NCBI GenBank assembly: GCA_028285305.1 | Contig: JANQPV010000022.1 | Coordinates: forward strand, 201,322 to 265,321 | Length of the DNA stretch: 64,000 bases | Direction: 5' to 3' | Source: Alphaproteobacteria bacterium | GTDB lineage: Bacteria > Pseudomonadota > Alphaproteobacteria > SMXP01 | In this document: positions 1-64,000 of the stretch, piece after piece | Numbering within the stretch: position 1 is the first letter of the stretch | Layout: the number at the start of each line of letters is the position of its first letter | Position numbers and translations under genes: made by a program | Notes under the pieces: model-generated | What the model saw: the letters and a program-made list of their open reading frames with translations, nothing else | Database searches by the model: none | What the model was told of the DNA's origin: nothing

Positions 1-2
1 AA

Positions 3-3000
3 TACGATCCGGATCGCTCGCAGGTCATCATCTCGAGCCGGAAGTATAATTCGGACGAAGAATGGACAAACCGTGCGGTGATGAAAATGCGTACGCGGTC
101 GGTTGTGGAGCCCAATTTCCCGGATTGGCCGGAGCCGGAGGATGATGAAGATCCAACCTGGCAGGGTGCCTTTTACGATGATTTGCATGAAGCGAATCAC
201 TTCTACGGGCCGACCTTCCAAGGTGTTCAGTGTTCGGCGAACGGCGAAACAGGGTCGGGCGTTGCCTGGGCGAGTATCGCGCTTCCGCCGAGCTTAGAAG
301 GCAAGACGGACGGGTATGTGTTCCATCCGTCTTTGATGGACGCGGTTCTGCAGACGTTTTCTGGCGCTGTCGATACTCTCGACGAGAACAGCAAGGAAAA
401 AATCACACTTCCCATCGGTATTCGGCAAATTCACATCTATCGTGAAGTGCCGAATAGAATGCGGGCCCTGAACGTCGTTACTCGTCAAACCAATGACGAG
501 ATCGAGTCCGACGTTTACGTCACCGATGAGGATAAAAATCCGGTGGCCATCCTGAGGGGCTTTGCCTGTAAGCGGCTTCCGCGGGTTGGGGCTTCCCAGT
601 CTGACGAAGTGCTTGCCGCGACGTACCAAGAAGAATGGCGTGCCTTGGATGTGTCCTTGGAAGACGAGGCAGATCTGACGGGTAAACGTCTTGCTGTCTT
701 GGTTGCCAATGAAGATCAGTTGGTGGCAGCGGTTCGCGATGCGTGGCATGCGGCCGGCGGAACAAGTGAGACGCTTTACGGCGTTGCGGGCCATGTGGAT
801 GCGCAAGACCCGACGAGCTTCAGCTTGAAGGACAGCGCCGCCGTCAAGGCCGTGGGTGAACGTCTCCTGTCGGAAGACTTCGACACGATCATCTCGTTCC
901 TTCCACTGGCTGGTTCTGGTGAGGCCCGTGCAAATCTTATGGATGCGCAGACTTTCGGTACCTTGGCTCACCTTCATCTTGCTCAAGGTCTGCAGTCTGA
1001 CGATGCCAAAGGGCCCCGTATGTTCGTGATTACGCGCAACGCGGCTCCTGTGGGTGATGCAAATGGTGAAATGAGCCTGGCGCAAACGCCTGTTTTCGGT
1101 ATGGTCCGCACGTTGGCGAACGAGCTCAAGAACGTTCGTCCGATGGCGATCGATCTGGAAATCGGTGGACGCGCTCAGGAGTGTGCTGAGCAGATCCTCA
1201 ATGACGTCGTTGCTGATACACCGGAAGTTCAGGTGGTCTACCGCGGTGGCCGTCGCTTGGTGAACCGGATTGCGGAAGTCAAGCCAACGGCGCTGCCTGC
1301 GCGGAAAAAGCCCGCATACGATACAGACCGGACGGTTCCGTTCCGTGTCACGATGCAGAATCCGGGCGTGATCGACAGCATCAAATTGGTCGAGCTTGCG
1401 CCTCCTGCGCCTGCTGACCGGGATGTGGTTGTTGACGTTAAGGCGGTCGGTTTGAACTTCCGAGACATTATGGCAGCGACTAATTTGTTGCCTGAAGAAG
1501 CGGAAGAGGGCGATTCTTGGGACAATCTAGGTCTCGAGTTCGCCGGTATTGTCCGCTCCGTCGGTTCTGAAGTTACGAATCTCAAGCCGGGCGATCGGGT
1601 CATGGGTCAGAGCAAGGGTACGCTCCGGACACAGATCAGCTTGCCGGCTGCGATTTGTAATCGAGTTCCTGCGGATGTCAGCTTCGAAGAAGCGGCCAGC
1701 ATGCCGACGGCCTTCATGACGGCGCTTTACTGCTTAAAGACTGTCGGGCGTTTGGCCAAGGGTGAGCGCATTCTTATCCATGTGGCCACCGGCGGTGTGG
1801 GTCTTGCGGCCATCCAGATTGCAAAAGAAATTGGTGCCGAGATTTTCGCGACCGCTGGTAGCGATAAGAAGCGTCAATATCTTCGCGATTTGGGTATTGA
1901 GCATGTCATGAATTCGCGTTCCCTCGATTTTGCTGATCAGATCATGGAGATCACCAACGGCGAAGGCGTGGACCTGGTTCTGAATTCATTGCCCAAGGAC
2001 TATATCGAGAAGGGTCTGGATGTACTGCGGCCATTTGGTCGGTTCGTTGAGATCGGAAAGGTCGACATTTACCAAGACAATCCGATCGGCATGAAGGCTT
2101 TGCGTAAGAACATTTCGTTCACCGCTGTTGACCTTGCCCGTATCGAAGAAGGTGGCCCGCACCGCATTCGCGACTTGCTTGATCTGTTTGAAAGCGAGTT
2201 GGCGAGTGGACGTATTTCCGGATTGCAGAGAACGACGTTCCCTGTTTCGGATTGCAGCGGGGCCATGCGCTTCATGACGCAAGCCAAGCATATCGGCAAA
2301 GTCGTTGTGACCATGGATGACCCGACGGCAGAGGTAAATCTGTCCACGGAAGGCCCGATGCAGTTCCGCAAAGATGGTGCTTACCTGATCACCGGTGGTC
2401 TCAGCGGTTTTGGTATGCAGGTTGCGCGCTGGATGGCGGAAAGCCAGGCTGGTCACATCTATCTGATGGGCCGCTCGGGTGCCGACAAGCCAGAAGCCAA
2501 AGCGTTTGTGGACGAACTTACGGCGGCTGGCCATAGCGTGCATGGCGTCAAGGGCGACGTTACGTCTCTCAGCGATGTCCAGCGTGTGGTTTCGGAAATC
2601 CAGACGAGCGGCGCAACGCTTCGCGGTGTGCTGCATGCGGCGACGCTCTATGAAGACGGCTTCATTGAGCAGCAGGACGAAGAAAAGTTCACGCGGGTTC
2701 TTGGTCCAAAGATGCTTGGTGCGTGGAATTTGCACGAAGCGACGAAGGATCTTCCGCTTGAGCATTTTGTTATGTTCTCGTCCATCGCGGCGGTTGTCGG
2801 CTCACCCGGTCAGTCGAACTATGTGGCCGGTAACACGTTCCTCGACTCCTTTGCGGCATACCGCCAGGCTAACGGCCTGCCGGCCTTGTCGATCAATTGG
2901 GGCGCGATGAGCGGAGCTGGTTTTGTCGAAGACAATGCGGCCCTTGCCTCTTATCTCGAAAGCATCGGTATGCTTGGTGTGGAGATGGAAGACGCCTTTG

Positions 3001-4874
3001 CGGGTTTGTCTCACCTACTGCGCCAAGAGCCCTCGAATGTGATTTTGGCTCGGATCAAGTGGTCCGCTCTGCCGAAAGACTTTGCAGGTACGGATCGCTA
3101 TCAAGAACTCGTGGATGCTTCCAAGTCTGGTGCGTCGACGGGCGGCGGCAAGATCAAGCAAGAGCTCTTGGCTCTCGAGGAGGAGGAGCGCATCGAGCGT
3201 CTCGTTGATTATCTTGCCGAGCAAGTTGCTCAGGTCTTGAAGGCTGATGTGTCCGCGGTTGAAGTTGATCGTCCGCTCAACGAGTTCGGATTGGACTCGC
3301 TCACATCCTTCGAGCTGAAAAACAAGCTGGAAGCCAACCTTGATGCGGTTATCCCTGCCAATGTGCTTCTTCAGCGTCCAACGCTTGAAGGGCTGGCAGA
3401 GGCTGTGTCGAAGGTCTTGGAGGACGACGCCGGTTCCGGCTCTGACTCCGGTGACGATCTGGGTGATGTGGGTGATGCATCTGCCATCATCTCCTTCCAT
3501 CAGAAGAAGCTCTTGGCGCAGATCGACCGGGTCTCGCCGGACTCCGATTACCGGACGTCGACGTTGATCCGCTATGCGATCAGTGTTCAGCCAGGGCTGG
3601 ATGTGGAGTTGCTTCGTCAGTGCATGGCCGAAGTGATGGAGCGTCATGAGGACTTGCGGAGCTATTTCCCGACAGTAGACGGGGAACGCACCGTGGCGAT
3701 CCTGGAAGAGCCGGTTGATACGGTCTTCGAGTATGACGTGACGGATCTTTCTGAAGAGGCGTTCCAAGCCAAGATCGACGAAGACAGCAACAAGGTCTTT
3801 GACTACGAGACCGGACCGCTGATGCGTCTCAACATCTATCATCGTCCTGAGAAGGAAGATGTGTTGATGATGGTCTTTGAGCAGGTCGTGATCGACGGGT
3901 GGTCTCTGGCTCTCGTCATGAACGAACTCTTCATGCTCTATCAGTCCAAACTGTTCGGAACAGACTCCGGTGTCGATCCAGAGCCCGTGCCGTACCGTGT
4001 CTTCTCCAATTGGCAGAAGAAGTTTCCGGAAACGGATAACGGTAAAGCGTATGAGGCGTATTGGGAGAGGAAGCTCGATGATCTCGGGCCAGCGGTCAGA
4101 CTTCCGTCCGACCGGCCTCGGGTGAGCGTCTATCCTGAGCGGATCAAGTACACGGACCTCGTTCTGCCTGCAGAATTGTCTGCCCGCTTGGCGGATACGG
4201 CCAAAGAGATGCAGGTCACCATGTACCACATCACGAATGCGGCGTTTAAAGTGATGCTGCACAAGTTGAGCGGTGCAGAGGACATTGTCCTCAACTCTGC
4301 GGTCACCGGCCGGACATTGGCCGAGTTCGAGAAGATTGTCGGACCGACCTTTGCCATCTTGCCGTTCCGTGACCGGATCGAAGACCCGAACATGTCGTTC
4401 GCTGACTTTGTGAAGCGTGTGGCTGTAACGGTTCGCGAAGGCCTCATCAATCAGCACATCGATCCTGAGCGGATTGCTGAGTTTGCCGATGTGGATCTGG
4501 CGAGCGACAAGGTCACCCCGCTCAATCAGTTCGTCTTCTCTATGCTTCGCCCTGAGCGCGGCGAGTCCGAAGGCGTGGCTGACTTGGGTATCGAAGGCGG
4601 TGCGGACAAAGTCGAATTCGGTGACTATACGATCCGTTCGGTGCGGGCCGATATGCGCCGCAGTGCGATCGATATCTACACGTACTTTGTTCACTTGAAC
4701 GGCCGGACGAGCTTCCGGATGAGCTACAACAGCGATGTGTACTCAGACGAAACCTTTGCAGCGTTCATGCAATACTACCAGGACATCATGTCCATTATTG
4801 CGAGCAACCCGGAAGTGAGCTTGTCTGAGCTGCCGGTTCTGCAGGCGCTGTCAGTGACGCACGCTGCTGAATAA
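3..4874 (+). CDS. Type I polyketide synthase, C-terminal part (DH-ER-KR-ACP-condensation)
   Basis: The reading frame is open to the left edge, so the N-terminal modules lie outside the window; 1623 residues are visible. Domains in order: the second half of a dehydratase (GPTFQG at 207, HPxxxDA with the catalytic Asp at 324-341), a KR structural subdomain (about 620-1260), an enoyl reductase (NFRDIM at 1455, nucleotide loop GGVG at 1791), a ketoreductase (TGGLSGFG at 2391, Ser at 2778-2783, catalytic Tyr at 2820), an acyl carrier protein (GLDSL, phosphopantetheine Ser codon 3297) and a full-length condensation-type domain (about 3480-4850). This is the layout of a fully reducing synthase. The condensation domain has EQVVIDG at 3879-3899 where the family has HHxxxDG, so the catalytic His is Gln, although the later GRxxxEFxxIVGP block is kept. 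Product unknown. The fully reducing organisation recalls fungal LovB-type enzymes, which also end in a condensation-like domain. Confidence 0.95.
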   Translation, partial: YDPDRSQVIISSRKYNSDEEWTNRAVMKMRTRSVVEPNFPDWPEPEDDEDPTWQGAFYDDLHEANHFYGPTFQGVQCSANGETGSGVAWASIALPPSLEGKTDGYVFHPSLMDAVLQTFSGAVDTLDENSKEKITLPIGIRQIHIYREVPNRMRALNVVTRQTNDEIESDVYVTDEDKNPVAILRGFACKRLPRVGASQSDEVLAATYQEEWRALDVSLEDEADLTGKRLAVLVANEDQLVAAVRDAWHAAGGTSETLYGVAGHVDAQDPTSFSLKDSAAVKAVGERLLSEDFDTIISFLPLAGSGEARANLMDAQTFGTLAHLHLAQGLQSDDAKGPRMFVITRNAAPVGDANGEMSLAQTPVFGMVRTLANELKNVRPMAIDLEIGGRAQECAEQILNDVVADTPEVQVVYRGGRRLVNRIAEVKPTALPARKKPAYDTDRTVPFRVTMQNPGVIDSIKLVELAPPAPADRDVVVDVKAVGLNFRDIMAATNLLPEEAEEGDSWDNLGLEFAGIVRSVGSEVTNLKPGDRVMGQSKGTLRTQISLPAAICNRVPADVSFEEAASMPTAFMTALYCLKTVGRLAKGERILIHVATGGVGLAAIQIAKEIGAEIFATAGSDKKRQYLRDLGIEHVMNSRSLDFADQIMEITNGEGVDLVLNSLPKDYIEKGLDVLRPFGRFVEIGKVDIYQDNPIGMKALRKNISFTAVDLARIEEGGPHRIRDLLDLFESELASGRISGLQRTTFPVSDCSGAMRFMTQAKHIGKVVVTMDDPTAEVNLSTEGPMQFRKDGAYLITGGLSGFGMQVARWMAESQAGHIYLMGRSGADKPEAKAFVDELTAAGHSVHGVKGDVTSLSDVQRVVSEIQTSGATLRGVLHAATLYEDGFIEQQDEEKFTRVLGPKMLGAWNLHEATKDLPLEHFVMFSSIAAVVGSPGQSNYVAGNTFLDSFAAYRQANGLPALSINWGAMSGAGFVEDNAALASYLESIGMLGVEMEDAFAGLSHLLRQEPSNVILARIKWSALPKDFAGTDRYQELVDASKSGASTGGGKIKQELLALEEEERIERLVDYLAEQVAQVLKADVSAVEVDRPLNEFGLDSLTSFELKNKLEANLDAVIPANVLLQRPTLEGLAEAVSKVLEDDAGSGSDSGDDLGDVGDASAIISFHQKKLLAQIDRVSPDSDYRTSTLIRYAISVQPGLDVELLRQCMAEVMERHEDLRSYFPTVDGERTVAILEEPVDTVFEYDVTDLSEEAFQAKIDEDSNKVFDYETGPLMRLNIYHRPEKEDVLMMVFEQVVIDGWSLALVMNELFMLYQSKLFGTDSGVDPEPVPYRVFSNWQKKFPETDNGKAYEAYWERKLDDLGPAVRLPSDRPRVSVYPERIKYTDLVLPAELSARLADTAKEMQVTMYHITNAAFKVMLHKLSGAEDIVLNSAVTGRTLAEFEKIVGPTFAILPFRDRIEDPNMSFADFVKRVAVTVREGLINQHIDPERIAEFADVDLASDKVTPLNQFVFSMLRPERGESEGVADLGIEGGADKVEFGDYTIRSVRADMRRSAIDIYTYFVHLNGRTSFRMSYNSDVYSDETFAAFMQYYQDIMSIIASNPEVSLSELPVLQALSVTHAAE

Positions 4875-4901
4875 TCAGCTCACTCAATAACGAATACTGG
4901 G

Positions 4902-4931
4902 AAGGGCCGGGCGACCGGCCCTTTTCTTTTT
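4902..4931 (+). terminator. Rho-independent terminator of the polyketide synthase gene
   Basis: A perfect 9-bp stem (AAGGGCCGG / CCGGCCCTT) around a GCGA loop is followed by a T-rich run. It lies 28 bases after the synthase stop codon, so the synthase transcript probably ends here. Confidence 0.85.
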
Positions 4932-4964
4932 AGGGGGTAAGCATCCGCCCTTACGTTACATGGT

Positions 4965-5060
4965 CGTCATTGCGAGCGAAGCGAAGCAATCTAGGAGGGG
5001 TGAGTGTACAGAAAGAGGTTCTGGATCGCCGCGCCGACCTATGGTCGGCTCGCGATGACG
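4965..5060. repeat. Palindromic intergenic element
   Basis: It begins CGTCATTGCGAGC and ends GGCTCGCGATGACG, which are imperfect inverted repeats, with a short internal inverted repeat (GCCGAC..GTCGGC). It fills the space between two convergent genes. Other elements in the window share the GTCAT..ATGAC ends. Confidence 0.6.
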
Positions 5061-5080
5061 GGCGTTGGCTTTCCCACACC

Positions 5081-5824
5081 CTAAAACCAATGCGCAGACC
5101 AGATACCTCCGGGGGCGGCGAGGAAGTAGTGCACTTCGCGGGGCGCTCCTTGGTAAGAAAGCGCGCAGCCATGGCCCTCGATCTCTGGCGCCGTTTCGAC
5201 GGTAAAGTCCAGCGATCCGGGGGCAGAGAATGAAGCCACCCGCGCGCTTGTGTCATCAAGCTGGGCGTACATGAGCTTGGGGGACGGCATGACGCCCGTT
5301 CCGATGGCTTTGCCGAAGGCCTCTTTAGCCGTCCACATGGCGGCAAAGGCCTTTGGACGCTTGTCCCTCGTTAACCGGTCGATGGCGCGGGCTTCGTCTG
5401 GGTTAAGGCACTCGCCGATCAGGGCGGGAAGCCGCGCATAGGTGGGAAAGGGCTCCAAGTCCACACCCACCGGTCCTGATGTCGACCAGGCCACGACCAG
5501 CCAGTCTCCCGCATGGGACAAAGAAAACGAGTGGGAGCTAAGATCGTTGATGCGAAAGCCGCCCTTCTGGTCTTTTTCCGTCTGGATGTTCTGCGGATTG
5601 GTTCCCGCCAAGGTCCCGGCGATGATTCGCAGGGCGGCTCTCGTGCGCACAAACATGGGGTGGCGCGGCGTACCCTCTAGCTTTTTGGCGGTTTCGCGAT
5701 CCTCCGCACTCAGGTGTATCAGATCTGCTTCCGTTGCTGCCGAGCTGAGCGGCACGCGCAGGACGGCGAGCTCTGCGGCGATCAGAGGGTCAGCGGCGGT
5801 GTTTTCCAGCCAAGTGGTAGGCAT
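5081..5824 (-). CDS. Sfp-type 4'-phosphopantetheinyl transferase
   Basis: This enzyme moves the phosphopantetheine arm of CoA onto the Ser of carrier proteins. The 247 residues carry the two family signatures: GVDLEP (about residue 119, Mg2+ binding) and WTAKEAFGKAIG (about residue 165), at the usual spacing for Sfp/EntD enzymes. The start is ATG at 5824; no strong ribosome binding site is seen. It is convergent with the polyketide synthase and separated from it by a terminator and a repeat, so it is transcribed independently. It is the natural candidate to activate the synthase ACP at base 3297, which is inferred from proximity. Confidence 0.92.
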   Translation of the reverse strand: MPTTWLENTAADPLIAAELAVLRVPLSSAATEADLIHLSAEDRETAKKLEGTPRHPMFVRTRAALRIIAGTLAGTNPQNIQTEKDQKGGFRINDLSSHSFSLSHAGDWLVVAWSTSGPVGVDLEPFPTYARLPALIGECLNPDEARAIDRLTRDKRPKAFAAMWTAKEAFGKAIGTGVMPSPKLMYAQLDDTSARVASFSAPGSLDFTVETAPEIEGHGCALSYQGAPREVHYFLAAPGGIWSAHWF

Positions 5825-5863
5825 GCAGGTTGCTCAGTGCGACTCGTCGGAACCCGTGAGAAT

Positions 5864-5937
5864 TGGAGCGGGTAGCGGGAATCGAACCCGCGCGTCAAGC
5901 TTGGGAAGCTTACAGGCTACCATTACATCATACCCGC
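5864..5937 (-). tRNA. tRNA-Gly (anticodon CCC)
   Basis: On the minus strand the acceptor stem GCGGGTA pairs perfectly with TACCCGC. The T arm contains GGTTCGATTCC, the anticodon loop is TTCCCAA, and CCA is encoded. The length is 74 nt with CCA. Anticodon CCC reads GGG codons. Confidence 0.95.
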
Positions 5938-6055
5938 GCTGGCCTCAGCCTAGCGCAGTCTCAGGCGTGCTCCAAGTCCCTCACGCGGCGTCACATCTTT
6001 GTTAAAGCGTTAGGTCTTTGGTTGAGATCGCCTACGCCATGTGCTCGATAGGGGG

Positions 6056-7027
6056 ATGGATCGTCTCATCACGCCAGACATCATCGACACGGAGCGGGGG
6101 CTCGCCCGAGATAAGTTCAAGGATCCGCGGGTTACCGTCGATGGACAAGTGCGGGCTCGCGTGGAGCTGAGCGCCCTTAAGACCCTGTGGTTCAATACCG
6201 GCACTCTTTGCAATATTGCCTGTGCGAGCTGTTATATCGAATCAAGCCCGACCAACGACCGATTGTCCTATCTCACACGCGCGGACGTCGTTCCTTTTCT
6301 CAATGAGATCGAAGAGGATGGGTATCCCACACAGGAGATCGGTCTGACAGGGGGCGAACCCTTTATGAATCCGCATATTGCGGAGATTCTCGAAGAAGCG
6401 CTCGGGCGCGGCTATTCCGTTCTCGTACTGACCAATGCCATGCAGCCGATGATGCGTCCGCGCATCCAAAAGATGCTTATTGATTTGACCGAACGCTATG
6501 GTGAGCGCCTCGTCCTTCGTGTTAGTCTTGATCATTATACGGAGGCCCTTCATGAGTCGGAGCGCGGCGCAGGCACTTGGGCGATCGCATGGAAAGGGAT
6601 CAGGTGGCTGGCTGAACAGGGCATCTTTTACTCCATAGCGGGCCGAACCTGTTGGGATGAGAGCGAGGTTGAGGCACGTTCGGGCTATCGGGCCCTGTTC
6701 GCTCGAGAAGGCTTGCCTTTTGATGTGGCTCGCTCCCTCGTACTTTTTCCGGAGATGGATGCAAAAGCCGATGTACCGGAAATCACAGACGCGTGCTGGG
6801 ACATTCTAGGGAAAGAGCCGGCGGCTATGATGTGTGCCACCAGCCGCATGGTTGTGAAGCGAAAGGGGGCATCTTCGCCCGTCGTTCTGCCGTGCACGTT
6901 GTTGCCTTACGATTTGCGGTTTGAAATGGGGACTTCTCTTTCAGATGGTCGGGCGTCCGTGCCGCTCAACCATCCTCATTGCGCCAAGTTCTGCGTTCTA
7001 GGGGGCGGCTCCTGCAGCCAGTCCTGA
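6056..7027 (+). CDS. Radical SAM protein with C-terminal cysteine cluster
   Basis: About 323 residues. The cluster motif CNIACASC (CxxxCxxC) near residue 53 would hold the [4Fe-4S] centre that cleaves S-adenosylmethionine. LTGGEPF follows, the GGE segment that binds the SAM amino group. The last third has further cysteines (MMCATS, LPCTL, HCAKFC, GGSC), which resembles a SPASM-like auxiliary cluster region. Substrate unknown. The start is uncertain: ATG 6056 has AGGGGG directly against it, and an in-frame GTG lies at 6041. It ends six bases before the convergent dcd gene. No peptide precursor gene is visible beside it. Confidence 0.85.
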   Translation: MDRLITPDIIDTERGLARDKFKDPRVTVDGQVRARVELSALKTLWFNTGTLCNIACASCYIESSPTNDRLSYLTRADVVPFLNEIEEDGYPTQEIGLTGGEPFMNPHIAEILEEALGRGYSVLVLTNAMQPMMRPRIQKMLIDLTERYGERLVLRVSLDHYTEALHESERGAGTWAIAWKGIRWLAEQGIFYSIAGRTCWDESEVEARSGYRALFAREGLPFDVARSLVLFPEMDAKADVPEITDACWDILGKEPAAMMCATSRMVVKRKGASSPVVLPCTLLPYDLRFEMGTSLSDGRASVPLNHPHCAKFCVLGGGSCSQS

Positions 7028-7032
7028 GCGTC

Positions 7033-8136
7033 TCATTCGTCTTGCCACTCGCGAAAGTGTTTGGAGAGTTTCAAGCCTTGGCGCTGATAATTCGAATTGC
7101 CGGTGAGGCCGTAAAGACTTTGGGGCCGCTCCGCGAGGCGATCATATTTTAACCGGCAAACAATTTGACCGTCTTCCAGCAAGAATGGGACTTCATGGCT
7201 GCGCACTTCCAGCACCGCTCGGGCGCCTTCGCCAGAGGCTTCCTGATGGCCAAAGCCGGGATCGAAGAAGCCCGCGTAATGAACCCGGAACTCACCGACG
7301 AGGGGGTTATAGGGAACCATTTCAGCAGCCATCATAGGAGGTATACGGACGGCCTCTTTCGATGACAGAATGTAAAACTCATTTGGATCCAAAATCAAAT
7401 GCCTGTCGTGCCCCACTCGGATCGGCTCCCAAAAGGCGGATGGATTGTATGCGGCCTTCTTTTCCACGTCGATCAGATCACTGTGACGCTTGGCCCGATA
7501 TCCAATTATGTTGCTCTCATCGCCGTGGGACAAGTCGACACTGAGGCCCAGGCCGCCATCGATGTTTGGCTCGCCATCGACGAGCCCTTGCTCCCGGTGC
7601 AAGTTGATTAAGTCCTGGTCAGAGCATGCCTCGTCGCCAACTTTGAAGCGCATCTGGTTGAGGCGTGTCCCCTCCCTTACCAGTATGCTGAACGTCTGAG
7701 GGCAAATTTCCAAATAAAGCGGGCCGTCATAGCTTTCGGGCAGATGATCAAAGAGGGTGCTTTCATCCCCGATCAGGCGTGTAAAAATATCAAGCCGGCC
7801 TGTCGAGCTCTTGGGATTGGCGATGGCTTTGATTTCTTGGGGTAAGCACAACTGTTCCCGCAAGGGAACCAAGTAGACGCAGCCCCGTTCCAGGACGGCG
7901 CCATCCTTGATGTTGATTTCGTGCAGGGCGTAGAGGGAGATCTTGTCTTCGACTTTGGCGTCCGGGCCCGGCAAAAAGCTTGCCCGCAGGCGATAGGCAA
8001 TTGGACCGAGCGTCAAATCAAGGCTTGCGGGCTGTAGCTGACCGGCCGATATGTCCGTCGTGGATTGAATACACCCTGCTTCGATCAGTCGTTGGATCTG
8101 TTGGTCGGGGAGTATTCCGGGTTTGAGCGGTGTCAT
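7033..8136 (-). CDS. dcd: dCTP deaminase, long two-domain form
   Basis: It converts dCTP to dUTP in pyrimidine nucleotide synthesis. The 367 residues match the long, tandem dUTPase-fold form found mainly in alphaproteobacteria, about twice the length of E. coli Dcd. The N-terminal half has QPASLDLTLG and NPKSSTGRLDIFTRL; the C-terminal half has AGFFDPGFG and ARAVLEVRSHEVPF. The start was placed at ATG 8136, which has AAGAG about six bases upstream and gives the family length. The frame continues to further possible starts at 8190 (ATG) and 8199 (TTG), but without a ribosome binding site. It is divergent from riboswitch-metZ. Confidence 0.9.
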   Translation of the reverse strand: MTPLKPGILPDQQIQRLIEAGCIQSTTDISAGQLQPASLDLTLGPIAYRLRASFLPGPDAKVEDKISLYALHEINIKDGAVLERGCVYLVPLREQLCLPQEIKAIANPKSSTGRLDIFTRLIGDESTLFDHLPESYDGPLYLEICPQTFSILVREGTRLNQMRFKVGDEACSDQDLINLHREQGLVDGEPNIDGGLGLSVDLSHGDESNIIGYRAKRHSDLIDVEKKAAYNPSAFWEPIRVGHDRHLILDPNEFYILSSKEAVRIPPMMAAEMVPYNPLVGEFRVHYAGFFDPGFGHQEASGEGARAVLEVRSHEVPFLLEDGQIVCRLKYDRLAERPQSLYGLTGNSNYQRQGLKLSKHFREWQDE

Positions 8137-8255
8137 TTGGCTCTTTGAAGTTGGCATCTGACGTTGCGAGTCGCCCCAAGACCTTGCCATATCTGACAAT
8201 TTGAGAACAGATGCCGCTCCGCTTGACGTCTCTTGGATTCCGTACTAAGCCACAG

Positions 8256-8314
8256 TTGTGGGATTTGGGCCGACCGGCTTGCGACCACGTAAAACATTTC
8301 GCTAAAAGGTCGGG
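8256..8314 (+). promoter_or_regulatory. SAM-II riboswitch upstream of metZ
   Basis: From 8258 the sequence reads GTGGGATTT, then CCG..CGG, CTTGC, the pairing partner CCACGT (8285-8290), and AACATTTCGCTAAAAGG. This matches, element by element as I remember it, the SAM-II (metA motif) aptamer: stem 1, a U-rich loop that forms a triplex, and the conserved 3' GCTAAA strand of the pseudoknot. SAM-II is found almost only in alphaproteobacteria, ahead of met genes. S-adenosylmethionine binding would be expected to lower metZ expression. Confidence 0.85.
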
Positions 8315-8320
8315 ATGCAC

Positions 8321-8347
8321 ACCCTGCCCGGCCGGCAGGGTTTTTTT
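8321..8347 (+). terminator. Hairpin and T-run between the SAM-II aptamer and metZ
   Basis: The perfect 8-bp stem ACCCTGCC / GGCAGGGT closes a 5-base loop and runs into seven T. It sits 6 bases after the aptamer and 13 before the metZ start, where an expression-platform terminator would be. Its position suggests transcriptional attenuation rather than only blocking the ribosome binding site. Confidence 0.75.
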
Positions 8348-8360
8348 GTGGAAGGATCAC

Positions 8361-9593
8361 ATGACAGACAAAACGCATCGTTCCGTGTTCGACAGAAAGA
8401 CTGAGATCACAGAGGAACAGAAGAAGTGGAAGCCGGCGACCCAAAGGGTGCGCGGCGGGCTTTATCGATCGCAATTCGGCGAGACAAGCGAAGCGCTCTA
8501 CTTGACATCGGGGTACGTCTATCAATCCGCCGAAGAGGCGGAGGCGCGCTTCAAGGGCGAAGATGACGGCTTCATCTATAGCCGTTTTTCAAATCCGACG
8601 GTCAAGATGTTTGAGGACCGGATGTGCCTTTTGGAAGGTGCCCCGGCGGCCCGGGCGACCGCAACCGGCATGGCAGCCGTGACGGCGTCTCTGCTCTGTC
8701 AGCTACAGCACGGGGATCACGTCGTTGCGGCGCGAGCTCTGTTTGGATCGTGCCGGTTTGTTGTCGAGACGTTGCTGCCTCGTTTCGGAATCGAATCCAC
8801 ATTGGTGGATGGCCGGGACGTGTCAGCGTGGGAACAGGCGATGCGTCCGAATACGAAAGTTCTTTTCCTAGAGACGCCGTCCAATCCAACTTTGGAAATT
8901 ATAGACCTGCGTGCCGTCGCTGATCTGGCCCATCGCCATGAGGCGCGTCTGGTGGTTGATAATGTGTTTGCTACGCCGATCCTCCAAAGGCCCATGGAAT
9001 TCGGCGCTGATGTGGTGGTTTATTCGGCGACGAAACATGTGGATGGGCAGGGCAGATGTCTGGGCGGGATCGTTCTTGCCGACGAAGCCTTTGTAAACGA
9101 TCACTTGGCGAACTTTCTGAGGCAGACGGGGCCGGCGCTTAGTCCCTTTAATGCGTGGGTACTGACGAAGAGTATCGAGAGTCTCGACTTGCGTGTCCGG
9201 CAAATGTGCAGGAATGCGGAAATTGTGGCCGAAGCACTGGCAGGACACAAAAAACTTTCCCGTGTCGACTATCCTGGCCGTCCCGATCATCCCCAACACA
9301 ATCTGGCGATGGCGCAGATGGATATGGGTGGCAGTGTCGTGACGTTTGAAATCGAGGGCGGAAAGGCGGCTGCGTTTCGGGTCTGCAATGCGCTCACCCT
9401 TGTCGATATTTCGAACAATTTGGGCGATGCCAAGTCTCTCATAACGCATCCGGCCACAACCACCCACCAACGGATTCCAGAAGACGAGCGTCTCAAGATG
9501 GGAATCACACCGGGGCTAGTTCGTATCTCTGTGGGGCTTGAAGATCCGGAGGATATTAGCGAAGATCTGTTTCGAGCGCTCGACGCCGCTTAG
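8361..9593 (+). CDS. metZ: O-succinylhomoserine sulfhydrylase
   Basis: This PLP enzyme forms homocysteine from O-succinylhomoserine and sulfide in methionine synthesis. The 410 residues show the Cys/Met-metabolism fold: SRFSNPT (about residue 75), the ATGMAAV loop, [11 protein letters not shown], and the PLP lysine K225 in [11 protein letters not shown]. The ATG at 8361 has GAAGGA 4 bases upstream; the frame is open to 8211 but that part overlaps the riboswitch. The SAM-II riboswitch in front supports a methionine role over cystathionine synthase or lyase. apaG follows 20 bases downstream. Confidence 0.93.
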
Positions 9594-9613
9594 GCGGCAA
9601 TTTGGATACGGTG

Positions 9614-10006
9614 ATGTTTGGCGAGGTTACTCGAGATATTTTTGTTGGCGTTACGCCGATCTTTTTGGAAGAGCAGTCTGATCCCTTAGCCGATCACTAT
9701 GTTTGGGCTTATACGGTGCAGATCGAGAATCGCGGCGAAGAAACCGTGCAATTGCGATCCAGGTATTGGCGTATTACGGATGCCCTCGGCAGCGTTCAAG
9801 AAGTCAGGGGCGCCGGTGTGGTGGGTGAGCAGCCGATCCTGCGGCCCGGTGATCAGTTCGAGTATACCAGCGGGGCGCCGCTCAAAACGCCGACAGGCTT
9901 CATGGGTGGATCCTATGAAATGCAAACGGACAAAGGCGAAGTCTTTGACGTTAAGATCCCCGTCTTTTCGCTCGACAGTCCGCACCAGCGAGGAAACATT
10001 CATTAA
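9614..10006 (+). CDS. apaG: ApaG family protein
   Basis: A 130-residue single-domain beta-sandwich protein of the ApaG/DUF525 family. Typical segments are [44 protein letters not shown] and GFMGGSYEM. The family is linked to Co2+/Mg2+ resistance and Ap4A levels in enteric bacteria; its biochemical role is unresolved. ATG 9614 was chosen because GGA lies about six bases upstream; in-frame TTG 9602 and GTG 9611 are alternatives. The metZ-apaG pair recurs in alphaproteobacteria. Confidence 0.93.
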
Positions 10007-10084
10007 ACATTTGTCCGCCAGTATGCAGGCCGATGAGGCGAGCGTCCTCATTGCGCAGTCCTGAGCGCCGTTTCAATCACGAGT

Positions 10085-11548
10085 TTGGCCCACGTGCCCA
10101 ATTTTCGACCGATATTTTTCGTTAACGGCATTTTGCTCGTATTTTTGGGCCTGTTTATGCTGTTTCCTGCGCTGGCCGACTTTTCAGCCGATGCGTCGAC
10201 GGAGAATTGGCAGGTCTTTTTGACGGCTTCGATGATCACGTGTTTTGTCGGGGTCAGCAGCGTTTTGATTACGCGGGACCGTCCCAGTAGTCTGACGACA
10301 CAGCAAGCCTTTTTGCTGACCACAACGGTGTGGCTGGTGTTGACGGCGTTTGGTGCGCTGCCCCTCTACTTCTCGAACTATGCGCCAACGTATACGGACG
10401 CCTTTTTCGAAGCCATGTCCGGATTGACCACGACCGGGTCGACTGTTCTCACGGATCTTGATGAAGCACCAGTGGGCATCAATTTGTGGCGCGGCCTGCT
10501 GCAATGGCTTGGGGGTATCGGCATTATTGTTATGGCGATTGCGATTTTGCCCATGTTGCAAGTCGGCGGTATGCAACTGTTTAAGCTGGAGTCGTCCGAT
10601 GCTTCCGAGAAGATCCTTCCTCGTGCGACTGAAGTGGCTTCTGTCATTGCGCTGATTTATGTTTGCTTTTCCTTCATGTGTGCATTTGCCTATGCGGCCG
10701 CCGGTATGGATATGTTTGATGCAACCGTCCATGCGATGACAACCATTGCGACAGGGGGATTTTCCACACATGACGAATCGCTGGGTGCTTACTCTTCGCC
10801 CTATATTCACTATACGTCCGTCGTCTTTATGATTCTGGGCAGTTTGCCATTCGTCCTCTATTTCCAGGCCGTGCGAGGGCGGCCTCTCGCCCTCTTTCGT
10901 GATTGGCAAGTGCGCTGGTTCTTTGGCATCTTGTCGGTCTTTGTTGGAATTATCTTCTGGTATCAACACTCGGCCGAAATTCGTTCGGGTTCGGAAGCCT
11001 TCCAATATGCTTTGTTCAATGTGACATCCATCATGACCGGCACAGGTTACGCGACGGATGATTATTCCGCTTGGGGTGCATTCTCTGTGATGGTCTTTTT
11101 TGTGGTTATGTTTGTCGGAGGATGTGCCGGTTCGACGTCGTGTGGAATCAAAATATTCCGTTTTCAAATCATGTACCAGTTGTTGCGCGTGCAAATGCAG
11201 AAGATCATTCATCCTCGGGGGATGTTCACGTTGTACTATAACGGAAACCGTGTTGCTGACGATGTGGTGTCGTCGGTGATGAGTTTTCTGTTTATGTTCT
11301 TTCTGTGTTTCGCTGGTCTTACCATCTGTTTGTCACTGATCGGTTTGGACACGTTGACGGCCTTTTCGGCGGCGGCCACGTCGATCGCAAATGTGGGTCC
11401 CGGACTGGGCGAACAAATTGGGCCCAGCGGGACGTTTCAAGACATTCCGCAAGTTGGCAAGTGGTTGTTATGTTTGGGAATGTTGCTCGGGCGGCTCGAA
11501 CTCTTTACCGTTTTGGTATTGTTTATGCCCGCCTTCTGGCGTTCGTGA
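10085..11548 (+). CDS. trkH: Trk-type potassium uptake protein, membrane subunit
   Basis: An inner-membrane K+ channel subunit of 487 residues with the four-fold repeated pore loops of the Trk/Ktr family. Visible filter segments are GLTTTGST (about residue 118), TIATGGFSTHD (about 220), MTGTGYATDD (about 320) and ANVGPGLGE (about 438), each between hydrophobic helices. Start codon choice is weak: TTG 10085 or GTG 10094. The partner TrkA is not in the window. Confidence 0.93.
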   Translation: MAHVPNFRPIFFVNGILLVFLGLFMLFPALADFSADASTENWQVFLTASMITCFVGVSSVLITRDRPSSLTTQQAFLLTTTVWLVLTAFGALPLYFSNYAPTYTDAFFEAMSGLTTTGSTVLTDLDEAPVGINLWRGLLQWLGGIGIIVMAIAILPMLQVGGMQLFKLESSDASEKILPRATEVASVIALIYVCFSFMCAFAYAAAGMDMFDATVHAMTTIATGGFSTHDESLGAYSSPYIHYTSVVFMILGSLPFVLYFQAVRGRPLALFRDWQVRWFFGILSVFVGIIFWYQHSAEIRSGSEAFQYALFNVTSIMTGTGYATDDYSAWGAFSVMVFFVVMFVGGCAGSTSCGIKIFRFQIMYQLLRVQMQKIIHPRGMFTLYYNGNRVADDVVSSVMSFLFMFFLCFAGLTICLSLIGLDTLTAFSAAATSIANVGPGLGEQIGPSGTFQDIPQVGKWLLCLGMLLGRLELFTVLVLFMPAFWRS

Positions 11549-11564
11549 CGAGAGGGAATTGATA

Positions 11565-12728
11565 GTGCCATCGGCTGCAGATTCTGCGATCGAGATGCTC
11601 GGACATCTCGTGGGGTTCGACACAACGAGCTCGCTTCCAAACGTGCCATTGATTGATTTTGTGGGGCAGTTCCTGGACGAGCATCAGGTGCCCTATACGC
11701 TGGTTCGCAACGAGGACGGTACCAAAGCGAATCTGTTTGCGACCATCGGCCCGGCCGATCAGGGGGGGATCGTTCTCTCGGGACATACGGACGTCGTGCC
11801 AGTGCAAGGACAGGCTTGGGATACAGACCCTTTTAAGCTGCAACGGATGGGTGACCGTCTTTACGGTCGGGGCTCTACCGACATGAAAGGATTTCTCGCC
11901 TGCGCGCTTGCCATCGTTCCGCGTTTGGCGCGTGAGACTCTGACAATGCCCGTCCATCTCGCTCTAAGTTATGATGAGGAAGTGGGGTGCCTCGGCGTTC
12001 CTGGATTGACGCAGGCTTTCGGCGGCGAGATTCCGCGGCCGCGTATCGTTATTGTGGGCGAGCCCACAGACATGAAAGTGGTCAATGCTCACAAAGGCAT
12101 CGTCGCGTTCCGCACCCGAATTACAGGTAAGGAAGCGCATTCGAGTGCGACGCACAAAGGGGCCAATGCGGTGTTTGCGGCAACGAGGCTTGTTGCTTTC
12201 TTGATGGAACTTGCCGAAGAGATGCGGCAAAAGGGCGATCCTACCGGCCGCTTTGACCCTCCGTATACAACGGTTCATGTGGGAACCATCAAAGGCGGAA
12301 CCGCGCTCAACATTATCCCGAAGACGTGCGAGTTCTTTTGGGAGTTTCGGCCCTTGCCAACGGAAGATCCGGATGCGCTTCTTGAGCGTTTTCTTCACTT
12401 TGCGGAACATGAAGTCTTGCCCGACCTAAAAGCCATCAGTGACGACTGCGAGATTGTGACCCGGCCGTCGGCCGGGATTCCGCCGCTTGCGCCGTTGGAT
12501 GGATCACCTGCAGAAACGCTTACGCTTATGCTCGCGCAACAAAATGAAACGGAAGCGGTTTCCTTCGGAACCGAGGCAGGGATCTTTCAAGGTGCAGGGG
12601 TGCCCACAGTGGTGTGCGGGCCCGGCAATATCTTGCAGGCCCATACGCCCAACGAATTCATCGAAGTTGCTCAGATTGAAAAATGCATGACTTTTCTTGA
12701 CCGGCTGGTCGACCACGTCACGGCCTGA
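11565..12728 (+). CDS. argE: Acetylornithine deacetylase (M20 family)
   Basis: A zinc aminoacylase of 387 residues that would release ornithine from N-acetylornithine in arginine synthesis. M20 metal-site motifs are present: SGHTDVVP, GRGSTDMKG, DEEVGCLG, GEPT and the C-terminal HTPNEFIE. The frame is open far upstream, but GTG 11565 has AGAGGGA with a 7-base gap and follows the trkH stop by 16 bases, so the two are probably co-transcribed. ArgE is the best fit; a related succinyl-diaminopimelate desuccinylase or other M20 amidase is less likely. Confidence 0.85.
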   Translation: MPSAADSAIEMLGHLVGFDTTSSLPNVPLIDFVGQFLDEHQVPYTLVRNEDGTKANLFATIGPADQGGIVLSGHTDVVPVQGQAWDTDPFKLQRMGDRLYGRGSTDMKGFLACALAIVPRLARETLTMPVHLALSYDEEVGCLGVPGLTQAFGGEIPRPRIVIVGEPTDMKVVNAHKGIVAFRTRITGKEAHSSATHKGANAVFAATRLVAFLMELAEEMRQKGDPTGRFDPPYTTVHVGTIKGGTALNIIPKTCEFFWEFRPLPTEDPDALLERFLHFAEHEVLPDLKAISDDCEIVTRPSAGIPPLAPLDGSPAETLTLMLAQQNETEAVSFGTEAGIFQGAGVPTVVCGPGNILQAHTPNEFIEVAQIEKCMTFLDRLVDHVTA

Positions 12729-12900
12729 GGTGCCGTCTCTTATCCCGAAATGCGTGTCATGGTAGGCGTGCGGCCAGCGCATCCGTGACTTAAGTAGCTG
12801 ATTTGTCTGCACTTTATTGGACGCAGTTGGCTATGGACATGGCGAAATGCGAGCGATACACAATCGGCAGAACATTTTCCAAGATGAACGAGGATAGCCC

Positions 12901-14139
12901 ATGCCAGACGCTTATATTATCGACGCCTGCCGGACCCCGCGGGGGATCGGCAAACCCGGAAAGGGAGCACTCACCCATTTGCACCCTCAGCATTTGGGGG
13001 CGACAGTCCTTAGCGCGATCGCTGAACGTAATAATCTGAACACGGCGGAAGTCGACGATATTATATGGGGCACGAGTTCTCAGCGCGGGAAGCAAGGCGG
13101 CGATCTGGGGCGAATGGCGGCTCTCGACGCGGGATACAATATCAAGTCGAGCGGTGTGACTCTCGACCGATTCTGCGGGTCCGGAATCACCACTGTTAAT
13201 CTTGCTGCGGCTCAGGTCATGTCGGGTATGGAAGACCTCGTGATTGCAGGCGGGACGGAAATGATGTCTTTGCACGGACAAGGCGTGCCGGAAGGTGAGA
13301 TTCCTCTCATGGATGCCGGTAATGAGCACCTGCGTGAACTCCATCCGCAGCCGCAACAAGGTGTGTGCGCCGATGCCATTGCAAGCCTTGAAGGTATTCC
13401 ACGGGAGGCTCTCGATGAGCTTGCTCTTGTCAGTCAACAACGCGCCGACGCCGCGATCAAAGCCGGCCACTTCGATAAGAGCGTTGTACCCGTTCACAAT
13501 CGGGACGGCAGCGTTGCTCTTGATCATGAAGAATTCCCACGGCCGCAGACAACACTTGACGGTCTTTCGCAACTCAAGCCTTCGTTTGAGGCGATGGCCG
13601 ATTTCCCCTTGGATGGTGAAGGTCTGACGTTCCGCAAGATGATCAATCAGGTCTATCCAGATCTGGAGATTACGCATGTTCATCACGCGGGTAATTCGTC
13701 CGGTGTTGTGGATGGGGCCGCAGCCGTCCTTTTGGCTTCGCCGGAATATGCCAAGGCCCATGATATGAAGCCGCGGGCGCGTATCGTTGCGACGGCCAAT
13801 ATGGGCGACTCCCCCACGCTTATGCTCAACGCGCCAGTGCCGTCGGCCAAGAAAGTGCTCGAAAAGGCAAATCTGACCAAGGACGATATCGATCTTTGGG
13901 AGATCAACGAGGCGTTTGCTGTCGTTGCTGAGAAGTTCATTCGCGATCTCGATCTCGACCGGGAAAAAGTGAACGTCAACGGCGGGTCCATGGCCCTTGG
14001 TCATCCGATCGGTGCGACCGGTTCCATCCTGATTGGGACTGCCTTGGACGAACTGGAACGCCGCGATCTGCAACGTGCGCTGATTACCATGTGCGCCGGC
14101 GGCGGAATGGCTCCTGCGATCGTTATCGAGCGGGTGTAG
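12901..14139 (+). CDS. Thiolase (acetyl-CoA acyltransferase)
   Basis: 412 residues of the thiolase superfamily. The acyl-accepting Cys is C92 in DRFCGSG. The C-terminal catalytic block has [21 protein letters not shown] and CAGGGMAP. It either cleaves 3-ketoacyl-CoA or condenses two acetyl-CoA; sequence alone does not settle the direction. GAGGA stands about 7 bases before ATG 12901. No hydroxyacyl-CoA dehydrogenase gene is adjacent, so it is not a standard fadAB unit. Confidence 0.92.
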
Positions 14140-14150
14140 CGGGATAGCTT

Positions 14151-14279
14151 CCCCCTCACCCTTCAATCGATTGATGATCGATTGAGTCCCTCTCCCCTGG
14201 AGGGAGAGGGATTTTGGAGTGCCTGGCGCTTCGACTTGCTTTCCTTCTCCCCTTGGGGGAGAAGGAAAGGATGAGGGGT
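14151..14279. repeat. Compound inverted-repeat element between convergent genes
   Basis: Three consecutive hairpins lie inside an outer inverted repeat (CCCCTCACCC at 14152 against GGATGAGGGG near 14269). They are TCAATCGA/TCGATTGA (14163-14185), CCCTCTCCC/GGGAGAGGG (14188-14210) and a perfect 12-bp stem (14241-14252 with 14256-14267). It fills the gap between the thiolase and the hydrolase and could stop transcription in both directions. Confidence 0.65.
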
Positions 14280-14280
14280 T

Positions 14281-15021
14281 CTACAAAAACTCAACTATCG
14301 CTTCTGACAATGCGGGGTCGCCGACGGCGGTGATGTGATCGCCTTTGACTTGACGGTAGACAGCGCTCGGGATGATCTCTGCCAGTTTTTCGCCTGAGCC
14401 GTTGTCAAAGTCTTTATCGCCGGTGATCACGCATGTGGGAATCCGAAACGTCGCCAATAAATCCGCAGGCGTGTAGACTCGCGACGACATCATTGCCCCC
14501 AAATAGCCCTCAAGCGTCCCGCCTGTGAGTCTGGCGCGCTCGAGGATGGCTGCCGCTTCCGGTGTATCCTGCCCAGCCTGTGCCTCCTCAATGGCCTTGC
14601 GAAAGGCATCGTTTCTTCGTGTATCCCACTCGTCGGCGACAACATGGCCGACGCCGCCGATGATGAGTTTCTTTCCCAATCGGGTAAGGAGATGCAGGCG
14701 CAAAGCCACGATGCTCCCGAACGAATACCCGATGATGGCATGTAGATCCGTTTCCAGATGATTCAGGAGTGCGATTTGGTCCCTTGCTGCTGCATCGCGG
14801 GGCCACGCGCGGTCACCTGAAGGGCACTCCGAGGCCCCGTGACCGCGAAAATCGGGCAGTATGGCTCGATACCCGGCGCTGACCACTTTGTCCGCAATTC
14901 CGGGTGCGACATAGTTCATGTGAGCGTTGCCGGAAAAGCCATGCAGCATAAGGACGAGTGGACCGTCGCCCAAATCGTGGTACGCAATCTTTGTTCCGTC
15001 AAAGGAGGAGAAGGACTTCAT
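14281..15021 (-). CDS. Alpha/beta hydrolase
   Basis: 246 residues with the HGFSGN oxyanion segment, the nucleophile in GYSFGS (about residue 98), an acid candidate in TGDKDFDNG and the late catalytic His in KGDHITAVGD. No lid or signal peptide is obvious, so it is a cytoplasmic esterase or thioesterase-like enzyme of unknown substrate. It begins 11 bases after the split-barrel gene on the same strand and forms the last gene of a three-gene unit behind an acyl-CoA dehydrogenase. Confidence 0.88.
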   Translation of the reverse strand: MKSFSSFDGTKIAYHDLGDGPLVLMLHGFSGNAHMNYVAPGIADKVVSAGYRAILPDFRGHGASECPSGDRAWPRDAAARDQIALLNHLETDLHAIIGYSFGSIVALRLHLLTRLGKKLIIGGVGHVVADEWDTRRNDAFRKAIEEAQAGQDTPEAAAILERARLTGGTLEGYLGAMMSSRVYTPADLLATFRIPTCVITGDKDFDNGSGEKLAEIIPSAVYRQVKGDHITAVGDPALSEAIVEFL

Positions 15022-15032
15022 CGACCGAGCGT

Positions 15033-15539
15033 TCAGGCGCTAAATTTGATGTTGGGATCGCCGTAGTAGCGCTTGTGCCAAATCCCTTCCGGGTCTTCGC
15101 CTTCGATGGGCATCCGCCATGAACGCACTTTGGCGTCTTCTAACACCACACGGTAGAGGCCTCGCGGCTCATTGATTGTGTTGCGGACATAACCTTCGGC
15201 TCCTTCGTCATTCACATAGCGTTTCGCGATATCGAGGTAGAGATCACGCCATTCATCATCGTTACCAATGTCGTGGACGAGTTCGGCTTTCCCATCGACG
15301 ATCACCTTGCGGTACGGATGGGGCTGTTCGTCGATGCAGAGCGAGACACGCGGATCGCGCCGGAGGCAGGCAAACCACTCGGATTTTTCCCGCGGTGTGA
15401 AGTAGATGGCGCCGTCCCGGTGGATGAACCAAATGGGCGTAACCAGAGGCGCGCCGTCCGCGCGGACAACTGCAATGCGCATGAGGATGCCGCGTTCGTC
15501 CAAGAAGGTGGCTTGTTCGTCGTCGGTCAAAACCGGCAT
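15033..15539 (-). CDS. Pyridoxamine-phosphate-oxidase-like split-barrel protein
   Basis: 168 residues with the split-barrel layout: GILMRIAVVRADGAPLVTPIWF, then IYFTPREKSEWFACLRRDPRVSLCID. Members bind FMN, F420 or haem. The F420 genes elsewhere in this window make an F420-dependent role possible, but no residue seen here proves the cofactor. It lies 21 bases after the acyl-CoA dehydrogenase and 11 before the hydrolase, on the same strand. Confidence 0.8.
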   Translation of the reverse strand: MPVLTDDEQATFLDERGILMRIAVVRADGAPLVTPIWFIHRDGAIYFTPREKSEWFACLRRDPRVSLCIDEQPHPYRKVIVDGKAELVHDIGNDDEWRDLYLDIAKRYVNDEGAEGYVRNTINEPRGLYRVVLEDAKVRSWRMPIEGEDPEGIWHKRYYGDPNIKFSA

Positions 15540-15560
15540 GAGCGCGCCTCAAGCTTGGGG

Positions 15561-16757
15561 TCAGAGCTGTAGCACCATCTTGGCCATGATGTTCTTTTGA
15601 ACTTCCGAGGTGCCGCCGTAAATGGTGGCGGCGCGCCCGAAGAGATGGGATTCCATCAGGCCGGGGGCTTTTTCGAACAGGGACGGTTCGTTCGTCGAGC
15701 GCGGGGCGGCGTCTTCAAATTCACGGGGCAGGCCCGCATACCCAACGAGCTCCACGCACATTTCCGCAATTTCCTGTTGAAGATTTGTACCCAGATATTT
15801 GAGGGGCAAAGACAGTTTGACGGCGTCGAAGGAGGCATCGTCCGCATCGATGGAACGTGCCTCAGTGATTTCCAAAGCCGTCAGCTTGGTTTCCGTTTCT
15901 GCCAACCGCTTGGCAAAGCTGGCATCTTCGATCATGGGATCGGAGAAGCTTGTCTTTGATTTCGCCATCACTTTGAGGCGTTCCAGCCGCTGACGGGTTG
16001 CGGACGCATTGGCGGTGGCCGTGCGTTCGTTGCCCAGCAAGAACTTGGCGTAGGTCCAGCCTTTGTTTTCTTCCCCGATCAGGTTCTCCACCGGGACCTT
16101 TACGTCCGTGAAATAGACCTCGTTCAGGTGATGCAGGCCGTCGATGGAGACGATGGGGCGCACCTCGATGCCCGGCGTGTCCATATCGATGAGCAAGAAC
16201 GAAATACCTTCTTGAGCCTTCACCTCCGTATTGGTGCGCACGAGACAGAAAATCCGGTCCGCCCAATGGGCTTGGGTCGTCCAGATCTTTTGTCCGTTAA
16301 CGACGTAATGATCGCCTTCCCGGACGGCCCTGGTTTTGAGAGACGCCAAGTCCGAGCCGGATCCTGGTTCGGAATAACCTTGGCACCAGAGTTCGGTCCC
16401 ATTCTGAATGCCCGGCAGAAAGCGTTTCTTCTGTTCCTCATTGCCGAAGGTGTAAATGACCGGGCCCACCATGACGGTGCCGAAACCTGACGTGGACGGG
16501 GCGCCGGCCGATTGCAGTTCTTTGTTGAAGAGATGATGTTGCGCCAGAGTCCATCCCGTTCCGCCGTATTCGGTTGGCCAATGGCGTACCAGCCAACCTT
16601 TTTCCGCCAGCTTTTGCGACCACCACAACATCACCTCTTTGTCCGAGTGCTCAAGCGCGCTGTAGGTGTGGCGCTTGTCTTCGGGCAGGGCCTCGTCCAG
16701 CCAGGCGCGGACTTCGCTGGCAAATTTTTCCTCTTCCGGGGTGTGGCTCAACTTCAT
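15561..16757 (-). CDS. Acyl-CoA dehydrogenase
   Basis: 398 residues of the FAD acyl-CoA dehydrogenase family, oxidising an acyl-CoA to the 2-enoyl form. Visible features are WPTEYGGTGW, the FAD-binding CQGYSEPGSGSDLAS and NGQKIWTTQAHWAD segments, and the C-terminal GRAATIYGGTSEVQKNIMAK. AGGAGAAG precedes ATG 16757. It heads a minus-strand unit with a split-barrel protein and a hydrolase. Its closest relatives in form are the large-substrate (steroid side chain or branched acyl) subgroup; this is a family impression, not a demonstrated substrate. Confidence 0.9.
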   Translation of the reverse strand: MKLSHTPEEEKFASEVRAWLDEALPEDKRHTYSALEHSDKEVMLWWSQKLAEKGWLVRHWPTEYGGTGWTLAQHHLFNKELQSAGAPSTSGFGTVMVGPVIYTFGNEEQKKRFLPGIQNGTELWCQGYSEPGSGSDLASLKTRAVREGDHYVVNGQKIWTTQAHWADRIFCLVRTNTEVKAQEGISFLLIDMDTPGIEVRPIVSIDGLHHLNEVYFTDVKVPVENLIGEENKGWTYAKFLLGNERTATANASATRQRLERLKVMAKSKTSFSDPMIEDASFAKRLAETETKLTALEITEARSIDADDASFDAVKLSLPLKYLGTNLQQEIAEMCVELVGYAGLPREFEDAAPRSTNEPSLFEKAPGLMESHLFGRAATIYGGTSEVQKNIMAKMVLQL

Positions 16758-16867
16758 CGTCTTCTCCTGGCGCGTTTCGGCTTTTCCCTATACGGGCACC
16801 TTCTCTTCTGGCACGGTGGTAGTCAATATGCCCGGCCACTTTCGGCCGGATCAGATTAGGCAAAACC

Positions 16868-17977
16868 GTGAACGATCAGACCCACGATCCCGAAACAGAG
16901 GCGCAATTGGATGCGATTACCGCTATTTTGCCGCCTCTTTTGCGGGGTTTGGAGACGCTGAATTTTGCTGCGCGACATCTTCACCCGCCCCAGCTTCCAC
17001 AACTTATGGCGCAGATTGGCGATGCAGACGCGCCGCTGAAAGAGGCGTTGCCAGCGTTCGATGGTCTTGAGTGGCCGGACCATCTGAGCGGGTTCAAATC
17101 GTTGATCACCGAGAGCAGCTGCCGGGTTCTTGAGGGATTCGAAGGGTTGCGCGGGGCCGCGACGGACCCGAACGGTGTGATGCTGGCTTATCGTTCTCTG
17201 CGCAAGGCCACTCAGGCAACGGAGCTGCTCTATCCGCTCGCTTCGCAATTGCCTCCGATCTGTCAGTTTTTTCTGGAGTCAGAGGCCCGCACCAACGCGG
17301 ACCTTGTCAAAAGCTATCTGGCGCCCAAAACCAACGAAACGGTGGGTGTGCGACACATCGAAAACGATCGTAAGCAAAAGGGCGGCTATTCGATTTATGT
17401 GCCGGAGAACTATGACCCTGGCCGCAAGTATCCCCTTGTTGTGACCTTACACGGAGGAAGCGGTCATGGGCGGGACTTTCTGTGGGTGTGGCTGAGGGCC
17501 GCGCGGACACGAGGCGCGATTTTGATTAGTCCGACGTCGGTCGGCGATACCTGGTCGCTCATGGGGCCTGACGTTGACTCAGACAATCTTCAAAAGATCG
17601 TCGATAGGGTGTGTGCGGATTGGTCTGTTGACGAGAGCCGCCTCTTGATGACCGGCATGAGTGACGGCGGCACGTTCTGTTACGTGAGCGGTCTTTTACC
17701 GTCTTCGCCCTTCACCCACCTCGCACCGATCTCGGCGAGTTTTCATCCGATGTTGATGGAGTTTGTGGACCGGGAGCGGGTCCAGGGCTTGCCCATTTAT
17801 TTGACGCATGGGGCGCTTGATTGGATGTTCCCTATTGATATGGCGCGCGAGGCAAATCAGGCGTTCGGTAGGATGGGAGCGGACATTGTGTATTCGGAAA
17901 TCCCTGATCTTTCCCATACTTATCCGCGTGAGGAGAATATCAAGATTTTGGATTGGCTGATTGAATCCGGACTCTAG
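16868..17977 (+). CDS. Esterase-like alpha/beta hydrolase with helical N-terminal domain
   Basis: 369 residues starting at GTG 16868. The first 150 are helical and unlike a hydrolase. The rest has VTLHGGSGHG, the nucleophile in TGMSDGG, an Asp in HGALDWMFP and a His in LSHTYP, the order found in phospholipase/carboxylesterase and polyhydroxybutyrate-depolymerase-like enzymes. No signal peptide is seen, so it is cytoplasmic. Substrate unknown. It is divergent from the acyl-CoA dehydrogenase gene. Confidence 0.8.
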   Translation: MNDQTHDPETEAQLDAITAILPPLLRGLETLNFAARHLHPPQLPQLMAQIGDADAPLKEALPAFDGLEWPDHLSGFKSLITESSCRVLEGFEGLRGAATDPNGVMLAYRSLRKATQATELLYPLASQLPPICQFFLESEARTNADLVKSYLAPKTNETVGVRHIENDRKQKGGYSIYVPENYDPGRKYPLVVTLHGGSGHGRDFLWVWLRAARTRGAILISPTSVGDTWSLMGPDVDSDNLQKIVDRVCADWSVDESRLLMTGMSDGGTFCYVSGLLPSSPFTHLAPISASFHPMLMEFVDRERVQGLPIYLTHGALDWMFPIDMAREANQAFGRMGADIVYSEIPDLSHTYPREENIKILDWLIESGL

Positions 17978-17980
17978 TCT

Positions 17981-18144
17981 GTTATCCCGGACAATGCTTG
18001 TGCTCGGGAAACCGAGTACGACCAACGGGAGCGCTGATCCGGGATCCAGGATTCACTGTACTAACTTTTAGTGTCCAATCGTCTGAAGCTCTGGCATACT
18101 AGATCCCCGATCTGCGCGATCCTAGATCGCTAGTCGGGATGACG
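17981..18144. repeat. Palindromic intergenic element
   Basis: It runs from GTTATCCCGGACAA, through GCTGATCCGGGATCCAGG, to GATCGCTAGTCGGGATGACG. Ends and core match the elements at 18412 and 24441. It occupies almost the whole space between two genes. Confidence 0.65.
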
Positions 18145-18168
18145 TTCCGTATTGCTGCGAGAACTTCA

Positions 18169-18387
18169 CTACAACCGCGAAAACAGCCAAATGCCCGCGG
18201 CCCCAACAAAGATGAGTCCGAGATTGGCGATGTTCGCACTGACAAAAAAGCCGATTTGGTCGAGCTCCGTTGAATTCTCAGGGGCGGGACCAAACAGCTC
18301 CGCGCGGCTGGCTTCGGTGATGTAGATGTTCGCCAGTCCCATCAGAATGGTCGCGCCGCCCGCAATGTAGCCGATGAGTTTGATCAT
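18169..18387 (-). CDS. Small two-helix membrane protein
   Basis: 72 residues with two hydrophobic segments (about residues 4-22 and 48-68) joined by a polar loop. Start ATG 18387, no clear ribosome binding site. It lies between two intergenic repeats. Function unknown; it could be a chance frame, but the hydrophobic pattern is regular. Confidence 0.55.
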   Translation of the reverse strand: MIKLIGYIAGGATILMGLANIYITEASRAELFGPAPENSTELDQIGFFVSANIANLGLIFVGAAGIWLFSRL

Positions 18388-18411
18388 GGTGGCGCTAGCT
18401 TAACACTGCGG

Positions 18412-18580
18412 CGTCATCCCGGACAAGCGACCATCGGGAGCGCTGATCCGGGATCCAGTACTCAAATTGAATTGTTTTGGTCACAGACCGTCGCATGTTG
18501 AAAAATACTGGATCCCGGCTCACGCTTCGCGGCACTCCGTTCGGAATGAACCCGTGCCGCTCAACGGGCCGGGATGACGA
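18412..18580. repeat. Palindromic intergenic element
   Basis: It begins CGTCATCCCGGACAAGCG and GCTGATCCGGGATCCAGT, and closes with TGGATCCCGGCTCACGC and GGGCCGGGATGACG. It is an inverted-repeat copy of the same family as the element at 17981. Confidence 0.7.
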
Positions 18581-18593
18581 CCTGTTAAGGTCG

Positions 18594-19379
18594 TCACTTC
18601 TCCTTCGCCATGATGTCCGCATCGCCGAACCTTTCTTGAAGGCGCTGCATGCCGTTGATCCATCGGTCGTAGTCGGATGTTTTACGGCGCATATATTCGA
18701 GCACCTGCGGATGGGGCAAAATAAGAAACTGTTCGTTGCGGAGGCCCTCGATCACGCTGTCCGCCAACTGTTCCGGCTCAATCATTCCGTCGACCCCGGC
18801 CGCGCCGGTGCCGCCGGCGGTCATTGCCGTACGGACGGCTTGCGGGCAGAGCATGGAGACCTTGATGCCTTGGTGACCGTGGGTGATGGCGAGCCATTCG
18901 CCGAGACCGATGGCTGCGTGTTTGGTGACGCCGTAAGACGCCGAGCCGATTTGGTTGAGCAGGCCTGCGGCGGAGGACGTGTTCAAGAGATAGCCGCCGC
19001 CCCGCTCGATCATGCGAGGCACCACATGGCGGGCAGCATAGACATGGGACATGACGTTGATGTCCCAAATGCGCTGCCAGCCTTCGTTGTCGGTCTCGAC
19101 GCCGCCTGCAATGCCGATACCGGCGTTAGAGCAGAACAAGTCGATAGGACCAATGTCGGCTTCGGTCTTTTCGATGAGGTGCCTGATGTCGTTTTCTTTG
19201 GCCACATCGGTGGTGAAGGCGGTTCCGCCGACGCTCGCAGCGGTTTCTTCCACGTCCTTGGTGTTGATGTCCGAGCACACGATGTGGCGAGCGCCTTCGG
19301 CCTTGAAGCGTTCGGCGAGAGCCCGGCCAATGCCGCTAGCGGCGCCGGTGACGACGGCGATTTTGTCTTTGAGTTCCAT
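18594..19379 (-). CDS. Short-chain dehydrogenase/reductase
   Basis: 261 residues of the classical SDR family. TGAASGIG (about residue 11) binds NAD(P), NAG is near 89, the Ser is in NTSSAAG and the catalytic pair is YGVTK. The Asp in VCSDINT after strand 2 suggests NAD+. AGGGAGG stands seven bases before ATG 19379. It is divergent from the acyl-CoA dehydrogenase pair. Substrate unknown; an alcohol or 3-hydroxyacyl group is likely. Confidence 0.9.
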   Translation of the reverse strand: MELKDKIAVVTGAASGIGRALAERFKAEGARHIVCSDINTKDVEETAASVGGTAFTTDVAKENDIRHLIEKTEADIGPIDLFCSNAGIGIAGGVETDNEGWQRIWDINVMSHVYAARHVVPRMIERGGGYLLNTSSAAGLLNQIGSASYGVTKHAAIGLGEWLAITHGHQGIKVSMLCPQAVRTAMTAGGTGAAGVDGMIEPEQLADSVIEGLRNEQFLILPHPQVLEYMRRKTSDYDRWINGMQRLQERFGDADIMAKEK

Positions 19380-19521
19380 TTGAACCTCCCTTGGGTTTTG
19401 TGTTTCGTAGAGGCTTCACGGGGCAACTGCAAGCGGTGAAGGGCGGCCGATTTTCCACTTGATTACAATCTTGGGAGCACCGTATGCCTTACTCCAACGA
19501 CAAAAACCGAGTGGGACGGAA

Positions 19522-20643
19522 ATGAATTTCGAATTCTCCGAAGACCAAAAACTGCTCGCCGATCAGGTGCGCAAGTTTTTGGATGACAATTGCGCCTCGA
19601 GCCATGTGCGAGAGGTTCTTGAGGGCGAGCGTGTTTATCACGAGGATCTTTGGGCCGGCATCAAGGAACTGGGAATTCTCGGGACCGCAATCCCGGAACA
19701 GTATGGCGGGTCCGGCGCCGGCTATCTGGAGCTCTGCGTTGTGGCGGAGGAACTGGGCCGGGCGGTGGCGCCGATCCCCTTTGGAGCGTCGATCTATCTG
19801 GCTGCCGAGGCGATCTTGTTGGCGGGCAGCGAACAGCAAAAGTCCACCTACCTGCCGCAATTGGCGAGCGGTGAGACAATCGGTACGCTCGCCGTGTCGG
19901 AACGGGCAGGGGAAGTCTCGCCTCGAACGATTGCTTTGACCGCCAAAGATAATCAGCTTACGGGCGTTAAGATGCCTGTTCAATACGGCACCATTGCCGA
20001 TCTTGCCGTCGTTGCGGCGAAGACCAGTGCGGGTGATGATGCGCGCTCGATCTCTCTCTTTCTTGTTGATCTGTCTGCGGTCAAGAGAGATGTCGTCGAC
20101 TCCATCGATCCCACACAGAATATGGCACGGTTGACGTTTGAAGACGCCGCAGCTGAGCCGCTTGGCGGCGCTGGCGAAGGCTGGGACATTCTGCAAAAAG
20201 TCTATGATCGGGCGGCCGTTTTGTTCGCGTTCGAACAAATCGGTGGGGCCCAAAAGGCTCTTGAGACGGCGACGGAGTATGCTAAGGAGCGTTATGCGTT
20301 CGGCCGTCCCATCGGCTCGTTCCAAGGCATCAAACACATGATCGCCAACATGTATGTGGATTTGGAACTTGCCCGTTCCAATTGTTATTATGGGGCCTGG
20401 GCTCTGGGGACGGATGCGGCGGAGTTGCCTGAGGCGGCGGCCACGGCCCGGGTGAGCGCGACGACCGCTTATCAACATTGTGCACGGAACAATATCCAGG
20501 TGCATGGGGGCATGGGCTTTACCTGGGAATTCGATTGCCATTTGCACTACCGGCGCTCGAACCTGCTTGCTCTTAACATCGGGGCCAAGTCCGAGTGGGA
20601 AAATAAATTGGTAGACAGATTAGAAGCGCGAAACGCAGCCTGA
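19522..20643 (+). CDS. Acyl-CoA dehydrogenase, first of a pair
   Basis: 373 residues. The N-terminal helical domain has IPEQYGGSGAGY; the middle domain lacks the crisp SEPxxGSD loop and reads SERAGEVSPR; the C-terminal part has RYAFGRPIGSFQGIKH and HGGMGFTWE. Together with the next gene this resembles the paired subunits of heteromeric acyl-CoA dehydrogenases (FadE-type pairs used for sterol or other bulky acyl-CoA), in which one subunit carries the catalytic base. ATG 19522 was chosen because GGA lies just upstream. It ends 16 bases before its partner. Confidence 0.9.
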   Translation: MNFEFSEDQKLLADQVRKFLDDNCASSHVREVLEGERVYHEDLWAGIKELGILGTAIPEQYGGSGAGYLELCVVAEELGRAVAPIPFGASIYLAAEAILLAGSEQQKSTYLPQLASGETIGTLAVSERAGEVSPRTIALTAKDNQLTGVKMPVQYGTIADLAVVAAKTSAGDDARSISLFLVDLSAVKRDVVDSIDPTQNMARLTFEDAAAEPLGGAGEGWDILQKVYDRAAVLFAFEQIGGAQKALETATEYAKERYAFGRPIGSFQGIKHMIANMYVDLELARSNCYYGAWALGTDAAELPEAAATARVSATTAYQHCARNNIQVHGGMGFTWEFDCHLHYRRSNLLALNIGAKSEWENKLVDRLEARNAA

Positions 20644-20659
20644 GCGGAAGGATTGAGTT

Positions 20660-21904
20660 ATGGATTTTGAAGACACAAAACAAGAAGCCGCCTTTCGGGC
20701 CGAAGCGCGGGAATGGATCAGCGCCAATGCGCCCAGCTATTTGGAGGAACACTTGGAAAAGTCCGTGTTCGCAACGGTGAACACCGGGCCCTACGATCAA
20801 ATGGAAGAGTCCAAAAAGTGGCGCAAGACCAAATATGACGCCGGCTGGACATGCCTGTCTTGGCCAAAGGACCATGGCGGGCGCGGAGCGTCGCCTATTG
20901 AAGGGGTGATCTGGCGCCAGGAAGAGGGTGTCTACGGTGCGCTGAACGGGCCCTTCGGCATTGGTGAGGGCATGTGTGGGCCCACCGTGGCAGCCTTTGC
21001 CAGCGATGAACACAAACAGGCGCTCTTGCCGAAACTGGCCAGCGGAGAGGAGATCTGGTGTCAGCTCTTTTCCGAGCCTGCCGGCGGGTCAGACTTGGCG
21101 GGTTTGCGGACCAAGGCGGAAAAGGACGGCGATGAATGGGTGATCAACGGCCAAAAGATTTGGACGTCGGGCGCTCATTATTCCGACTGGGGATTGCTGA
21201 TCACGCGGACGGACCCGAGCGTGCCAAAACACAAGGGCCTCACGATGTTCTTTTTGCGGATGGATTCGCCCGGTGTGGAAATCCGCCCCATCAAACAGGT
21301 GAACGGCCAGTCTGGCTTTAACGAAGTGTTCTTTACCGACGTGCGCATTCCCGATGCGCAGCGTTTGGGCGAGGTGGGTGACGGTTGGAAGGTCTCGCTG
21401 GTGACCCTGATGAACGAGCGGCTCTCCATCGGCGGCGGTATGCCGACAGGGTTTCCGGAAGTGTTCGAGTTTGTGCGCACCCTCGATGGGGCAGACGGAC
21501 CGGCCATTAAAGATGGGGCGGTACGGACGAAATTGGCCGAGTGGCATTGCAAGGCGAACGGCCTCAAATATACGGCCGCACGGCTAACCACGGCTCTGTC
21601 CAAAGGGCAGACGCCGGGGCCGGAAGCCTCCATCGGCAAGCTGGTGGCCGGGAATATGATGCAGGAAATTGCGGCCCATGCGCTTGACCTGCAAGGGCTG
21701 TCCGGAGCGCTCCTTGATCCGGAGCAAGCGGAAATGGCGGCCCGGTTCCAGGCGATGCTGCTGCGCTCCCCGGCCACGCGCATCGAAGGCGGGTCGGACG
21801 AGATCCTGCGCAATATCATTGCCGAACGGGTGCTCGGCCTCCCGCCGGACGTGCGCGTGGACAAAGACGTTCCGTTCAATGAGATCCCACGAGGGAGCGC
21901 TTAG
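20660..21904 (+). CDS. Acyl-CoA dehydrogenase, second of a pair
   Basis: 414 residues with CLSWPKDHGGRGAS, CQLFSEPAGGSDLAG, NGQKIWTSGAHYSDWG and the C-terminal TRIEGGSDEILRNIIAERVLGLP, so the FAD and substrate loops are intact. GGAAGGA precedes ATG 20660. It probably forms a heteromer with the preceding gene. The C-terminal Glu in EGGSDE is near the place of the catalytic base in long-chain enzymes, but this was not aligned. Confidence 0.9.
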   Translation: MDFEDTKQEAAFRAEAREWISANAPSYLEEHLEKSVFATVNTGPYDQMEESKKWRKTKYDAGWTCLSWPKDHGGRGASPIEGVIWRQEEGVYGALNGPFGIGEGMCGPTVAAFASDEHKQALLPKLASGEEIWCQLFSEPAGGSDLAGLRTKAEKDGDEWVINGQKIWTSGAHYSDWGLLITRTDPSVPKHKGLTMFFLRMDSPGVEIRPIKQVNGQSGFNEVFFTDVRIPDAQRLGEVGDGWKVSLVTLMNERLSIGGGMPTGFPEVFEFVRTLDGADGPAIKDGAVRTKLAEWHCKANGLKYTAARLTTALSKGQTPGPEASIGKLVAGNMMQEIAAHALDLQGLSGALLDPEQAEMAARFQAMLLRSPATRIEGGSDEILRNIIAERVLGLPPDVRVDKDVPFNEIPRGSA

Positions 21905-21945
21905 GGGGCGTGTAGCGAGGCGGTCATCAAAGACGTCCGGCGGAG

Positions 21946-24147
21946 GTGATGGTGGTGTCTGACATTGCGCTAAATGACGACGCCGCAATTTCAGAACCAG
22001 AACAAGACTTATTTGGTGTCAACGATTTATGCGAAGCAATCGCGGACAGAATTTATGAGAGTCAATCACCTGTCGGCACGACAATAGCACTAAACGGAGT
22101 ATGGGGATCCGGCAAATCGAGCGCCGCTAATCTGATATGTTACCATCTAAGATCGAGGAACTCAAAACAGTCTGAACACCCCTCAAAACTCACGATCGTC
22201 GAATTTCGTTGTTGGTGGTTTAAAGGCAGGGAGTCCGTAACTCTAGCATTTCTGCAAGAGCTCTCTTCTGCCATTGAGAAGACTGTTGGGGAAAAAGCTA
22301 GAGCGCTTTTTGCTGCAATCGGAAAAAAAATGCTTAGTGCTGGGTCCGCTATCGGGCCAGCGGTTGCAATTGCGGCCTCATCCACTCCTGAAACAAAATT
22401 GGTATCCGCCTCAACAGGTAGTTTGGCGAAAGGCGTCATCGACTTCGCATCTCAGTTCTTTTCGGATTCCGATAGTCTGGAAGTGCTCGTTCAAGAGCTT
22501 TCTGAATTACTGAGAGACAGGAGCGAGCGATTCTTGGTAGTCGTTGATGATATCGATAGGTTGACGCCGGACGAAGCAATTCAAGTGTTCCATCTTGTCA
22601 ACTCCGTTGGTCGGTTGCCAAATGTAATGTTTCTTTTGGTTTTTGATCGTCAGCTGGCAGAGGAAGCTGTTTCAACTTTGTTTGTGTCTGATGTTTCCCA
22701 CTTTCTTGAAAAGATTGTTCAAGTTAGTTTCGATCTTCCGCTTCCTCGAAGAGCGGACCTCAATAACTATGCTCGGAAAGAGATCTATAGACGTTGTGGT
22801 GAGCCACATGACTCTAGAAGTGAGAAATACTTCGTAAATGTGTTCGCGGATTGTGTGGTTCCATTTCTGAATGTGCCAAGGGATGTAGTTCGGCTTTCCA
22901 ACGCTATCTCAATTACATGGCCTTCGGTCTCAAACGAAGTAAACCTTGCAGACTTTGTTGGTCTCGAAACAATACGGATATTCGAGCATGATGTTTACGA
23001 GCGCGTACGAAATGGCAAGAGGTTGATATGCGATACAAAGTTCTCTTCCTATCACGAGGATGATACTGATGAATTAGGAAAGTTTTTGGAAGGAATCGAA
23101 ACATCTTCAAGATCCAGATTAGAAAAGGCTTTGAAACGACTTTTCCCTCGACTTACAGGTGTGCAACACAATGATGATACGCTCACAGATTGGGCAAAGG
23201 AGCGAAGGCTTTGCAGTTCGAAACACTTCGAGACTTATTTTCGATTGTTTCCGCGTGTGGATATCATCCCCAAGGCGGAGATAGAAGAGTTCATTGCCAG
23301 GGCGGATGACAGAGATTTTGTTCAATCGAGCCTACTGAGCGCCAAATCCGAACAAATCGAATCAGGGCTGAGTCGCCTCCCGGTTCTCTTGGATGAGTTG
23401 TATTGCCGTTGGGATGAGATAGATCCTACGGCATATGAAAGTTTCTTTGGAGCCATCCTTGAGGTGGTGGACGAAATCGATGCAAATGAAATCTATGATT
23501 CGGGTCTGCTGGCTACCGGAAGAAATTTGGTCCGTGTACAAGCGACAATTGAGAAAATAGTATTTAGCAAGATGTCGATGGAAGAACGTAGTAAAACGTT
23601 GCTTTCAGTGTGCATGCAAGCATCTCTGGGTTGGCTGTCTGAATTCGCGTATGACGCTTACGACCAGAGAAGGCGACGCGCTACGTCACAGCCTACTCCC
23701 GAGCATCGCTGTTACCTTCTTGAAGAGGACGTGGATACCCTTATTGATGTTTTCCTCGATTCTGTGAAAAGTGCGTCAATGGATGGCAAACTAATTCGTC
23801 ATCAGCATTTACTCCGAATTCTTCGCCATTGGGCGCTGTTTAGCAAAGATCGTGAGTCGGACTTAAACCCCTGGATTAAAGATCAGTTAAAAGACGATAA
23901 ATCGTTATCGTATTTTGCTCTGGCGTTTACTCACGAGCGACACGAAACTGGTGGAGCCGTGGGAGAACTCTCAAACCACTACAAAGAAATCACGTTCCAT
24001 GCGAATGTTCAGTCTATGAGAGAATTTTTCGAACCTCCGGAATTTCGAAGATGTCTTGAGAATGTTGACCTTCGACAATCCCTGACTGAGGACCAGGCTC
24101 GATGGATCACCAGAATTCTCAGTTGCTGGGAACAGTCGGAGATTTAG
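21946..24147 (+). CDS. KAP-family P-loop NTPase, probably imported
   Basis: 733 residues. Walker A is GVWGSGKSS (about residue 51) and Walker B is FLVVVDDIDR (about 196), followed by a VFDRQLAEE sensor-like segment; this is the pattern of the KAP family, named for Kidins220/ARMS and the F-plasmid phage-exclusion protein PifA. A short hydrophobic stretch (about residues 128-143) lies between the Walker motifs, where KAP proteins often insert membrane helices. The C-terminal 400 residues are not recognised. Base use differs: a counted 60-base sample (22141-22200) is 45% GC against 63% in the preceding gene (21661-21720). GGCGGAGG lies at the start; GTG 21946, ATG 21949 and the GTGs at 21952 and 21955 are all possible. 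A defence role is inference. Confidence 0.85.
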   Translation: MMVVSDIALNDDAAISEPEQDLFGVNDLCEAIADRIYESQSPVGTTIALNGVWGSGKSSAANLICYHLRSRNSKQSEHPSKLTIVEFRCWWFKGRESVTLAFLQELSSAIEKTVGEKARALFAAIGKKMLSAGSAIGPAVAIAASSTPETKLVSASTGSLAKGVIDFASQFFSDSDSLEVLVQELSELLRDRSERFLVVVDDIDRLTPDEAIQVFHLVNSVGRLPNVMFLLVFDRQLAEEAVSTLFVSDVSHFLEKIVQVSFDLPLPRRADLNNYARKEIYRRCGEPHDSRSEKYFVNVFADCVVPFLNVPRDVVRLSNAISITWPSVSNEVNLADFVGLETIRIFEHDVYERVRNGKRLICDTKFSSYHEDDTDELGKFLEGIETSSRSRLEKALKRLFPRLTGVQHNDDTLTDWAKERRLCSSKHFETYFRLFPRVDIIPKAEIEEFIARADDRDFVQSSLLSAKSEQIESGLSRLPVLLDELYCRWDEIDPTAYESFFGAILEVVDEIDANEIYDSGLLATGRNLVRVQATIEKIVFSKMSMEERSKTLLSVCMQASLGWLSEFAYDAYDQRRRRATSQPTPEHRCYLLEEDVDTLIDVFLDSVKSASMDGKLIRHQHLLRILRHWALFSKDRESDLNPWIKDQLKDDKSLSYFALAFTHERHETGGAVGELSNHYKEITFHANVQSMREFFEPPEFRRCLENVDLRQSLTEDQARWITRILSCWEQSEI

Positions 24148-24178
24148 ACTGATTGGGGACACGGCATTCTATAGCTTC

Positions 24179-24391
24179 TCATAATCCACCCTTCAACCCG
24201 CTCTTACACTCCTTAGGCGGACGGCTGGTATTGGTGTAGGCGGTGGCGCCGCACTGGCCGCAGCGATATTCTTGTAAAGAGCCTTTGGGTTTCTCCGCTT
24301 TCTTCCACTTGCAAGGCTTGGCGCTGCGGCGACGGAGGAGGAAGAAGACCGCAATCAGCAGAAGGATGGCGGCAAGGATGATGAGGTCCAT
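24179..24391 (-). CDS. Small membrane-anchored protein with Cys pairs
   Basis: 70 residues from ATG 24391. One N-terminal hydrophobic segment (residues 2-19) is followed by RRR and a cytoplasmic tail with CGQCG and two other Cys, which could bind zinc. No ribosome binding site is clear. Function unknown. The base composition returns to that of the host genes after the KAP gene. Confidence 0.55.
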   Translation of the reverse strand: MDLIILAAILLLIAVFFLLRRRSAKPCKWKKAEKPKGSLQEYRCGQCGATAYTNTSRPPKECKSGLKGGL

Positions 24392-24440
24392 GGTACGGCG
24401 GTCGGTTATGGGCGTGTTCAACTCACAGTCTATCACAAGC

Positions 24441-24568
24441 TGTCATCCAGGACTTGATCCGGGATCCAGTATCCTCTGTGGCTGATTATGTATGGCACTT
24501 TCGCCTTCTAGTTGGAGTGTCCTGGATCCCCGATTTGCGCGATCAAGGATCGCTTGTCGGGGATGACA
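24441..24568. repeat. Palindromic intergenic element
   Basis: It starts TGTCATCCAGGACTTGATCC and ends with CGCTTGTCGGGGATGACA, with GGGATCCAG and TGGATCCCC as inner inverted repeats. It is of the same family as the elements at 17981 and 18412. Confidence 0.7.
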
Positions 24569-24669
24569 GGAGGCGGGAAAAACCGTTAACCATGACCCCC
24601 TCTGAACAGACGGTATAAGCGAGCTCTCCGCGGGTTCACCTGCGGAAAAAAAGACAAAACTGACGCTTT

Positions 24670-24683
24670 TTGAGGTGGATCAA
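24670..24683 (+). promoter_or_regulatory. Possible FNR/FixK-type site
   Basis: TTGAGGTGGATCAA matches TTGA-N6-TCAA, and nine of the ten fixed bases of TTGAT-N4-ATCAA. It is centred about 103 bases before the flavin monooxygenase start. Confidence 0.4.
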
Positions 24684-24779
24684 ATTGCCAAAAGCGATAT
24701 CATGCGCGGCGAAAAGCTCGGCGAGGGGCAGCTTCGCCGGAAATGCCAACGATGGAACACAAGCTCCAGGAGGAAACAG

Positions 24780-26078
24780 ATGGCACTGGCAGAAGATCTT
24801 TCCCAGTATAGCGGTGAAGGTGTTGGGTCGAAATTCGGATACGGACCCGATGGCCCCTTCGACAAACCGGCGTTGGAGCGGGTTGCTGATATCGCAGATG
24901 TCATCGCCGAAGGCGGCGACATGGGCCAAGAACAGCGTAAACTCGACCAGTCGACCGTCGATCAATTGGTCGATCACGGTTTCTTCCGCTTCACCATTCC
25001 CCACGAGCTGGGGGGCGAGAACGCATCGATCCTGGAAACCGTGGAAGTTCTGGAAGCCATTTGCGCCATCGACGGTTCCGTCGGTTGGAACGTCATGCTG
25101 GGCTCCGAGATCAACGCCATGGCCGTCGGCGGTATGGACGAGACGTTGGCCAAAGAAATCTATCTCGATAATCCGCGGGTCGTTATGTGCGGCGGCGGCG
25201 GGGCCGTTGTCGAGCCTCCGCGGGCGGAAGAACAACCCGATGGCAGCTTTAAAGTCTGGGGCGCCATTGCCTTTGTGAGCGGCGTCCACAATGCGGAATG
25301 GTGTTTTATGCCTGCGCCGATCGTGAAGGACGGCGAGCCGGTGCTTGATGATGCGGGCAATCCGAAGTTCAAGCTTTGGATGATGAATAAGAGTGAGTAC
25401 GAGATTCTCGATACCTGGGACGTTGCAGGTATGCGCGGCTCAGGAAGCCATACCGTCCGGGCCAATGGCGCCGTTGTGCCGGCGAAACATGCCGGAGTGG
25501 ATTTGTTTGTGCTGCCCCCGAAACACGACAATCCCGTGTACAGAGTTCCTGTGCCGCTCAGGCTTTCTTACAACAAGTCGGCAACGTCCTTAGGCGTGGC
25601 GAAGGGAGCGATTCAAGCGTTTTCCGATCTGGCTCAGAACAAGATCCCGGCCCTCTCGTCGTCCAGCCTCGCCAATCGGCCCATCGCTCAGCACCGGATG
25701 GGCGAATGCGTAGCCAAGTATGAGGCGGCCCGGGCGTATATGTTCGATACTCTGGGCGCCGTCGAAGACGAGCTCAATGCCGGCGCGCCGGTGCCGGGAC
25801 CCGAAACCACCAAGAACGCGCGACTTGCGTGCGTTTTCGCGGCGAATGCCTGCATGGAAGTTGTCGATACGCTTCACAACACGGCCGGCACGACCGGCGC
25901 GTTTATGGCCAATCCGCTTGAGCGGAAGCTGCGGGACGCGCGGATGTCTGCGAGCCACCGCTGGGTGTCCCATTCGCTCTACCCGGAAATCGGCAAGAGC
26001 TATTTGGGCCTCGATCCGTTGCCGGAGTTTTTAGGAACCGATGTGGCGCCGATCGTCGACGGAGCCAAGAAAAAGTAG
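24780..26078 (+). CDS. Acyl-CoA-dehydrogenase-fold flavin monooxygenase (hydroxylase)
   Basis: 432 residues. The fold is that of acyl-CoA dehydrogenases, but the sequence follows the two-component group D flavin hydroxylases (HsaA, HpaB-like, DszC relatives): IPHELGGENAS, IDGSVGWNVMLGS, DTWDVAGMRGSGSHTV, and a C-terminal HNTAGTTGAF / SASHRWVSHS in place of the acyl-CoA base region. Such enzymes take reduced flavin from a partner reductase and oxygenate an aromatic or sterol-like substrate. No flavin reductase gene is adjacent. AGGAGG stands 6 bases before ATG 24780, which decides the start. Confidence 0.85.
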   Translation: MALAEDLSQYSGEGVGSKFGYGPDGPFDKPALERVADIADVIAEGGDMGQEQRKLDQSTVDQLVDHGFFRFTIPHELGGENASILETVEVLEAICAIDGSVGWNVMLGSEINAMAVGGMDETLAKEIYLDNPRVVMCGGGGAVVEPPRAEEQPDGSFKVWGAIAFVSGVHNAEWCFMPAPIVKDGEPVLDDAGNPKFKLWMMNKSEYEILDTWDVAGMRGSGSHTVRANGAVVPAKHAGVDLFVLPPKHDNPVYRVPVPLRLSYNKSATSLGVAKGAIQAFSDLAQNKIPALSSSSLANRPIAQHRMGECVAKYEAARAYMFDTLGAVEDELNAGAPVPGPETTKNARLACVFAANACMEVVDTLHNTAGTTGAFMANPLERKLRDARMSASHRWVSHSLYPEIGKSYLGLDPLPEFLGTDVAPIVDGAKKK

Positions 26079-26105
26079 TTTGTTATTCTCAGAACTGACT
26101 ATAGG

Positions 26106-26130
26106 AGGCGGCGCTTAATCGGCGCCGCCT
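26106..26130 (-). terminator. Strong GC hairpin spanning the OmpA-like gene stop
   Basis: The perfect 9-bp stem AGGCGGCGC / GCGCCGCCT has a 7-base loop that contains the TAA of the minus-strand gene. It lies between two convergent genes. There is no T-run on either side, so a terminator role is uncertain. Confidence 0.4.
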
Positions 26131-26582
26131 TCTGCGTTTGAGGCGGGCGCGAACAAGTAAACTTCGGCGCGCCGGTTCAACGGGTCCGTGACCCCGTCTT
26201 CGGTCGGGCTTTTGAGACTGTTTTCGCCGAGGGCGTATATAAAGATCTTGGCCGGATTGACGCCGCGCTCTTGCGCGAGTTCGGAAACGGCGATTGCGCG
26301 ACATGCGGAAATGAGCAGAGACAGCTCTTTCGATTCAGCGGTGTCATTGTGTCCGTAGACGACAAATTCTTGTTGGGGATTGGTCCGCCATTCGTAAGCG
26401 GCTTCCTTCACCAGTTCCTCGCCGCCTTCCGTTAGTTGACATGCACTTGACGCGGCAAGCGTTTCCGCCACTACGGCCGGATCACGATCAAAGAAGATGG
26501 TGAGAAAAGGATCCGCTGTTTGGGCTGACGCGTCGAACGCGATCCCCAGCGCAATGGCTGCGATGTACAACGTCTTGGTCAT
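26115..26582 (-). CDS. OmpA-like periplasmic or outer-membrane protein
   Basis: 155 residues. A Sec signal peptide (about residues 1-21, ending near DASAQ) is followed by a single OmpA C-terminal peptidoglycan-binding domain: FFDRDPAVV, VYGHNDTAESKELSLLISACRA and the closing NRRAEVYL. AGGAGG precedes ATG 26582. It lacks a lipobox and a beta-barrel, so it is probably a soluble periplasmic cell-wall-binding protein. Its stop codon lies in a hairpin. Confidence 0.85.
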   Translation of the reverse strand: MTKTLYIAAIALGIAFDASAQTADPFLTIFFDRDPAVVAETLAASSACQLTEGGEELVKEAAYEWRTNPQQEFVVYGHNDTAESKELSLLISACRAIAVSELAQERGVNPAKIFIYALGENSLKSPTEDGVTDPLNRRAEVYLFAPASNAEGGAD

Positions 26583-26617
26583 CCGCCACCTCCTTTCGGA
26601 TTGAGGCGGCCAGTTTA

Positions 26618-27289
26618 TCACGAAACACCGGCGACTGCGACCAGATGACCGGTTTTCACGTAGACCAGACTTTCGCGGAAAGCGGTAAGGTTGCCGCACT
26701 CGCCGGAAGGTAGCCGGATCCATGTCCCCTTAGGATAGGTCCCTTGGTCGTCCAGAAGTTCGCCTTTCAGTACGAGCAGCTCCGCACCGCCTTCGTCCTC
26801 TGCAATACCGAGCGTTGATCCTTGTGGGATATTTACGAGTCGAACGCGTTCGGAACCGAACTCGTGAAGCTTTGCCTGAGACACGTTGTTTGTGGCGTCG
26901 GACTCGTCAAACCGGTCTTCGGGCCGGATGACCTTTTGCTCGGTGTCCTCATTATCAAACTGGTGCAGCTTCACGAAGATGGTCGTGCCGTTCTTGCTGT
27001 GGGGTTTGTGATGCGAGCCAATGGGATTGCGGACGTAGGTCCCGGCCGGATAGTCGCCGTGTTCATCGGAAAAGGTTCCCTCCAGGACCAAAAACTCTTC
27101 GCCGCCGCCGTGGACGTGGGGATCGAAATAGGAATTGGGGGCATAACGCACGATGGATGTTGCCCGGGCAACCTCGTCCCCGATCCGGTCGAGCATCAAG
27201 CGGTCGACACCCGGCATCGGGGAGGGCACCCAGTCGGTATCCCCAGGCCGAATGACGACCCGCTCCGAAAAGTCTGCGTTGATACGCAT
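26618..27289 (-). CDS. Two-domain cupin of the ChrR type
   Basis: 223 residues with two cupin units. The first has a metal-site pattern, HVHGGGEEFLVLEG plus GSHHKPHS; the second (GAELLVLKGELLD) has lost most metal ligands. The form resembles the cupin domain of ChrR anti-sigma factors, but no zinc-binding N-terminal anti-sigma domain is present. ATG 27289 has GAAAGGA upstream. It follows a 43-codon gene by 17 bases and is probably controlled by the TetR operator at 27451. A small-molecule dioxygenase or sensor role is possible. Confidence 0.8.
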   Translation of the reverse strand: MRINADFSERVVIRPGDTDWVPSPMPGVDRLMLDRIGDEVARATSIVRYAPNSYFDPHVHGGGEEFLVLEGTFSDEHGDYPAGTYVRNPIGSHHKPHSKNGTTIFVKLHQFDNEDTEQKVIRPEDRFDESDATNNVSQAKLHEFGSERVRLVNIPQGSTLGIAEDEGGAELLVLKGELLDDQGTYPKGTWIRLPSGECGNLTAFRESLVYVKTGHLVAVAGVS

Positions 27290-27306
27290 GACGTTGGTCC
27301 TTTCGG

Positions 27307-27438
27307 TTAGCTCTCCATGCCGCACGGGCAGGGCTTCAACGCATTGGTACTGCTTATTCCGCATGCGATGAATCTGGAGCGGAGCGTGGATCCATAAAAC
27401 AAGCTGCTGAAGATTTCGCTGAGTTTATTGAGAGACAT
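27307..27438 (-). CDS. 43-residue hypothetical protein
   Basis: ATG 27438 is preceded by AAAGGAG at ideal distance and by a TetR-type operator at 27451-27467. The product ends KPCPCGMES, with three Cys in all, and has a weakly hydrophobic middle. It is followed by the cupin gene 17 bases later. It may be a real small protein or a leader for the cupin gene. The strong ribosome binding site is the main evidence. Confidence 0.55.
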   Translation of the reverse strand: MSLNKLSEIFSSLFYGSTLRSRFIACGISSTNALKPCPCGMES

Positions 27439-27450
27439 TTTTGTTCTCCT

Positions 27451-27467
27451 TTCTACTAGAAGGTAGG
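27451..27467. promoter_or_regulatory. Putative TetR operator, copy 1
   Basis: TTCTACTAGAAGGTAGG differs from the copy at 28060 (ACCTACTAGTTGGTAGG) at only four of 17 positions. It lies 13-29 bases before the small gene's ATG, overlapping its 5' untranslated region. Confidence 0.65.
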
Positions 27468-27491
27468 TTTGATTCCAAAATTGTATGCGCC

Positions 27492-28052
27492 TTACTTCAG
27501 ACGCTCGCGAAGTTGTTCTACGGCGCTGTCGAATCTTGCCGGGTCGCGGGCGGCCCGGGCCATCAATTGGGCGCCGTCTACGAGGGCCAAACATGCAGCG
27601 GCTTCCTTGGCGGGATCGCCCACCCGCGCGATGGACTTGTCCTCTTTGCCCAGTGCAAAGACGTCCGAAAGCCAGGAGAGCGCGTCTCCGTGAAATTTGT
27701 TCAATTGCCGCCTCACATCTTCGGCCAAATTCTCACAGCCGGCGCTGAACGCGACACACAAGCAGAGCTTGCTTCCGCCGTCCAGAGCCGCCCGGTTCGC
27801 CTCCAAAAAGGCGCTTAGCTTGGCGGCCCCAGTGGACGGCGCCTGCGCCACCGTTTCCAGTTTCTCTGCAAAACGGTCCTGGTAGCGCTTCACCAATGCC
27901 AGCGCGAGGTCGGTTTTGGTCGGGAAATGGTGATGAATGCTGGCTTTGCGGATGCCCACGTCTTTGGCCAGGTCCGCGTAGCTGAAGCCGTCATATCCCT
28001 TTTCCCGCGCCGTGCGCTCTGCAGAGTCCAGTAATGCCGTTTTCGTGTCCAT
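27492..28052 (-). CDS. TetR-family regulator
   Basis: 186 residues. The helix-turn-helix is YADLAKDVGIRKASIHHHFPTK-like at residues 25-47, the usual TetR position. The ligand domain has a Cys-rich stretch, KLCLCVAFSAGC, that could sense an electrophile or redox state as in NemR relatives (inference). An operator-like palindrome lies 8-24 bases before its ATG, and a second copy precedes the small gene and cupin downstream on the same strand. It probably represses both itself and that unit. Confidence 0.9.
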   Translation of the reverse strand: MDTKTALLDSAERTAREKGYDGFSYADLAKDVGIRKASIHHHFPTKTDLALALVKRYQDRFAEKLETVAQAPSTGAAKLSAFLEANRAALDGGSKLCLCVAFSAGCENLAEDVRRQLNKFHGDALSWLSDVFALGKEDKSIARVGDPAKEAAACLALVDGAQLMARAARDPARFDSAVEQLRERLK

Positions 28053-28059
28053 GCGCCTA

Positions 28060-28076
28060 ACCTACTAGTTGGTAGG
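28060..28076. promoter_or_regulatory. Putative TetR operator, copy 2 (autoregulatory)
   Basis: ACCTACTAGTTGGTAGG contains the inverted repeat CCTAC-N6-GTAGG, immediately upstream of the TetR gene start at 28052. It matches copy 1 at 13 of 17 bases. Confidence 0.7.
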
Positions 28077-28144
28077 GTGCATGTCAAGCGAGTTCGTGGG
28101 GAGGGTGATCACAAGGGTGTGAGGTTTGGTCCAAAGCCATGTTG

Positions 28145-28234
28145 GCGTCATCCAAGTGAAAACCGGGATCCATAAAGACGACGGACACGACTTTGGATTC
28201 GGATTGGATTCCGGCTTGCGCCGAAATGATACGG
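28145..28234. repeat. Degenerate palindromic intergenic element
   Basis: GCGTCATCCAAGTGAAAACCGGGATCCAT, with GGATTCCGGCTTGCGCCGAAATGAT at the other end, recalls the REP-like family of the window but is more diverged. Confidence 0.5.
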
Positions 28235-28267
28235 AGTTTCGGAGGGAGGTGAAGTAATGACCCGTTC

Positions 28268-28633
28268 CTACGACTCCACATGATAGAGCTTGTTGTAGAT
28301 GCGCCAACCTTCCTCCGTCTTGAGGAAGGAGAGCGTGTCGAGAAAGGTCATGCCCATATAGTTATCGCGGACGCGGGCGACGGCGGTCTCGCCGGCAACG
28401 TCGAGCGAGACGATCTCGAGGACGGGCGGCTCGCCCTTTTCTTTGGCGGATGGCTGCTGCCTGGACACAAAATCTGCGAACTGATCGACGGTCATCTCGC
28501 CGAGTTTTCCATGCATATAGCCGGTGATTTTCGCGTTCGGATGGAACGCTTGATGCGTCTTCTCCGCACTCGATTCAAACATGCAATCGAAATAGGTTTG
28601 GATGACGCCTTTGATCTGGGCTTCCTCGCTCAT
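28268..28633 (-). CDS. NTF2-like (lumazine-binding-like) protein
   Basis: 121 residues with the cone-shaped NTF2 pattern: an N-terminal helix (IKGVIQTYFDCMF), FHPNAKITGY, VARVRDNYMGMTFLDTLSFLKTEEGWRIYNKLY. GGAGGCG precedes ATG 28633. It lies 13 bases after the glutathione transferase gene and is likely co-transcribed. The family includes polyketide cyclases and isomerases; no catalytic residue can be assigned here. Confidence 0.85.
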   Translation of the reverse strand: MSEEAQIKGVIQTYFDCMFESSAEKTHQAFHPNAKITGYMHGKLGEMTVDQFADFVSRQQPSAKEKGEPPVLEIVSLDVAGETAVARVRDNYMGMTFLDTLSFLKTEEGWRIYNKLYHVES

Positions 28634-28646
28634 GGTTCGCCTCCCG

Positions 28647-29678
28647 CTACGATTTCAAGAGCGGCTCGCAGCCCGTTCCGTCGAGGACGCTTAGGACGCC
28701 GGATTGATCGCCTGCGGACAGTTTGCCGAATTCCTCGCGGATCCACTGAAGACACTTGCCCTGATAGGGGAAGGGCTGCTGGGTCCAAGGTTTGCCATCG
28801 ATCTCAACTTCCACAGCGTCTGCGCCGTCCATCAGTGCTTCGGCGTTGGCGAGCAAGAACGGCGTGTACACACGGCCGATCTCTGCAAGGATGGCTTTCA
28901 AGGTGTCCGAAATCTCAGTGGGCGATTGCCAATCGTCGTCCGATACTTCTAGGCCGGACAAATCTTCCATAATGTCGACCCAGGCATAGACCCGGGGTGC
29001 CGTTTCAAGAGCTATGGCCATGGGTGTGGGATCAAATCCGGCGAGCTGGGTGAGCTGTCCGTAGGCCCCGAAGTCTCCAGCGCCGGGACGGTTGCCGAGG
29101 AGGAAACGGGACGTTTCCAAATGATCGCGGAGGGCCCCAAGATACCTCTTGTAGCTGGCTTCGATGACAGGGGCTGTGATGTCATTGGATCCAACCACGT
29201 ACAACCGGGAGATTTGCCGCTCGGAGATGAATTTGCTTGCCTCTTTGATTTGATCTTCAGGGGCCGAAATGGCGTGCCAGCGGGGAAGAATACTACCAGC
29301 CTTGTCGATGTCCGCTTGATAGTACCAACGATAATGGAACATGTACTTGGTGAGCCACTCATCCGCAAAGTCTTCCAAGAGATAGTCCAGGAAGGCTAGC
29401 GCCGCATTGTCCGGCACGACATGTCTGTCCGAGAAAGCGGCTTCGAAACGCCTGATCAAGGGCGTTGAGTCCACAACTGCTTCCATTTCTCCGCTGTCGT
29501 TCGGCAAGTAGAAGGTCGGCATAAGCGAGACCTTCGGCTGAGGCCGATCTGTTTTGTCCCTCGGGTTGCCCGTCAAAAACCGATAGGGAATTTGACGGTA
29601 GCGTAAGTAAGCGAGCATTTTGCGCGTGTACGGAGAACCGGGGGCGCCGGCAAGTTCGAGAGGGGTGGGCAGGGTCAT
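28647..29678 (-). CDS. Glutathione S-transferase family protein
   Basis: 343 residues, longer than the usual 200-230. The N-terminal thioredoxin-like part has GSPYTRKMLAYLRYRQIPY and LMPTFYLPND; the helical domain runs to about residue 230 (NRPGAGDFGAYGQL) and is followed by a 100-residue extension. A Ser or Tyr in GSPYTRK could activate glutathione. AAGGAATG stands before ATG 29678. It is divergent from the dehalogenase-like gene and co-directional with the NTF2-like gene. Confidence 0.88.
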   Translation of the reverse strand: MTLPTPLELAGAPGSPYTRKMLAYLRYRQIPYRFLTGNPRDKTDRPQPKVSLMPTFYLPNDSGEMEAVVDSTPLIRRFEAAFSDRHVVPDNAALAFLDYLLEDFADEWLTKYMFHYRWYYQADIDKAGSILPRWHAISAPEDQIKEASKFISERQISRLYVVGSNDITAPVIEASYKRYLGALRDHLETSRFLLGNRPGAGDFGAYGQLTQLAGFDPTPMAIALETAPRVYAWVDIMEDLSGLEVSDDDWQSPTEISDTLKAILAEIGRVYTPFLLANAEALMDGADAVEVEIDGKPWTQQPFPYQGKCLQWIREEFGKLSAGDQSGVLSVLDGTGCEPLLKS

Positions 29679-29844
29679 GGATCATTCCTTGGAAGCTTGG
29701 CGATAGGGCGATGTGCATCAGAGATGATAGTCCAAAGCGGAGGACATTGTCATCGGCGCAAAACTATTGACATATACTATGCCATAATATTTCGTTGCGT
29801 CAATGGCGGCTGCACGCAATGCTGGCCTGAAAGAGGAGACTGAG

Positions 29845-30846
29845 ATGAAAGCGCTTCGAACGCCGGATGAACGATTTGCCAATCTTCCCGGCTACCCCTT
29901 TGAGCCCAATTATTCCGAAGTCTTTGACGGGGATGGCGGAAAGCTCCGGATCCATCATGTGGACGAAGGTCCCAAAGACGGAGAAGTGGTCTTATGTATG
30001 CACGGCCAGCCCACCTGGTCGTTCCTCTATCGGAAGATGATCCCGATCTTTGCTGAGGCCGGCTACCGGACGGTGGCGCCCGATTTGGTGGGGTTCGGGA
30101 AATCGGACAAGCCGACGGAAATCACGGACTACACCTATAGCGCCCATGTGTCGTGGATAAGCCAATGGCTGCAGGGCTTGGATCTGAAGAACATCACCCT
30201 TGTCTGCCAAGACTGGGGTGGCCTCATCGGTTTGCGCGTGGTTACAGCGAACCCTGATCGGTTTTCACGAATTGTGGTAGCAAACACAGGCTTGCCCGAT
30301 GGCAGTCAGGCGCCGCTTGAGATGGCGCAGATGATGCGACAAGCTTATGCGTCGTTGCCCGTGCCTGAGATGGCCGAGGTGGGTCATCAATTCCAGAATC
30401 CCGGCCCTGTGCCCGCTTTTCTCTACTGGCGCAAGTATTGCGCGGAGAACCCGAACTTTGCAGTGAAAGACGTTATGTCAACCAGCGGCCTTTCTCCCGA
30501 CCTGATGGGCGAAGTGCTTGATGCCTATGAAGCGCCGTTCCCGGACGGATCATATCTTTCGGGAGCAAGACGGTTCCCCAGCCTGGTCCCCATCATGCCG
30601 GATGATCCCGAAGTCACCAATAATCAAACGGCATGGAGTTTCTTTAGGACCTGGCAGAAACCCTTGCTGACTGCCTTTAGCGACGGCGATCCCGTGACCG
30701 CCGGCGGCGAGAAATTCTTCCAGAACCGTGTGCCAGGAGCCAAGGGTCAGCAGCATGTGACTATCACCGGTGCGGGCCACTTTCTTCAGGAAGACGCCGG
30801 AGAGCGGTTTGCGGAAGAAGTGATTAAGTTTATCCGGGAAACCTAA
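29845..30846 (+). CDS. Haloalkane dehalogenase-like alpha/beta hydrolase
   Basis: 333 residues. The nucleophile is D123 followed by halide-binding W124 (CQDWGGL), almost the same numbering as DhlA (D124/W125). The His is in GAGHFLQED and an acid in FSDGDPV. The oxyanion segment is HGQPTWSFLYRKM, with Gln55 where subfamily I haloalkane dehalogenases have Glu (HGEPTW). It would hydrolyse a carbon-halogen bond, or an epoxide or ester if the Gln matters. GAGGAG before ATG 29845 sets the start; an upstream ATG at 29803 has none. Confidence 0.85.
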   Translation: MKALRTPDERFANLPGYPFEPNYSEVFDGDGGKLRIHHVDEGPKDGEVVLCMHGQPTWSFLYRKMIPIFAEAGYRTVAPDLVGFGKSDKPTEITDYTYSAHVSWISQWLQGLDLKNITLVCQDWGGLIGLRVVTANPDRFSRIVVANTGLPDGSQAPLEMAQMMRQAYASLPVPEMAEVGHQFQNPGPVPAFLYWRKYCAENPNFAVKDVMSTSGLSPDLMGEVLDAYEAPFPDGSYLSGARRFPSLVPIMPDDPEVTNNQTAWSFFRTWQKPLLTAFSDGDPVTAGGEKFFQNRVPGAKGQQHVTITGAGHFLQEDAGERFAEEVIKFIRET

Positions 30847-30925
30847 GTTCTGACACATCGCCTTGCGCTGGCGTTCGGCAAAATGTGCGTCTGTTGATTC
30901 GAGCTCGGCTGATTTGGACGGTGAG

Positions 30926-30939
30926 TTGATGCGCATCAA
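30926..30939 (+). promoter_or_regulatory. Perfect FNR/FixK-type site
   Basis: TTGATGCGCATCAA is a perfect palindrome and matches TTGAT-N4-ATCAA fully. Its centre lies about 61 bases before ATG 30994. With an activator site at -41.5 the transcript would start near 30974, with TAGAGT at 30961-30966 as a fair -10 element. Confidence 0.65.
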
Positions 30940-30993
30940 AGCATGGGAACCTGTGGGCTTTAGAGTATCTCTCTCGTCACCGTAGAGGGAGAT

Positions 30994-31518
30994 ATGGAAA
31001 CAAACCGAACGCCTTTGTACGATGCAAGCGACAATCCGACAGGGTGTTGCCCGAGATTCAAACCAGATGGCTGGGACGATCAAACCCTTCATTTCGAAGA
31101 CAAACCGTTCGTCAGAGCTAAAACGCGCAGCGTTTTGCACGTCCCCGTTAATATGGGAAAGGTCTTTGAGAAGACGTTTCACGCAATCGAAGACGCGGAC
31201 GCGATGGAAGAAGCCCAGTCCATCGTTTTGAGCCGCGATCTGTCCTCTTGGTCAGCCGAACATTTTTTTGCAGTTACCAAGGATGTAGAGGGGGAGGAGA
31301 TGTCCTCTCTATCCGGTGATTTCCGCACTAAGGTTTTCGAAGGCGCTTATCGCGAGGCTCCGACGTGGATTGAAACGTTTACTTCGGAGTTGGAGGCTGA
31401 AGGGTTTGATGTCTCTGAAGTCTTTTTTTTCTACACGACGTGCCCGAAATGCGCAAAGACGTACGGTCGTAATTGCACAGTAGCCGTCGCCCACGTCAAA
31501 GAGCGAGATGCCGAGTGA
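30994..31518 (+). CDS. Conserved Cys-containing protein of unknown function
   Basis: 174 residues. GCCPRFKPDGWDD near the start and YTTCPKCAKTYGRNC at the end are conserved-looking Cys motifs that could bind a metal. The middle has VLHVPVNMGKVFEKT and LSRDLSSWSAEHFFAVTKDV. Related proteins are often annotated only as hydrolase; I see no catalytic triad. GAGGGAGAT precedes ATG 30994. A perfect FNR-type palindrome upstream suggests control by oxygen or nitric oxide. Confidence 0.8.
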   Translation: METNRTPLYDASDNPTGCCPRFKPDGWDDQTLHFEDKPFVRAKTRSVLHVPVNMGKVFEKTFHAIEDADAMEEAQSIVLSRDLSSWSAEHFFAVTKDVEGEEMSSLSGDFRTKVFEGAYREAPTWIETFTSELEAEGFDVSEVFFFYTTCPKCAKTYGRNCTVAVAHVKERDAE

Positions 31519-31555
31519 CTTTCTCTCTCCCCGCCGGAGCTAGGGTGAGGGGGGC

Positions 31556-32023
31556 TTATTTTACTTCGTAGACGGAGTACCCAACGCCCTCGGCCGTAAT
31601 GCGTCCAACGCCCACGGCGACGATGTTGTTGAGCCAGGCATATTTGTCCGAGCCGGTTTCGAAATAGGGGGTGATACGGAAATAATATTCTGAAGGATCA
31701 ACGTCCGCTACCGTGTCCGGATTAAAGAGGCGTCCGGCGAGTTCCTCCGGCCAATAGAGGCGGCCATTGTACGTCACGTAAATGACGGCGCCATCATCTG
31801 TTTCCATAGCAATTCGCACGTCCAAGGCATTGCGGCCGTCCGATCGGGACAGCATCCAGTCCGCCCCCGAATTCAGCACTTTGCCTTTTAGTTTGGGTCC
31901 CTCAAAAGAACCTCCCACCACATTTGCGATAATGCGGGTGCCGAGCGGAGAGGTTCCCACCGGAATACGGTCCCCCAGGATACCTTCGATCTCATAAAGA
32001 AATTCGGTTTTCAGTTCCAACAT
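31556..32023 (-). CDS. DUF3237 family protein
   Basis: 155 residues from ATG 32023, which has GGAGAAGAG upstream. Typical of the family are GTSPLGTRIIANVVGGSFEGPKLKG and ADWMLSRSDGRNALDVRIAMETDDGAVIYVTYNGR, a lipocalin-like beta barrel. The function is not established. Cytoplasmic, no signal peptide. It is divergent from the acyl-CoA carboxylase gene. Confidence 0.88.
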   Translation of the reverse strand: MLELKTEFLYEIEGILGDRIPVGTSPLGTRIIANVVGGSFEGPKLKGKVLNSGADWMLSRSDGRNALDVRIAMETDDGAVIYVTYNGRLYWPEELAGRLFNPDTVADVDPSEYYFRITPYFETGSDKYAWLNNIVAVGVGRITAEGVGYSVYEVK

Positions 32024-32146
32024 GTCTCTTCTCCGTGTGTGCGTGGACCCGTTCCCTTTATCACAGGTCGTGGGCTTGTCGGAAATTAGGGGACCGTTGC
32101 TCAATATCCGTTCCTGTGCTTTGAAGGGGGCAAAAAGGGGCGGAAC

Positions 32147-35100
32147 ATGGCCATTACCAAACTGCTGATTGCTAATCGAGGTGAGATTGCGATACGGGTT
32201 GCCCGGGCGGCGGCCGAACTCGGCATTCGGACGCTAGCGATCTATTCCGAGGACGATTCCGCGTCCTTGCATCGGCAAAAAACCGATCAGTCAATCGCAC
32301 TTGAGGGTCGGGGCCCCGCAGCTTATTTGGACATGGGCCAAATCTCCGAGATTGCGCTGCGCGAGGGGTGTGATGCGGTGCATCCCGGCTATGGGTTTCT
32401 GTCCGAGAACGGCGACTTTGCGCAGCTCTGTGCCGATAAAGGGCTCGTCTTTGTGGGGCCGTCACCCGATACGCTTTGGGCCTTTGGCGATAAGGCTGCG
32501 GCCCTGCGCCTCGCGAAGGAGAATGATGTTCCCATTGGGCAGGGTACGGAGGGGCCGACCTCTCTTGAAGGCGCGCTCGCGTTCTATGAGATGCTCGGCT
32601 CTGACGCTGTGGTTATGATCAAAGCCATTGGCGGCGGCGGGGGACGGGGCATGCGTATTGCGCGAACCGCCGACGAGTTGCGCGGTCAATTCGAGACTTG
32701 CGAACGAGAAGCTGCAACAGCCTTCGGGAACGGTGCGCTTTATGTGGAGGAGTTTGTTCCCCAAGCCCGTCATGTCGAAGTGCAAATCATTGGCGATGGA
32801 ACCGGCGCCGTCTCACACCTGTGGGAGCGCGACTGCTCTTTGCAACGACAAAACCAGAAAATCATTGAAATCGCACCGGCGCCCGCTCTCGATGAGGGCA
32901 TTCGCCAAGACCTGATCGCCTCGTCCGTGCGGATGGCCGAGGCGGTCAAATACAAGGGGCTCGGAACGTTTGAATATCTGGTTCGGCAGGACCAAAAGGG
33001 ATTCATCTTCATTGAGGCCAATGCGCGTTTGCAGGTGGAACACACCATTACCGAGGAAGTCACCGGTGTGGATCTGGTTCAGGCCCAGCTCGCCGTCGCA
33101 GGTGGAGAAACGCTGCGCTCCCTGAATCTACAGCAGGACGACATTCCGGGCCCCCGGGGGTCTGCTATCCAAGTGCGGGTGAATACGGAGAAAATGGCGA
33201 ATGATGGAACATCGCGCCCGACGGGTGGTGTGCTCTCGGCGTTTGAGGTGCCGACCGGGCCAGGGGTGCGGACGGACACGTTTGGTTATGCGGGCTACCA
33301 AACAAATCCGAGTTTCGATTCCCTCCTGGCAAAAGTGATTTGCCATTCGGCGGGTGATTTTTCCTCGGCGGTGGTAAAGACAAGGCGCGCCCTATCTGAG
33401 TTCCGTCTCGAAGGGGTGGAGACCAATATCCCGTTTTTGCAGTCTCTGCTTCAGCACGAAGACGTGCGGGACGGTAATCTGTATACTCAATTCATTCCTG
33501 AGCGGATCAGCGAGCTGGTGGACGCGGCGTCTGACGATCAACCACTTTACTTCGCAACATCGAGGCCGAGCGCTGGAACGGGTAAGCCGGGCCTTGCGGG
33601 TGTTAAAGTTGATTCGCGGGATCCGTTGGCCGTGCTCGCCCACGGCAAATCCGGAGAAGCGACACCGATGGTTGCTGAAGTGGCGCCGCCGGCTACTGAT
33701 GTTCAGGGGCCGGATGGTACGATTCCGATATCCTCTGAATTGCAAGGCACCATTGTGAGCATCAGCGTCCAAGAGGGCGATACAGTGCGCGTGGGCGAGC
33801 AACTCTTCATCATGGAAGCCATGAAGATGGAGCATGTGGTGAGTGCGGTGCTTTCAGGCGTTGTCCGCCAAATCACGGTTCAAGAAGGCGATGCGGTCTT
33901 TGAGGGTCATCCGCTGTTGTTCATAGAAGAGGCGGATGTGGAGGCCGCGGCAGTCGAGGAGCAGATCGACGTGGATCTCGATTACATTCGCCCGGACTTG
34001 GAGGAAGTTTTCCAGCGGCACCACTATACGATGGACGAAGCCCGGCCGAAGGCGGTGGAACGGCGGCGAAAGACCAATCAGCGTACGGCGCGAGAAAATG
34101 TGGATGATCTTTGTGATCCAGGCACCTTTATCGATTACGGGGCAATCACCATTGCCGCCCAGCGCAGGCGCCGAGATCTACAGGACCTAATCGAGAACAC
34201 GCCGGGCGACGGTATGGTGGCCGGAATCGGCAGCGTGAACGGCGACCTCTTTGGTGAAAAGGAAAGTCAGTGTGCGATTCTTTCCTATGATTATACAGTC
34301 TTGGCCGGAACGCAGGGGCTTCAGAATCATCGCAAGAAAGACCGTATGTTCGAAGTGGCCGAGAAGTGGAAGCTGCCCGTTGTTTTCTTCACTGAGGGGG
34401 GCGGCGGGCGCCCCGGGGACACGGACGGTCTACAGGGTGTCGGGCTCGATTGTTGGGCGTTTCATTTCTTCGGTAAGCTGAGCGGTCTTGTCCCACTGGT
34501 TGGGATCAATTCGGGCCGGTGCTTTGCCGGGAATGCGGCGCTTCTTGGCTGCTGCGATGTGGTGATCGCTACGGAGAACTCAAACATCGGCATGGGCGGG
34601 CCTGCCATGATCGAGGGTGGTGGGCTCGGCGTCTTCCGCCCCGACGAGATCGGGTCCATTGACGTGCAGCGAGCCAACGGTGTCGTTGATATCGTTGCAA
34701 AAGATGAAGAAGAGGCTGTCCGACTGGCGAAGAAGTATCTGTCCTACTTTCAAGGGCCGGTCAAAGACTGGTCGTGTGCGGATCAACGGCTCCTGCGCTC
34801 GTCCATTCCTGAGAATCGTCTGCGCATCTATGACGTACGCAATGTGATTGAGACCATGGCCGACGAAGATTCCGTCCTTGAACTTCGGCGTGATTTCGGA
34901 CACGGCATGATCACCTCGCTCGCCCGCATTGAAGGACGGTCTATCGGAATTGTGGCCAACAATCCGGGGCATTTGGCGGGTGCCATTGACAGCGATGCGG
35001 CCGACAAAGCAGCGCGCTTCATGCAATTGTGTGACGGGTTCGACATCCCGCTGCTGTTCCTTTGTGATACGCCTGGGATTATGGTGGGACCAGAGGTGGA

Positions 35101-35542
35101 GAAGACCGCTCTCGTTCGCCATGCCGCGCGCATGTTTGTGACCGCCGGCAGTCTGACCGTGCCTTATTTCACGATCATTTTGCGCAAAGGCTATGGGCTG
35201 GGTGCGCAGGCTATGGCCGGTGGCAGTTTCAAAGCGCCGCTCTTTTGTGTGTCGTGGCCGACCGGCGAGTTTGGCGGGATGGGCCTTGAGGGCGCCGTTA
35301 AGCTCGGCTACCGCAAGGAACTGGAAGCAGAAACAGATCCGGAAAAGCGGGTCGCGCTTTACGACAAGTTGGTTGCCCGGATGTATACGATTGGCAAGGC
35401 GGTCAATGTGGCGACCAACTTTGAAATCGATGATGTCATCGATCCGATGACGTCACGGGATTGGATTCTCAGTGCACTGAGGTCGGCGCCGGCTCCGCTG
35501 GAGCGCGAGGGAAAGAAGCGGCCGTTTATCGATACGTGGTAA
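32147..35542 (+). CDS. Single-chain biotin-dependent acyl-CoA carboxylase
   Basis: 1131 residues holding every function in one chain: biotin carboxylase (about 1-450; IANRGEIAIRV, GGGGRGMRIA, ERDCSLQRQNQK), a biotin carrier domain (EAMKMEHV, biotin on K560) and a carboxyltransferase with both halves (about 630-1131; GGGGRPGDTDG, GMGGPAMIEGGGLG, LCDTPGIMVGPEVEK, KGYGLGAQAMAGG). It carboxylates an acyl-CoA using bicarbonate and ATP. The layout is that of the long-chain acyl-CoA carboxylases described from Mycobacterium avium and Rhodopseudomonas, which accept short and long acyl-CoA. Malonyl- or alkylmalonyl-CoA from it could feed the polyketide synthase (inference). Confidence 0.93.
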   Translation: MAITKLLIANRGEIAIRVARAAAELGIRTLAIYSEDDSASLHRQKTDQSIALEGRGPAAYLDMGQISEIALREGCDAVHPGYGFLSENGDFAQLCADKGLVFVGPSPDTLWAFGDKAAALRLAKENDVPIGQGTEGPTSLEGALAFYEMLGSDAVVMIKAIGGGGGRGMRIARTADELRGQFETCEREAATAFGNGALYVEEFVPQARHVEVQIIGDGTGAVSHLWERDCSLQRQNQKIIEIAPAPALDEGIRQDLIASSVRMAEAVKYKGLGTFEYLVRQDQKGFIFIEANARLQVEHTITEEVTGVDLVQAQLAVAGGETLRSLNLQQDDIPGPRGSAIQVRVNTEKMANDGTSRPTGGVLSAFEVPTGPGVRTDTFGYAGYQTNPSFDSLLAKVICHSAGDFSSAVVKTRRALSEFRLEGVETNIPFLQSLLQHEDVRDGNLYTQFIPERISELVDAASDDQPLYFATSRPSAGTGKPGLAGVKVDSRDPLAVLAHGKSGEATPMVAEVAPPATDVQGPDGTIPISSELQGTIVSISVQEGDTVRVGEQLFIMEAMKMEHVVSAVLSGVVRQITVQEGDAVFEGHPLLFIEEADVEAAAVEEQIDVDLDYIRPDLEEVFQRHHYTMDEARPKAVERRRKTNQRTARENVDDLCDPGTFIDYGAITIAAQRRRRDLQDLIENTPGDGMVAGIGSVNGDLFGEKESQCAILSYDYTVLAGTQGLQNHRKKDRMFEVAEKWKLPVVFFTEGGGGRPGDTDGLQGVGLDCWAFHFFGKLSGLVPLVGINSGRCFAGNAALLGCCDVVIATENSNIGMGGPAMIEGGGLGVFRPDEIGSIDVQRANGVVDIVAKDEEEAVRLAKKYLSYFQGPVKDWSCADQRLLRSSIPENRLRIYDVRNVIETMADEDSVLELRRDFGHGMITSLARIEGRSIGIVANNPGHLAGAIDSDAADKAARFMQLCDGFDIPLLFLCDTPGIMVGPEVEKTALVRHAARMFVTAGSLTVPYFTIILRKGYGLGAQAMAGGSFKAPLFCVSWPTGEFGGMGLEGAVKLGYRKELEAETDPEKRVALYDKLVARMYTIGKAVNVATNFEIDDVIDPMTSRDWILSALRSAPAPLEREGKKRPFIDTW

Positions 35543-35938
35543 AAGGGGCATGTTTTCCGTTAGTGGCGTATATTGATTTCGTCCTTGCGAGGAGCGCATG
35601 AGCGGTGCTGTTCCGCTGGGTGCGTTGCGGAGCTCGATACACTAAGCCGATCCGTAATTTTGAACTGAGCTATGACTAAACTGGGTCCCCGGTCGAGCCG
35701 GGGAAATAGCAGTCGGTTTGAGTCGGAGGTCACACACTCGGTCCTTCCCCCGTTTTACGCGGGGGTCCATCAATATTGGATTGGAGTGTCCTTGATTTGC
35801 CTTAGTCTCAGGATGTTAACAGAATTCTCACCAAGAGGAATGTTTGAGCACGACATAACGTTTTTGCGTACCAGCAGCTTATGTTTCTCCTGCTGGATCG
35901 CCGCGCCCCTGACGGGGCTCGCGATGACGAGTGCGGAT
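35543..35938. other. Intergenic region with repeat fragments, no gene
   Basis: These 396 bases hold no supported gene. They contain GC-rich inverted repeats resembling the REP-like elements: GGTCCCCGGTCGAGCCGGGG near 35684, CCCCCGTTTTACGCGGGGG near 35747, and CTGGATCGCCGCGCCCCTG with GGGGCTCGCGATGACG near 35893-35931. Several elements seem to have inserted next to one another. The carboxylase and the convergent amidohydrolase both end here. Confidence 0.6.
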
Positions 35939-37711
35939 CTATTCCGCCCGGTGCACTTCGCCTTCAAAGACGACGCCCCACACTTCGATGTCCTTCAATT
36001 CGTCGGCGCCGGCTCGATAAGGGTCCCTTTCAAGGATCGCAAAGTCGGCCTTTTTCCCGGGCGCGATGGACCCGATCTCGTCTTCCAACCCCAAAATGTA
36101 GGCCGCATCAATGGTGATGGCGCGCAGCGCTTTGTCGAGTGAGATGCGCTCTTGCGACGCCATCACGTCGCCTTCCATATTTTCCCGGTTGGCAGCAATC
36201 CAGGCGAGAAAGAGCGGTGCTGAGGGAGCCATGGTGAGATCTGAGTGAAGGGCTATGGGCACGTCTTTTTTTTCAAGAGAGCCCAAACGCACCATTTGGC
36301 TGGCCCGCGTCCACCCGAGACCGTGGCGGGCATACTTGTCGCTCAGGACATAGAGGTAATTTGGTTGGGCTGAAACGGACGCGCCCAATGCGGCAACGCG
36401 GCGGTTTTGGTCTTCTGTTGAGTAGCCGAAATGTTCCAGTGTGAAGCGGTGGTCTGGTCGCGGCGTTTCCAACTGGGCGCGTTCCAGTATGCTCAAAACT
36501 GCGTCCAAGCCTTCATCGCCGTTGACATGGCAGTGGATGGCGTACCCGCTCTTCCAGAAGTCGTGAATGAGGGGCTCGAGCTGATCAGGGGGTGTGAGCC
36601 ATTTGCCTTTGTGGCCATCCGCGTAGCCGGGCGGGTTCATGCGCATAAGCTGCGAGAAGAAGGCGCCGTCGGCTAGAAACTTCACGCGTCTGTCAAAGAG
36701 CAGTCTTTCACTGCCCAGAAGATTTTCAACGCCTTCGATGTAGGTCGCTGCTTGTTCGGCCGAGCCGTGTTCTTCAATCAGTGCATGACCCATTGGAACA
36801 AGCAGTGTGCGCACCGGTTTCTTTGTCGTATCGAAGGCTCCCTTGATCAGTTTCGCTTCCGATTCGAAATCGAGGAAGATGCCCGTTGCCATGTCTGCTA
36901 TCGTGGTGACGCCCGAGGCAAGGAGCATATCGGAAATCGTATTGTAGCCTCTTGCCAAATGCGCATCTGTCATGACGAATCTATTCAGGCGTTCCAAAAC
37001 GGCCGGAAGGGCTGTTTCGGAGAAATGTCCGTTCTCGTAACTGGCGTGGCGAGGATCGACACCCGGACGGTCGATGGCGACGTCAAATTCCTCTTTGTTT
37101 GATATTCCGATAAGTTCGAGAGCGGGGGTATTGAGAATGACTTCATGGAACGAGCGCTGCCAAATAATGATCGGCTGATTGGAGTCTACCTTTTCGTCAA
37201 GAAACTCGCGGTCCATGGGGCCATGCCAGAGTTCGTGATAGCCCCAGGTAAAAAACGGCTTGTTCCTGTCACTCACATCTAAGGCATCTTCGAGGCGCTC
37301 TTCGTAATCGTTCGGTGAGCGGACCCCACGCACGTAACCGCGGGGCAAGTCCCAATCTTCCGGGGTTATGAAAACCATGGGCAATAGGACGGCCGCCATC
37401 ATCGGATGAAGGTGGGGGTCAACAAAGCCCGGCATCAAGATTTTGCCATCAAACCGGTCGTCTACGGAGTACTCCTTGTCGTTCAACCAGACCGAAAGAT
37501 CGTCGAAATCCTTCGTGACGCCCAATATCCGCCCATTTTGAACGGCAACGAATTTTGCCGCTGGATTGGCCGGCTCCATGGTGATGATGCGTTTGGCCTC
37601 AAAGACTGTGATTTCAGCGTTCTCAACGAACTGCCTATCCGTTTCGTCCTCACCGCAGGCCGCGAGGCAAATTGCAAGAAGCCCGAGGGTTAGTAGGTGC
37701 GGCGTTCGCAT
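35939..37711 (-). CDS. Secreted amidohydrolase (YtcJ-like), lipoprotein
   Basis: 590 residues. A signal peptide with lipobox LAAC (Cys about residue 19) predicts a membrane-anchored lipoprotein outside the cytoplasm. The rest is the amidohydrolase-3 family: the metal motif PGFVDPHLHP, HCHVNGDEGLDAVL, LEHFGY, ALHSDLTMAPSAP and the closing IGSIAPGKKADFAILERDPY. Substrate unknown. It is divergent from the F420 operon, with about 200 bases between. Confidence 0.88.
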   Translation of the reverse strand: MRTPHLLTLGLLAICLAACGEDETDRQFVENAEITVFEAKRIITMEPANPAAKFVAVQNGRILGVTKDFDDLSVWLNDKEYSVDDRFDGKILMPGFVDPHLHPMMAAVLLPMVFITPEDWDLPRGYVRGVRSPNDYEERLEDALDVSDRNKPFFTWGYHELWHGPMDREFLDEKVDSNQPIIIWQRSFHEVILNTPALELIGISNKEEFDVAIDRPGVDPRHASYENGHFSETALPAVLERLNRFVMTDAHLARGYNTISDMLLASGVTTIADMATGIFLDFESEAKLIKGAFDTTKKPVRTLLVPMGHALIEEHGSAEQAATYIEGVENLLGSERLLFDRRVKFLADGAFFSQLMRMNPPGYADGHKGKWLTPPDQLEPLIHDFWKSGYAIHCHVNGDEGLDAVLSILERAQLETPRPDHRFTLEHFGYSTEDQNRRVAALGASVSAQPNYLYVLSDKYARHGLGWTRASQMVRLGSLEKKDVPIALHSDLTMAPSAPLFLAWIAANRENMEGDVMASQERISLDKALRAITIDAAYILGLEDEIGSIAPGKKADFAILERDPYRAGADELKDIEVWGVVFEGEVHRAE

Positions 37712-37912
37712 GGCGAGGTTCCGTTTTTAGCTGCGTATTCGCGCCGGTAACCTGCACAAAATCGAGGTTTGGGTAAATAGGGCGGTGGGGCGCATGCGAA
37801 TGGGTATCAGGTACCCCCCAAGCGCATATTGACCCACGCCAATTCTGCTATACCAATGACCGATGAATTGGTTATGGTCGCGCAAACGTGCGAAAAACAA
37901 AGGGAAAACGCC

Positions 37913-38956
37913 ATGAAACTGGGATTATTGACGGGCTACTCAGGGGCCAAGGCTGGATTGCCGATCGATAAGGTCTTGGAAGCGGAAAGTCTCGGCTTCG
38001 ATTCCGTTTGGACGGCCGAAGCGTATGGGTCCGATGCCGTCAGTCCCGCCGCCTGGATCCTCGCCAAAACAACGAAAATCAAAGTTGGAACGGCGATCAT
38101 GCAGATGCCGGCGCGAACGCCAGCGATGACCGCGATGACGGCGATGACACTCAACGAACTCTCGGGTGGGCGGTTTCTTCTTGGTCTCGGTCCGTCGGGA
38201 CCTCAAGTGGTGGAGGGCTGGCATGGCGTTCCCTATGGCAAGCCCATGACACGCACAAAAGAGTATATCGCGATTATTCGTCAAATCCTTGAGCGCAAGG
38301 GCCCCCTGGAATTTCAGGGCGAGATGTACCAAATCCCTCTCACGGGAGAAGGGTCGACGGGGCTAGGTAAACCACTGAAGAGTATCTTGCACGGCGATCC
38401 TTCGATGAAGATCTACACGGCAAACATTACTCCGGCCGGCTTGCGAACAAGTGCCGAAGCTGCCGATGGCGTGTTTCCGATCTGGATGAATCCGGAGCGG
38501 TTCGATGTTTTGGAAGGCGATCTCAACGAGGGATTTGCAAAAACCGGCAATAGCAAGGATCTGTCCTCTTTCGATGTGGCGCCGTTCGTGACGGTGAACG
38601 AGAACGATGATCTGGAAGCGGCCCGAATGCCGGTCAAGCACATGATGGCGCTTTATATCGGCGGCATGGGTGCACGAAGCAAAAACTTTTATAACGATTA
38701 TGCTAAGCGTTTGGGGTTTGAAGAGGCCGCCGTGACAATTCAAGATCTATACTTGGACGGCAAAAAGGCTGAAGCCGCGAATGCCGTTCCCGATGAGCTT
38801 GTGGACGCATGTGCGCTGGTCGGTCCGGCGGATCGCATCAAAGACCGGCTGCAATTGTGGAAAGAAGCCGGTAAGAACAATCAGGTCGGATCTATGCTTC
38901 TCAGCGCAAATGCAGAAGTCAAAACTTTACGCATGATTGCCGAAACCGTTCTGTAG
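37913..38956 (+). CDS. Luciferase-like F420-dependent oxidoreductase, first gene of F420 operon
   Basis: 347 residues of the bacterial luciferase-like TIM-barrel family, in the subgroup using coenzyme F420: GFDSVWTAEAYGSDAVSPAAW, VGTAIMQMPARTPA, GLGPSGPQVVEGWHGVPY. AAGGGA precedes ATG 37913; the open frame upstream to 37829 has no ribosome binding site. It is 31 bases before the cofactor biosynthesis fusion and on the same strand, so enzyme and cofactor are probably made together. A close paralogue leaves the right edge of the window (63092). Confidence 0.88.
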   Translation: MKLGLLTGYSGAKAGLPIDKVLEAESLGFDSVWTAEAYGSDAVSPAAWILAKTTKIKVGTAIMQMPARTPAMTAMTAMTLNELSGGRFLLGLGPSGPQVVEGWHGVPYGKPMTRTKEYIAIIRQILERKGPLEFQGEMYQIPLTGEGSTGLGKPLKSILHGDPSMKIYTANITPAGLRTSAEAADGVFPIWMNPERFDVLEGDLNEGFAKTGNSKDLSSFDVAPFVTVNENDDLEAARMPVKHMMALYIGGMGARSKNFYNDYAKRLGFEEAAVTIQDLYLDGKKAEAANAVPDELVDACALVGPADRIKDRLQLWKEAGKNNQVGSMLLSANAEVKTLRMIAETVL

Positions 38957-38987
38957 ACCGAATAACCAACGTCTGAGTGAGATCTCT

Positions 38988-41900
38988 ATGGCGACCCAAA
39001 AAGTGTTTGGACCAATCTGGTGCATTGTTCCCGTCAAATCGATGGCCCAGTCTAAGACGCGTTTGAAGCCGATGGCGCAGGAAAAGCGCGAACGTTTGGC
39101 AATGACGATGGCGCGAGACGTTATCAACGCTGCCGTTGAAGCCAATTCGTTGGACCATGTTCTCGTAGTCACATCCGACGCCGCTATTGAGCGGTATGCG
39201 GAGAGTGTGGGAGCGCAGGTCATTGAAGACCCCGGACAGGGCTTAAACGCGGCGATCGCGGAGGGACTTGCGTTTGCGAGTGAAGACGGGGCCGGCCTTG
39301 CTTGTATCGTTCATGCGGACTTGCCGCTTGTGTCGGCGCAAGAGCTAAGCCGCATTGTTGACGATTTCTGTGCTGCCGGAGAGACCGACGCTGTGGGGGC
39401 GCTGGTCTGCAAAGATAATGACGGTACGAATCTTCTCATTTTGGATCCTTCTGATCCGATCGAACTTCGGTTTGGGAAGAATAGTTATGCTCTTCATAAG
39501 AAAGAGACCCTCAAATGCGAGCGCAGATTTGTTGAATTGGAATCGGATTTCCTCAGCCTGGACATCGATACGCAAAAGGATATTGAGCAGGCGATTGCGG
39601 AATTGAAGGGTAAGACAGTTTCCGCAGATACCAAATCTGTTTTGACGTCTGTTTATGATACTACGTCCAAGTCTGCGTCAGCTGGGTTGCGACAAAGGAA
39701 ATTGGAACCAGATACTTCGTTTTCCCGCGATCTTGAAGACCTGTGTGCTCAGGCCTCAGACATCCGGGATGCGGGCTTCGGTGCGCTTGTCACATATTCT
39801 CCAAAGGTCTTTTTGCCGACCACCTATCTGTGCCGGGACACGTGTCATTATTGTGTGTTCGCCAAAACACCTCGGCAGGTAAATGGATCCCTCTATATGT
39901 CGGAAGAGGAGACTCTGCGCATTGCGCGGCGTGGGGCCGCTCTTGGATGTTCGGAAGCTCTTTTTACTCTCGGTGAAAAGCCGGAGTTGAGGTATTCCGC
40001 GGCGCGGAAGTGGCTCGATGAAAACGGCTACGAATCGACGCTTCACTATGTGGCTTATCTGGCGGAGCGTGTGCTGAGTGAAACGGGGCTCCTGCCTCAC
40101 ATCAATGCGGGCTGTATGACCGAAGATGAGGTCGCGATGTTGCGTCCAGTTTCGGCATCAATGGGGTTGATGCTCGAAAACGTCTCCCCGCGATTGTGTG
40201 AGAAAGGCGGGCCCCATTATGGATCCCCCGACAAAGATCCAGCTGTTCGTTTGCAGACGATCGAGAATGCGGGAAAGGCGAACGTTCCTTTCACCACCGG
40301 GATACTGATCGGGATCGGAGAGACGCGCGATGAGATATTGGACTCTCTCTACGCGATCCGTGATCTGCACAAGACGTACGGGCATATTCAAGAAATTATC
40401 ATCCAGAATTTTGTACCGAAGGACGCGACCAAGATGGCGGAGACCCCGGCCGCAGGTATCGACGACCTGCGCTGGACGATTGCCGCGGCGCGGCACATTT
40501 TCGGCCCCGAAATGAGTCTTCAGGCTCCGCCCAATCTGAACGAGGGCTATTTGGAGGCGCTCATCGGTGCGGGAATTAACGATTGGGGCGGCGTCTCTCC
40601 GCTTACGCCGGATCATGTCAATCCAGAGTCGCCGTGGCCTCATCTTGATGAATTGCGTTCGGCAACCAAAACAGCCGGCAAGCATTTACAGGAACGACTG
40701 ACGGTCTATCCCGCCTATGCCATGGACCAAGATATTTGGATTGACGAAAAGGTTCGGCCGTCCGTTCTCAAACTGATGGACGGAGCTGGGTATGGACGCG
40801 ACAGCCAGTGGCTTTCCGGTGTCACCGTGGATGTGCCTGAGCGCATGAAGCAAGATGTGCGGCGCGCTGTCTCACAAAGCAATGGGTCCCAAATCGGAGA
40901 GATCTTGCGGGAGATCGAGTTCTACGGAGCCGATGCCCTATCTGAGGATGAGATTTCATCTTTGTTTGATGCGCGCGGCGACGACTTTTCGCGGGTCTGC
41001 CGGGCTGCCGATGAGGCAAGACACGAGGCGATCGGTGACACGGTAACGTATGTGATCAACCGGAATATCAACTACACCAATATGTGTACGTACCACTGCA
41101 CATTCTGTGCGTTCTCAAAGGGCAGCCGCAAGGTCGAAGGTGCAGACAAGCCGTATTTAATCGATGTTGCTGAGATAGTGGGCCGCTCTCAAGAAGCATG
41201 GGACAAGGGCGGCACGGAAGTTTGCTTGCAGGGCGGTATTCATCCCAGCTTTACAGGAGAGACGTATCTCTCGATTGCCGAGGGTGTGCGCCGAGCGATT
41301 CCCGACATGCATATCCACGCATTTTCTCCACTTGAGGTTTGGCATGGCGCCACAAGTCTGGGCGTCTCTTTAGATGCGTTTCTGCGCATGCTTAAAGATG
41401 TGGGACTCAACACGCTTCCGGGTACGGCGGCTGAAATCCTCGATGACCGAGTGCGTGCCGAATTGTGTCCGGACAAACTGAATACGGATCAATGGCTCGA
41501 GGTGATTGAGACGGCTCATGAAGTGGGCTTGTCTACCACTTCAACGATCATGTTCGGTCATCTGGAGACGTATGAGAGCTGGGCGTTGCATTTGCTCCGT
41601 CTGCGTGAGTTACAAAAGCGCACAGGAGGCATTACAGAATTCGTGCCCCTGCCCTTTGTGGCGCATGAGGCGCCCGTGTACAAAAAAGGCAAAGCCCGGC
41701 GCGGTCCGACTCTGAGAGAGGGTATTTTGATGCATGCGGTCTCGCGGCTGGTGCTTGCTCCTTATATTGAGAATATTCAAACCTCATGGGTGAAAATGGG
41801 GATGCAAGGCGCTCAGCTTTGTCTGGACGCGGGTGCCAACGACATGGGCGGTACATTGATGAACGAAAGCATCACACGTGCGGCAGGGGCAAAGCACGGC

Positions 41901-42065
41901 CAAGAGATGACGGAAGACACTTTGAGGGCCGCAATATTGGAAATCGGCCGTACGCCAATGCAGAGATCCACACAATATGGATCAATGGCTGAGTCATCCC
42001 ATTGGCTTACTCCGTCGTACCTCCAGGCAGATGCGATTCAATACGGCTTTTCGCCGTCGGTCTAA
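38988..42065 (+). CDS. cofC-cofG-cofH: CofC-CofG-CofH triple fusion (F420 precursor and FO synthesis)
   Basis: 1025 residues joining three F420 enzymes. Residues 1-210 are a CofC/FbiD-type guanylyltransferase (IVPVKSMAQSKTRL, HADLPLV, SDPIELRFG) that activates the three-carbon acid. About 245-600 is the radical SAM CofG part with C282, C286, C289 (CRDTCHYC). About 660-1025 is CofH with C700, C704, C707 (CTYHCTFC), plus CLQGGIHP and TSTIMFGHLET. CofG and CofH make the deazaflavin FO from tyrosine and a flavin precursor. Actinobacteria fuse only CofG and CofH (FbiC); the added CofC is unusual. ATG 38988 was chosen over an upstream frame that overlaps the preceding gene. Confidence 0.93.
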   Translation: MATQKVFGPIWCIVPVKSMAQSKTRLKPMAQEKRERLAMTMARDVINAAVEANSLDHVLVVTSDAAIERYAESVGAQVIEDPGQGLNAAIAEGLAFASEDGAGLACIVHADLPLVSAQELSRIVDDFCAAGETDAVGALVCKDNDGTNLLILDPSDPIELRFGKNSYALHKKETLKCERRFVELESDFLSLDIDTQKDIEQAIAELKGKTVSADTKSVLTSVYDTTSKSASAGLRQRKLEPDTSFSRDLEDLCAQASDIRDAGFGALVTYSPKVFLPTTYLCRDTCHYCVFAKTPRQVNGSLYMSEEETLRIARRGAALGCSEALFTLGEKPELRYSAARKWLDENGYESTLHYVAYLAERVLSETGLLPHINAGCMTEDEVAMLRPVSASMGLMLENVSPRLCEKGGPHYGSPDKDPAVRLQTIENAGKANVPFTTGILIGIGETRDEILDSLYAIRDLHKTYGHIQEIIIQNFVPKDATKMAETPAAGIDDLRWTIAAARHIFGPEMSLQAPPNLNEGYLEALIGAGINDWGGVSPLTPDHVNPESPWPHLDELRSATKTAGKHLQERLTVYPAYAMDQDIWIDEKVRPSVLKLMDGAGYGRDSQWLSGVTVDVPERMKQDVRRAVSQSNGSQIGEILREIEFYGADALSEDEISSLFDARGDDFSRVCRAADEARHEAIGDTVTYVINRNINYTNMCTYHCTFCAFSKGSRKVEGADKPYLIDVAEIVGRSQEAWDKGGTEVCLQGGIHPSFTGETYLSIAEGVRRAIPDMHIHAFSPLEVWHGATSLGVSLDAFLRMLKDVGLNTLPGTAAEILDDRVRAELCPDKLNTDQWLEVIETAHEVGLSTTSTIMFGHLETYESWALHLLRLRELQKRTGGITEFVPLPFVAHEAPVYKKGKARRGPTLREGILMHAVSRLVLAPYIENIQTSWVKMGMQGAQLCLDAGANDMGGTLMNESITRAAGAKHGQEMTEDTLRAAILEIGRTPMQRSTQYGSMAESSHWLTPSYLQADAIQYGFSPSV

Positions 42066-42089
42066 CTGCAAGACAATGAAAGAGATGAA

Positions 42090-42752
42090 ATGACTGGACA
42101 AAAGATTGCGGTCCTTGGGGGGACTGGCGACCTGGGATATGGACTTGCGAAACGCTGGGCGGACGCCGGATTCGACGTCATCGTAGGTTCGCGCAAAGCC
42201 GAGAAGGCCGAAACCATCGCCGCTGAGATTAATGCGGAAAAGCCCTCACGCGGCATCCGCGGCCTACAAAACTCAGACGCCGCCCGAGAAGCCGACGTGG
42301 TGGCCGTCACGGTTCCGTTTGAGCATCAGCAAGGCACGCTTGCGGACATCAAGAGCGAAGTGGCTGGAAAGATCGTTATCGATACGACCGTATGCCTGAA
42401 GCCGCCAAAGGTTGGTACCGTGCAACTGCCTCCCGAAGGAAGTGCGGGCATCATTGCGGAGGAAACCATAGGTGACGTTGCACGAGTTGTTTCCGCGTTT
42501 CAAAATGTACCGGCGACAGAGCTTCGCTCTGATGGTCCCATTACGTGTCATGTTCTTGTGACGGGGAATGACAAAGAAGCGCGCGCCGAAGTCGTCGAGC
42601 TCATTGGAGCGATGGGAGCGACAGGGATCAGTGCTGGCCCCATGGCGAACTCCATTGCCGTTGAAGGGCTCACGTCCGTTCTCATTACCATTAACCGACA
42701 GTTCAAAACCCATGCGGGCATACAGATTACCAATCTTGACGGGCATGCGTGA
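42090..42752 (+). CDS. fno: F420-dependent NADP oxidoreductase
   Basis: 220 residues. The Rossmann motif is IAVLGGTGDLGYGLAKRWADAG, with GSRKAEKAE giving the Ser-Arg-Lys that contacts the NADP phosphate. AVTVPFEHQ and the C-terminal TNLDG segment are as in Fno/NpdG proteins. It transfers hydride between NADPH and F420, so it can recharge the cofactor for the luciferase-like enzymes. It lies 24 bases after the fusion gene. Confidence 0.9.
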   Translation: MTGQKIAVLGGTGDLGYGLAKRWADAGFDVIVGSRKAEKAETIAAEINAEKPSRGIRGLQNSDAAREADVVAVTVPFEHQQGTLADIKSEVAGKIVIDTTVCLKPPKVGTVQLPPEGSAGIIAEETIGDVARVVSAFQNVPATELRSDGPITCHVLVTGNDKEARAEVVELIGAMGATGISAGPMANSIAVEGLTSVLITINRQFKTHAGIQITNLDGHA

Positions 42753-42798
42753 TATTTCGTTTAGTCTCATGACTGAGCTGTACGACGTTTCGATTGGT

Positions 42799-42895
42799 TC
42801 CTTCCCCGGCTTGACCGGGGATCCAGATGAACGGGATGTGGCGCTGACGAATGGATCCCCGCTCGGCGCAAACTGCGTTTGCTTGGCGGGGAAAT
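42799..42895. repeat. Palindromic element inside the F420 operon
   Basis: TTCCCCGGCTTGACCGGGGATCC opens it and TGGATCCCCGCTCGGCG, with CTTGGCGGGGAAA, closes it. It is of the GGGGATCC type also seen at 62953 and lies between fno and cofE, where it could form an RNA hairpin within the transcript. Confidence 0.6.
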
Positions 42896-42922
42896 GCTTC
42901 AAGTGACGCGGCTGTTGAAGGA

Positions 42923-43723
42923 ATGACAGAGCGATCAAAGTCTGCCGGCAAATCAAACTCTCTTGAGCTTATTGCCCTTGACGATGTTCCGGAAGTTCAG
43001 CCGGGGGATGACGTCACGCGAATCGTCATAGATGCGGTTGCGGCGACCAATGCTAAGCTTGAAGATGGCGACGTTGTCGTCATCGCGCAAAAGATCATCT
43101 CCAAGGCGGAAGGCCGTCAGGTGAGTCTGGCGGATGTTACACCCGGTGATGAAGCGCAACGCCTGGCAGACAAAACGGGCAAAGACCCTCGACTTGTTCA
43201 GTTGGTGCTGGATGAATCAAATCGGGTGTTGCGGCATCGGCCCAATGTTCTCGTCGTCGAACACCGGCTCGGATTTGTACATGCCAATGCGGGAATCGAT
43301 CAATCGAATATTGCTCACGGGGAAGGCCAAGACCGCGCGCTGCTACTTCCTCTGGATTCCGATGCAAGTGCAGCGAAAATTCGCTCACAGATTAAGGAGC
43401 TGATCGGTGTCGATGTCGGTGTTATTGTCAACGACAGTTTTGGACGCGCTTGGCGGTACGGCACGGTCGGACACACGATCGGGTCGGCTGGTGTTCGCGC
43501 GCTAGACGATTTGCGGGGTGAAAGCGATCGGTTTGGCGGCGAGCTGCAAATCACAGAAGTCGCAATTGCCGATGAGCTTGCTGCTGCGGCGTCCTATGTT
43601 ATGGGTCAAGCATCTGAAGGGTGCCCCGTTGTTCTAGTCCGCGGGGCGGCGAAGCATGTGGGCTCCGATCAGACCGTTCGGAATTTGCTGCGCGATCCCA
43701 AGGAGGATATGTTCCGCGACTAG
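42923..43723 (+). CDS. cofE: F420-0:gamma-glutamyl ligase
   Basis: 266 residues, about the size of archaeal CofE. It adds glutamate to F420-0 with GTP. Family features are VVIAQKIISKAEGR, DPRLVQLVLDES, GLxHANAGIDQSN-type text at HANAGIDQSN, and NDSFGRAWRYGTVGHTIGSAG. It lacks the C-terminal nitroreductase-like FMN domain of mycobacterial FbiB, which reduces dehydro-F420-0. ATG 42923 was chosen with GAAGG just before it; the frame runs on upstream into a repeat. It ends 19 bases before cofD. Confidence 0.9.
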   Translation: MTERSKSAGKSNSLELIALDDVPEVQPGDDVTRIVIDAVAATNAKLEDGDVVVIAQKIISKAEGRQVSLADVTPGDEAQRLADKTGKDPRLVQLVLDESNRVLRHRPNVLVVEHRLGFVHANAGIDQSNIAHGEGQDRALLLPLDSDASAAKIRSQIKELIGVDVGVIVNDSFGRAWRYGTVGHTIGSAGVRALDDLRGESDRFGGELQITEVAIADELAAAASYVMGQASEGCPVVLVRGAAKHVGSDQTVRNLLRDPKEDMFRD

Positions 43724-43742
43724 CGAAGAGGGAGCGTGAAGC

Positions 43743-44702
43743 GTGGGACACATTATTGCCCTTAGCGGCGGTGTCGGTGGCGCAAAACTGGCCTTTGGAT
43801 TGTCCAAGGTTCTGCCGCCGGAAGACCTATCCGTCATCGTGAATACGGGCGATGATTTCGAACATTTCGGCTTACCGATTTCGCCGGATATTGACACCCT
43901 GCTTTACACCTTGTCGGAGCTCAACGATCCCGGAAAGGGTTGGGGGCGTGCAGACGAAACGTGGTCGTTCCTGGAAACCATGAAGGCGCTCGGCGGTGAG
44001 GCCTGGTTCATGCTGGGTGATCGGGATCTCGCTCTTCACGTCTTCCGAAAGACTTTGCTGAACGCCGGCATGACATTGACAGAAGCCGTAGCGGTCTTGT
44101 CGGAACGGTTGGGCGTTCGGCAGACCGTCTTGCCCATGTCGAACGACCCCGTACAGACGATGTTGGACACCGATCAGGGGTTGTTATCGTTTCAACACTA
44201 TTTCGTACGGGAGCGGACCAAACCCAAGGTCAAGAGTGTTTCGTTCTCCAGCTCAGATGCGGCCACGCTGTCAACAGAAGTCAGAGACGTGTTTGCGCGA
44301 GGCGACTTGGATGGAGTTGTCGTGTGTCCGTCAAATCCCTTCTTGAGTATTGACCCGCTGCTGGCCGTACCCGGCTTTCAGGCACTGCTCAAGGGGACGC
44401 TCGCGCCGGTTATTGCGGTCTCCCCAATTGTGGGTGGCCAAGCGATAAAGGGGCCGACAGCGAAGATGATGGAGGAACTGGGGTTGGAGCTTTCTGCAAT
44501 GACCGTCGCTGAGAAGTACAAGGAATTTTTGGACGGGTTTGTGCTGGACGAAGTGGATGCGGGCCTGGAGGAGGAAGTGGTATCGCTCGGCTTTCCAGTG
44601 GCAACTTTTCAGACGGTCATGAAAACCGAGGAAGACCGAACTCAACTGGCTCGGGCGTGTTTAGGGTTTTTGAAAGAGATATCTGCCTCACAGGCGCCTT
44701 GA
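43743..44702 (+). CDS. cofD: 2-phospho-L-lactate (or analogous) transferase
   Basis: 319 residues starting at GTG 43743 with GAGGGA upstream. ALSGGVGGAKLAFGL, VNTGDDFEHFGLPISPDIDTLLYTL and MLGDRDLALHVFRK mark the CofD/FbiA family. It joins the GDP-activated phospho-acid from CofC to FO to make F420-0 or its analogue. It is the last gene of the operon. Confidence 0.95.
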   Translation: MGHIIALSGGVGGAKLAFGLSKVLPPEDLSVIVNTGDDFEHFGLPISPDIDTLLYTLSELNDPGKGWGRADETWSFLETMKALGGEAWFMLGDRDLALHVFRKTLLNAGMTLTEAVAVLSERLGVRQTVLPMSNDPVQTMLDTDQGLLSFQHYFVRERTKPKVKSVSFSSSDAATLSTEVRDVFARGDLDGVVVCPSNPFLSIDPLLAVPGFQALLKGTLAPVIAVSPIVGGQAIKGPTAKMMEELGLELSAMTVAEKYKEFLDGFVLDEVDAGLEEEVVSLGFPVATFQTVMKTEEDRTQLARACLGFLKEISASQAP

Positions 44703-44844
44703 TTGAACAGCGTCCTCCAATTCAAAGGCACTATTTCTAGCCACACGAAAGCTGTTGAAGCAATCCAGCGCAGCGCGAATTGGCATTTGTGACTCTGGAC
44801 CGACGCGTCGGTGCTCTCGCGATGACGGTCTACGTGTTGCCGAC

Positions 44845-45309
44845 CTAAGGCCGCCAGACTTTCGGTTCTTGGCCTTGCATCATGCCGGCTAGCGTGGAGA
44901 CTTCGATCCGCCATGGGTTCAGTTTTAGAAGCCCATAGGTTGGGTCGTCCACGGATTTCCAGAAGAGATTGAGGTCATAACCCAACGGCTCCGGCGTTGA
45001 CTTGAACAGATCCCAAAGCCGTTTCTTTTCGTCCATATCGTCGATCCATTCGGCCTTGCATTCCGCATAGATCTGTTCGTGCTGGGGGTCCCAATAGCTG
45101 AGCGAGACATAAGGGTTGTGCTCTATGTGCTTGGCTTTGTGACTGTTGCGGCCAGTGGCGATCCAGCCCGTGGAGCCTTCCCAAATGGGGTGAAGGAGGC
45201 GCGCGCGGGGGCGGTCTTTTGTGTCGACCGTTGTGACGGTGCACCAAACAATGCGGGCCACCCGGTCCATGAATTCCTTTTCGATATCGGAGAACGAGGC
45301 TACATCCAT
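44845..45309 (-). CDS. Split-barrel (PPOX-type) oxidoreductase, possibly F420-dependent
   Basis: 154 residues: ARIVWCTVTTVDTKDRPRARLLHPIW, GWIATGRNSHKAKHIEHNPYVSLSYWD and GLLKLNPWRIEV. AGAGGAAAG precedes ATG 45309. It lies between the F420 operon and two luciferase-like genes, which favours F420 over FMN or pyridoxine phosphate, but cofactor choice cannot be read from the sequence. Confidence 0.82.
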   Translation of the reverse strand: MDVASFSDIEKEFMDRVARIVWCTVTTVDTKDRPRARLLHPIWEGSTGWIATGRNSHKAKHIEHNPYVSLSYWDPQHEQIYAECKAEWIDDMDEKKRLWDLFKSTPEPLGYDLNLFWKSVDDPTYGLLKLNPWRIEVSTLAGMMQGQEPKVWRP

Positions 45310-45348
45310 TATTCTTTCCTCTGTATGCGTTCTGTGTACGTGCCCGAT

Positions 45349-46353
45349 TTAGGCGGCGATGTTGAACTTGTCCGCGGTGAATGCATCAAATGTGCGTTGG
45401 GCATCTTCTGCGGTTGCGGCCATGGGGGCGATGATATGGGTGTGGATCCCAGTTTCCGCACACCATTGCAGCCGTTCTTGGCACTCTTCAGGCGACCCGA
45501 TAATGGCGATTTCGTCAACCACCTCATCAGAGAGGGCGCCGGTTGTTTTGGCCCGGTCTTTCTCAGCCCAGCCTTCGCGAATAACGGCGGCCACATCTTC
45601 AAAACCGGCCCAAGCGAGAAACTGATTATAGACCGGTGTTGCATAGTAAGGTGCAAACGCCGCCCGGAAGAGGTCGCGGGCTCCTTCTTTATTGTCCGTG
45701 ACCAGAACCATGTAGCGGTTGACGATTTCGATGTCTTGCCAGTTCTTGCCGGCGCGCTCTGCGCCGATCTTCACATGCTCCATCATCTTTGGCAGGGCTC
45801 GCTTCGGCCAAAGGTTGAAGACGACACCATCGCCGACTTCCGCGGCCATCTCGATCATCTTGGAGCGGAGAGCCGCCAAATAGACCGGAACGGGCTTCTC
45901 CAGCGGCGCCTGTCGGTAGCCGTGGCTCTTGACGGTGGAAAGATCGAAGTTTGACTTTTCCCCTGCGAGCATGGACTTTACCATGATCGCCGTTTCCTTG
46001 ACGCGGGTGAGCGGCTTGTCAAAGTCCTGGCCGTGCCAGCCCACCATCATGTTTTGGCTGGAGGATCCTAAGCCCATTACAAAACGATCGGGAAGAATTT
46101 GTCCCAACGCATTGGCGGTTGCGGCGAGAACCGCCGGCGTGCGGCTGTAGACCGGCGTGACGGCGACACCGAACCGCAGCGTCTTTGTGTGGTGGGCCAG
46201 AGCAGCTGTGGTCGTGAGGGCATCAGGTGCCCCCGAATCTCCCCACCACGCATCGGCGTAGCCGACATCCTCGGCCCACTTCACGCGCTCGATCGTGTCT
46301 GTCACACTGGGACCAGCAGGCAATGTCACTGCCATTCTTTGTTGTACCGTCAC
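45349..46353 (-). CDS. Luciferase-like F420-dependent oxidoreductase
   Basis: 334 residues starting at GTG 46353 with GAGGGAGAA upstream. Barrel features are GYADAWWGDSGAPDAL, LRFGVAVTPVYSRTPAV, GLGSSSQNMMVGWHG and PVYLAALRSKMIEMAAEVGDGVVFN, as in F420 methylene-H4MPT-reductase-like (Mer/LLM) enzymes. It stands 36 bases after another luciferase-like gene on the same strand and 39 before the split-barrel gene, so these three probably form one transcript convergent with the F420 operon. Confidence 0.88.
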   Translation of the reverse strand: MTVQQRMAVTLPAGPSVTDTIERVKWAEDVGYADAWWGDSGAPDALTTTAALAHHTKTLRFGVAVTPVYSRTPAVLAATANALGQILPDRFVMGLGSSSQNMMVGWHGQDFDKPLTRVKETAIMVKSMLAGEKSNFDLSTVKSHGYRQAPLEKPVPVYLAALRSKMIEMAAEVGDGVVFNLWPKRALPKMMEHVKIGAERAGKNWQDIEIVNRYMVLVTDNKEGARDLFRAAFAPYYATPVYNQFLAWAGFEDVAAVIREGWAEKDRAKTTGALSDEVVDEIAIIGSPEECQERLQWCAETGIHTHIIAPMAATAEDAQRTFDAFTADKFNIAA

Positions 46354-46389
46354 TTGGTATTCTCCCTCTACGTCTTATTCTGCTTGCCG

Positions 46390-47295
46390 CTATGCGAATG
46401 CGGCGAAGAGTTCTTCGATGGCCACCATCTGACCGCCGTTGGCAGACGAGGGGACCAATATGGGTGTGCTGATGCCTGCATCGAACCAGGCCTCGACACC
46501 TTCGCGGACCTTGGACACCGGGCCATAGAGCGTGTTGTCCGATAGCCATTTATCACTCATCAGTGAGGGGATCTTATCGAACTCCTTGCCTTCGATTGCC
46601 TTTTCGATGGCGTCCATTTCTTCGACGTAGCCGGCGGCGCGCCAGTAATTGCGATAGTTGGGCAACGATACGTAGCCCGTCAATGTTTTGCGATTGACAG
46701 CTGCGGCGGCTTTTTCATCGTCGCTAATGACTGTTGGGATCATGTCGCCCACAAAGAAGCCGGCATCTCGTTTGGCTTGGGAAATCGCGCCCAATTGCTC
46801 CGGCATATAGGATCTGGAGCCGTTTGCCCACACAGCGCCGTCACTGATTTCCAAAGCCAGGTCCAACATCTTGCTACGAAGGGTTGCCAGCGTAATGGGC
46901 GGGAGCGGACCGGTTTCTTTTTCGGCCGCGCGCATGTCTTCTACATATTGGCGGGTGTCGGACAGAGGTTTGCCGACACTCAGTTTATAGCGGTTGTAGA
47001 CAGGGCCGTGGCTGACGCCGATGCCGAGATGAAAACGCCCATTTGAAACTTCCTGAATGAAGGCGGATGTGCGGGCCAGCTCAACGGGATGACGATAATA
47101 GATCGGTTGGATGGCGGTGCCGAAGTGGATTTCGTTCGTAACATGGGCTATCGACTGGCACAGGGCCATGCAGTCGCCGAGGCTGGGACAGTAAATGCCG
47201 GCAAAGCCTCTTTTCTCCATTTCGGTTGCAATGTCGATGGTTCTTGAGCGGCGCGTGGGAACGGCGGCCAAGGAGACGGCGGGCATGCGGGTCAT
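46390..47295 (-). CDS. Luciferase-like F420-dependent oxidoreductase
   Basis: 301 residues. GFAGIYCPSLGDCMALCQSIAH, FGTAIQPIYYRHPVELARTSA and FHLGIGVSHGPVYNRY are the family segments. ATG 47295, with AAAGGA six bases upstream, is preferred over TTG 47301. It is the first gene of the minus-strand group and divergent from a fourth luciferase-like gene. Substrate unknown. Confidence 0.88.
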   Translation of the reverse strand: MTRMPAVSLAAVPTRRSRTIDIATEMEKRGFAGIYCPSLGDCMALCQSIAHVTNEIHFGTAIQPIYYRHPVELARTSAFIQEVSNGRFHLGIGVSHGPVYNRYKLSVGKPLSDTRQYVEDMRAAEKETGPLPPITLATLRSKMLDLALEISDGAVWANGSRSYMPEQLGAISQAKRDAGFFVGDMIPTVISDDEKAAAAVNRKTLTGYVSLPNYRNYWRAAGYVEEMDAIEKAIEGKEFDKIPSLMSDKWLSDNTLYGPVSKVREGVEAWFDAGISTPILVPSSANGGQMVAIEELFAAFA

Positions 47296-47452
47296 AGTCA
47301 ATCCTTTGTTTTATTCCGGACTACCCTAATGCCTCGCCCGCGCGCTGCAAGTCTTCTTGTTTTGCGGGGATGCTGCTATGCCGTTTCGCTGTTGATCGAG
47401 CGGAGAATTCCTCGATACAGTCCGAGATTGCAGATTAACAATAGAGGCCGAT

Positions 47453-48391
47453 ATGAGCATTCGAATTGGGATCGGGGCGCTGGCCCATGTATTTGAGGAC
47501 TCAGACGGCTTCTGGCGCTGGGTAGATGTCCTGGAGGAAAGCGGTGTCGATTCTCTTTGGCAGTCAGACCGGCTCATCTCAAAGGAAGTCCAGCTTGAAA
47601 CCATGAGCGTGATGGCGGCGCTGGCCGGACGAACGCAGCGTCTCAAATTCGGGATGAACGCGGTCGTGCTTCCTTACCGGGATCCGCTCGTCTTGGCGAA
47701 ACAATGCGCCACCATTGACTATTTGAGTAAGGGCCGCTTGCTGCCGGTATTTGGCGTTGGAGCGCCATTTAATCCGGAATGGAAAGCCACAGGACGCGTG
47801 ACGAAAGCGCGAGGAAAAAAATCCAATGAAGCTCTTGAGATCATGAAACGGCTTTGGACAGGGGACAAAATCTCGTTCGACGGAGAGTTTTATTCGTATA
47901 CGGATGCGCAGATTTCACCGAAGCCGGTGCAAAAGAACTTCCCGGTTTGGATTGGTGGCAACAGTCCGGCGGCAATTGACCGAACGGCGCAAATGGGTAC
48001 GGGATGGCTGGGCGGTATCGTGACGCCGGAAAAGTGTGGTGTGGTCATTTCATCCATTAAGGATAAAGCTAGAGAATGCGGGCGTAAGATTGATGACGAC
48101 CATTACGGTGTGACGCTCGGTTATCGTTTCGGCTCTTACGACGATAAGCCAGTACAAACGTTCATTGATCGGATTAATTCAAGGCGGCCGGATGGTTTTG
48201 ATCCCAAGACCTGCCTTGCTGTCGGGACACCGGCCGAAGTTGCGGATGCCTTCAAGAGTTTTGTGGCGGCAGGGTCTTGCAAGTTCGTTGCTGTTCCGCT
48301 GGCGGAGAATGAGCAAGATATTCTCTACCAAACCGAATCTCTTGCCGGTGAGACCCTGCCTGAGGTCGAAGACCGACCAACGCGTCACTGA
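47453..48391 (+). CDS. Luciferase-like F420-dependent oxidoreductase
   Basis: 312 residues: GVDSLWQSDRLISKEVQLE, LKFGMNAVVLPYRDPLVLAKQCATIDYLSKGRLLPVFGVG, then SPKPVQKNFPVWIGGNSPAAIDR. This is the subgroup close to F420-dependent glucose-6-phosphate dehydrogenase-like and mycobacterial LLM proteins. It is directly followed by a small membrane protein gene starting two bases after its stop. Confidence 0.87.
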   Translation: MSIRIGIGALAHVFEDSDGFWRWVDVLEESGVDSLWQSDRLISKEVQLETMSVMAALAGRTQRLKFGMNAVVLPYRDPLVLAKQCATIDYLSKGRLLPVFGVGAPFNPEWKATGRVTKARGKKSNEALEIMKRLWTGDKISFDGEFYSYTDAQISPKPVQKNFPVWIGGNSPAAIDRTAQMGTGWLGGIVTPEKCGVVISSIKDKARECGRKIDDDHYGVTLGYRFGSYDDKPVQTFIDRINSRRPDGFDPKTCLAVGTPAEVADAFKSFVAAGSCKFVAVPLAENEQDILYQTESLAGETLPEVEDRPTRH

Positions 48392-48393
48392 AG

Positions 48394-48903
48394 GTGTCGC
48401 TTTCAGATCCAGATCGCGGCGTCGACACTTACGATCGGTTGCCGATCGTTTCGGAAGTGGGCGGCTCCATCATTTTCACGACCGCGGCACTCTTTGCCTG
48501 GAACAATGCATTTCGGATTCTGCCATTCTCCAGTTTTTGGAGCGGTGTGTTGGCGGTGGTTGGGCTCATCTTGTTCACCCCATCTTGGATGTTGTTGCGG
48601 CGGTTCGTGTCTCCACTGAATAGTCAGCGCACTCGCCTTAGTGTGGGAACCGCCGGTGTATTGATTGTGCTCTTTAGTTTCGACCTTGTGGGAGATGCGC
48701 GCCGGTCGGCGTCTGTCACTTACTTTGAGGAGAATCCGGACGAAGTAATGGGTGTGCTGCGAGAAGCGATGGACAAAGATCATTGGCTTCATGTGGAGAC
48801 CATTGTCGGGCAATATCGGGATGTCGAGGATCCAGCCTATCTTGAGCTCGAAGCGGAGGCGCGCAAAGGTCTCGACCGCTGGTACAAAGGATTGCCGAAT
48901 TAG
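48394..48903 (+). CDS. Membrane protein of unknown function
   Basis: 169 residues starting at GTG 48394, two bases after the preceding stop, so translation is probably coupled. Three hydrophobic segments (about residues 20-38, 46-66, 82-98) are followed by a soluble, acidic C-terminal part with EENPDEVMGVLREAMDKDHWL. Not recognised. Confidence 0.7.
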   Translation: MSLSDPDRGVDTYDRLPIVSEVGGSIIFTTAALFAWNNAFRILPFSSFWSGVLAVVGLILFTPSWMLLRRFVSPLNSQRTRLSVGTAGVLIVLFSFDLVGDARRSASVTYFEENPDEVMGVLREAMDKDHWLHVETIVGQYRDVEDPAYLELEAEARKGLDRWYKGLPN

Positions 48904-48931
48904 CTTGCTTTTGTTGTTCATTTGGATAATT

Positions 48932-48949
48932 GTTTCAAATATTGGAAAC
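48932..48949. promoter_or_regulatory. Near-perfect 18-bp palindrome upstream of a cupin gene
   Basis: GTTTCAAATATTGGAAAC is symmetric at 16 of 18 positions. It lies 28-45 bases before ATG 48977 in an AT-rich stretch, downstream of a possible -10 element GATAAT (48925). It is an operator candidate; the protein is unknown. Confidence 0.45.
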
Positions 48950-48976
48950 TATATCTGAGTGGATAGAGGTACGAAT

Positions 48977-49399
48977 ATGGCTGAGTCGCATCAACATTCC
49001 TTCCCACTTCAAGCGTTCGATCTAAGCAAAACCCCACTCCATTTCGATGGCCAGAGCGTGACACCGGTAGAAGGGTTCACGCACGATGAGTTCGGGTTTA
49101 ACGCCTATATCGCGAAGTATTGCAGCGATGGGAATCCAGGGCGGTTGTTTATGCTTGAAGCTACGCCGAACGATTGGCCCGGCTGGGAGTGTCATACCCA
49201 AGGGGACGAGATTGTTATTGTTCTCGAAGGTGCGGGTACGTTCATCCAGGAGTTGGATGGTGAGGAGTATCGAATCCCATTCGGTCCCGGCAGCGTTATC
49301 GTGAATCCCTCCGGGGTCTGGCATACGGCAGATGTCGAGGAGTCGATGCGGGCCATCTATGTTACGCCCTGTCCTGGGACAGAGCAAAGGGGCCGCTAA
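48977..49399 (+). CDS. Cupin domain protein
   Basis: 140 residues, one cupin domain: GWECHTQGDEIVIVLEGAGTFIQELDGEEYRIPFGPGSVIVNPSGVWHTADV. The ligand pattern is CHTQGDE..H, short of one His of the canonical set. AGAGGT stands about seven bases before ATG 48977; an in-frame GTG lies at 48959. Substrate unknown. Confidence 0.82.
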   Translation: MAESHQHSFPLQAFDLSKTPLHFDGQSVTPVEGFTHDEFGFNAYIAKYCSDGNPGRLFMLEATPNDWPGWECHTQGDEIVIVLEGAGTFIQELDGEEYRIPFGPGSVIVNPSGVWHTADVEESMRAIYVTPCPGTEQRGR

Positions 49400-49432
49400 G
49401 CACAGCTCGAGAAAGGCGCGGGTTCGAGTCTA

Positions 49433-49912
49433 ATGGAATGCACCCGGCGAGATGTTTTGAGTTTACCCCTGTTGCTGAGCGTTTTTGCCAGCGGAGAGGT
49501 GTATGCGGGCCAAGAGGTTGTGATGGCAGAAGAAACCGATCTGATTGCAGAATTTCAAGGCGTTGAAGACCGATTTAATCGGGCGATGGTTTCCAACGAC
49601 GTGGGCCTAATCGCGGCCTGCATCACCGATGATTGGGTGTTGGTCAACCCGCAAAGCGGGCCTGTTCCGCGCGATATGATTTTGAGCATTATTGGCGCCG
49701 GCATCCTTACGCATTCGATGATGACCAAAAAGGTGCACCGGGTCAAAGCTTATGAGACCACGGCAGTTGTGACGAGCCGTGGGCAGAACACAGGAACCTA
49801 TCAGGGGGCGCCGATTGAGGCGGACGAGTGGATAACGGACGTTTATGTTCGCCGCGGTGGTGATTGGCTCTGCAGTCTTACACATCTCACTCCGGTGACA
49901 CCGGGCACGTAA
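49433..49912 (+). CDS. NTF2-like (DUF4440/SnoaL) protein, possibly exported
   Basis: 159 residues from ATG 49433. The first 25 residues, TRRDVLSLPLLLSVFASGEVYA, look like a signal peptide with a Tat-type RR. The domain starts at EETDLIAEFQGVEDRFNRAMVSNDVGLIAACITDDWVLVNPQSG, typical of the DUF4440 family. An internal ATG at 49523 with AGAGG upstream would give a cytoplasmic form, so location is open. Function unknown. Confidence 0.75.
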   Translation: MECTRRDVLSLPLLLSVFASGEVYAGQEVVMAEETDLIAEFQGVEDRFNRAMVSNDVGLIAACITDDWVLVNPQSGPVPRDMILSIIGAGILTHSMMTKKVHRVKAYETTAVVTSRGQNTGTYQGAPIEADEWITDVYVRRGGDWLCSLTHLTPVTPGT

Positions 49913-50008
49913 GTTGCGTTGACGCTCAAGCTGGGGTCCAAAGACCTGGAGCTCTTCCCGTGAAGAGTCTATGGTTCGACTATGTGGTTATAGACTGGAG
50001 ATCGGCTT

Positions 50009-50410
50009 ATGCGTCTCAACACCTATTTGAATTTTCCCGGAACGTGCAAAGAAGCATTCGAACGCTATCACGCCATATTGGGCGGTGAGATCACGGCCAT
50101 GATGGCCGGTGATTCGATGCCGGACGAGTTCAAAAACGATCCCACTTGGCAGGGCCGGGTCATGCATGCGTGCCTCACCGTTGGCGGTATGGATCTTATG
50201 GGTTCCGATGTACCGGACGAGCACTTCCAGACGCCTCAAGGGTACAGCGTCTCCATCCATATCGACGACGAAGGCGAAGCCGACCGGATCTTTACTGCCC
50301 TCGCGGACGGCGGGAACGTGACCATGCCGCTGGAGCCCACGTTTTGGGCTAAGAAATTTGGTCAGGTTACAGATAAGTTTGGTATTAATTGGATGGTGGA
50401 TTGCGGGTGA
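50009..50410 (+). CDS. PhnB-like VOC-fold protein
   Basis: 133 residues: YLNFPGTCKEAFERYHAILGGEITAMM, VMHACLTVGGMDLMGSD and the closing KKFGQVTDKFGINWMVDC are the signature of the PhnB/demethylubiquinone-methyltransferase-like vicinal oxygen chelate proteins. GGAGAT stands before ATG 50009. Biochemical role unknown; the historical methyltransferase name is not supported by structure. Confidence 0.88.
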   Translation: MRLNTYLNFPGTCKEAFERYHAILGGEITAMMAGDSMPDEFKNDPTWQGRVMHACLTVGGMDLMGSDVPDEHFQTPQGYSVSIHIDDEGEADRIFTALADGGNVTMPLEPTFWAKKFGQVTDKFGINWMVDCG

Positions 50411-50429
50411 TAGCTAATGGCTGGGGCCG

Positions 50430-50792
50430 TCAAGTGATCGGCGGCTGCCAAAGCTGGATGCCGTTTCCTTCGGGATCTGTGAGCGTTGCAAATTTCCCGT
50501 GCGGGTAGTCTTCTATATCGGCAACCTCAATCCCTGCTCCGCGCAGTTGGTCGACCATTTTTGGAAGGTCATCCACGCGGAAGTTGATCATCCAGGTCTT
50601 CCCGGCCGGGATCATCGGGTCATCCTGGGTGAACGGATCGAACACGGTATAGCCTGCGTCTTGGTGCCAGGGCGTCCCGCCACTGTATTGTGGCGCTAAA
50701 TCAATCCCCAGATGGTCTTTGTACCACTGACCGAGTTCTTTGGGGCCTTCTGCACGAAAGAAGAAACCCCCAATGCCTCTAACCTTTTCCAT
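50430..50792 (-). CDS. Glyoxalase-like VOC-fold protein
   Basis: 120 residues: GIGGFFFRAEGPKELGQWYKDHLGI, WMINFRVDDLPKMVDQLRGAGIEV and ATLTDPEGNGIQLWQPP. The last Glu position of a glyoxalase metal site is Gln (GIQLWQP), so metal binding may be altered. It is convergent with the other VOC-fold gene 19 bases away. Confidence 0.87.
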   Translation of the reverse strand: MEKVRGIGGFFFRAEGPKELGQWYKDHLGIDLAPQYSGGTPWHQDAGYTVFDPFTQDDPMIPAGKTWMINFRVDDLPKMVDQLRGAGIEVADIEDYPHGKFATLTDPEGNGIQLWQPPIT

Positions 50793-50921
50793 ACCGTCTC
50801 CACAAATCGAGATGTTCTCATTATTGCTGATTGGGGCATGCCCATGCTATCACTGTAGCCTGGGTCAGAGCCGTCCACAAATGAACTCTTCAACAGTACA
50901 ATCTAGGCTGATGCAGATCGA

Positions 50922-51848
50922 TCAAAGCTTCAGGTCGACGAACATTAAGGCATGATCGCTGGCATGCGGTCGTCGGTCTCCGACTTCTTCATACCTCATT
51001 CCGGTGTAGTCAGACGCGGAACGCCCCAGTCCCATCCTTAAGACTTCCGGTTGTGCTTCGATCTCGGTGTGCGCCAGTGAATGCGAAGCAAAGATTCGAT
51101 CGGGACACGTATAAACATCAAAGTCCTGATGATAGTAAGTCCAACGTTCGCTCTCTGGTAAGCGGGTGCACAAATCAACAGCGCACCCTTCTGTGACAGG
51201 CGTCAGGTCTGCCTCGTCCTCTTTTGTATGGGCGTTGAAATCACCAAGAGCCACCCAAGGAGATGTCTCTAAGTTTAGTACATCTCGTTGGATAATGTGG
51301 CGAACTGCGACCGCTTCGGCTCGCCTGATGGCTCGGCTCGCCTCATCTCCCAACCCGGAAGCTTTGAAATGGCAAATAAAGAGATGCAATCCGGAACACC
51401 GCACGGCGAGGCAATCACGGCGAAAAACGGGCGCTTCAGGGGCCGTGCCGCGGGGAGGCTCTTGATCAATGTCTTCGAACCGCAAGTTTGCGTTGCTTTG
51501 TACTTGATCGAATGGCAGTCGGCTGATGACTGCCACATCCATGCTGCGCCCATCATTGCCTTCGAGACAGACCCGGTGCGGATAGACCACCCCATGCCTT
51601 ATGAGCAGTTCGTCATGGAAGTGATCCAGCGTGTGTTGATCAAACACTTCTTGCAACGCGATGACATCCGCTTGTGCGTCCGCGATCAGTTTCGCGGTTA
51701 GCTCTCTATCCTGAGCGTCTAGCGCTCGACCGTGCTTCTCGTCGTCAACGCTTTCATTGTCATCGGTATCACGTGCGCCATCAAGGCGCAGCTCTCCTTC
51801 TCTGTGCCTGAGTCTTAAATTCTGCACATTGAAGGTTGCTATGCGCAT
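50922..51848 (-). CDS. Endonuclease/exonuclease/phosphatase family protein
   Basis: 308 residues with the full active-site set of the family: ATFNVQNL, ALQEVFDQ, GDFNAHTKEDEADL and the closing HASDHALMF. It would hydrolyse a phosphodiester in nucleic acid or a phospholipid or sugar. No signal peptide, so cytoplasmic. It is followed upstream on the same strand by a 97-residue protein gene 32 bases away. Confidence 0.87.
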   Translation of the reverse strand: MRIATFNVQNLRLRHREGELRLDGARDTDDNESVDDEKHGRALDAQDRELTAKLIADAQADVIALQEVFDQHTLDHFHDELLIRHGVVYPHRVCLEGNDGRSMDVAVISRLPFDQVQSNANLRFEDIDQEPPRGTAPEAPVFRRDCLAVRCSGLHLFICHFKASGLGDEASRAIRRAEAVAVRHIIQRDVLNLETSPWVALGDFNAHTKEDEADLTPVTEGCAVDLCTRLPESERWTYYHQDFDVYTCPDRIFASHSLAHTEIEAQPEVLRMGLGRSASDYTGMRYEEVGDRRPHASDHALMFVDLKL

Positions 51849-51880
51849 GACTCTGACATTGCTTTTTCAAATTTCGATCC

Positions 51881-52174
51881 CTAAGTGCGCGCCAGTTGTT
51901 TTGCCGCTTCAATGAGCTCCTCTTGATGCTGGGCGTCGATGCCATCGACTTGGTCGATCGCCTCCGCCATCGCGCCGAGAATCTCCGCGAGCAGGTGATA
52001 GTGAATGTGAAAGCCGACTTTGCGTTTCTCGCCTTTTTGGCGATCAAGGTAAAGGTGGATGCCTTCTTGGTCGGCCTTTACGTCGTACCGGTCGCCCCGT
52101 GCGAACGAGCCCACGTAAAACTTCTCTGGAAAATCAATCGAAACTTCGGTCTTTTCTGTGATGATTGAAGACAT
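51881..52174 (-). CDS. Hypothetical protein, 97 residues
   Basis: ATG 52174 has AGGAGT upstream. The sequence is charged, with a beta-rich first half (FYVGSFARGDRYDVKADQEGIHLYLD) and a helical second half. No known family is recognised. It is probably transcribed with the phosphatase-like gene. Confidence 0.7.
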   Translation of the reverse strand: MSSIITEKTEVSIDFPEKFYVGSFARGDRYDVKADQEGIHLYLDRQKGEKRKVGFHIHYHLLAEILGAMAEAIDQVDGIDAQHQEELIEAAKQLART

Positions 52175-52344
52175 GGTGTACTCCTGATTATCTAAGGCGC
52201 GAGACCATAGCGGTCCTGCGCCGGGCTCTCAAAGTCTATCCGTAAACCGGTTAACGTGAAGTCAGTCGAGTCTTCCCTCCTCATGCAGACTTCCTTGACT
52301 CTCTGCAAACCTAGTTCTCATTTGTTGCTTTGATCAAGCTGTTC

Positions 52345-52725
52345 TCATGGAGATGGCAGAGTCCTTATATAGCTGACGATGTCGGTGATTTGTTCGCGAG
52401 ACAGCTGGATATGATCCATCGGCCAATGGGGCTGAGCGAGGAAGGCGTTTAAATACTCATCCGTCTTTGCTGGATCGTTTGCGATGGACTGCCAAGACGG
52501 TCCAATATCAGCTGCTGTCGTGGTTTCCGAAACAACGTGGCAGCTGTTGCACCACGCTTCGCTCAGACGTTCACCCTTTAGGGCATCGCCCATTCTCGTG
52601 AGGGGCGGAGGCGTAACCTCTTCTTCTTCGCTATTTTCGTCCTGTGAGCATGCTGTTAGCCAGAAACACACCAAAATCAGAATGCATCTGGGCAGCGCGA
52701 AGGTCTTAATTTTTAAACCAGGCAA
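52345..52725 (-). CDS. Lipoprotein cytochrome c
   Basis: 126 residues. It starts at TTG 52725, supported by AGGAG eight bases upstream. A signal peptide ends in lipobox LTAC (Cys about residue 26), followed by an acidic linker. The haem motif is CNSCH (about residue 59) and the Met ligand is probably in HWPMDH. A single-haem, membrane-anchored electron carrier in the periplasm. Confidence 0.87.
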   Translation of the reverse strand: MPGLKIKTFALPRCILILVCFWLTACSQDENSEEEEVTPPPLTRMGDALKGERLSEAWCNSCHVVSETTTAADIGPSWQSIANDPAKTDEYLNAFLAQPHWPMDHIQLSREQITDIVSYIRTLPSP

Positions 52726-52956
52726 CTAAGTAACTCCTGCAGATTTGGGCGCTGAAAGCCACGTTCAGAAATACCATAGATTGCCGGATTGCTAACACCA
52801 GGTAAATCCCCCGGCGACTGTCCGACAGTTAAGAACCCTAAAGGAACCTCATGATCTAGAAGTGCTTCCGAAGAGGAGGGCACTCCCTCGCCACTTTGCA
52901 GTATTTTAAGAAAGGCGCTGCAAGATAAAGTCTATACTCAAACTGAGGTTTTCGGG

Positions 52957-53268
52957 ATGACCATTAAATTCTTCGCGGCGCCCTCAAATCTGGTCGCGGT
53001 TTTCGAACTTGAAGATAGAACGCATACACACAATGTGAGATCTTGCCCAGTGGTTGCTCTCACCCAGACGGAATTTGGTGAACTGAGCGCAATGTGTGCA
53101 GTTCAGGGCCATGAGTATTTTGTGCCCGTCGAAAAAGTTCCTGCATTGCTGCATGACGTTCACGGCGGACTCTATCGGTTCGACCACTATGGCTTTCTCA
53201 ACGCCGACCAGAAGGACACTCTCAGTCCGCTTTCGGAACTTCCTGTCGGCCGGGTGGCCGGGGGATAG
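52957..53268 (+). CDS. Hypothetical protein, 103 residues
   Basis: ATG 52957 has GAGG nine bases upstream. The product has no recognised domain; LHDVHGGLYRFDHYGFLN is compact and plausible. The opposite strand is also open here (52984-53469) but reads as low-quality protein. The 230 bases before the gene hold no other gene. Confidence 0.4.
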   Translation: MTIKFFAAPSNLVAVFELEDRTHTHNVRSCPVVALTQTEFGELSAMCAVQGHEYFVPVEKVPALLHDVHGGLYRFDHYGFLNADQKDTLSPLSELPVGRVAGG

Positions 53269-53351
53269 CTCGCGGTTCTCTTGCGACCATCCCAAGTAGT
53301 CGGTTACTTGCCGCGACATTAGCGCGGGTGTTTTTGGGTACCTCTCCCCAA

Positions 53352-54620
53352 CTACAACGGATGCAGTTGCACCGGTACGTTGGCGACGCCGCGGATGAAG
53401 TTGTTGGAGAGGCGCTCGATATCGCCGACCACTTCGACTTTGTGAAAGCGCTTCATAATTTCTTCCCACAAGACGCGCAGCTGCATTTCGGCCATTCGGT
53501 TGCCCATACAGCGGTGCACGCCGAAGCCGAAGGAGACGTGACTGCGCGCGTTGGAGCGGTCGATGAGGAACCGGTCTGCGTCGTCGAACACGGCCTCATC
53601 CCGGTTGCCCGAGAGATACCACATGACAACTTTTTCGCCTTCGCGGATGGTCTTGCCCCCCAGTTCGATGTCGTTGAGCGCCGTGCGGCGCATGTGAATG
53701 ACCGGTGTCTGCCAGCGGATCATTTCCGCCACCATATTGGGGATGAGGTCCGGTTTGCTGCGTAGTTTATCGTACTCCTCTGGGTGCTGATTGAGAGCGA
53801 TTACGCCGCCGCTGATGCTGTTGCGGGTGGTGTCGTTGCCGCCGACAATCAGTAGAATGATATTGCCGAGCATGAGGAAAGGGTCGTTGATGTGGTGCTT
53901 GGTCGCCTCGCCGTGAGCCAGCATGGACACAAAATCGAACTTGGGCTCCGCCGCCGCGCGCTCTTGCCACAATTGATGAAAAGTCATGGCGCAGTCCATC
54001 AATGCTGCCTTGCGTGCTTCCATGTCGTTGTCTTCGCCGGTGACTTTGGGCACAGCGGTTGTGATGTCCGACCAACGGATGAGATCCCGGCGCCGCTCGT
54101 ATGGAAAATCAAACAGTGTGGCGAGCATGCGTGCGGTCAGCTCCACAGACACTTTATCGACCCAATTGAACGTCTCGCCGACAGGCAAGTGATCGAGGAT
54201 GTCGGCCGCCCGTTCGCGAATAAGTGGCTCGAGTTCGGACAGATTCTTCGGTGCGACGGCGGGCGAAACGGCTTTGCGTTGGGGGCCGTGCTCGGGCTCA
54301 TCGAGCGTGATAAAGGAGACGGCTTTGCTGAGTTCACCCTGATCCACAGGATCGGCGATGGCGATGCCGCCTGCCTGGGACGAGAACACCTCATGATTGG
54401 TGTCCACCGCCATGATCATGTCATGGGAAGTGACCGACCAGAACGGGCCATTCTCGCTGTCCGCCAGATAATGGACTGGGGCTTCGCGGCGCAGACGGGC
54501 AAACCAGGGGCGCCATGTATCGTCTTTGAACAGATGAGGTTGGGAAACGTCGACGGCATCCAAGGGAATATCGTCGATGTCTTTGGTATTTATCGTTTCA
54601 TTCGCGAGATGTGTTGCCAT
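53352..54620 (-). CDS. Cytochrome P450
   Basis: 422 residues, soluble bacterial type. The I-helix motif is GGNDTTRN, the K-helix ExxR is EMIRW and the haem Cys is in FGFGVHRCMGNRMAE. AGGTGAT stands six bases before ATG 54620. No ferredoxin or reductase gene is adjacent. Its form resembles steroid- or terpene-oxidising CYPs of proteobacteria and actinobacteria; substrate unknown. Confidence 0.93.
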   Translation of the reverse strand: MATHLANETINTKDIDDIPLDAVDVSQPHLFKDDTWRPWFARLRREAPVHYLADSENGPFWSVTSHDMIMAVDTNHEVFSSQAGGIAIADPVDQGELSKAVSFITLDEPEHGPQRKAVSPAVAPKNLSELEPLIRERAADILDHLPVGETFNWVDKVSVELTARMLATLFDFPYERRRDLIRWSDITTAVPKVTGEDNDMEARKAALMDCAMTFHQLWQERAAAEPKFDFVSMLAHGEATKHHINDPFLMLGNIILLIVGGNDTTRNSISGGVIALNQHPEEYDKLRSKPDLIPNMVAEMIRWQTPVIHMRRTALNDIELGGKTIREGEKVVMWYLSGNRDEAVFDDADRFLIDRSNARSHVSFGFGVHRCMGNRMAEMQLRVLWEEIMKRFHKVEVVGDIERLSNNFIRGVANVPVQLHPL

Positions 54621-54844
54621 TCTGTATCACCTGTCCAGTGGGGCGAGCTGAGTTTCGAAGTGCGTTCAATGAGTCATAGCGTTTTAGGATACTGTTGGCG
54701 ACTCGTACTGCAGGCAGCAAGTTATTGGCTGCACAGTTCGCCAATTTGCGCCGGGCGCCATTCCATGCAATAGAATGGGATCAGCTCAATTCGCAAATGA
54801 AAGGACGATCTGCCGACGTTCGCTCGAACATCGGCACGAAAGTT

Positions 54845-55621
54845 ATGAGACATCGCCATCGCATACGCTTTACGCAAAATGACGGAACGAACCTTGGCCA
54901 AGATGAGGCCTACTTTTTTGTGGTGGAGGATGGCGATCAGATCCGTCTTCGTTTTCATGATTACGAAGAAATCTACCGCAGGCCGGGACTATATGAACAA
55001 GTTTTTTATGATCGTTTGAAGTGCTCTTCACCGAAAAAGGTGGGTGAGATCCTCAAGGAGGCGCTCGACGACAGCGAGCAGTCGGTCACGGAATTGCGCG
55101 TTTTGGACCTTGGGGCCGGCAATGGAATGATGGGCGAAGTGCTGCGGTCTTATGGTGTGTCGCGCATTGTCGGCGCCGATATTATACCAGAGGCACGTGA
55201 GGCTGCGCATCGTGACCGACCGGGGATCTATGACGATTATTACATCGCCGACTTTTGCAACCTCACAGACGACACCCGCGAAGATATCGAAGGATGGTCG
55301 GTCAATTGTCTCACGTCTGTTGCGGCGTTGGGCTTTGACGATATTCCTGTTCCGGCTTTTTTTGAAGCGCTTCGCTTTGTACAAAATGGAGGCTGGGTTG
55401 GGTTCAATATTAAAGAAACGTTCCTCGATAATTCGGATAACTCCGGATTCTCGCGATTCGTACGTGAGCTGATATTCTCTGAGTATCTCGATATCCATCA
55501 TTTGGAGCGCTATCGCCACCGTCTGTCGATGGATGGGGTTCCTCTCTACTACTTTGCTCTGGTCGCGCAAAAGACGGCCGAAATTCCCGACGAGTTTCTG
55601 ACGTTATGTGATGTCGCATGA
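54845..55621 (+). CDS. SAM-dependent methyltransferase
   Basis: About 258 residues. Motif I is VLDLGAGNGMMGEVL, followed by VGADIIPEAREAAHRDRPGIYDDYYIADF, a class I Rossmann methyltransferase. ATG 54845 is chosen; ATG 54797 and an open frame to 54695 are alternatives, none with a good ribosome binding site. Substrate unknown. It is divergent from the P450, with about 220 bases without a gene between them. Confidence 0.82.
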   Translation: MRHRHRIRFTQNDGTNLGQDEAYFFVVEDGDQIRLRFHDYEEIYRRPGLYEQVFYDRLKCSSPKKVGEILKEALDDSEQSVTELRVLDLGAGNGMMGEVLRSYGVSRIVGADIIPEAREAAHRDRPGIYDDYYIADFCNLTDDTREDIEGWSVNCLTSVAALGFDDIPVPAFFEALRFVQNGGWVGFNIKETFLDNSDNSGFSRFVRELIFSEYLDIHHLERYRHRLSMDGVPLYYFALVAQKTAEIPDEFLTLCDVA

Positions 55622-55674
55622 CGCTGCACACGTTGGCCCGTCTTAAGTCCTTCTGGTGGAAATGAGCTGCTGGT

Positions 55675-56169
55675 TTATGTGTTCGCAAGAGAAATGCATG
55701 CGATCAGAAGACACACAGCGGACATAGTTGACGCAATCGCGCGCACCCAATTCCAGAAGCTCCACCTGGGTACGTAGTGCTGCCAGTAGGCGGCGGCTTC
55801 GCTGCTATCGAAATCCATACGGTCAAGACGCGTGTTCATGGGAACATTAAAGATCAGTGTGACGAGGAATACACCGACGATATAGATTAGTGCTCCCGAT
55901 GTGACCCAAAGAGACGCCGGATCGCCGACTTCACTCGCGGAATATCTGATTAGCAAGGGTGATGCGACTGACATACCAATCAAGAGCACCATGAAAACCG
56001 TACGGAAGACTTTGCGGTTGATGATTTGCATGGATTCGATTCCACCTGCCGGTTGGGCGGCCTTCAGGGATGCCATGACGAAGTCAGAGAACGTGAGGAA
56101 GACGCCCGCAACCAGAGCGTAGGCGATGACGGCACACTGGCAGAGAATGAGAATAAGCTGAGTGGACAT
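55675..56169 (-). CDS. DUF1772 membrane protein
   Basis: 164 residues from ATG 56169 with four hydrophobic segments. LVAGVFLTFSDFVMASL near the start and FNVPMNTRLDRMD, WQHYVPRWSFWNWVRA later are typical of DUF1772 proteins. The family is often found beside NAD(P)-binding dehydrogenase-like genes and TetR regulators, as here. It lies 29 bases after the NAD(P)-binding protein gene on the same strand. Confidence 0.87.
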   Translation of the reverse strand: MSTQLILILCQCAVIAYALVAGVFLTFSDFVMASLKAAQPAGGIESMQIINRKVFRTVFMVLLIGMSVASPLLIRYSASEVGDPASLWVTSGALIYIVGVFLVTLIFNVPMNTRLDRMDFDSSEAAAYWQHYVPRWSFWNWVRAIASTMSAVCLLIACISLANT

Positions 56170-56198
56170 GAGCGAGCTGCTTTTGATCTTTAGACGTT

Positions 56199-56834
56199 TT
56201 AATAGGAGAGCCAAGCGGCGCGGTGGAGATAAGTGGATTCCTCGAGCTGGGCCAAGATAAATTCGGCTACGTCTGCCCGTGAAACTTTAAACTTGGGGCG
56301 TTGAGAGCGGGCCTCTTGGGTCATGCCGTGGAAATAAACGCCTGTTTGTTGACCATCCGTGAAATTCCCAGGGCGGATGATTGTCCACTCAAGACCGCTT
56401 TGCATGACGGCTGCCTCCTGGCCGTTATGGTCCTTAAACAGACGGCTCATGAATAGGGGTGCAATCAAAGTGCGGTAGTAGAAGGGCAGAATGGCGTAGG
56501 AATCGCCGGCGCCGGCTGAGGAGAGGCAGACTAAACGATCGATGCCTTCGTGCTGCATGGCCTCGACAATTCTCGCCGTGCCCTTGGTGCGAATTCCGCT
56601 GTTGTCTTGCAATGGAGCGCCAAGGGCGCAGATAATGGCATCTTGGTCTTCGACCGTCTTACGAACGGCATCCTTCTTGGTCACTTCGCCTTTGACAATC
56701 CGTATTCGATCTTTATGGGCGGCAAGTTTCTTGGGGGAGCGTACAAGGACAGTGATGTCATGGCCTTCGCTTAGCGCTTGTTCGATGAGATGGTGACCGA
56801 CACCGCCGGTGGCGCCAAAGATTGCTATCTTCAT
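56199..56834 (-). CDS. NAD(P)-binding protein, atypical SDR
   Basis: 211 residues. The dinucleotide motif is FGATGGVGHHL and a VRSPKKL segment follows strand 2, favouring NADPH. SSAGAGDSYA and WTIIRPGNFTDG follow the pattern of biliverdin reductase B-like and quinone-reductase-like atypical SDRs. AAGGAGAAAG precedes ATG 56834. It is divergent from the TetR gene across a tandem operator. Confidence 0.9.
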   Translation of the reverse strand: MKIAIFGATGGVGHHLIEQALSEGHDITVLVRSPKKLAAHKDRIRIVKGEVTKKDAVRKTVEDQDAIICALGAPLQDNSGIRTKGTARIVEAMQHEGIDRLVCLSSAGAGDSYAILPFYYRTLIAPLFMSRLFKDHNGQEAAVMQSGLEWTIIRPGNFTDGQQTGVYFHGMTQEARSQRPKFKVSRADVAEFILAQLEESTYLHRAAWLSY

Positions 56835-56859
56835 GACTTTCTCCTTAGCTTCTCTTGAC

Positions 56860-56889
56860 TTGACACAATGTCAATTGACATCATGTCAA
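56860..56889. promoter_or_regulatory. Two abutting 15-bp palindromes, TetR operator
   Basis: TTGACACAATGTCAA (56860-56874) and TTGACATCATGTCAA (56875-56889) sit end to end between two divergent genes. Both read TTGACA-N3-TGTCAA, and a further half site ATGTCAAG overlaps the TetR start. The regulator encoded next door is the obvious binder. Confidence 0.8.
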
Positions 56890-56908
56890 TTACGGAAAGG
56901 TTTACATT

Positions 56909-57499
56909 ATGTCAAGTGAAAAGAACGAAACGCGTCGGCGTATTCTGCAAGCCTCCACGGAGCTGTTGGAAGAGGGGGCGGGAACCGGGGTACGAATGGC
57001 CGATATTGCCAAGCGTGCGGGAATCTCGCGTCAGGCGGTCTACCTGCACTACGGAACCCGCGCCGAGCTGCTGGAAGCAACGACGTTCTATGTGGATGAC
57101 ATTAAGGAATCCGATGCCCGGTTAGCGCCTAGCCGGGCCGCAAAGACGGGGCGGGAGCGATTGGAGGCGTATGTCGGGGCCTGGACGAACTACATTCCGG
57201 ATATCTATCCCATCGCTTTGGCGCTGATCGCCATGGGAGAGACTGATGAAGAGGCGCGCGCTGCTTGGAGCCGCCGAATGGAAGATATGCGTGAGGGATG
57301 CGCAGCTGCAATCGCGGCGCTCAAACGCGATGGCGACTTAGCTGCCGGATACTCTCAAAAAGAGGCAACGGATCTGTTGTGGATGTTGCTGCAAGTGGAA
57401 AACCGGAAGAAGCTTGTTGAGGGGAGCGGTTGGTCACAGGCCAAGTACGCGAAATTCATCCAAGCAACCGCGCGGCGATTGTTCGTGAAAGAGATTTAG
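56909..57499 (+). CDS. TetR-family regulator
   Basis: 196 residues. The helix-turn-helix is MADIAKRAGISRQAVYLHYGTRAELLEA at about residues 30-57. The ligand domain is helical with no Cys cluster. It starts at ATG 56909, 19 bases after the tandem palindrome, and probably represses itself and the divergent NAD(P)-binding protein and DUF1772 genes. Confidence 0.92.
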   Translation: MSSEKNETRRRILQASTELLEEGAGTGVRMADIAKRAGISRQAVYLHYGTRAELLEATTFYVDDIKESDARLAPSRAAKTGRERLEAYVGAWTNYIPDIYPIALALIAMGETDEEARAAWSRRMEDMREGCAAAIAALKRDGDLAAGYSQKEATDLLWMLLQVENRKKLVEGSGWSQAKYAKFIQATARRLFVKEI

Positions 57500-57847
57500 G
57501 TGCGAGTTAGGAGGAAAGCTGCTGCTTTAAATCCCTAAGCGGACTATATTTATACATGCTACTCCGTTTCATGACTAATTCCCAGGCGGCGGTCCAGTTT
57601 TGAGGCTGAATGTGCTTTGTGACTTTTCCCAAGAACGTGGAAGCTCCACATCCTCGGATGGTCGTTGTCAGGCCATAAAGTTACTCTCGATCAGGCGATG
57701 CAGCATCAGACGATATCTTAACGAAAATCAAGTAGGCTCAAATTGTGGAAGCCAGCGAACATTGCGATATGGTCTGCGTTATGAGTTTCCACGGTTAAAG
57801 GAGCGGCATCTACGGGCCTGAACGAATGGAATAGAGTGATCTTCCAA
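57500..57847. other. Intergenic region, no gene seen
   Basis: About 350 bases lie between the TetR gene and a membrane protein gene on the same strand. Short frames are present (for example 57600-57821) but have no ribosome binding site or protein-like composition. No clear terminator or repeat was found. Confidence 0.5.
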
Positions 57848-58414
57848 ATGGAGGCTCTTAGCCAAATACTTTTGCTTCTCTTTGGTCTTGGCGTCTTTGC
57901 GGCGTTCTACGGATCGATGCTGTACCGGACGGCGTTTCGTTGGCGGAATCTCGCGGAGTTTTACGAGCGGCCATGGAGAGAAACGCCCGCCAAAAGGCAT
58001 CTGCAGAGCGCGACATTCTATGGAAACGGCGTGGCGCTCAACACCTATAACGGTATCGTCACCCTCGGCGTCCACCCGGACGGATTGGCACTCAAACTCC
58101 TCGATCCGTTTTCCGCCTTTCATCCGCCACTCTTCGTTCCGTATGATGAGATAAAAGGCCATAAGCAGAATTGGTATCTCAACTCAAAAGCTTACGAACT
58201 GGAGTTTCGCCAGTTTCAGGATATAAAGATCGTGATGCCGGCGGATCAGGTGGATTGGATCCAGTCTTCTTCTGGGGGACAATTGGATTTGGACGAGCAA
58301 TTGCCGGACCACAAAGAGCGTCCAGATGTTTCTCGTGCATTGATGGTGACTGTGGGTCTCTTGGGGGCGGCCACAGGATTGATCATATTGGTGCAACAGC
58401 TGCTGGGGAGTTAG
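57848..58414 (+). CDS. Membrane protein of unknown function
   Basis: 188 residues from ATG 57848. An N-terminal helix (residues 4-25), a beta-rich middle with SATFYGNGVALNTYNGIVTLGV and DEIKGHKQNWYLN, and a C-terminal helix (about 166-186). It looks like a two-helix membrane protein with a PH-like or beta domain between. The next gene starts at the base after its stop. Confidence 0.7.
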   Translation: MEALSQILLLLFGLGVFAAFYGSMLYRTAFRWRNLAEFYERPWRETPAKRHLQSATFYGNGVALNTYNGIVTLGVHPDGLALKLLDPFSAFHPPLFVPYDEIKGHKQNWYLNSKAYELEFRQFQDIKIVMPADQVDWIQSSSGGQLDLDEQLPDHKERPDVSRALMVTVGLLGAATGLIILVQQLLGS

Positions 58415-58675
58415 GTGGCTGCGGTCATTTTCCTAAGCCTGCTGTATTTCGCTATTCCGATTGCGCTAGCTAGGTTCATTGTGCGCGCCAATTGGCGCGA
58501 AATCGGATCCGCTTACGGTGTTCTGATCGGGATCATGATCCTTTCCGGTTTCACAGGGATTGGCGGGCGTTTGGAGGAGACATTCGGCTGGGCGATCATC
58601 CTCGCAATGTTTTACACCATCCCCGTGATCCCCACTTTGTCTCTCATCGTGAGGCTCACAGGACGGTTTCGGTGA
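58415..58675 (+). CDS. Small membrane protein
   Basis: 86 residues from GTG 58415, directly after the preceding stop, so translation is probably coupled. Three hydrophobic segments (about 3-22, 32-48, 59-80). Not recognised. Confidence 0.65.
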   Translation: MAAVIFLSLLYFAIPIALARFIVRANWREIGSAYGVLIGIMILSGFTGIGGRLEETFGWAIILAMFYTIPVIPTLSLIVRLTGRFR

Positions 58676-58683
58676 AGAGACGC

Positions 58684-59523
58684 TTACGCCGCTGCCTCGT
58701 CCATCAAGATACCCGCATCCTCATAGTTGACCATGCCAAGGCGAGCGGCTGCTGGCGGTACGTAGGAACGGAAGCCGAGCATGCGCTGGGCGTGTTCCGG
58801 CATGGCGCGTGCGGTTTCCAAAGATGTGGTGAGCTGATGATTTTCTTCCGCCCGCAGCCAGCCGAGGACAAATCCAGCGTGCAGGCCGACCCGCCACTGA
58901 TCTTTTGAACTGTTCGGCCCACCGCCATGAATAACCTTGCCACTGTAAAGGAGGGCAGCGCCGGCTTTCATCACCGCACGGCAGGTCTGTTCCGGTTTCA
59001 CTTCGGGCATGTCGCCAGGCCATTTGTGGCTGCCCGGGGCGATAACGGTGGCGCCGTTTTCCTCGGTGAAATCTGTCAGGGCGAAAATAGCGGTGACGGT
59101 CACCTCTCCTTTCTCGCGAGGGGCTTCCGGCCAATTGAGCTCATCCCGGTGGAGCATTTGCGGGGTCTCATCTGGACCTATACAGATGAGTTGGGCCGTG
59201 TTTAAGTAATAATTGTCTTCGCCCAGATAATGATCACCCATGGCTTTGTAGATGGGATCACACAAGAGCTCGATCCATCCCTTCGAGTGATCGGCTAGTC
59301 CGGTGATGCGCTTGGTTTCGGTGCCGTGAAACTCTTCCCAGAATTCGTTTCCGCCCTTCACGCCGCTGTGGTGCGCGGCCACCAAGGGCATGACTTCATC
59401 GCGCATGCGGGCAAGCAAATCCGGGGACATGAAATTATCAACGATCACGCCACCATCTCGGTCAATGGCGTTCCAGATTTCTTGCTCGGATACACTTCTG
59501 TTCAGATGAGAAAGTTCTGGCAT
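58684..59523 (-). CDS. Phytanoyl-CoA dioxygenase family protein
   Basis: 279 residues of the Fe(II)/2-oxoglutarate oxygenase family PhyH. The iron site is MLHRDEL (HxD) with the distal His in VIHGGGPN and an Arg shortly after (WRVGLH) that would hold 2-oxoglutarate. It would hydroxylate an acyl-CoA or similar small molecule. AAGGAAC precedes ATG 59523. It is divergent from a TetR gene over a 22-bp palindrome, so probably repressed by that protein. Confidence 0.9.
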   Translation of the reverse strand: MPELSHLNRSVSEQEIWNAIDRDGGVIVDNFMSPDLLARMRDEVMPLVAAHHSGVKGGNEFWEEFHGTETKRITGLADHSKGWIELLCDPIYKAMGDHYLGEDNYYLNTAQLICIGPDETPQMLHRDELNWPEAPREKGEVTVTAIFALTDFTEENGATVIAPGSHKWPGDMPEVKPEQTCRAVMKAGAALLYSGKVIHGGGPNSSKDQWRVGLHAGFVLGWLRAEENHQLTTSLETARAMPEHAQRMLGFRSYVPPAAARLGMVNYEDAGILMDEAAA

Positions 59524-59546
59524 AGGATGTTCCTTGCTTGATTGTT

Positions 59547-59568
59547 TTACATATCAATTGATATGTAA
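59547..59568. promoter_or_regulatory. Perfect 22-bp palindrome, TetR operator candidate
   Basis: The bases 59547-59568 read TTACATATCAA followed by its exact reverse complement TTGATATGTAA. It lies 24-45 bases before the PhyH gene start and 37-58 before the TetR start, in the only space between these divergent genes. Confidence 0.8.
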
Positions 59569-59604
59569 TAGGAAATGACGCGTTTGGTCAAGGGAAAAAA
59601 TCAC

Positions 59605-60183
59605 ATGCCAAGAGTCGCGGATGCAGAGGAGAGACGATTAGAAGTGGTCGAGGCTGCGTTCCGCCTGCTTTCCCGCGATGGAGTGGAAGCTTTCACTATG
59701 AGGGCCGTGGCGAAAGAGGCAGGCTGTACGATTGGATTGATTAATCATTGGTTTGCCTCAAAAGACGAACTTGTCGATGCGGCATTGGGCCAAGCGATCG
59801 TGGCTGCACAAACGAGGGCTAAGCAGGTGCTCGGCGACTCCAGCGCACCGCCTGAAGATGCGTTGGCGGAGTTTTTGCCCGTTGATGACGTGCGCTGCGC
59901 CGAGTTGCGGGTGTGGCTGGCCTTTTGGGCTTTGGGGGTCGGCAGGCCGCATCTGCAAGAGCTTCACAAGGGCCGATACATGGCGCTTCGGAATGAGCTG
60001 AAGTCTATTGCGCTCTCAATTGGGATTCCCGAGGCTCATACAACTCAGTATGCGGACGTTATCATGCCGCTAGTTGACGGAATCACGGTGAACGCGCTCG
60101 TTAATCTCGACTACTGGACGCCCACCCGGCAATTGCGCACCGTCAAGACAGTGCACGAGTCCTTGATGGCGAGGTTTGCCTGA
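59605..60183 (+). CDS. TetR-family regulator
   Basis: About 192 residues. The helix-turn-helix is MRAVAKEAGCTIGLINHWFASKDELVDAA (residues 32-60); the C-terminal domain recalls the BetI-like group. AAGGGA about nine bases before ATG 59605 is preferred to ATG 59575. It probably controls the divergent PhyH gene and itself through the perfect palindrome between them. Confidence 0.9.
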   Translation: MPRVADAEERRLEVVEAAFRLLSRDGVEAFTMRAVAKEAGCTIGLINHWFASKDELVDAALGQAIVAAQTRAKQVLGDSSAPPEDALAEFLPVDDVRCAELRVWLAFWALGVGRPHLQELHKGRYMALRNELKSIALSIGIPEAHTTQYADVIMPLVDGITVNALVNLDYWTPTRQLRTVKTVHESLMARFA

Positions 60184-60207
60184 TCCTCGATGGGGCAGGT
60201 GCGATGC

Positions 60208-60621
60208 TTACCTAATCACGCCGCTTACCCGCTCGGGCGTAATGCAAATGATGACGCGGTCTTGATCGGCTAGCCATTTGTCGAGATCCGCCGGTTCTTG
60301 GAAGCCGGTTTCCTTGATATTTTCGAAGACCATTCGTGTGCGGTTTTTGAGATCTTCCTTATCAACCGTCGCGCGGCCCTCGACGGAAACATAATTAAAG
60401 GGAGCGGCGTCGTTGGAGATCATGAGCGTGATGCGGGGGTCCCGTTCCAGGGAGCGACGCTTGAACGTTGTGCCCGGCGTGCTCACGATCAATTGATCGC
60501 CCAAGCGTGCGTAGGCCACCCAAGAGCTGACCGGGTGCCCGTCCTTGCGCAACGAGGTGAGGACAGCCCAACGATTGTCACTGATGAATTTCTCGAACTG
60601 GGGGTTATCGCTAATTGCCAC
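60208..60621 (-). CDS. Split-barrel (PPOX class) oxidoreductase, possibly F420-dependent
   Basis: 137 residues: NRWAVLTSLRKDGHPVSSWVAYARLGDQLIVSTPGTTFKRRSLERDPRITLMIS and the closing DRVIICITPERVSGVIR, the form usually annotated as PPOX class F420-dependent oxidoreductase (FDOR-B-like). It starts at GTG 60621. A CRP-like site is centred about 58 bases upstream. Its proximity to other F420 genes supports, but does not prove, F420 use. Confidence 0.83.
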   Translation of the reverse strand: MAISDNPQFEKFISDNRWAVLTSLRKDGHPVSSWVAYARLGDQLIVSTPGTTFKRRSLERDPRITLMISNDAAPFNYVSVEGRATVDKEDLKNRTRMVFENIKETGFQEPADLDKWLADQDRVIICITPERVSGVIR

Positions 60622-60672
60622 GGAGATCCGTTTTCGGTAGAGAGCCGTTCTATGAATTGGTGATATGCACGT

Positions 60673-60686
60673 GTGATCTAGATCAC
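60673..60686. promoter_or_regulatory. CRP-type binding site
   Basis: GTGATCTAGATCAC is a perfect palindrome. With the preceding T it reads TGTGATCTAGATCACT, one base off the E. coli CRP consensus core TGTGATCTAGATCACA. It lies between the divergent split-barrel and peroxiredoxin genes; TATATAAA at 60702-60709 may be the peroxiredoxin -10 region. Confidence 0.65.
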
Positions 60687-60807
60687 TTACAACATACGGA
60701 CTATATAAACAATGTCGCGCGTTGCGGGCTCTGGACGTTTGAGCCGCGTGTTGGTGACGACGTCACTATTCTATAAATTTACCCCACAGAACAGTTAGGA
60801 GAAAGTC

Positions 60808-61467
60808 ATGTCTCTTCGTATCGGCAGTATCGCCCCCGATTTCACTGCAGAGACCACAGAGGGCACCCTTCAATTCCATGATTGGATTGGAGATTCATGG
60901 TGCATCATCTTTTCCCATCCCAAGGACTTCACGCCCGTCTGTACAACAGAGCTGGGCTACATGGCCAAAATCATGCCTGAGTTTGAAAAGCGGAACTGTA
61001 AAATCATTGGCCTAAGTGTCGACAGTGTCGCGGATCACAATAAGTGGGCCGAGGACATTGCCGACGTGGCCGGGACCAAGCCCAGCTATCCCATGATCGC
61101 AGATTCCGATCTCAAAGTCGCAAAGCTTTACAACATGTTGCCCGAAGACGCCGGGTCCTCGTCAGAGGGCCGTACCGCCGTCGATAATCTCACTGTGCGG
61201 ACGGTCTTTGTTATTGGCCCGGACAAGCAGATCAAGGGTATGATCTCATACCCGATGAGCACGGGACGCAATTTCGACGAGGTTTTGCGCTTGCTTGATT
61301 CCGCACAGCTCACCGCAGCTCACAAGGTGGCAACGCCGGTCAACTGGAAACAGGGCGAAGATGTCATTATTGTGCCTGCTGTTTCCGATGAGGAAGCTAA
61401 GAAAAAGTTTCCGAACGGTTGGGAGGCGCCCAAGCCTTACTTGCGGATCGTGCCTCAGCCGAAATAA
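60808..61467 (+). CDS. 1-Cys peroxiredoxin (Prx6 type)
   Basis: 219 residues. The peroxidatic Cys is in DFTPVCTTELGY (about residue 45) and there is a long C-terminal domain with WKQGEDVIIVPAVSDEEAKKKFPNGW, both typical of Prx6/AhpC-like 1-Cys enzymes. It reduces peroxides with thiol electrons. AGGAGAAAG precedes ATG 60808. It is followed by the persulfide dioxygenase gene 29 bases later, which suggests a sulfur or oxidative stress unit. Confidence 0.93.
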   Translation: MSLRIGSIAPDFTAETTEGTLQFHDWIGDSWCIIFSHPKDFTPVCTTELGYMAKIMPEFEKRNCKIIGLSVDSVADHNKWAEDIADVAGTKPSYPMIADSDLKVAKLYNMLPEDAGSSSEGRTAVDNLTVRTVFVIGPDKQIKGMISYPMSTGRNFDEVLRLLDSAQLTAAHKVATPVNWKQGEDVIIVPAVSDEEAKKKFPNGWEAPKPYLRIVPQPK

Positions 61468-61496
61468 GGCGCCTGAGATAGTTCTAGGGAGGTTCT

Positions 61497-62531
61497 ATGA
61501 TTTTTCGTCAGCTTTTTGACAGTGTCTCGTTTACCTATAGCTATCTCATTGCCAGCCGCCGTGGCGGCGAAGCGCTCATAGTGGATCCGGTTCTCGAAAA
61601 GGTGGACCGGTATCTGCAATTGATGGAGGAGCTCGACCTTAAACTCGTCAAGGCTATCGATACGCATTTGCATGCGGATCATATTACCGGCCTCGGCGCT
61701 CTTCGGGACCGCACCCATTGCGTCACGGTGATGGGCGACAAGAGTAATGTGGACGTGGTCTCCATGCGGGTGAGTGATGGAGACCCGGTCGATATCGAAG
61801 GGGTGAGCCTAAAATCCATCTATACACCGGGGCATACGGATGATTCGTTTTGTTTCCTCATGGACGATCGCGTGCTGACTGGCGATACTTTGTTGATTCG
61901 GGGCACCGGACGCACTGATTTTCAAAATGGCGATCCAAAGGACCAGTATGAGTCTATCTTCGGGCGATTGTTGACCCTGCCCGAGGAGACGCTCGTCTAT
62001 CCCGCCCATGACTATAAGGGCGACAGTGTGAGCACCATTGCGGAAGAGAAAGCCTATAATCCGCGATTGCAAGTTTCGTCGGTGGACGAATATGTGGATC
62101 TCATGAACAATCTCAATCTGGACAATCCCAAGATGATGGATGTGGCCGTGCCGGCTAACATGAAGGTTGGGATGGCGCAGTCGCAGATCGCCGAAAAGGG
62201 TTGGGCTTTGTCCGTCGAGCAGGCGCTGGAACATATTCAACGCGGTGATGCCCTGCTTGTTGATCTTCGCGAAGACAGCGAGAGGGACAAGCATGGTGTG
62301 ATCAGCGGATCTTTTCATGTTCCCTATGCGGATCTGGATAAGAATCTGCACCCGAGTGGGCTTCTGCGTTCTGCTGTCTCCGGTGACAAGCGCTTGGTCT
62401 TCTACTGCGCCTTTGGAGAGCGCTCGGCGATGGCTGTACAGGCGGCGCAGGACGCGGGTCTCTCGACCGCGTGTCACATTGAAGGGGGACTCGACAGCTG
62501 GAAGCGAGAAGGCGCCCCAGTGGAAGGGTGA
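61497..62531 (+). CDS. Persulfide dioxygenase-rhodanese fusion
   Basis: 344 residues. Residues 1-235 form a metallo-beta-lactamase fold with HLHADHITG and later YPAHDYKG, of the ETHE1/persulfide dioxygenase type that oxidises glutathione persulfide to sulfite. Residues 245-344 are a rhodanese domain with active Cys in FYCAFGERS. Such fusions pass sulfane sulfur between the two sites. It lies between peroxiredoxin and a small basic protein gene on the same strand. Confidence 0.9.
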   Translation: MIFRQLFDSVSFTYSYLIASRRGGEALIVDPVLEKVDRYLQLMEELDLKLVKAIDTHLHADHITGLGALRDRTHCVTVMGDKSNVDVVSMRVSDGDPVDIEGVSLKSIYTPGHTDDSFCFLMDDRVLTGDTLLIRGTGRTDFQNGDPKDQYESIFGRLLTLPEETLVYPAHDYKGDSVSTIAEEKAYNPRLQVSSVDEYVDLMNNLNLDNPKMMDVAVPANMKVGMAQSQIAEKGWALSVEQALEHIQRGDALLVDLREDSERDKHGVISGSFHVPYADLDKNLHPSGLLRSAVSGDKRLVFYCAFGERSAMAVQAAQDAGLSTACHIEGGLDSWKREGAPVEG

Positions 62532-62537
62532 GATTCG

Positions 62538-62870
62538 ATGAAACGACGCAGAACTCCTCAGGAAAAGAAAGCGCTAAGTTATGCGAAGGACTGCCGAAAT
62601 GTCTATGGAGCAAATAACAAGGCGTCCCGAAAGAACATTCCGTTGACTAAGGCCAAAGAGCGACGACGGTTTCGAAAGCAGGCTCAACAATCCTTACACC
62701 GATTGTACAGATCAGGGGATGAAGGTGCAGTTATTGAAGAAAGCTCTTTGATCCGTAACGTCTGGCGAGCTGGAGGCTGGACCAAACTTGACGACGAGCC
62801 CCTTAGGGCTTTTGTAGAGCGGCAAAAACAAAACCGTTTAGGAAGGTACGGCCGCAAGAAGAGTAAGTGA
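62538..62870 (+). CDS. Basic hypothetical protein
   Basis: 110 residues, very rich in Lys and Arg, without hydrophobic segments. ATG 62538 follows the preceding stop by six bases with AAGGGTGAG upstream, so it is probably translated from the same transcript. Not recognised; nucleic-acid binding is possible from charge alone. Confidence 0.65.
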   Translation: MKRRRTPQEKKALSYAKDCRNVYGANNKASRKNIPLTKAKERRRFRKQAQQSLHRLYRSGDEGAVIEESSLIRNVWRAGGWTKLDDEPLRAFVERQKQNRLGRYGRKKSK

Positions 62871-62952
62871 AATTACAGGCGGCAGCTCTCCAGCGGCGAA
62901 AGTGGGTTAGGCGTTAGGTGGTCACAAACGCAGGGTATTTGATTTCTTCGGC

Positions 62953-63074
62953 ATTTCCCCGCCGAAGCGTAGCGGAGCGCGGGGATCCAGCCCAATGTAT
63001 CAATGTACTCTCATCCCCCCGCCTTAACCGAAGGCTCAGCTCTTTGATGGATCCCCGGTCAAGCCGGGGAAAGG
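62953..63074. repeat. Palindromic intergenic element
   Basis: ATTTCCCCGCCGAAGCG and GCGCGGGGATCCAG face TGGATCCCCGGTCAAGCCGGGGAAA. It is of the same GGGGATCC type as the element at 42799. Confidence 0.65.
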
Positions 63075-63091
63075 ACGGCCGAGAGTAAGGA

Positions 63092-64000
63092 TTATCCCAA
63101 CACAATCTCAGCCAACTGATTCATGTCTTCTTCCGTTTGCGGAGAAACAAGCAAGCCTGTAATGGCGCTTTCTTCCCATTTTTGGAGCCGATCTTTGATG
63201 CGTTCGATCGGACCGACGAGCGAGACCTCGTCCGCTAGTGCGTCGGGTACGGCCATTGTGGCTTCGCCTTTTTTGCCGTCGAGATAGAGATCTTGAATCT
63301 TTTTGGCTTCGGCCTCAAAGCCAAACCGGCAAATGAGTTCGTTGTGGAAGTTGCGGTCTTTGGCTCCCATGCCGCCGACATAGAGGGCGAGGACGCTTTT
63401 CACATGCATCAGACCTTTGTCGATATCGTCGGTTACATGGACCATTGTGGGGTACATGATTTCAAACTCTGGTCCGCGCTTGGCGATGGGTTCTGCGTAC
63501 ACCTCTTCCCGCCACGGAGAATAATAAAGCGGGAACCAGCCCTCACAGATTTCTGTTGCCATGGCCACGTTTTTCGGGCCTTCCGCCCCCAGATAAATTG
63601 GAATGTCGGCGCGGAGCGGGTGTGTGATGGATTTGAGAGGTTTGCCTAATCCCCAAGATCCCTTGGCGTCTTCTGGATAGGGAAGCGGATAATGCTCGCC
63701 GGGATTGGAGACGGGTTCTTTGCGCTCCAGGATTTGCTTGATGATGCTGATGTATTCCCGCGTGCGTGCCAATGGCTTGGCGAAGGGCTGGCCGTACCAA
63801 CCTTCGACCACTTGGGGGCCCGACACACCAAGCCCCAGAATGAGACGGCCTTCTGTCAGGTGATCGAGTGTGAGGGCATGCATGGCCGTTGAGGCTGGTG
63901 TCCGGGCAGCAATCTGAACGATCGAGGTCCCCAACTTGATCTTGCTGGTGTGGGCGCCCATCCAAGCTAGGGGGGTGAACGCATCGGAGCCGTAGGCTTC
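63092..64000 (-). CDS. Luciferase-like F420-dependent oxidoreductase, cut by right edge
   Basis: 303 residues are visible; the frame stays open to base 64000, where it reads EAYGSDAFTPLAW before MGAHTSKIKLGTSIVQIAARTP. It matches the operon luciferase-like gene at 37913 in order and wording (VVEGWYGQPF, LYVGGMGAKDRNFHNE, DLYLDGKKGEA), so they are paralogues. Its start lies outside the window. Confidence 0.9.
   Translation of the reverse strand, partial: EAYGSDAFTPLAWMGAHTSKIKLGTSIVQIAARTPASTAMHALTLDHLTEGRLILGLGVSGPQVVEGWYGQPFAKPLARTREYISIIKQILERKEPVSNPGEHYPLPYPEDAKGSWGLGKPLKSITHPLRADIPIYLGAEGPKNVAMATEICEGWFPLYYSPWREEVYAEPIAKRGPEFEIMYPTMVHVTDDIDKGLMHVKSVLALYVGGMGAKDRNFHNELICRFGFEAEAKKIQDLYLDGKKGEATMAVPDALADEVSLVGPIERIKDRLQKWEESAITGLLVSPQTEEDMNQLAEIVLG

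Follow-up and report, generated by a model that had tools for sequence, protein, structure and literature searches.

What does a condensation (C) domain do at the very end of a reducing polyketide synthase (PKS), and what becomes of it when its catalytic histidine is lost? To our knowledge the role of such a terminal domain is unsettled, that of LovB included. The question is raised here by an alphaproteobacterial genome, of which we analyzed a stretch of 64,000 nucleotides (the window). It opens inside a PKS gene, here called PKS1, whose last domain reads EQVVIDG where the motif HHxxxDG would be expected. The features of PKS1 and of the gene downstream, in window coordinates, are:

3..4874, + strand: C-terminal 1623 aa of PKS1 (open reading frame; the gene begins upstream of the window)
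162..593, + strand: part of the dehydratase domain (PS-DH; Pfam)
1416..2309, + strand: enoyl reductase domain (Pfam ADH_N and ADH_zinc_N)
2376..2912, + strand: ketoreductase domain, catalytic residues intact (Pfam, residue reading)
3207..3407, + strand: acyl carrier protein, serine of GLDSL present (Pfam, residue reading)
3480..4874, + strand: C-terminal condensation domain, full length (Pfam, fold model, structure match)
3879..3899, + strand: EQVVIDG where HHxxxDG is expected (translation, alignment)
5081..5824, - strand: phosphopantetheinyl transferase (PPTase), Sfp/HetI-type (PF01648), downstream of PKS1, with counterparts in the related cassettes L045 and L055

The complete protein has 2629 aa (L003:6807-14696) and is, as the original prediction had it, a reducing PKS that ends in a C domain, with the order KS-AT-DH-ER-KR-ACP-C in Pfam. 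The active-site residues of the KS, AT, DH, KR and ACP and the nucleotide-binding motif of the ER are all present. The C domain comes directly after the ACP and is followed by the stop codon, with no A or T domain behind it. Iterative use of PKS1 is suggested because there is a single module. In NCBIfam its best PKS match was the sulfolipid-synthesis enzyme Pks2, at 604 bits far short of the cut-off of 2400, and PF16911 (PapA_C) was absent from its Pfam matches. An open frame of 559 aa runs antisense to the C domain (window 3015-4694, - strand); it is probably an effect of composition, and no evidence for a gene was found.

At window positions 3879-3899 (+) the codons GAG CAG GTC GTG ATC GAC GGG read E Q V V I D G in frame, exactly as first reported, and they correspond to residues 2299-2305 of the full-length protein (Glu2299 and Gln2300, in the context FEQVVIDGWS). 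The remainder of the domain had been described as full length and conserved. This description holds well, since the Pfam Condensation profile (PF00668) matches with 184.3 bits against a cut-off of 30.6 (E 4.5e-54) over profile positions 32-447 of 456, and neither a frameshift nor a stop was found across the 1.4 kb of the domain. We aligned 213 C domains from 78 named genome contigs, the window's included, 210 of them coming from other contigs. Among these 210 the first motif histidine is found in 97% and the second, the catalytic one, in 92%, while the motif Asp is universal (210/210). The window domain keeps the Asp and the Gly and has Gln in the column of the second histidine, which bears out the claim that the catalytic residue was lost; it is not a canonical HHxxxDG domain. 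The pair EQ occurs in the window domain alone (1/213), and Glu at the first position in no other C domain among those compared. The second histidine is missing in 19 of the 213 domains, and apart from EQ the losses are HF in the first C domain of another PKS of the same genome (PKS2, described below), a single HQ and a single YQ, both with Gln at the second position (HQIILDG in L037 and YQIAYDG in L062), and HS at 15 Paraburkholderia loci.

Those Paraburkholderia loci (among L070-L110, e.g. L070:13124-15427) encode a protein of about 770 aa with the sequence HSLVMDGWS beside a PKS-NRPS; here a C domain lacking the second histidine is conserved between species. For the window domain we also considered a heterocyclisation domain (DxxxxD) and rejected it, as EQVVIDG does not match. 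Outside the motif, 63 of the 106 well-conserved columns (at least 60%) are kept, compared with 58 and 57 in HH-bearing relatives from the same type of gene cassette. One further conserved position is altered: the Asn of VGxxxN, conserved in 82% of the domains and kept by the same-cassette relatives, is Ala at residue 293 of the window domain, 158 residues beyond the motif and near the active site. To go from His-His to Glu-Gln takes at least three base changes in two adjacent codons.

The predicted structure tells a similar story of completeness. The AlphaFold2 model of the window domain, built on an alignment of 45 sequences, had a mean pLDDT of 89.4 and a pTM of 0.90, with values of 91-95 in the blocks around the motif. 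Comparison with solved structures by Foldseek and VIA-align gave as best match the NRPS C domain 6p1j (Z 41.1, 2.5 A over 436 residues), and similar superpositions were obtained with the X domain 4tx2 (Z 37.8) and with the condensation domain of MokA, 6ad3 (Z 36.6, 2.4 A over 421 residues, 20% identity). The domain is thus predicted to have the complete, normal double CAT-like fold of C domains. MokA is the LovB-type enzyme of monacolin K synthesis, and the comparison with the CON domain of LovB drawn in the original prediction was a reasonable one in view of this superposition and of the shared architecture.

The genes upstream of PKS1 encode an autotransporter, a LolA-like protein (PF17131), a barrel-like protein that matches nothing in Pfam and an MMPL/RND exporter of 862 aa. 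A set of five genes (PKS with C domain, MMPL exporter, LolA-like protein, PPTase and barrel) is therefore complete in the genome of the window (L003 plus window 5081-5824). No thioesterase turned up among the typed cassette genes, and none of the genes typed with Pfam codes for a P450. A palindromic repeat-like element, CATTGCGAGCGAAGCGAAGCAATC (window 4968-4991), sits between PKS1 and the PPTase gene, with one copy in the window where none would be expected by chance.

Related cassettes were detected in three genomes of one genus of the same class (L045, L049 and L055). Their PKSs have 2617-2628 aa and the same domain order as PKS1, and are followed by the MMPL and LolA-like genes, although the gene order of these cassettes is unlike that of the window; the PPTase and the barrel were seen in L045 and L055. 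Identity to the window proteins was 54% for the KS, 58% for the KR, about 45% for the ACP, 34% for the MMPL exporter, 44% for the barrel and 42% for the LolA-like protein. The C domains are only 26-27% identical to the window domain and all three read HHTLMDG, the intact motif. To the question whether EQ is conserved in orthologues the answer is accordingly no, and EQ is not a trait of the family, because the same-cassette relatives keep HHTLMDG. Closer orthologues were sought widely. The PKS1 gene is present in 0 of the 4 other genomes of the window's order, and only distant relatives were found in the order (5 genomes), in the class (385) and in a sample of the phylum (398). Searches of the relatives of G266 and of the order of G233 likewise gave only distant relatives, and the best matches in plasmids were NRPS-type C domains with less than 28% identity. 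As far as the sampled genomes show, loss of the histidines is specific to the lineage of the window, because the three genomes with the same cassette retain HHTLMDG. Orthologues with intact HHxxxDG, showing a recent inactivating mutation, would by the original prediction count against it. Half of this is borne out, since such relatives do exist, but the loss cannot be called recent because it required at least three substitutions, the domain shows no decay and the gene is missing from the four other genomes of the order.

In the phylogenetic tree the window domain falls into one group (SH-aLRT 95) with the cassette relatives and a C domain from a PKS-NRPS, L035 (motif HHIIADAWS); this placement carries a long-branch warning. 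When the long-branched L045 group was left out, it still paired with L035 (SH-aLRT 97). The terminal branch of the window domain measured 1.94 compared with 0.68 for L035. The trees were built without fungal sequences, and the nearest relatives found were bacterial. Besides, the third-position GC of the C domain (3480-4871) was 0.71, compared with 0.61-0.65 elsewhere in PKS1, and exceeded the value of each stretch of 465 codons tested in the remainder of the gene (0.64 at most). This is a weak hint that the C domain may have a history separate from that of the rest of PKS1, perhaps a separate acquisition.

A family search revealed four C-type domains in the genome of the window: the one of PKS1, two in PKS2 and one in a stand-alone protein. 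PKS2 is a second reducing PKS of 3113 aa on another contig (L004:1939-11280) that ends in ACP-C-C. The motif is HFSVADD (HFxxxDD) in the first of these C domains and HHLFIDG (HHxxxDG) in the second. The same tandem is found in L105, another alphaproteobacterium, with HASALDR (HAxxxDR) followed by HHLVTDG, and in the tree the first domains pair with each other (99) and, separately, so do the second ones (91). In this second type of PKS, then, the sequences place a C domain without the second histidine next to the ACP and keep it beside an intact one. PKS1, unlike PKS2, lacks a second, intact C domain. Pfam gave 37.4 bits to the first C domain of PKS2 and 49.2 to its counterpart in L105; the identity of the former rests mainly on Pfam, because its AlphaFold2 model was only moderate (pLDDT 71.6). 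No homologues of the MMPL, LolA-like or barrel proteins were found around PKS2. The PKS2-like frame of L105 (1724-11260), from a metagenome-assembled genome, is interrupted twice by an in-frame TGA, once past the KS region and once ahead of the final C domain; separate genes, recoding or sequence errors are candidate causes.

The stand-alone protein (L121:7541-8899, - strand) is a PapA5-type acyltransferase with PapA_C (PF16911) and Condensation domains and an intact HHVIGDG. Across the 385 genomes of the class no other PapA_C protein passed the cut-off, and the three genomes with the HH-bearing cassette have none. Its best PDB match was the phthiocerol dimycocerosyl transferase 8s6l (E 2e-31). 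Its gene lies on a different contig and shows no linkage to PKS1; the genes around it code for a sulfotransferase, a molybdopterin oxidoreductase and an acyl-CoA dehydrogenase.

How could these pieces work together? PKS1 would act iteratively and, being equipped for full reduction, would assemble a largely reduced acyl chain while this is bound to the ACP. Judging from the gene content, the MMPL exporter, the LolA-like protein and the barrel would carry the resulting lipid to the outer membrane or the surface. In the relatives with HHTLMDG the fused C domain would most likely hand the finished chain to an acceptor, much like the PapA acyltransferases of the mycobacterial PKS-PapA-MmpL systems. 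In PKS1 the position behind the ACP is the same and the fold is predicted to be, and both motif histidines are gone. Here we infer a putative docking site for the ACP or a partner protein, or else a gate for chain length, with the chain being released elsewhere. We give roughly an even chance to this reading, in which the domain is a non-catalytic pseudo-C domain. It is the most likely one because the first histidine and the Asn of VGxxxN are changed in addition to the second histidine. It is also favoured by the fact that EQ is unique among 213 domains in a protein that otherwise keeps the conserved positions, the predicted fold and the remaining PKS residues, and by PKS2 and L105, which maintain an ACP-adjacent C domain without the second histidine beside one that is intact. 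Further points in its favour are the closest solved folds, which are C domains and include an X domain that forms no peptide bond, the gene set shared with HH-bearing relatives, the place of the domain in the tree among those of related alphaproteobacterial PKSs, the presence of the PapA gene, the small activity that H-to-Q left in fuscachelin C3 (PMC8097023) and the contact between a PKS and its MmpL transporter in mycobacteria (PMC1238737). For release in trans the PapA5-type protein would be, speculatively, the best candidate. That the fused releasing domain turned into a docking domain while this acyltransferase took over release is a longer chain of events and a quite unlikely one in our estimate, speculative as it is from a co-occurrence in one genome of two unlinked genes.

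The original prediction had proposed that the domain may bind the chain and release it by another route, or have only a structural or acceptor-binding role. The part that stands is the loss of the histidine in a complete domain, while inactivity does not follow from it. The domain may retain activity, because the C domain of ORF18 in streptothricin synthesis works with a natural Gln at the second histidine (HQxxxDM), a change of this Gln to Ala lowers its activity, and mutation of the second histidine in C domains does not always abolish activity (PMC11546977). PKS1 could therefore still have a catalyst with an altered site, in which Gln2300, perhaps together with Glu2299 or with an ordered water, holds the acceptor in place or stabilises the transition state, so that the chain is released onto an alcohol, an amine or water. 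The recurrence of Gln at this position in L037 and L062, the retained Asp, Gly and other conserved residues and the lack of a thioesterase among the typed cassette genes all agree with that. Yet the H-to-Q change H2697Q left only about 1% of the activity in the C3 domain of fuscachelin synthesis (PMC8097023), HH-bearing cassette relatives exist, and the first histidine and the Asn are changed as well, with a Glu shared by no other domain compared. We consider a surviving activity the main rival reading, possible but on balance doubtful. A plain relic, in which function was lost recently in this lineage and the loss tolerated through another releasing enzyme or a disused pathway, fits the orthologous gene sets with an intact motif, a gene common to no relative in the order and the long end branch of the domain. 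But a decaying gene would hardly run through 1.4 kb without a frameshift or a stop while keeping conserved positions as its intact relatives do, a confident predicted fold and an intact PKS, nor would at least three base changes be expected at two neighbouring codons, and we find this explanation unlikely. An error of assembly or sequencing at the motif is extremely improbable: the domain comes from a single genome, but at least three bases in two neighbouring codons separate the motif from His-His with the frame unshifted, and the Asn that lies 158 residues beyond it is altered too.

In PKS1 the terminal C domain has probably given up the usual way of chain release, a small variation on what is known from fungal enzymes. 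The CON of LovB and MokA is likewise a C domain that follows the ACP of a reducing PKS with no adenylation domain, and its solved fold (6ad3) is the one predicted for the window domain; the match of the window domain to fungal CON was detectable in sequence by profile only. In the crystal structure of the LovB/MokA CON the motif is reportedly mutated and the entrance for the acceptor blocked. The cassettes offer natural versions with and without the catalytic histidine, and therefore the role of the C domain can be tested by comparison. LovB and MokA differ from PKS1 in being fungal enzymes whose C-methyltransferase is active and whose ER is a separate one that acts in trans (PMC7870829). The X domain of glycopeptide synthesis (teicoplanin, 4tx2) is a docking platform with the C fold, similar to the predicted fold of the window domain, that makes no peptide bond; its motif is of the HRxxxD type, against EQVVIDG here, and it recruits P450 enzymes. 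ORF18 shares the Gln with the window domain but has kept the first histidine and is active, joining an oligopeptide to an aminoglycoside (PMC11546977).

At the level of the locus, a further comparison is with the mycobacterial PKSs Pks2 and Mas with their PapA and MmpL partners. In mycobacteria a PKS and its transporter MmpL7 interact (PMC1238737), which sets a precedent for an exported lipid here. The genome of the window likewise has a PKS beside an MMPL exporter and a PapA5-type protein, and the locus points to an uncharacterised lipid pathway of Gram-negative bacteria with a likeness to the way mycobacteria assemble their surface lipids (PKS, acyltransferase and MMPL exporter). If release in trans were true, it would be the Gram-negative counterpart of the PKS-PapA-MmpL logic, and a switch from cis to trans would be visible against the HH-bearing cassettes. 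In contrast to the mycobacterial system, the acyltransferase gene is unlinked to the PKS, PKS1 carries a fused C domain without the histidines, and the partners are Gram-negative ones, a LolA-like protein and a barrel.

What the first reader, a model, noticed from the sequence alone, without database searches (positions are those of the whole stretch)
38988..42065. CofC fused to CofG and CofH in one 1025-residue protein
The frame runs without interruption from a guanylyltransferase (residues 1-210) through two radical SAM modules with CxxxCxxC at 282-289 and 700-707. FbiC (CofG-CofH) is established in actinobacteria; adding CofC puts precursor activation and deazaflavin synthesis on one chain. 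I do not recall a description of this triple fusion.
Basis: partly seen in the sequence, partly recalled or inferred. Interest (0 to 1): 0.85.

Follow-up and report, generated by a model that had tools for sequence, protein, structure and literature searches.

The report
Three-in-one coenzyme F420 biosynthesis protein
A bacterium carries one long protein that joins three enzymes of the pathway to the redox coenzyme F420, a combination also found in scattered related bacteria and that I did not find described in the open papers searched; the enzymes themselves are ordinary.

Summary
One open frame at 38988-42065 (+), 1025 residues, carries CofC (match 13-207), CofG (269-593) and CofH (652-999), all above curated cut-offs, with CxxxCxxC at 282-289 and 700-707. 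CofC catalytic residues are kept; the model shows confident domains with a floppy linker at 228-238. A frame error is very unlikely: 12 other loci hold the full fusion without a stop, and one more as far as its contig runs, in alpha- and gammaproteobacterial records including the isolate Seongchinamella unica. It sits in an F420 operon (LLM - cofCGH - npdG - cofE - cofD) and is the only CofC above cut-off in its genome. Of 102 unfused CofGH loci, 74 have a separate cofC just upstream, 23 overlapping by 4 bases. Trees need 6-7 fused/unfused changes and reject one clade of all fusions. Gly163 predicts 2-phospholactate or phosphoenolpyruvate, not 3-phosphoglycerate. No description turned up in the open papers searched. 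Verdict: a real, recurrent domain architecture of known enzymes, modest in interest; any benefit of the tether is untested.

The parts
38988..42065 (+). fused CofC-CofG-CofH gene, 1025 aa
39015..39608 (+). CofC/FbiD guanylyltransferase domain (residues 10-207); K17, K23, D111, T147, G163, S166, D192, D194 present
39669..39701 (+). flexible linker (residues 228-238, pLDDT under 50)
39792..40766 (+). CofG radical SAM domain (residues 269-593)
39831..39854 (+). CxxxCxxC of CofG (residues 282-289)
40941..41984 (+). CofH radical SAM domain (residues 652-999)
41085..41108 (+). CxxxCxxC of CofH (residues 700-707)
37829..38956 (+). LLM-class F420-dependent oxidoreductase (TIGR03559), 31 bases upstream of the fused gene's ATG; the family match begins at residue 30, so the true start may be later
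42090..42752 (+). npdG/fno, NADPH-dependent F420 reductase (TIGR01915), 24 bases downstream
42851..43723 (+). cofE, F420-0:L-glutamate ligase, without the FbiB C-terminal reductase domain; the family match begins at residue 39, so the true start may be later
43743..44702 (+). cofD, 2-phospho-L-lactate transferase

Best explanation
A trifunctional F420 biosynthesis enzyme. The N-terminal CofC domain guanylylates a C3 phospho-acid (2-phospholactate or phosphoenolpyruvate) with GTP. The C-terminal CofH and CofG domains make the deazaflavin FO from tyrosine and 5-amino-6-ribitylaminouracil by radical SAM chemistry. CofD, three genes further down the same operon, then joins the two products, and CofE adds glutamates. 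Shown here: one continuous frame, family membership of all three domains, kept active-site residues, fold agreement with CofC and MqnE structures, operon setting, and being the only CofC above cut-off in the genome. Inferred: that all three activities work, that the protein is not processed, and that the domains act largely independently on a flexible tether. The fusion most likely arose from neighbouring genes by loss of a stop or a small frame change, more than once in different lineages.
For: Family matches above curated cut-offs. Catalytic residues, including the two radical SAM motifs. AlphaFold2 mean pLDDT 90.6 with residues 228-238 under 50. Foldseek matches 6bwh (FbiD, TM by target 0.86), 7p97 (CofC, 0.88-0.91) and 6xig (MqnE, 0.84). 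One CofC above cut-off in the genome; four weak matches at 18-28 bits. Operon with npdG, cofE and cofD. Full architecture in 12 other loci, plus L016 as far as its contig runs. Of 114 distinct loci with joined CofGH, 12 are fused (the window's included), 74 have a separate cofC directly upstream (23 with a 4-base overlap, 22 in the same frame), 3 have it far off or in another order, and 25 show none in the stretch held. Changes on the tree: at least 7 in 114 rows, 6 in 41 rows; all fusions as one clade rejected, p-AU 0.0008.
Against: No experiment. In-frame TTG codons at residues 206, 219, 234 and 239, the last behind AAAGGAAA, leave a weak chance of internal initiation giving a separate CofGH. 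The linker has different codon-position GC from the domains, as a weakly constrained tether would. Inside the window's own clade L056 has two genes in different frames, and in the window's family G003 and G004 have an unfused cofC. Some branches that separate fused groups are weakly supported, and counts of changes cannot tell gain from loss. No dedicated dehydro-F420 reductase was found, so the last step of the PEP route is open.
Confidence: 0.88

Rival explanations
1. Assembly or read error joining two adjacent genes, cofC and cofGH.
For: In many relatives the two genes are adjacent, in 22 of 74 adjacent pairs they share a frame, and several have a single stop between, so one wrong base could fuse them in an assembly. 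Of the 7 fused named records, 6 are titled as MAGs.
Against: The window contig is 416 kb. The same architecture occurs in relatives from separate assemblies at about 55% identity and in the cultured isolate Seongchinamella unica (L055). The six-row clade that holds the window's protein, five of its rows fused, has 100/100 support.
Confidence: 0.03
2. Fused on DNA but made as two proteins: internal initiation or proteolysis in the disordered linker releases CofC and CofGH.
For: The linker is predicted disordered at 228-238, and a TTG at residue 239 follows AAAGGAAA.
Against: No ATG or GTG codon in residues 201-262; the spacing before that TTG is very short. The open frame is kept in distant members with quite different linkers.
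Confidence: 0.07
3. The CofC domain of the fusion is a 3-phosphoglycerate enzyme, so the organism makes 3PG-F420.
For: The known 3PG-F420 makers are Gram-negative Mycetohabitans (PMC8764529, abstract and section 5), and no FbiB-type reductase above cut-off is present.
Against: The diagnostic residue is Gly163, as in 2-PL/PEP enzymes, not Ser/Thr (PMC8764529 section 10; alignment to 7p97). All 13 fused sequences aligned in A3, the window's included, have Gly there; L170 was not in that alignment.
Confidence: 0.06
4. The tether is a channelling device: CofC holds its labile guanylylated product until FO, made on the same chain, is at hand, and both pass to CofD docked on the fusion.
For: The product GPPG stays tightly bound to CofC, and channelling to CofD was suggested (PMC8764529 section 17). 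CofD is in the same operon. The fusion occurs in several separate places of the tree.
Against: For FbiC itself the two domains are reported to exchange product by diffusion (PMC8498797 passage). The linkers differ in length and sequence. CofD is not part of the fusion. No test here shows contact between domains.
Confidence: 0.2

Closest known systems
FbiC / CofGH, bifunctional FO synthase (NCBIfam NF006687)
   Same: CofG and CofH in one chain in the same order, both radical SAM motifs, joint model above cut-off
   Different: carries an additional N-terminal CofC domain
CofC / FbiD, 2-phospholactate or PEP guanylyltransferase (TIGR03552; PDB 6bwh, 7p97)
   Same: fold (TM by target 0.84-0.91 for the 6bwg, 6bwh and 7p97 chains listed) and catalytic residues
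   Different: the solved ones matched are chains of 228-243 residues; here the domain is joined to FO synthase. Gly rather than the Ser of 3-PG enzymes at the diagnostic position
Proteobacterial npdG-cofE-cofD-cofC-cofGH operon (Paraburkholderia sp. PGU19 plasmid; Sinorhizobium meliloti pSymA)
   Same: same gene set in one direction, cofC directly upstream of cofGH (Paraburkholderia shows all five; the S. meliloti stretch fetched shows cofD-cofC-cofGH)
   Different: cofC and cofGH are separate there, overlapping by 4 bases; in the window they are one gene, and npdG, cofE and cofD lie downstream
FbiB (CofE plus dehydro-F420 reductase)
   Same: another gene fusion in F420 biosynthesis (PMC8498797 passage)
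   Different: different partners; the window's cofE has no such C-terminal domain

Membership tests
FbiC / CofGH FO synthase | CofG and CofH homology in one chain over curated cut-offs | tested here: met
   NF006687 1103.5 bits (cut-off 1018); TIGR03550 505.1; TIGR03551 541.4
FbiC / CofGH FO synthase | two radical SAM CxxxCxxC motifs | tested here: met
   Cys 282/286/289 and 700/704/707
FbiC / CofGH FO synthase | FO synthase activity | not testable with these tools
   needs anaerobic assay or heterologous production
CofC / FbiD guanylyltransferase | family model over cut-off | tested here: met
   TIGR03552 142.5 bits, cut-off 105; Pfam PF01983 90.2, cut-off 22. The model rings below cut-off widely: 13 of 14 control genomes, 3 over the cut-off
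CofC / FbiD guanylyltransferase | Mg-binding aspartates and C3-acid pocket residues (Mtb K17, L92, D116, T148, G163, S166, D188, D190) | tested here: met
   K17, D111, T147, G163, S166, D192, D194 present, also K23, the place of the lysine that acts in the 3-PG enzyme (section 9; the pairing is mine). K23, D111, S166, D192, D194 are the same in all 13 fused and 50 separate CofC rows; K17 is Arg in 2 of 13 fused; T147 is Ser in 1 fused and 17 separate. Residue roles from PMC8764529 passages. Pairing; its FbiD alignment ends at residue 173, so D192/D194 rest on the 7p97 alignment. L86 is taken as the L92 place by alignment only
CofC / FbiD guanylyltransferase | FbiD/CofC fold | tested here: met
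   Foldseek 6bwh_A TM by target 0.86, 7p97 0.88-0.91
3-PG-activating CofC | Ser or Thr at the diagnostic position (Mrhiz S162) | tested here: not met
   Gly163; rule from PMC8764529 section 10
complete PEP route with dehydro-F420 reductase | FbiB C-terminal type reductase in the genome | tested here: inconclusive
   16 matches at E up to 10, none over cut-off; 12 of 14 control genomes also ring, none over cut-off. The best one scores higher to BluB, also under that cut-off. A different reductase cannot be excluded

The most novel reading that the evidence does not exclude
The recurrent CofC-FO-synthase fusion marks a physical F420 assembly hub: the labile guanylylated C3 acid stays on CofC until FO made on the same chain is available, and both are handed to CofD bound to the fusion, so that selection repeatedly fuses the two neighbouring genes.
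Probability: 0.2. Interest if true: 0.6.

Novelty: new variant of a known kind. Interest (0 to 1): 0.36.

Why it matters
It is a domain architecture in F420 biosynthesis, not found described in the papers searched, that joins the sources of both CofD substrates and seems to have arisen more than once. It gives a ready single-gene test of whether CofC, FO synthase and CofD work as an assembly, and a possible compact part for making F420 in E. coli or yeast. It may also matter for annotation: in two plasmid records the joined CofGH is named only CofH, and a like name on the fusion would hide its CofC and make the pathway look incomplete. The chemistry itself is known.

Tried and rejected
Frame error: set aside because of recurrence in other genomes. 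3-PG specificity: set aside because of Gly163. A second, unfused CofC in the genome: none above cut-off (four weak matches at 18-28 bits).

Viral carriage: a scan of viral contigs gave 13 pattern matches, none a relative. A phylum-wide draw of 398 genomes found the window gene, one other joined CofG-CofH (G070) and no other triple fusion, so it was hardly informative. A dedicated FbiE was sought and not found.

The 'open frame' column of the genome search was misleading: it can read through stops, so G015 and G119 looked fused and are not; conversely G744, shown in two rows, is fused. I therefore judged fusion from the sequences of fetched loci. Of the 55 same-class genomes with a CofG-CofH match of 800 bits or more (my count from the listing), 36 were fetched; of the other 19, 17 show a CofC row with another open-frame length or on another contig, and 2 (G140, G315) show none.

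Loci from the genome search have 1,500-base flanks, so a cofC farther off would be missed.

Rows dropped: L061 and L110 as duplicates of L032 and L039. L016, cut by its contig end, was not in the trees. L170 was found later and added only to the 41-row tree, which I chose by hand from 115 rows; it is not in A3. Nine loci that duplicate others or are partial were skipped, and L017, a separate CofG gene that had slipped in there through a cross-match, is taken out of the counts given here. Two partial CofG/CofH loci (L017, L024) and part of the CofC and CofGH lists were left out of A3.

Full report
The observation. The frame at 38988-42065 on the + strand is open for 1025 residues. It matches CofC (TIGR03552, residues 13-207), CofG (TIGR03550, 269-593), CofH (TIGR03551, 652-999) and the joint CofGH model NF006687, all above curated cut-offs, and Pfam CofC at 12-210. 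The frame extends upstream to a TTG at 38937, but this would overlap the preceding gene, which ends at 38956; I take the ATG at 38988.

Setting. The gene lies in a one-direction cluster: an LLM-class F420-dependent oxidoreductase (37829-38956), the fused gene, npdG/fno (42090-42752), cofE (42851-43723) and cofD (43743-44702), with gaps of 31, 24 and 19 bases at three of the four joints (by coordinates; families). Three further luciferase-like genes and a PNPOx-like gene follow within 4 kb. The window's contig is 416 kb of a 5.4 Mb, 77-contig assembly given as 95% complete. The genome has 48 luciferase-family matches over the Pfam cut-off; that family is not F420-specific, as 10 of 14 control genomes also have it over the cut-off in the same call. 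It has one CofC over cut-off, the fused one. The class is most likely Alphaproteobacteria: two genomes marked as the same class share CofGH sequences with records titled Alphaproteobacteria (L032 = L061, L039 = L110).

Recurrence. In the same family, G002 has the full fusion and G001 has it as far as its contig runs; G003 and G004 have an unfused cofC after cofE and cofD, with no CofGH found. In 385 same-class genomes, 55 have a CofG-CofH match of 800 bits or more (my count from that listing). Of these, 5 carry the uninterrupted fusion (G000, G002, G203, G222, G310), with G001 besides; G126 and G232 have one in-frame stop between the genes. The loci of 36 of the 55 were read; the other 19 are called unfused or unknown from the table alone. 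In the family of G310, 3 of 4 genomes are fused (G310, G222, G744) and G119 is not. Among 80 named loci kept of 581 relatives, 7 are fused: L052, L053, L055, L073, L078, L104 and L108, titled as Gammaproteobacteria, Xanthomonadales, Seongchinamella unica GH4-78, Hyphomicrobiales, Rhodobacteraceae, Hyphomicrobiales and Caulobacteraceae. With L002, L033, L035, L036 and L170 this makes 12 loci with the full fusion besides the window's, and L016 as a thirteenth cut short. A draw of 398 genomes of the phylum gave no further case. G203 may carry foreign or misbinned DNA: its three congeners have no match.

Origin. Of 114 distinct loci with joined CofG-CofH, 12 are fused (the window's included), 74 have a separate cofC just upstream, 3 have it far off or in another order, and 25 show none in the stretch held. 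Of the 74, 23 overlap by 4 bases and 22 share the frame. In Sinorhizobium meliloti pSymA and a Paraburkholderia plasmid the annotated genes cofC and cofGH (named cofH there) overlap by 4 bases. A quick tree of 114 CofGH sequences needs at least 7 changes between fused and unfused. A careful tree of 41 chosen sequences needs 6, of which well-supported branches force 4; holding all 13 fused rows as one clade is rejected (log-likelihood 389.5 lower, p-AU 0.0008). The window's protein falls in a six-row 100/100 clade with the fused L170, L002, L052 and L053 and one split pair, L056, with overlapping frames. Counts of changes cannot separate gain from loss, the rows were chosen after seeing the data, and the places of L078, L108, L073, L104, L035 and L036 differ between the trees. 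Several separate fusions from a neighbouring gene pair is the plain reading.

Structure and active sites. AlphaFold2 with 98 aligned window and locus proteins gave mean pLDDT 90.6 and pTM 0.80; residues 228-238 and 1002-1025 are under 50. Foldseek finds MqnE (6xig), FbiD with PEP (6bwh) and the 3-PG CofC (7p97). The CofC residues K23, D111, S166, D192 and D194 are the same in all 13 fused and 50 separate CofC rows of A3; K17, which pairs with Mtb K17, is Lys in 11 of 13 fused and all 50 separate rows. The position that marks 3-PG enzymes (Ser or Thr; PMC8764529 section 10) is Gly in all 13 fused rows, and pairs with the Ser of 7p97 in the alignment. So 2-PL or PEP is expected; that paper notes that such assays cannot tell which of the two is used in vivo (section 5). 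No FbiB-type reductase reached cut-off; the best candidate scores higher to BluB.

One protein or two. Residues 201-262 contain no ATG or GTG codon; four in-frame TTG codons exist, one behind a purine-rich stretch with very short spacing. The linkers of the 13 fused rows differ in length (20-60 residues between the same two alignment points) and sequence, which fits a loose tether rather than a built interface.

Mechanism. CofC and FO synthase make the two substrates of CofD, so the fusion joins both inputs of one later step rather than two consecutive steps. The product of a 3-PG CofC stays tightly bound to the enzyme, and channelling to CofD has been suggested (PMC8764529 section 17); for FbiC, exchange between its two domains by diffusion is reported (PMC8498797 passage). 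I therefore hold independent domains on a tether as most likely, and an assembly hub with CofD as a minority reading.

Known or not. PMC8498797 (passages: 12 of 23 places, 12 of 12) describes the CofG-CofH and CofE-reductase fusions; none of the passages shown mentions CofC joined to them. Nor do the passages read of PMC6450877, or the abstract, passages and sections 5, 9, 10, 11 and 17 of PMC8764529. Seven full-text searches listed no paper on such a fusion by title or abstract start; four of them showed only the top of a longer list (25 of 55, 25 of 399, 15 of 32, 20 of 27), and the other papers were seen only in those listings. The library lacks most subscription papers, one likely source was not held, and domain databases could not be queried, so a catalogue entry for this architecture may well exist.

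Noticed in passing
L058, L062, L063, L068, L076, L080, L088, L090 (CofC genes): Eight of 50 separate CofC rows have Asp (6) or Asn (2) where known enzymes have Gly (2-PL/PEP) or Ser/Thr (3-PG): F/Y-[DN]-GxS instead of FGxxS. The records are titled Pseudomonadales, Pseudomonadaceae or K189A clade, one only Proteobacteria. Possibly another C3-acid specificity.
   Followed up: partly
window 37829-38956, 45349-46353, 46390-47301, 47453-48391: Four luciferase-like genes lie around the F420 operon, and 48 PF00296 matches over cut-off occur in the whole genome: a rich set of F420- or flavin-dependent oxidoreductases; the family also occurs in 10 of 14 control genomes.
   Followed up: partly
L159 1477-2097 (own genome, contig C75): A nitroreductase-type gene, best match to BluB and weaker to the FbiB C-terminal domain, both under cut-off, lies beside a luciferase-like gene: a weak candidate for a dehydro-F420 reductase.
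   Followed up: partly
L059, L071: Metagenome records titled Klebsiella pneumoniae carry CofGH genes that group with gammaproteobacterial metagenome records in the tree: probably mislabelled bins.
   Followed up: no
L031, L032, L049, L054 and others: Several cofC-cofGH pairs share one frame with a single stop codon between the two open frames: one base from a fusion, and a place to look for read-through.
   Followed up: no
L018, L019: Two genomes of the window's family carry cofE-cofD-cofC without any CofGH found, at 84 and 92% completeness.
   Followed up: partly
G203 (L033): Its three congeners lack any match, so the fused locus may be transferred or misbinned.
   Followed up: no
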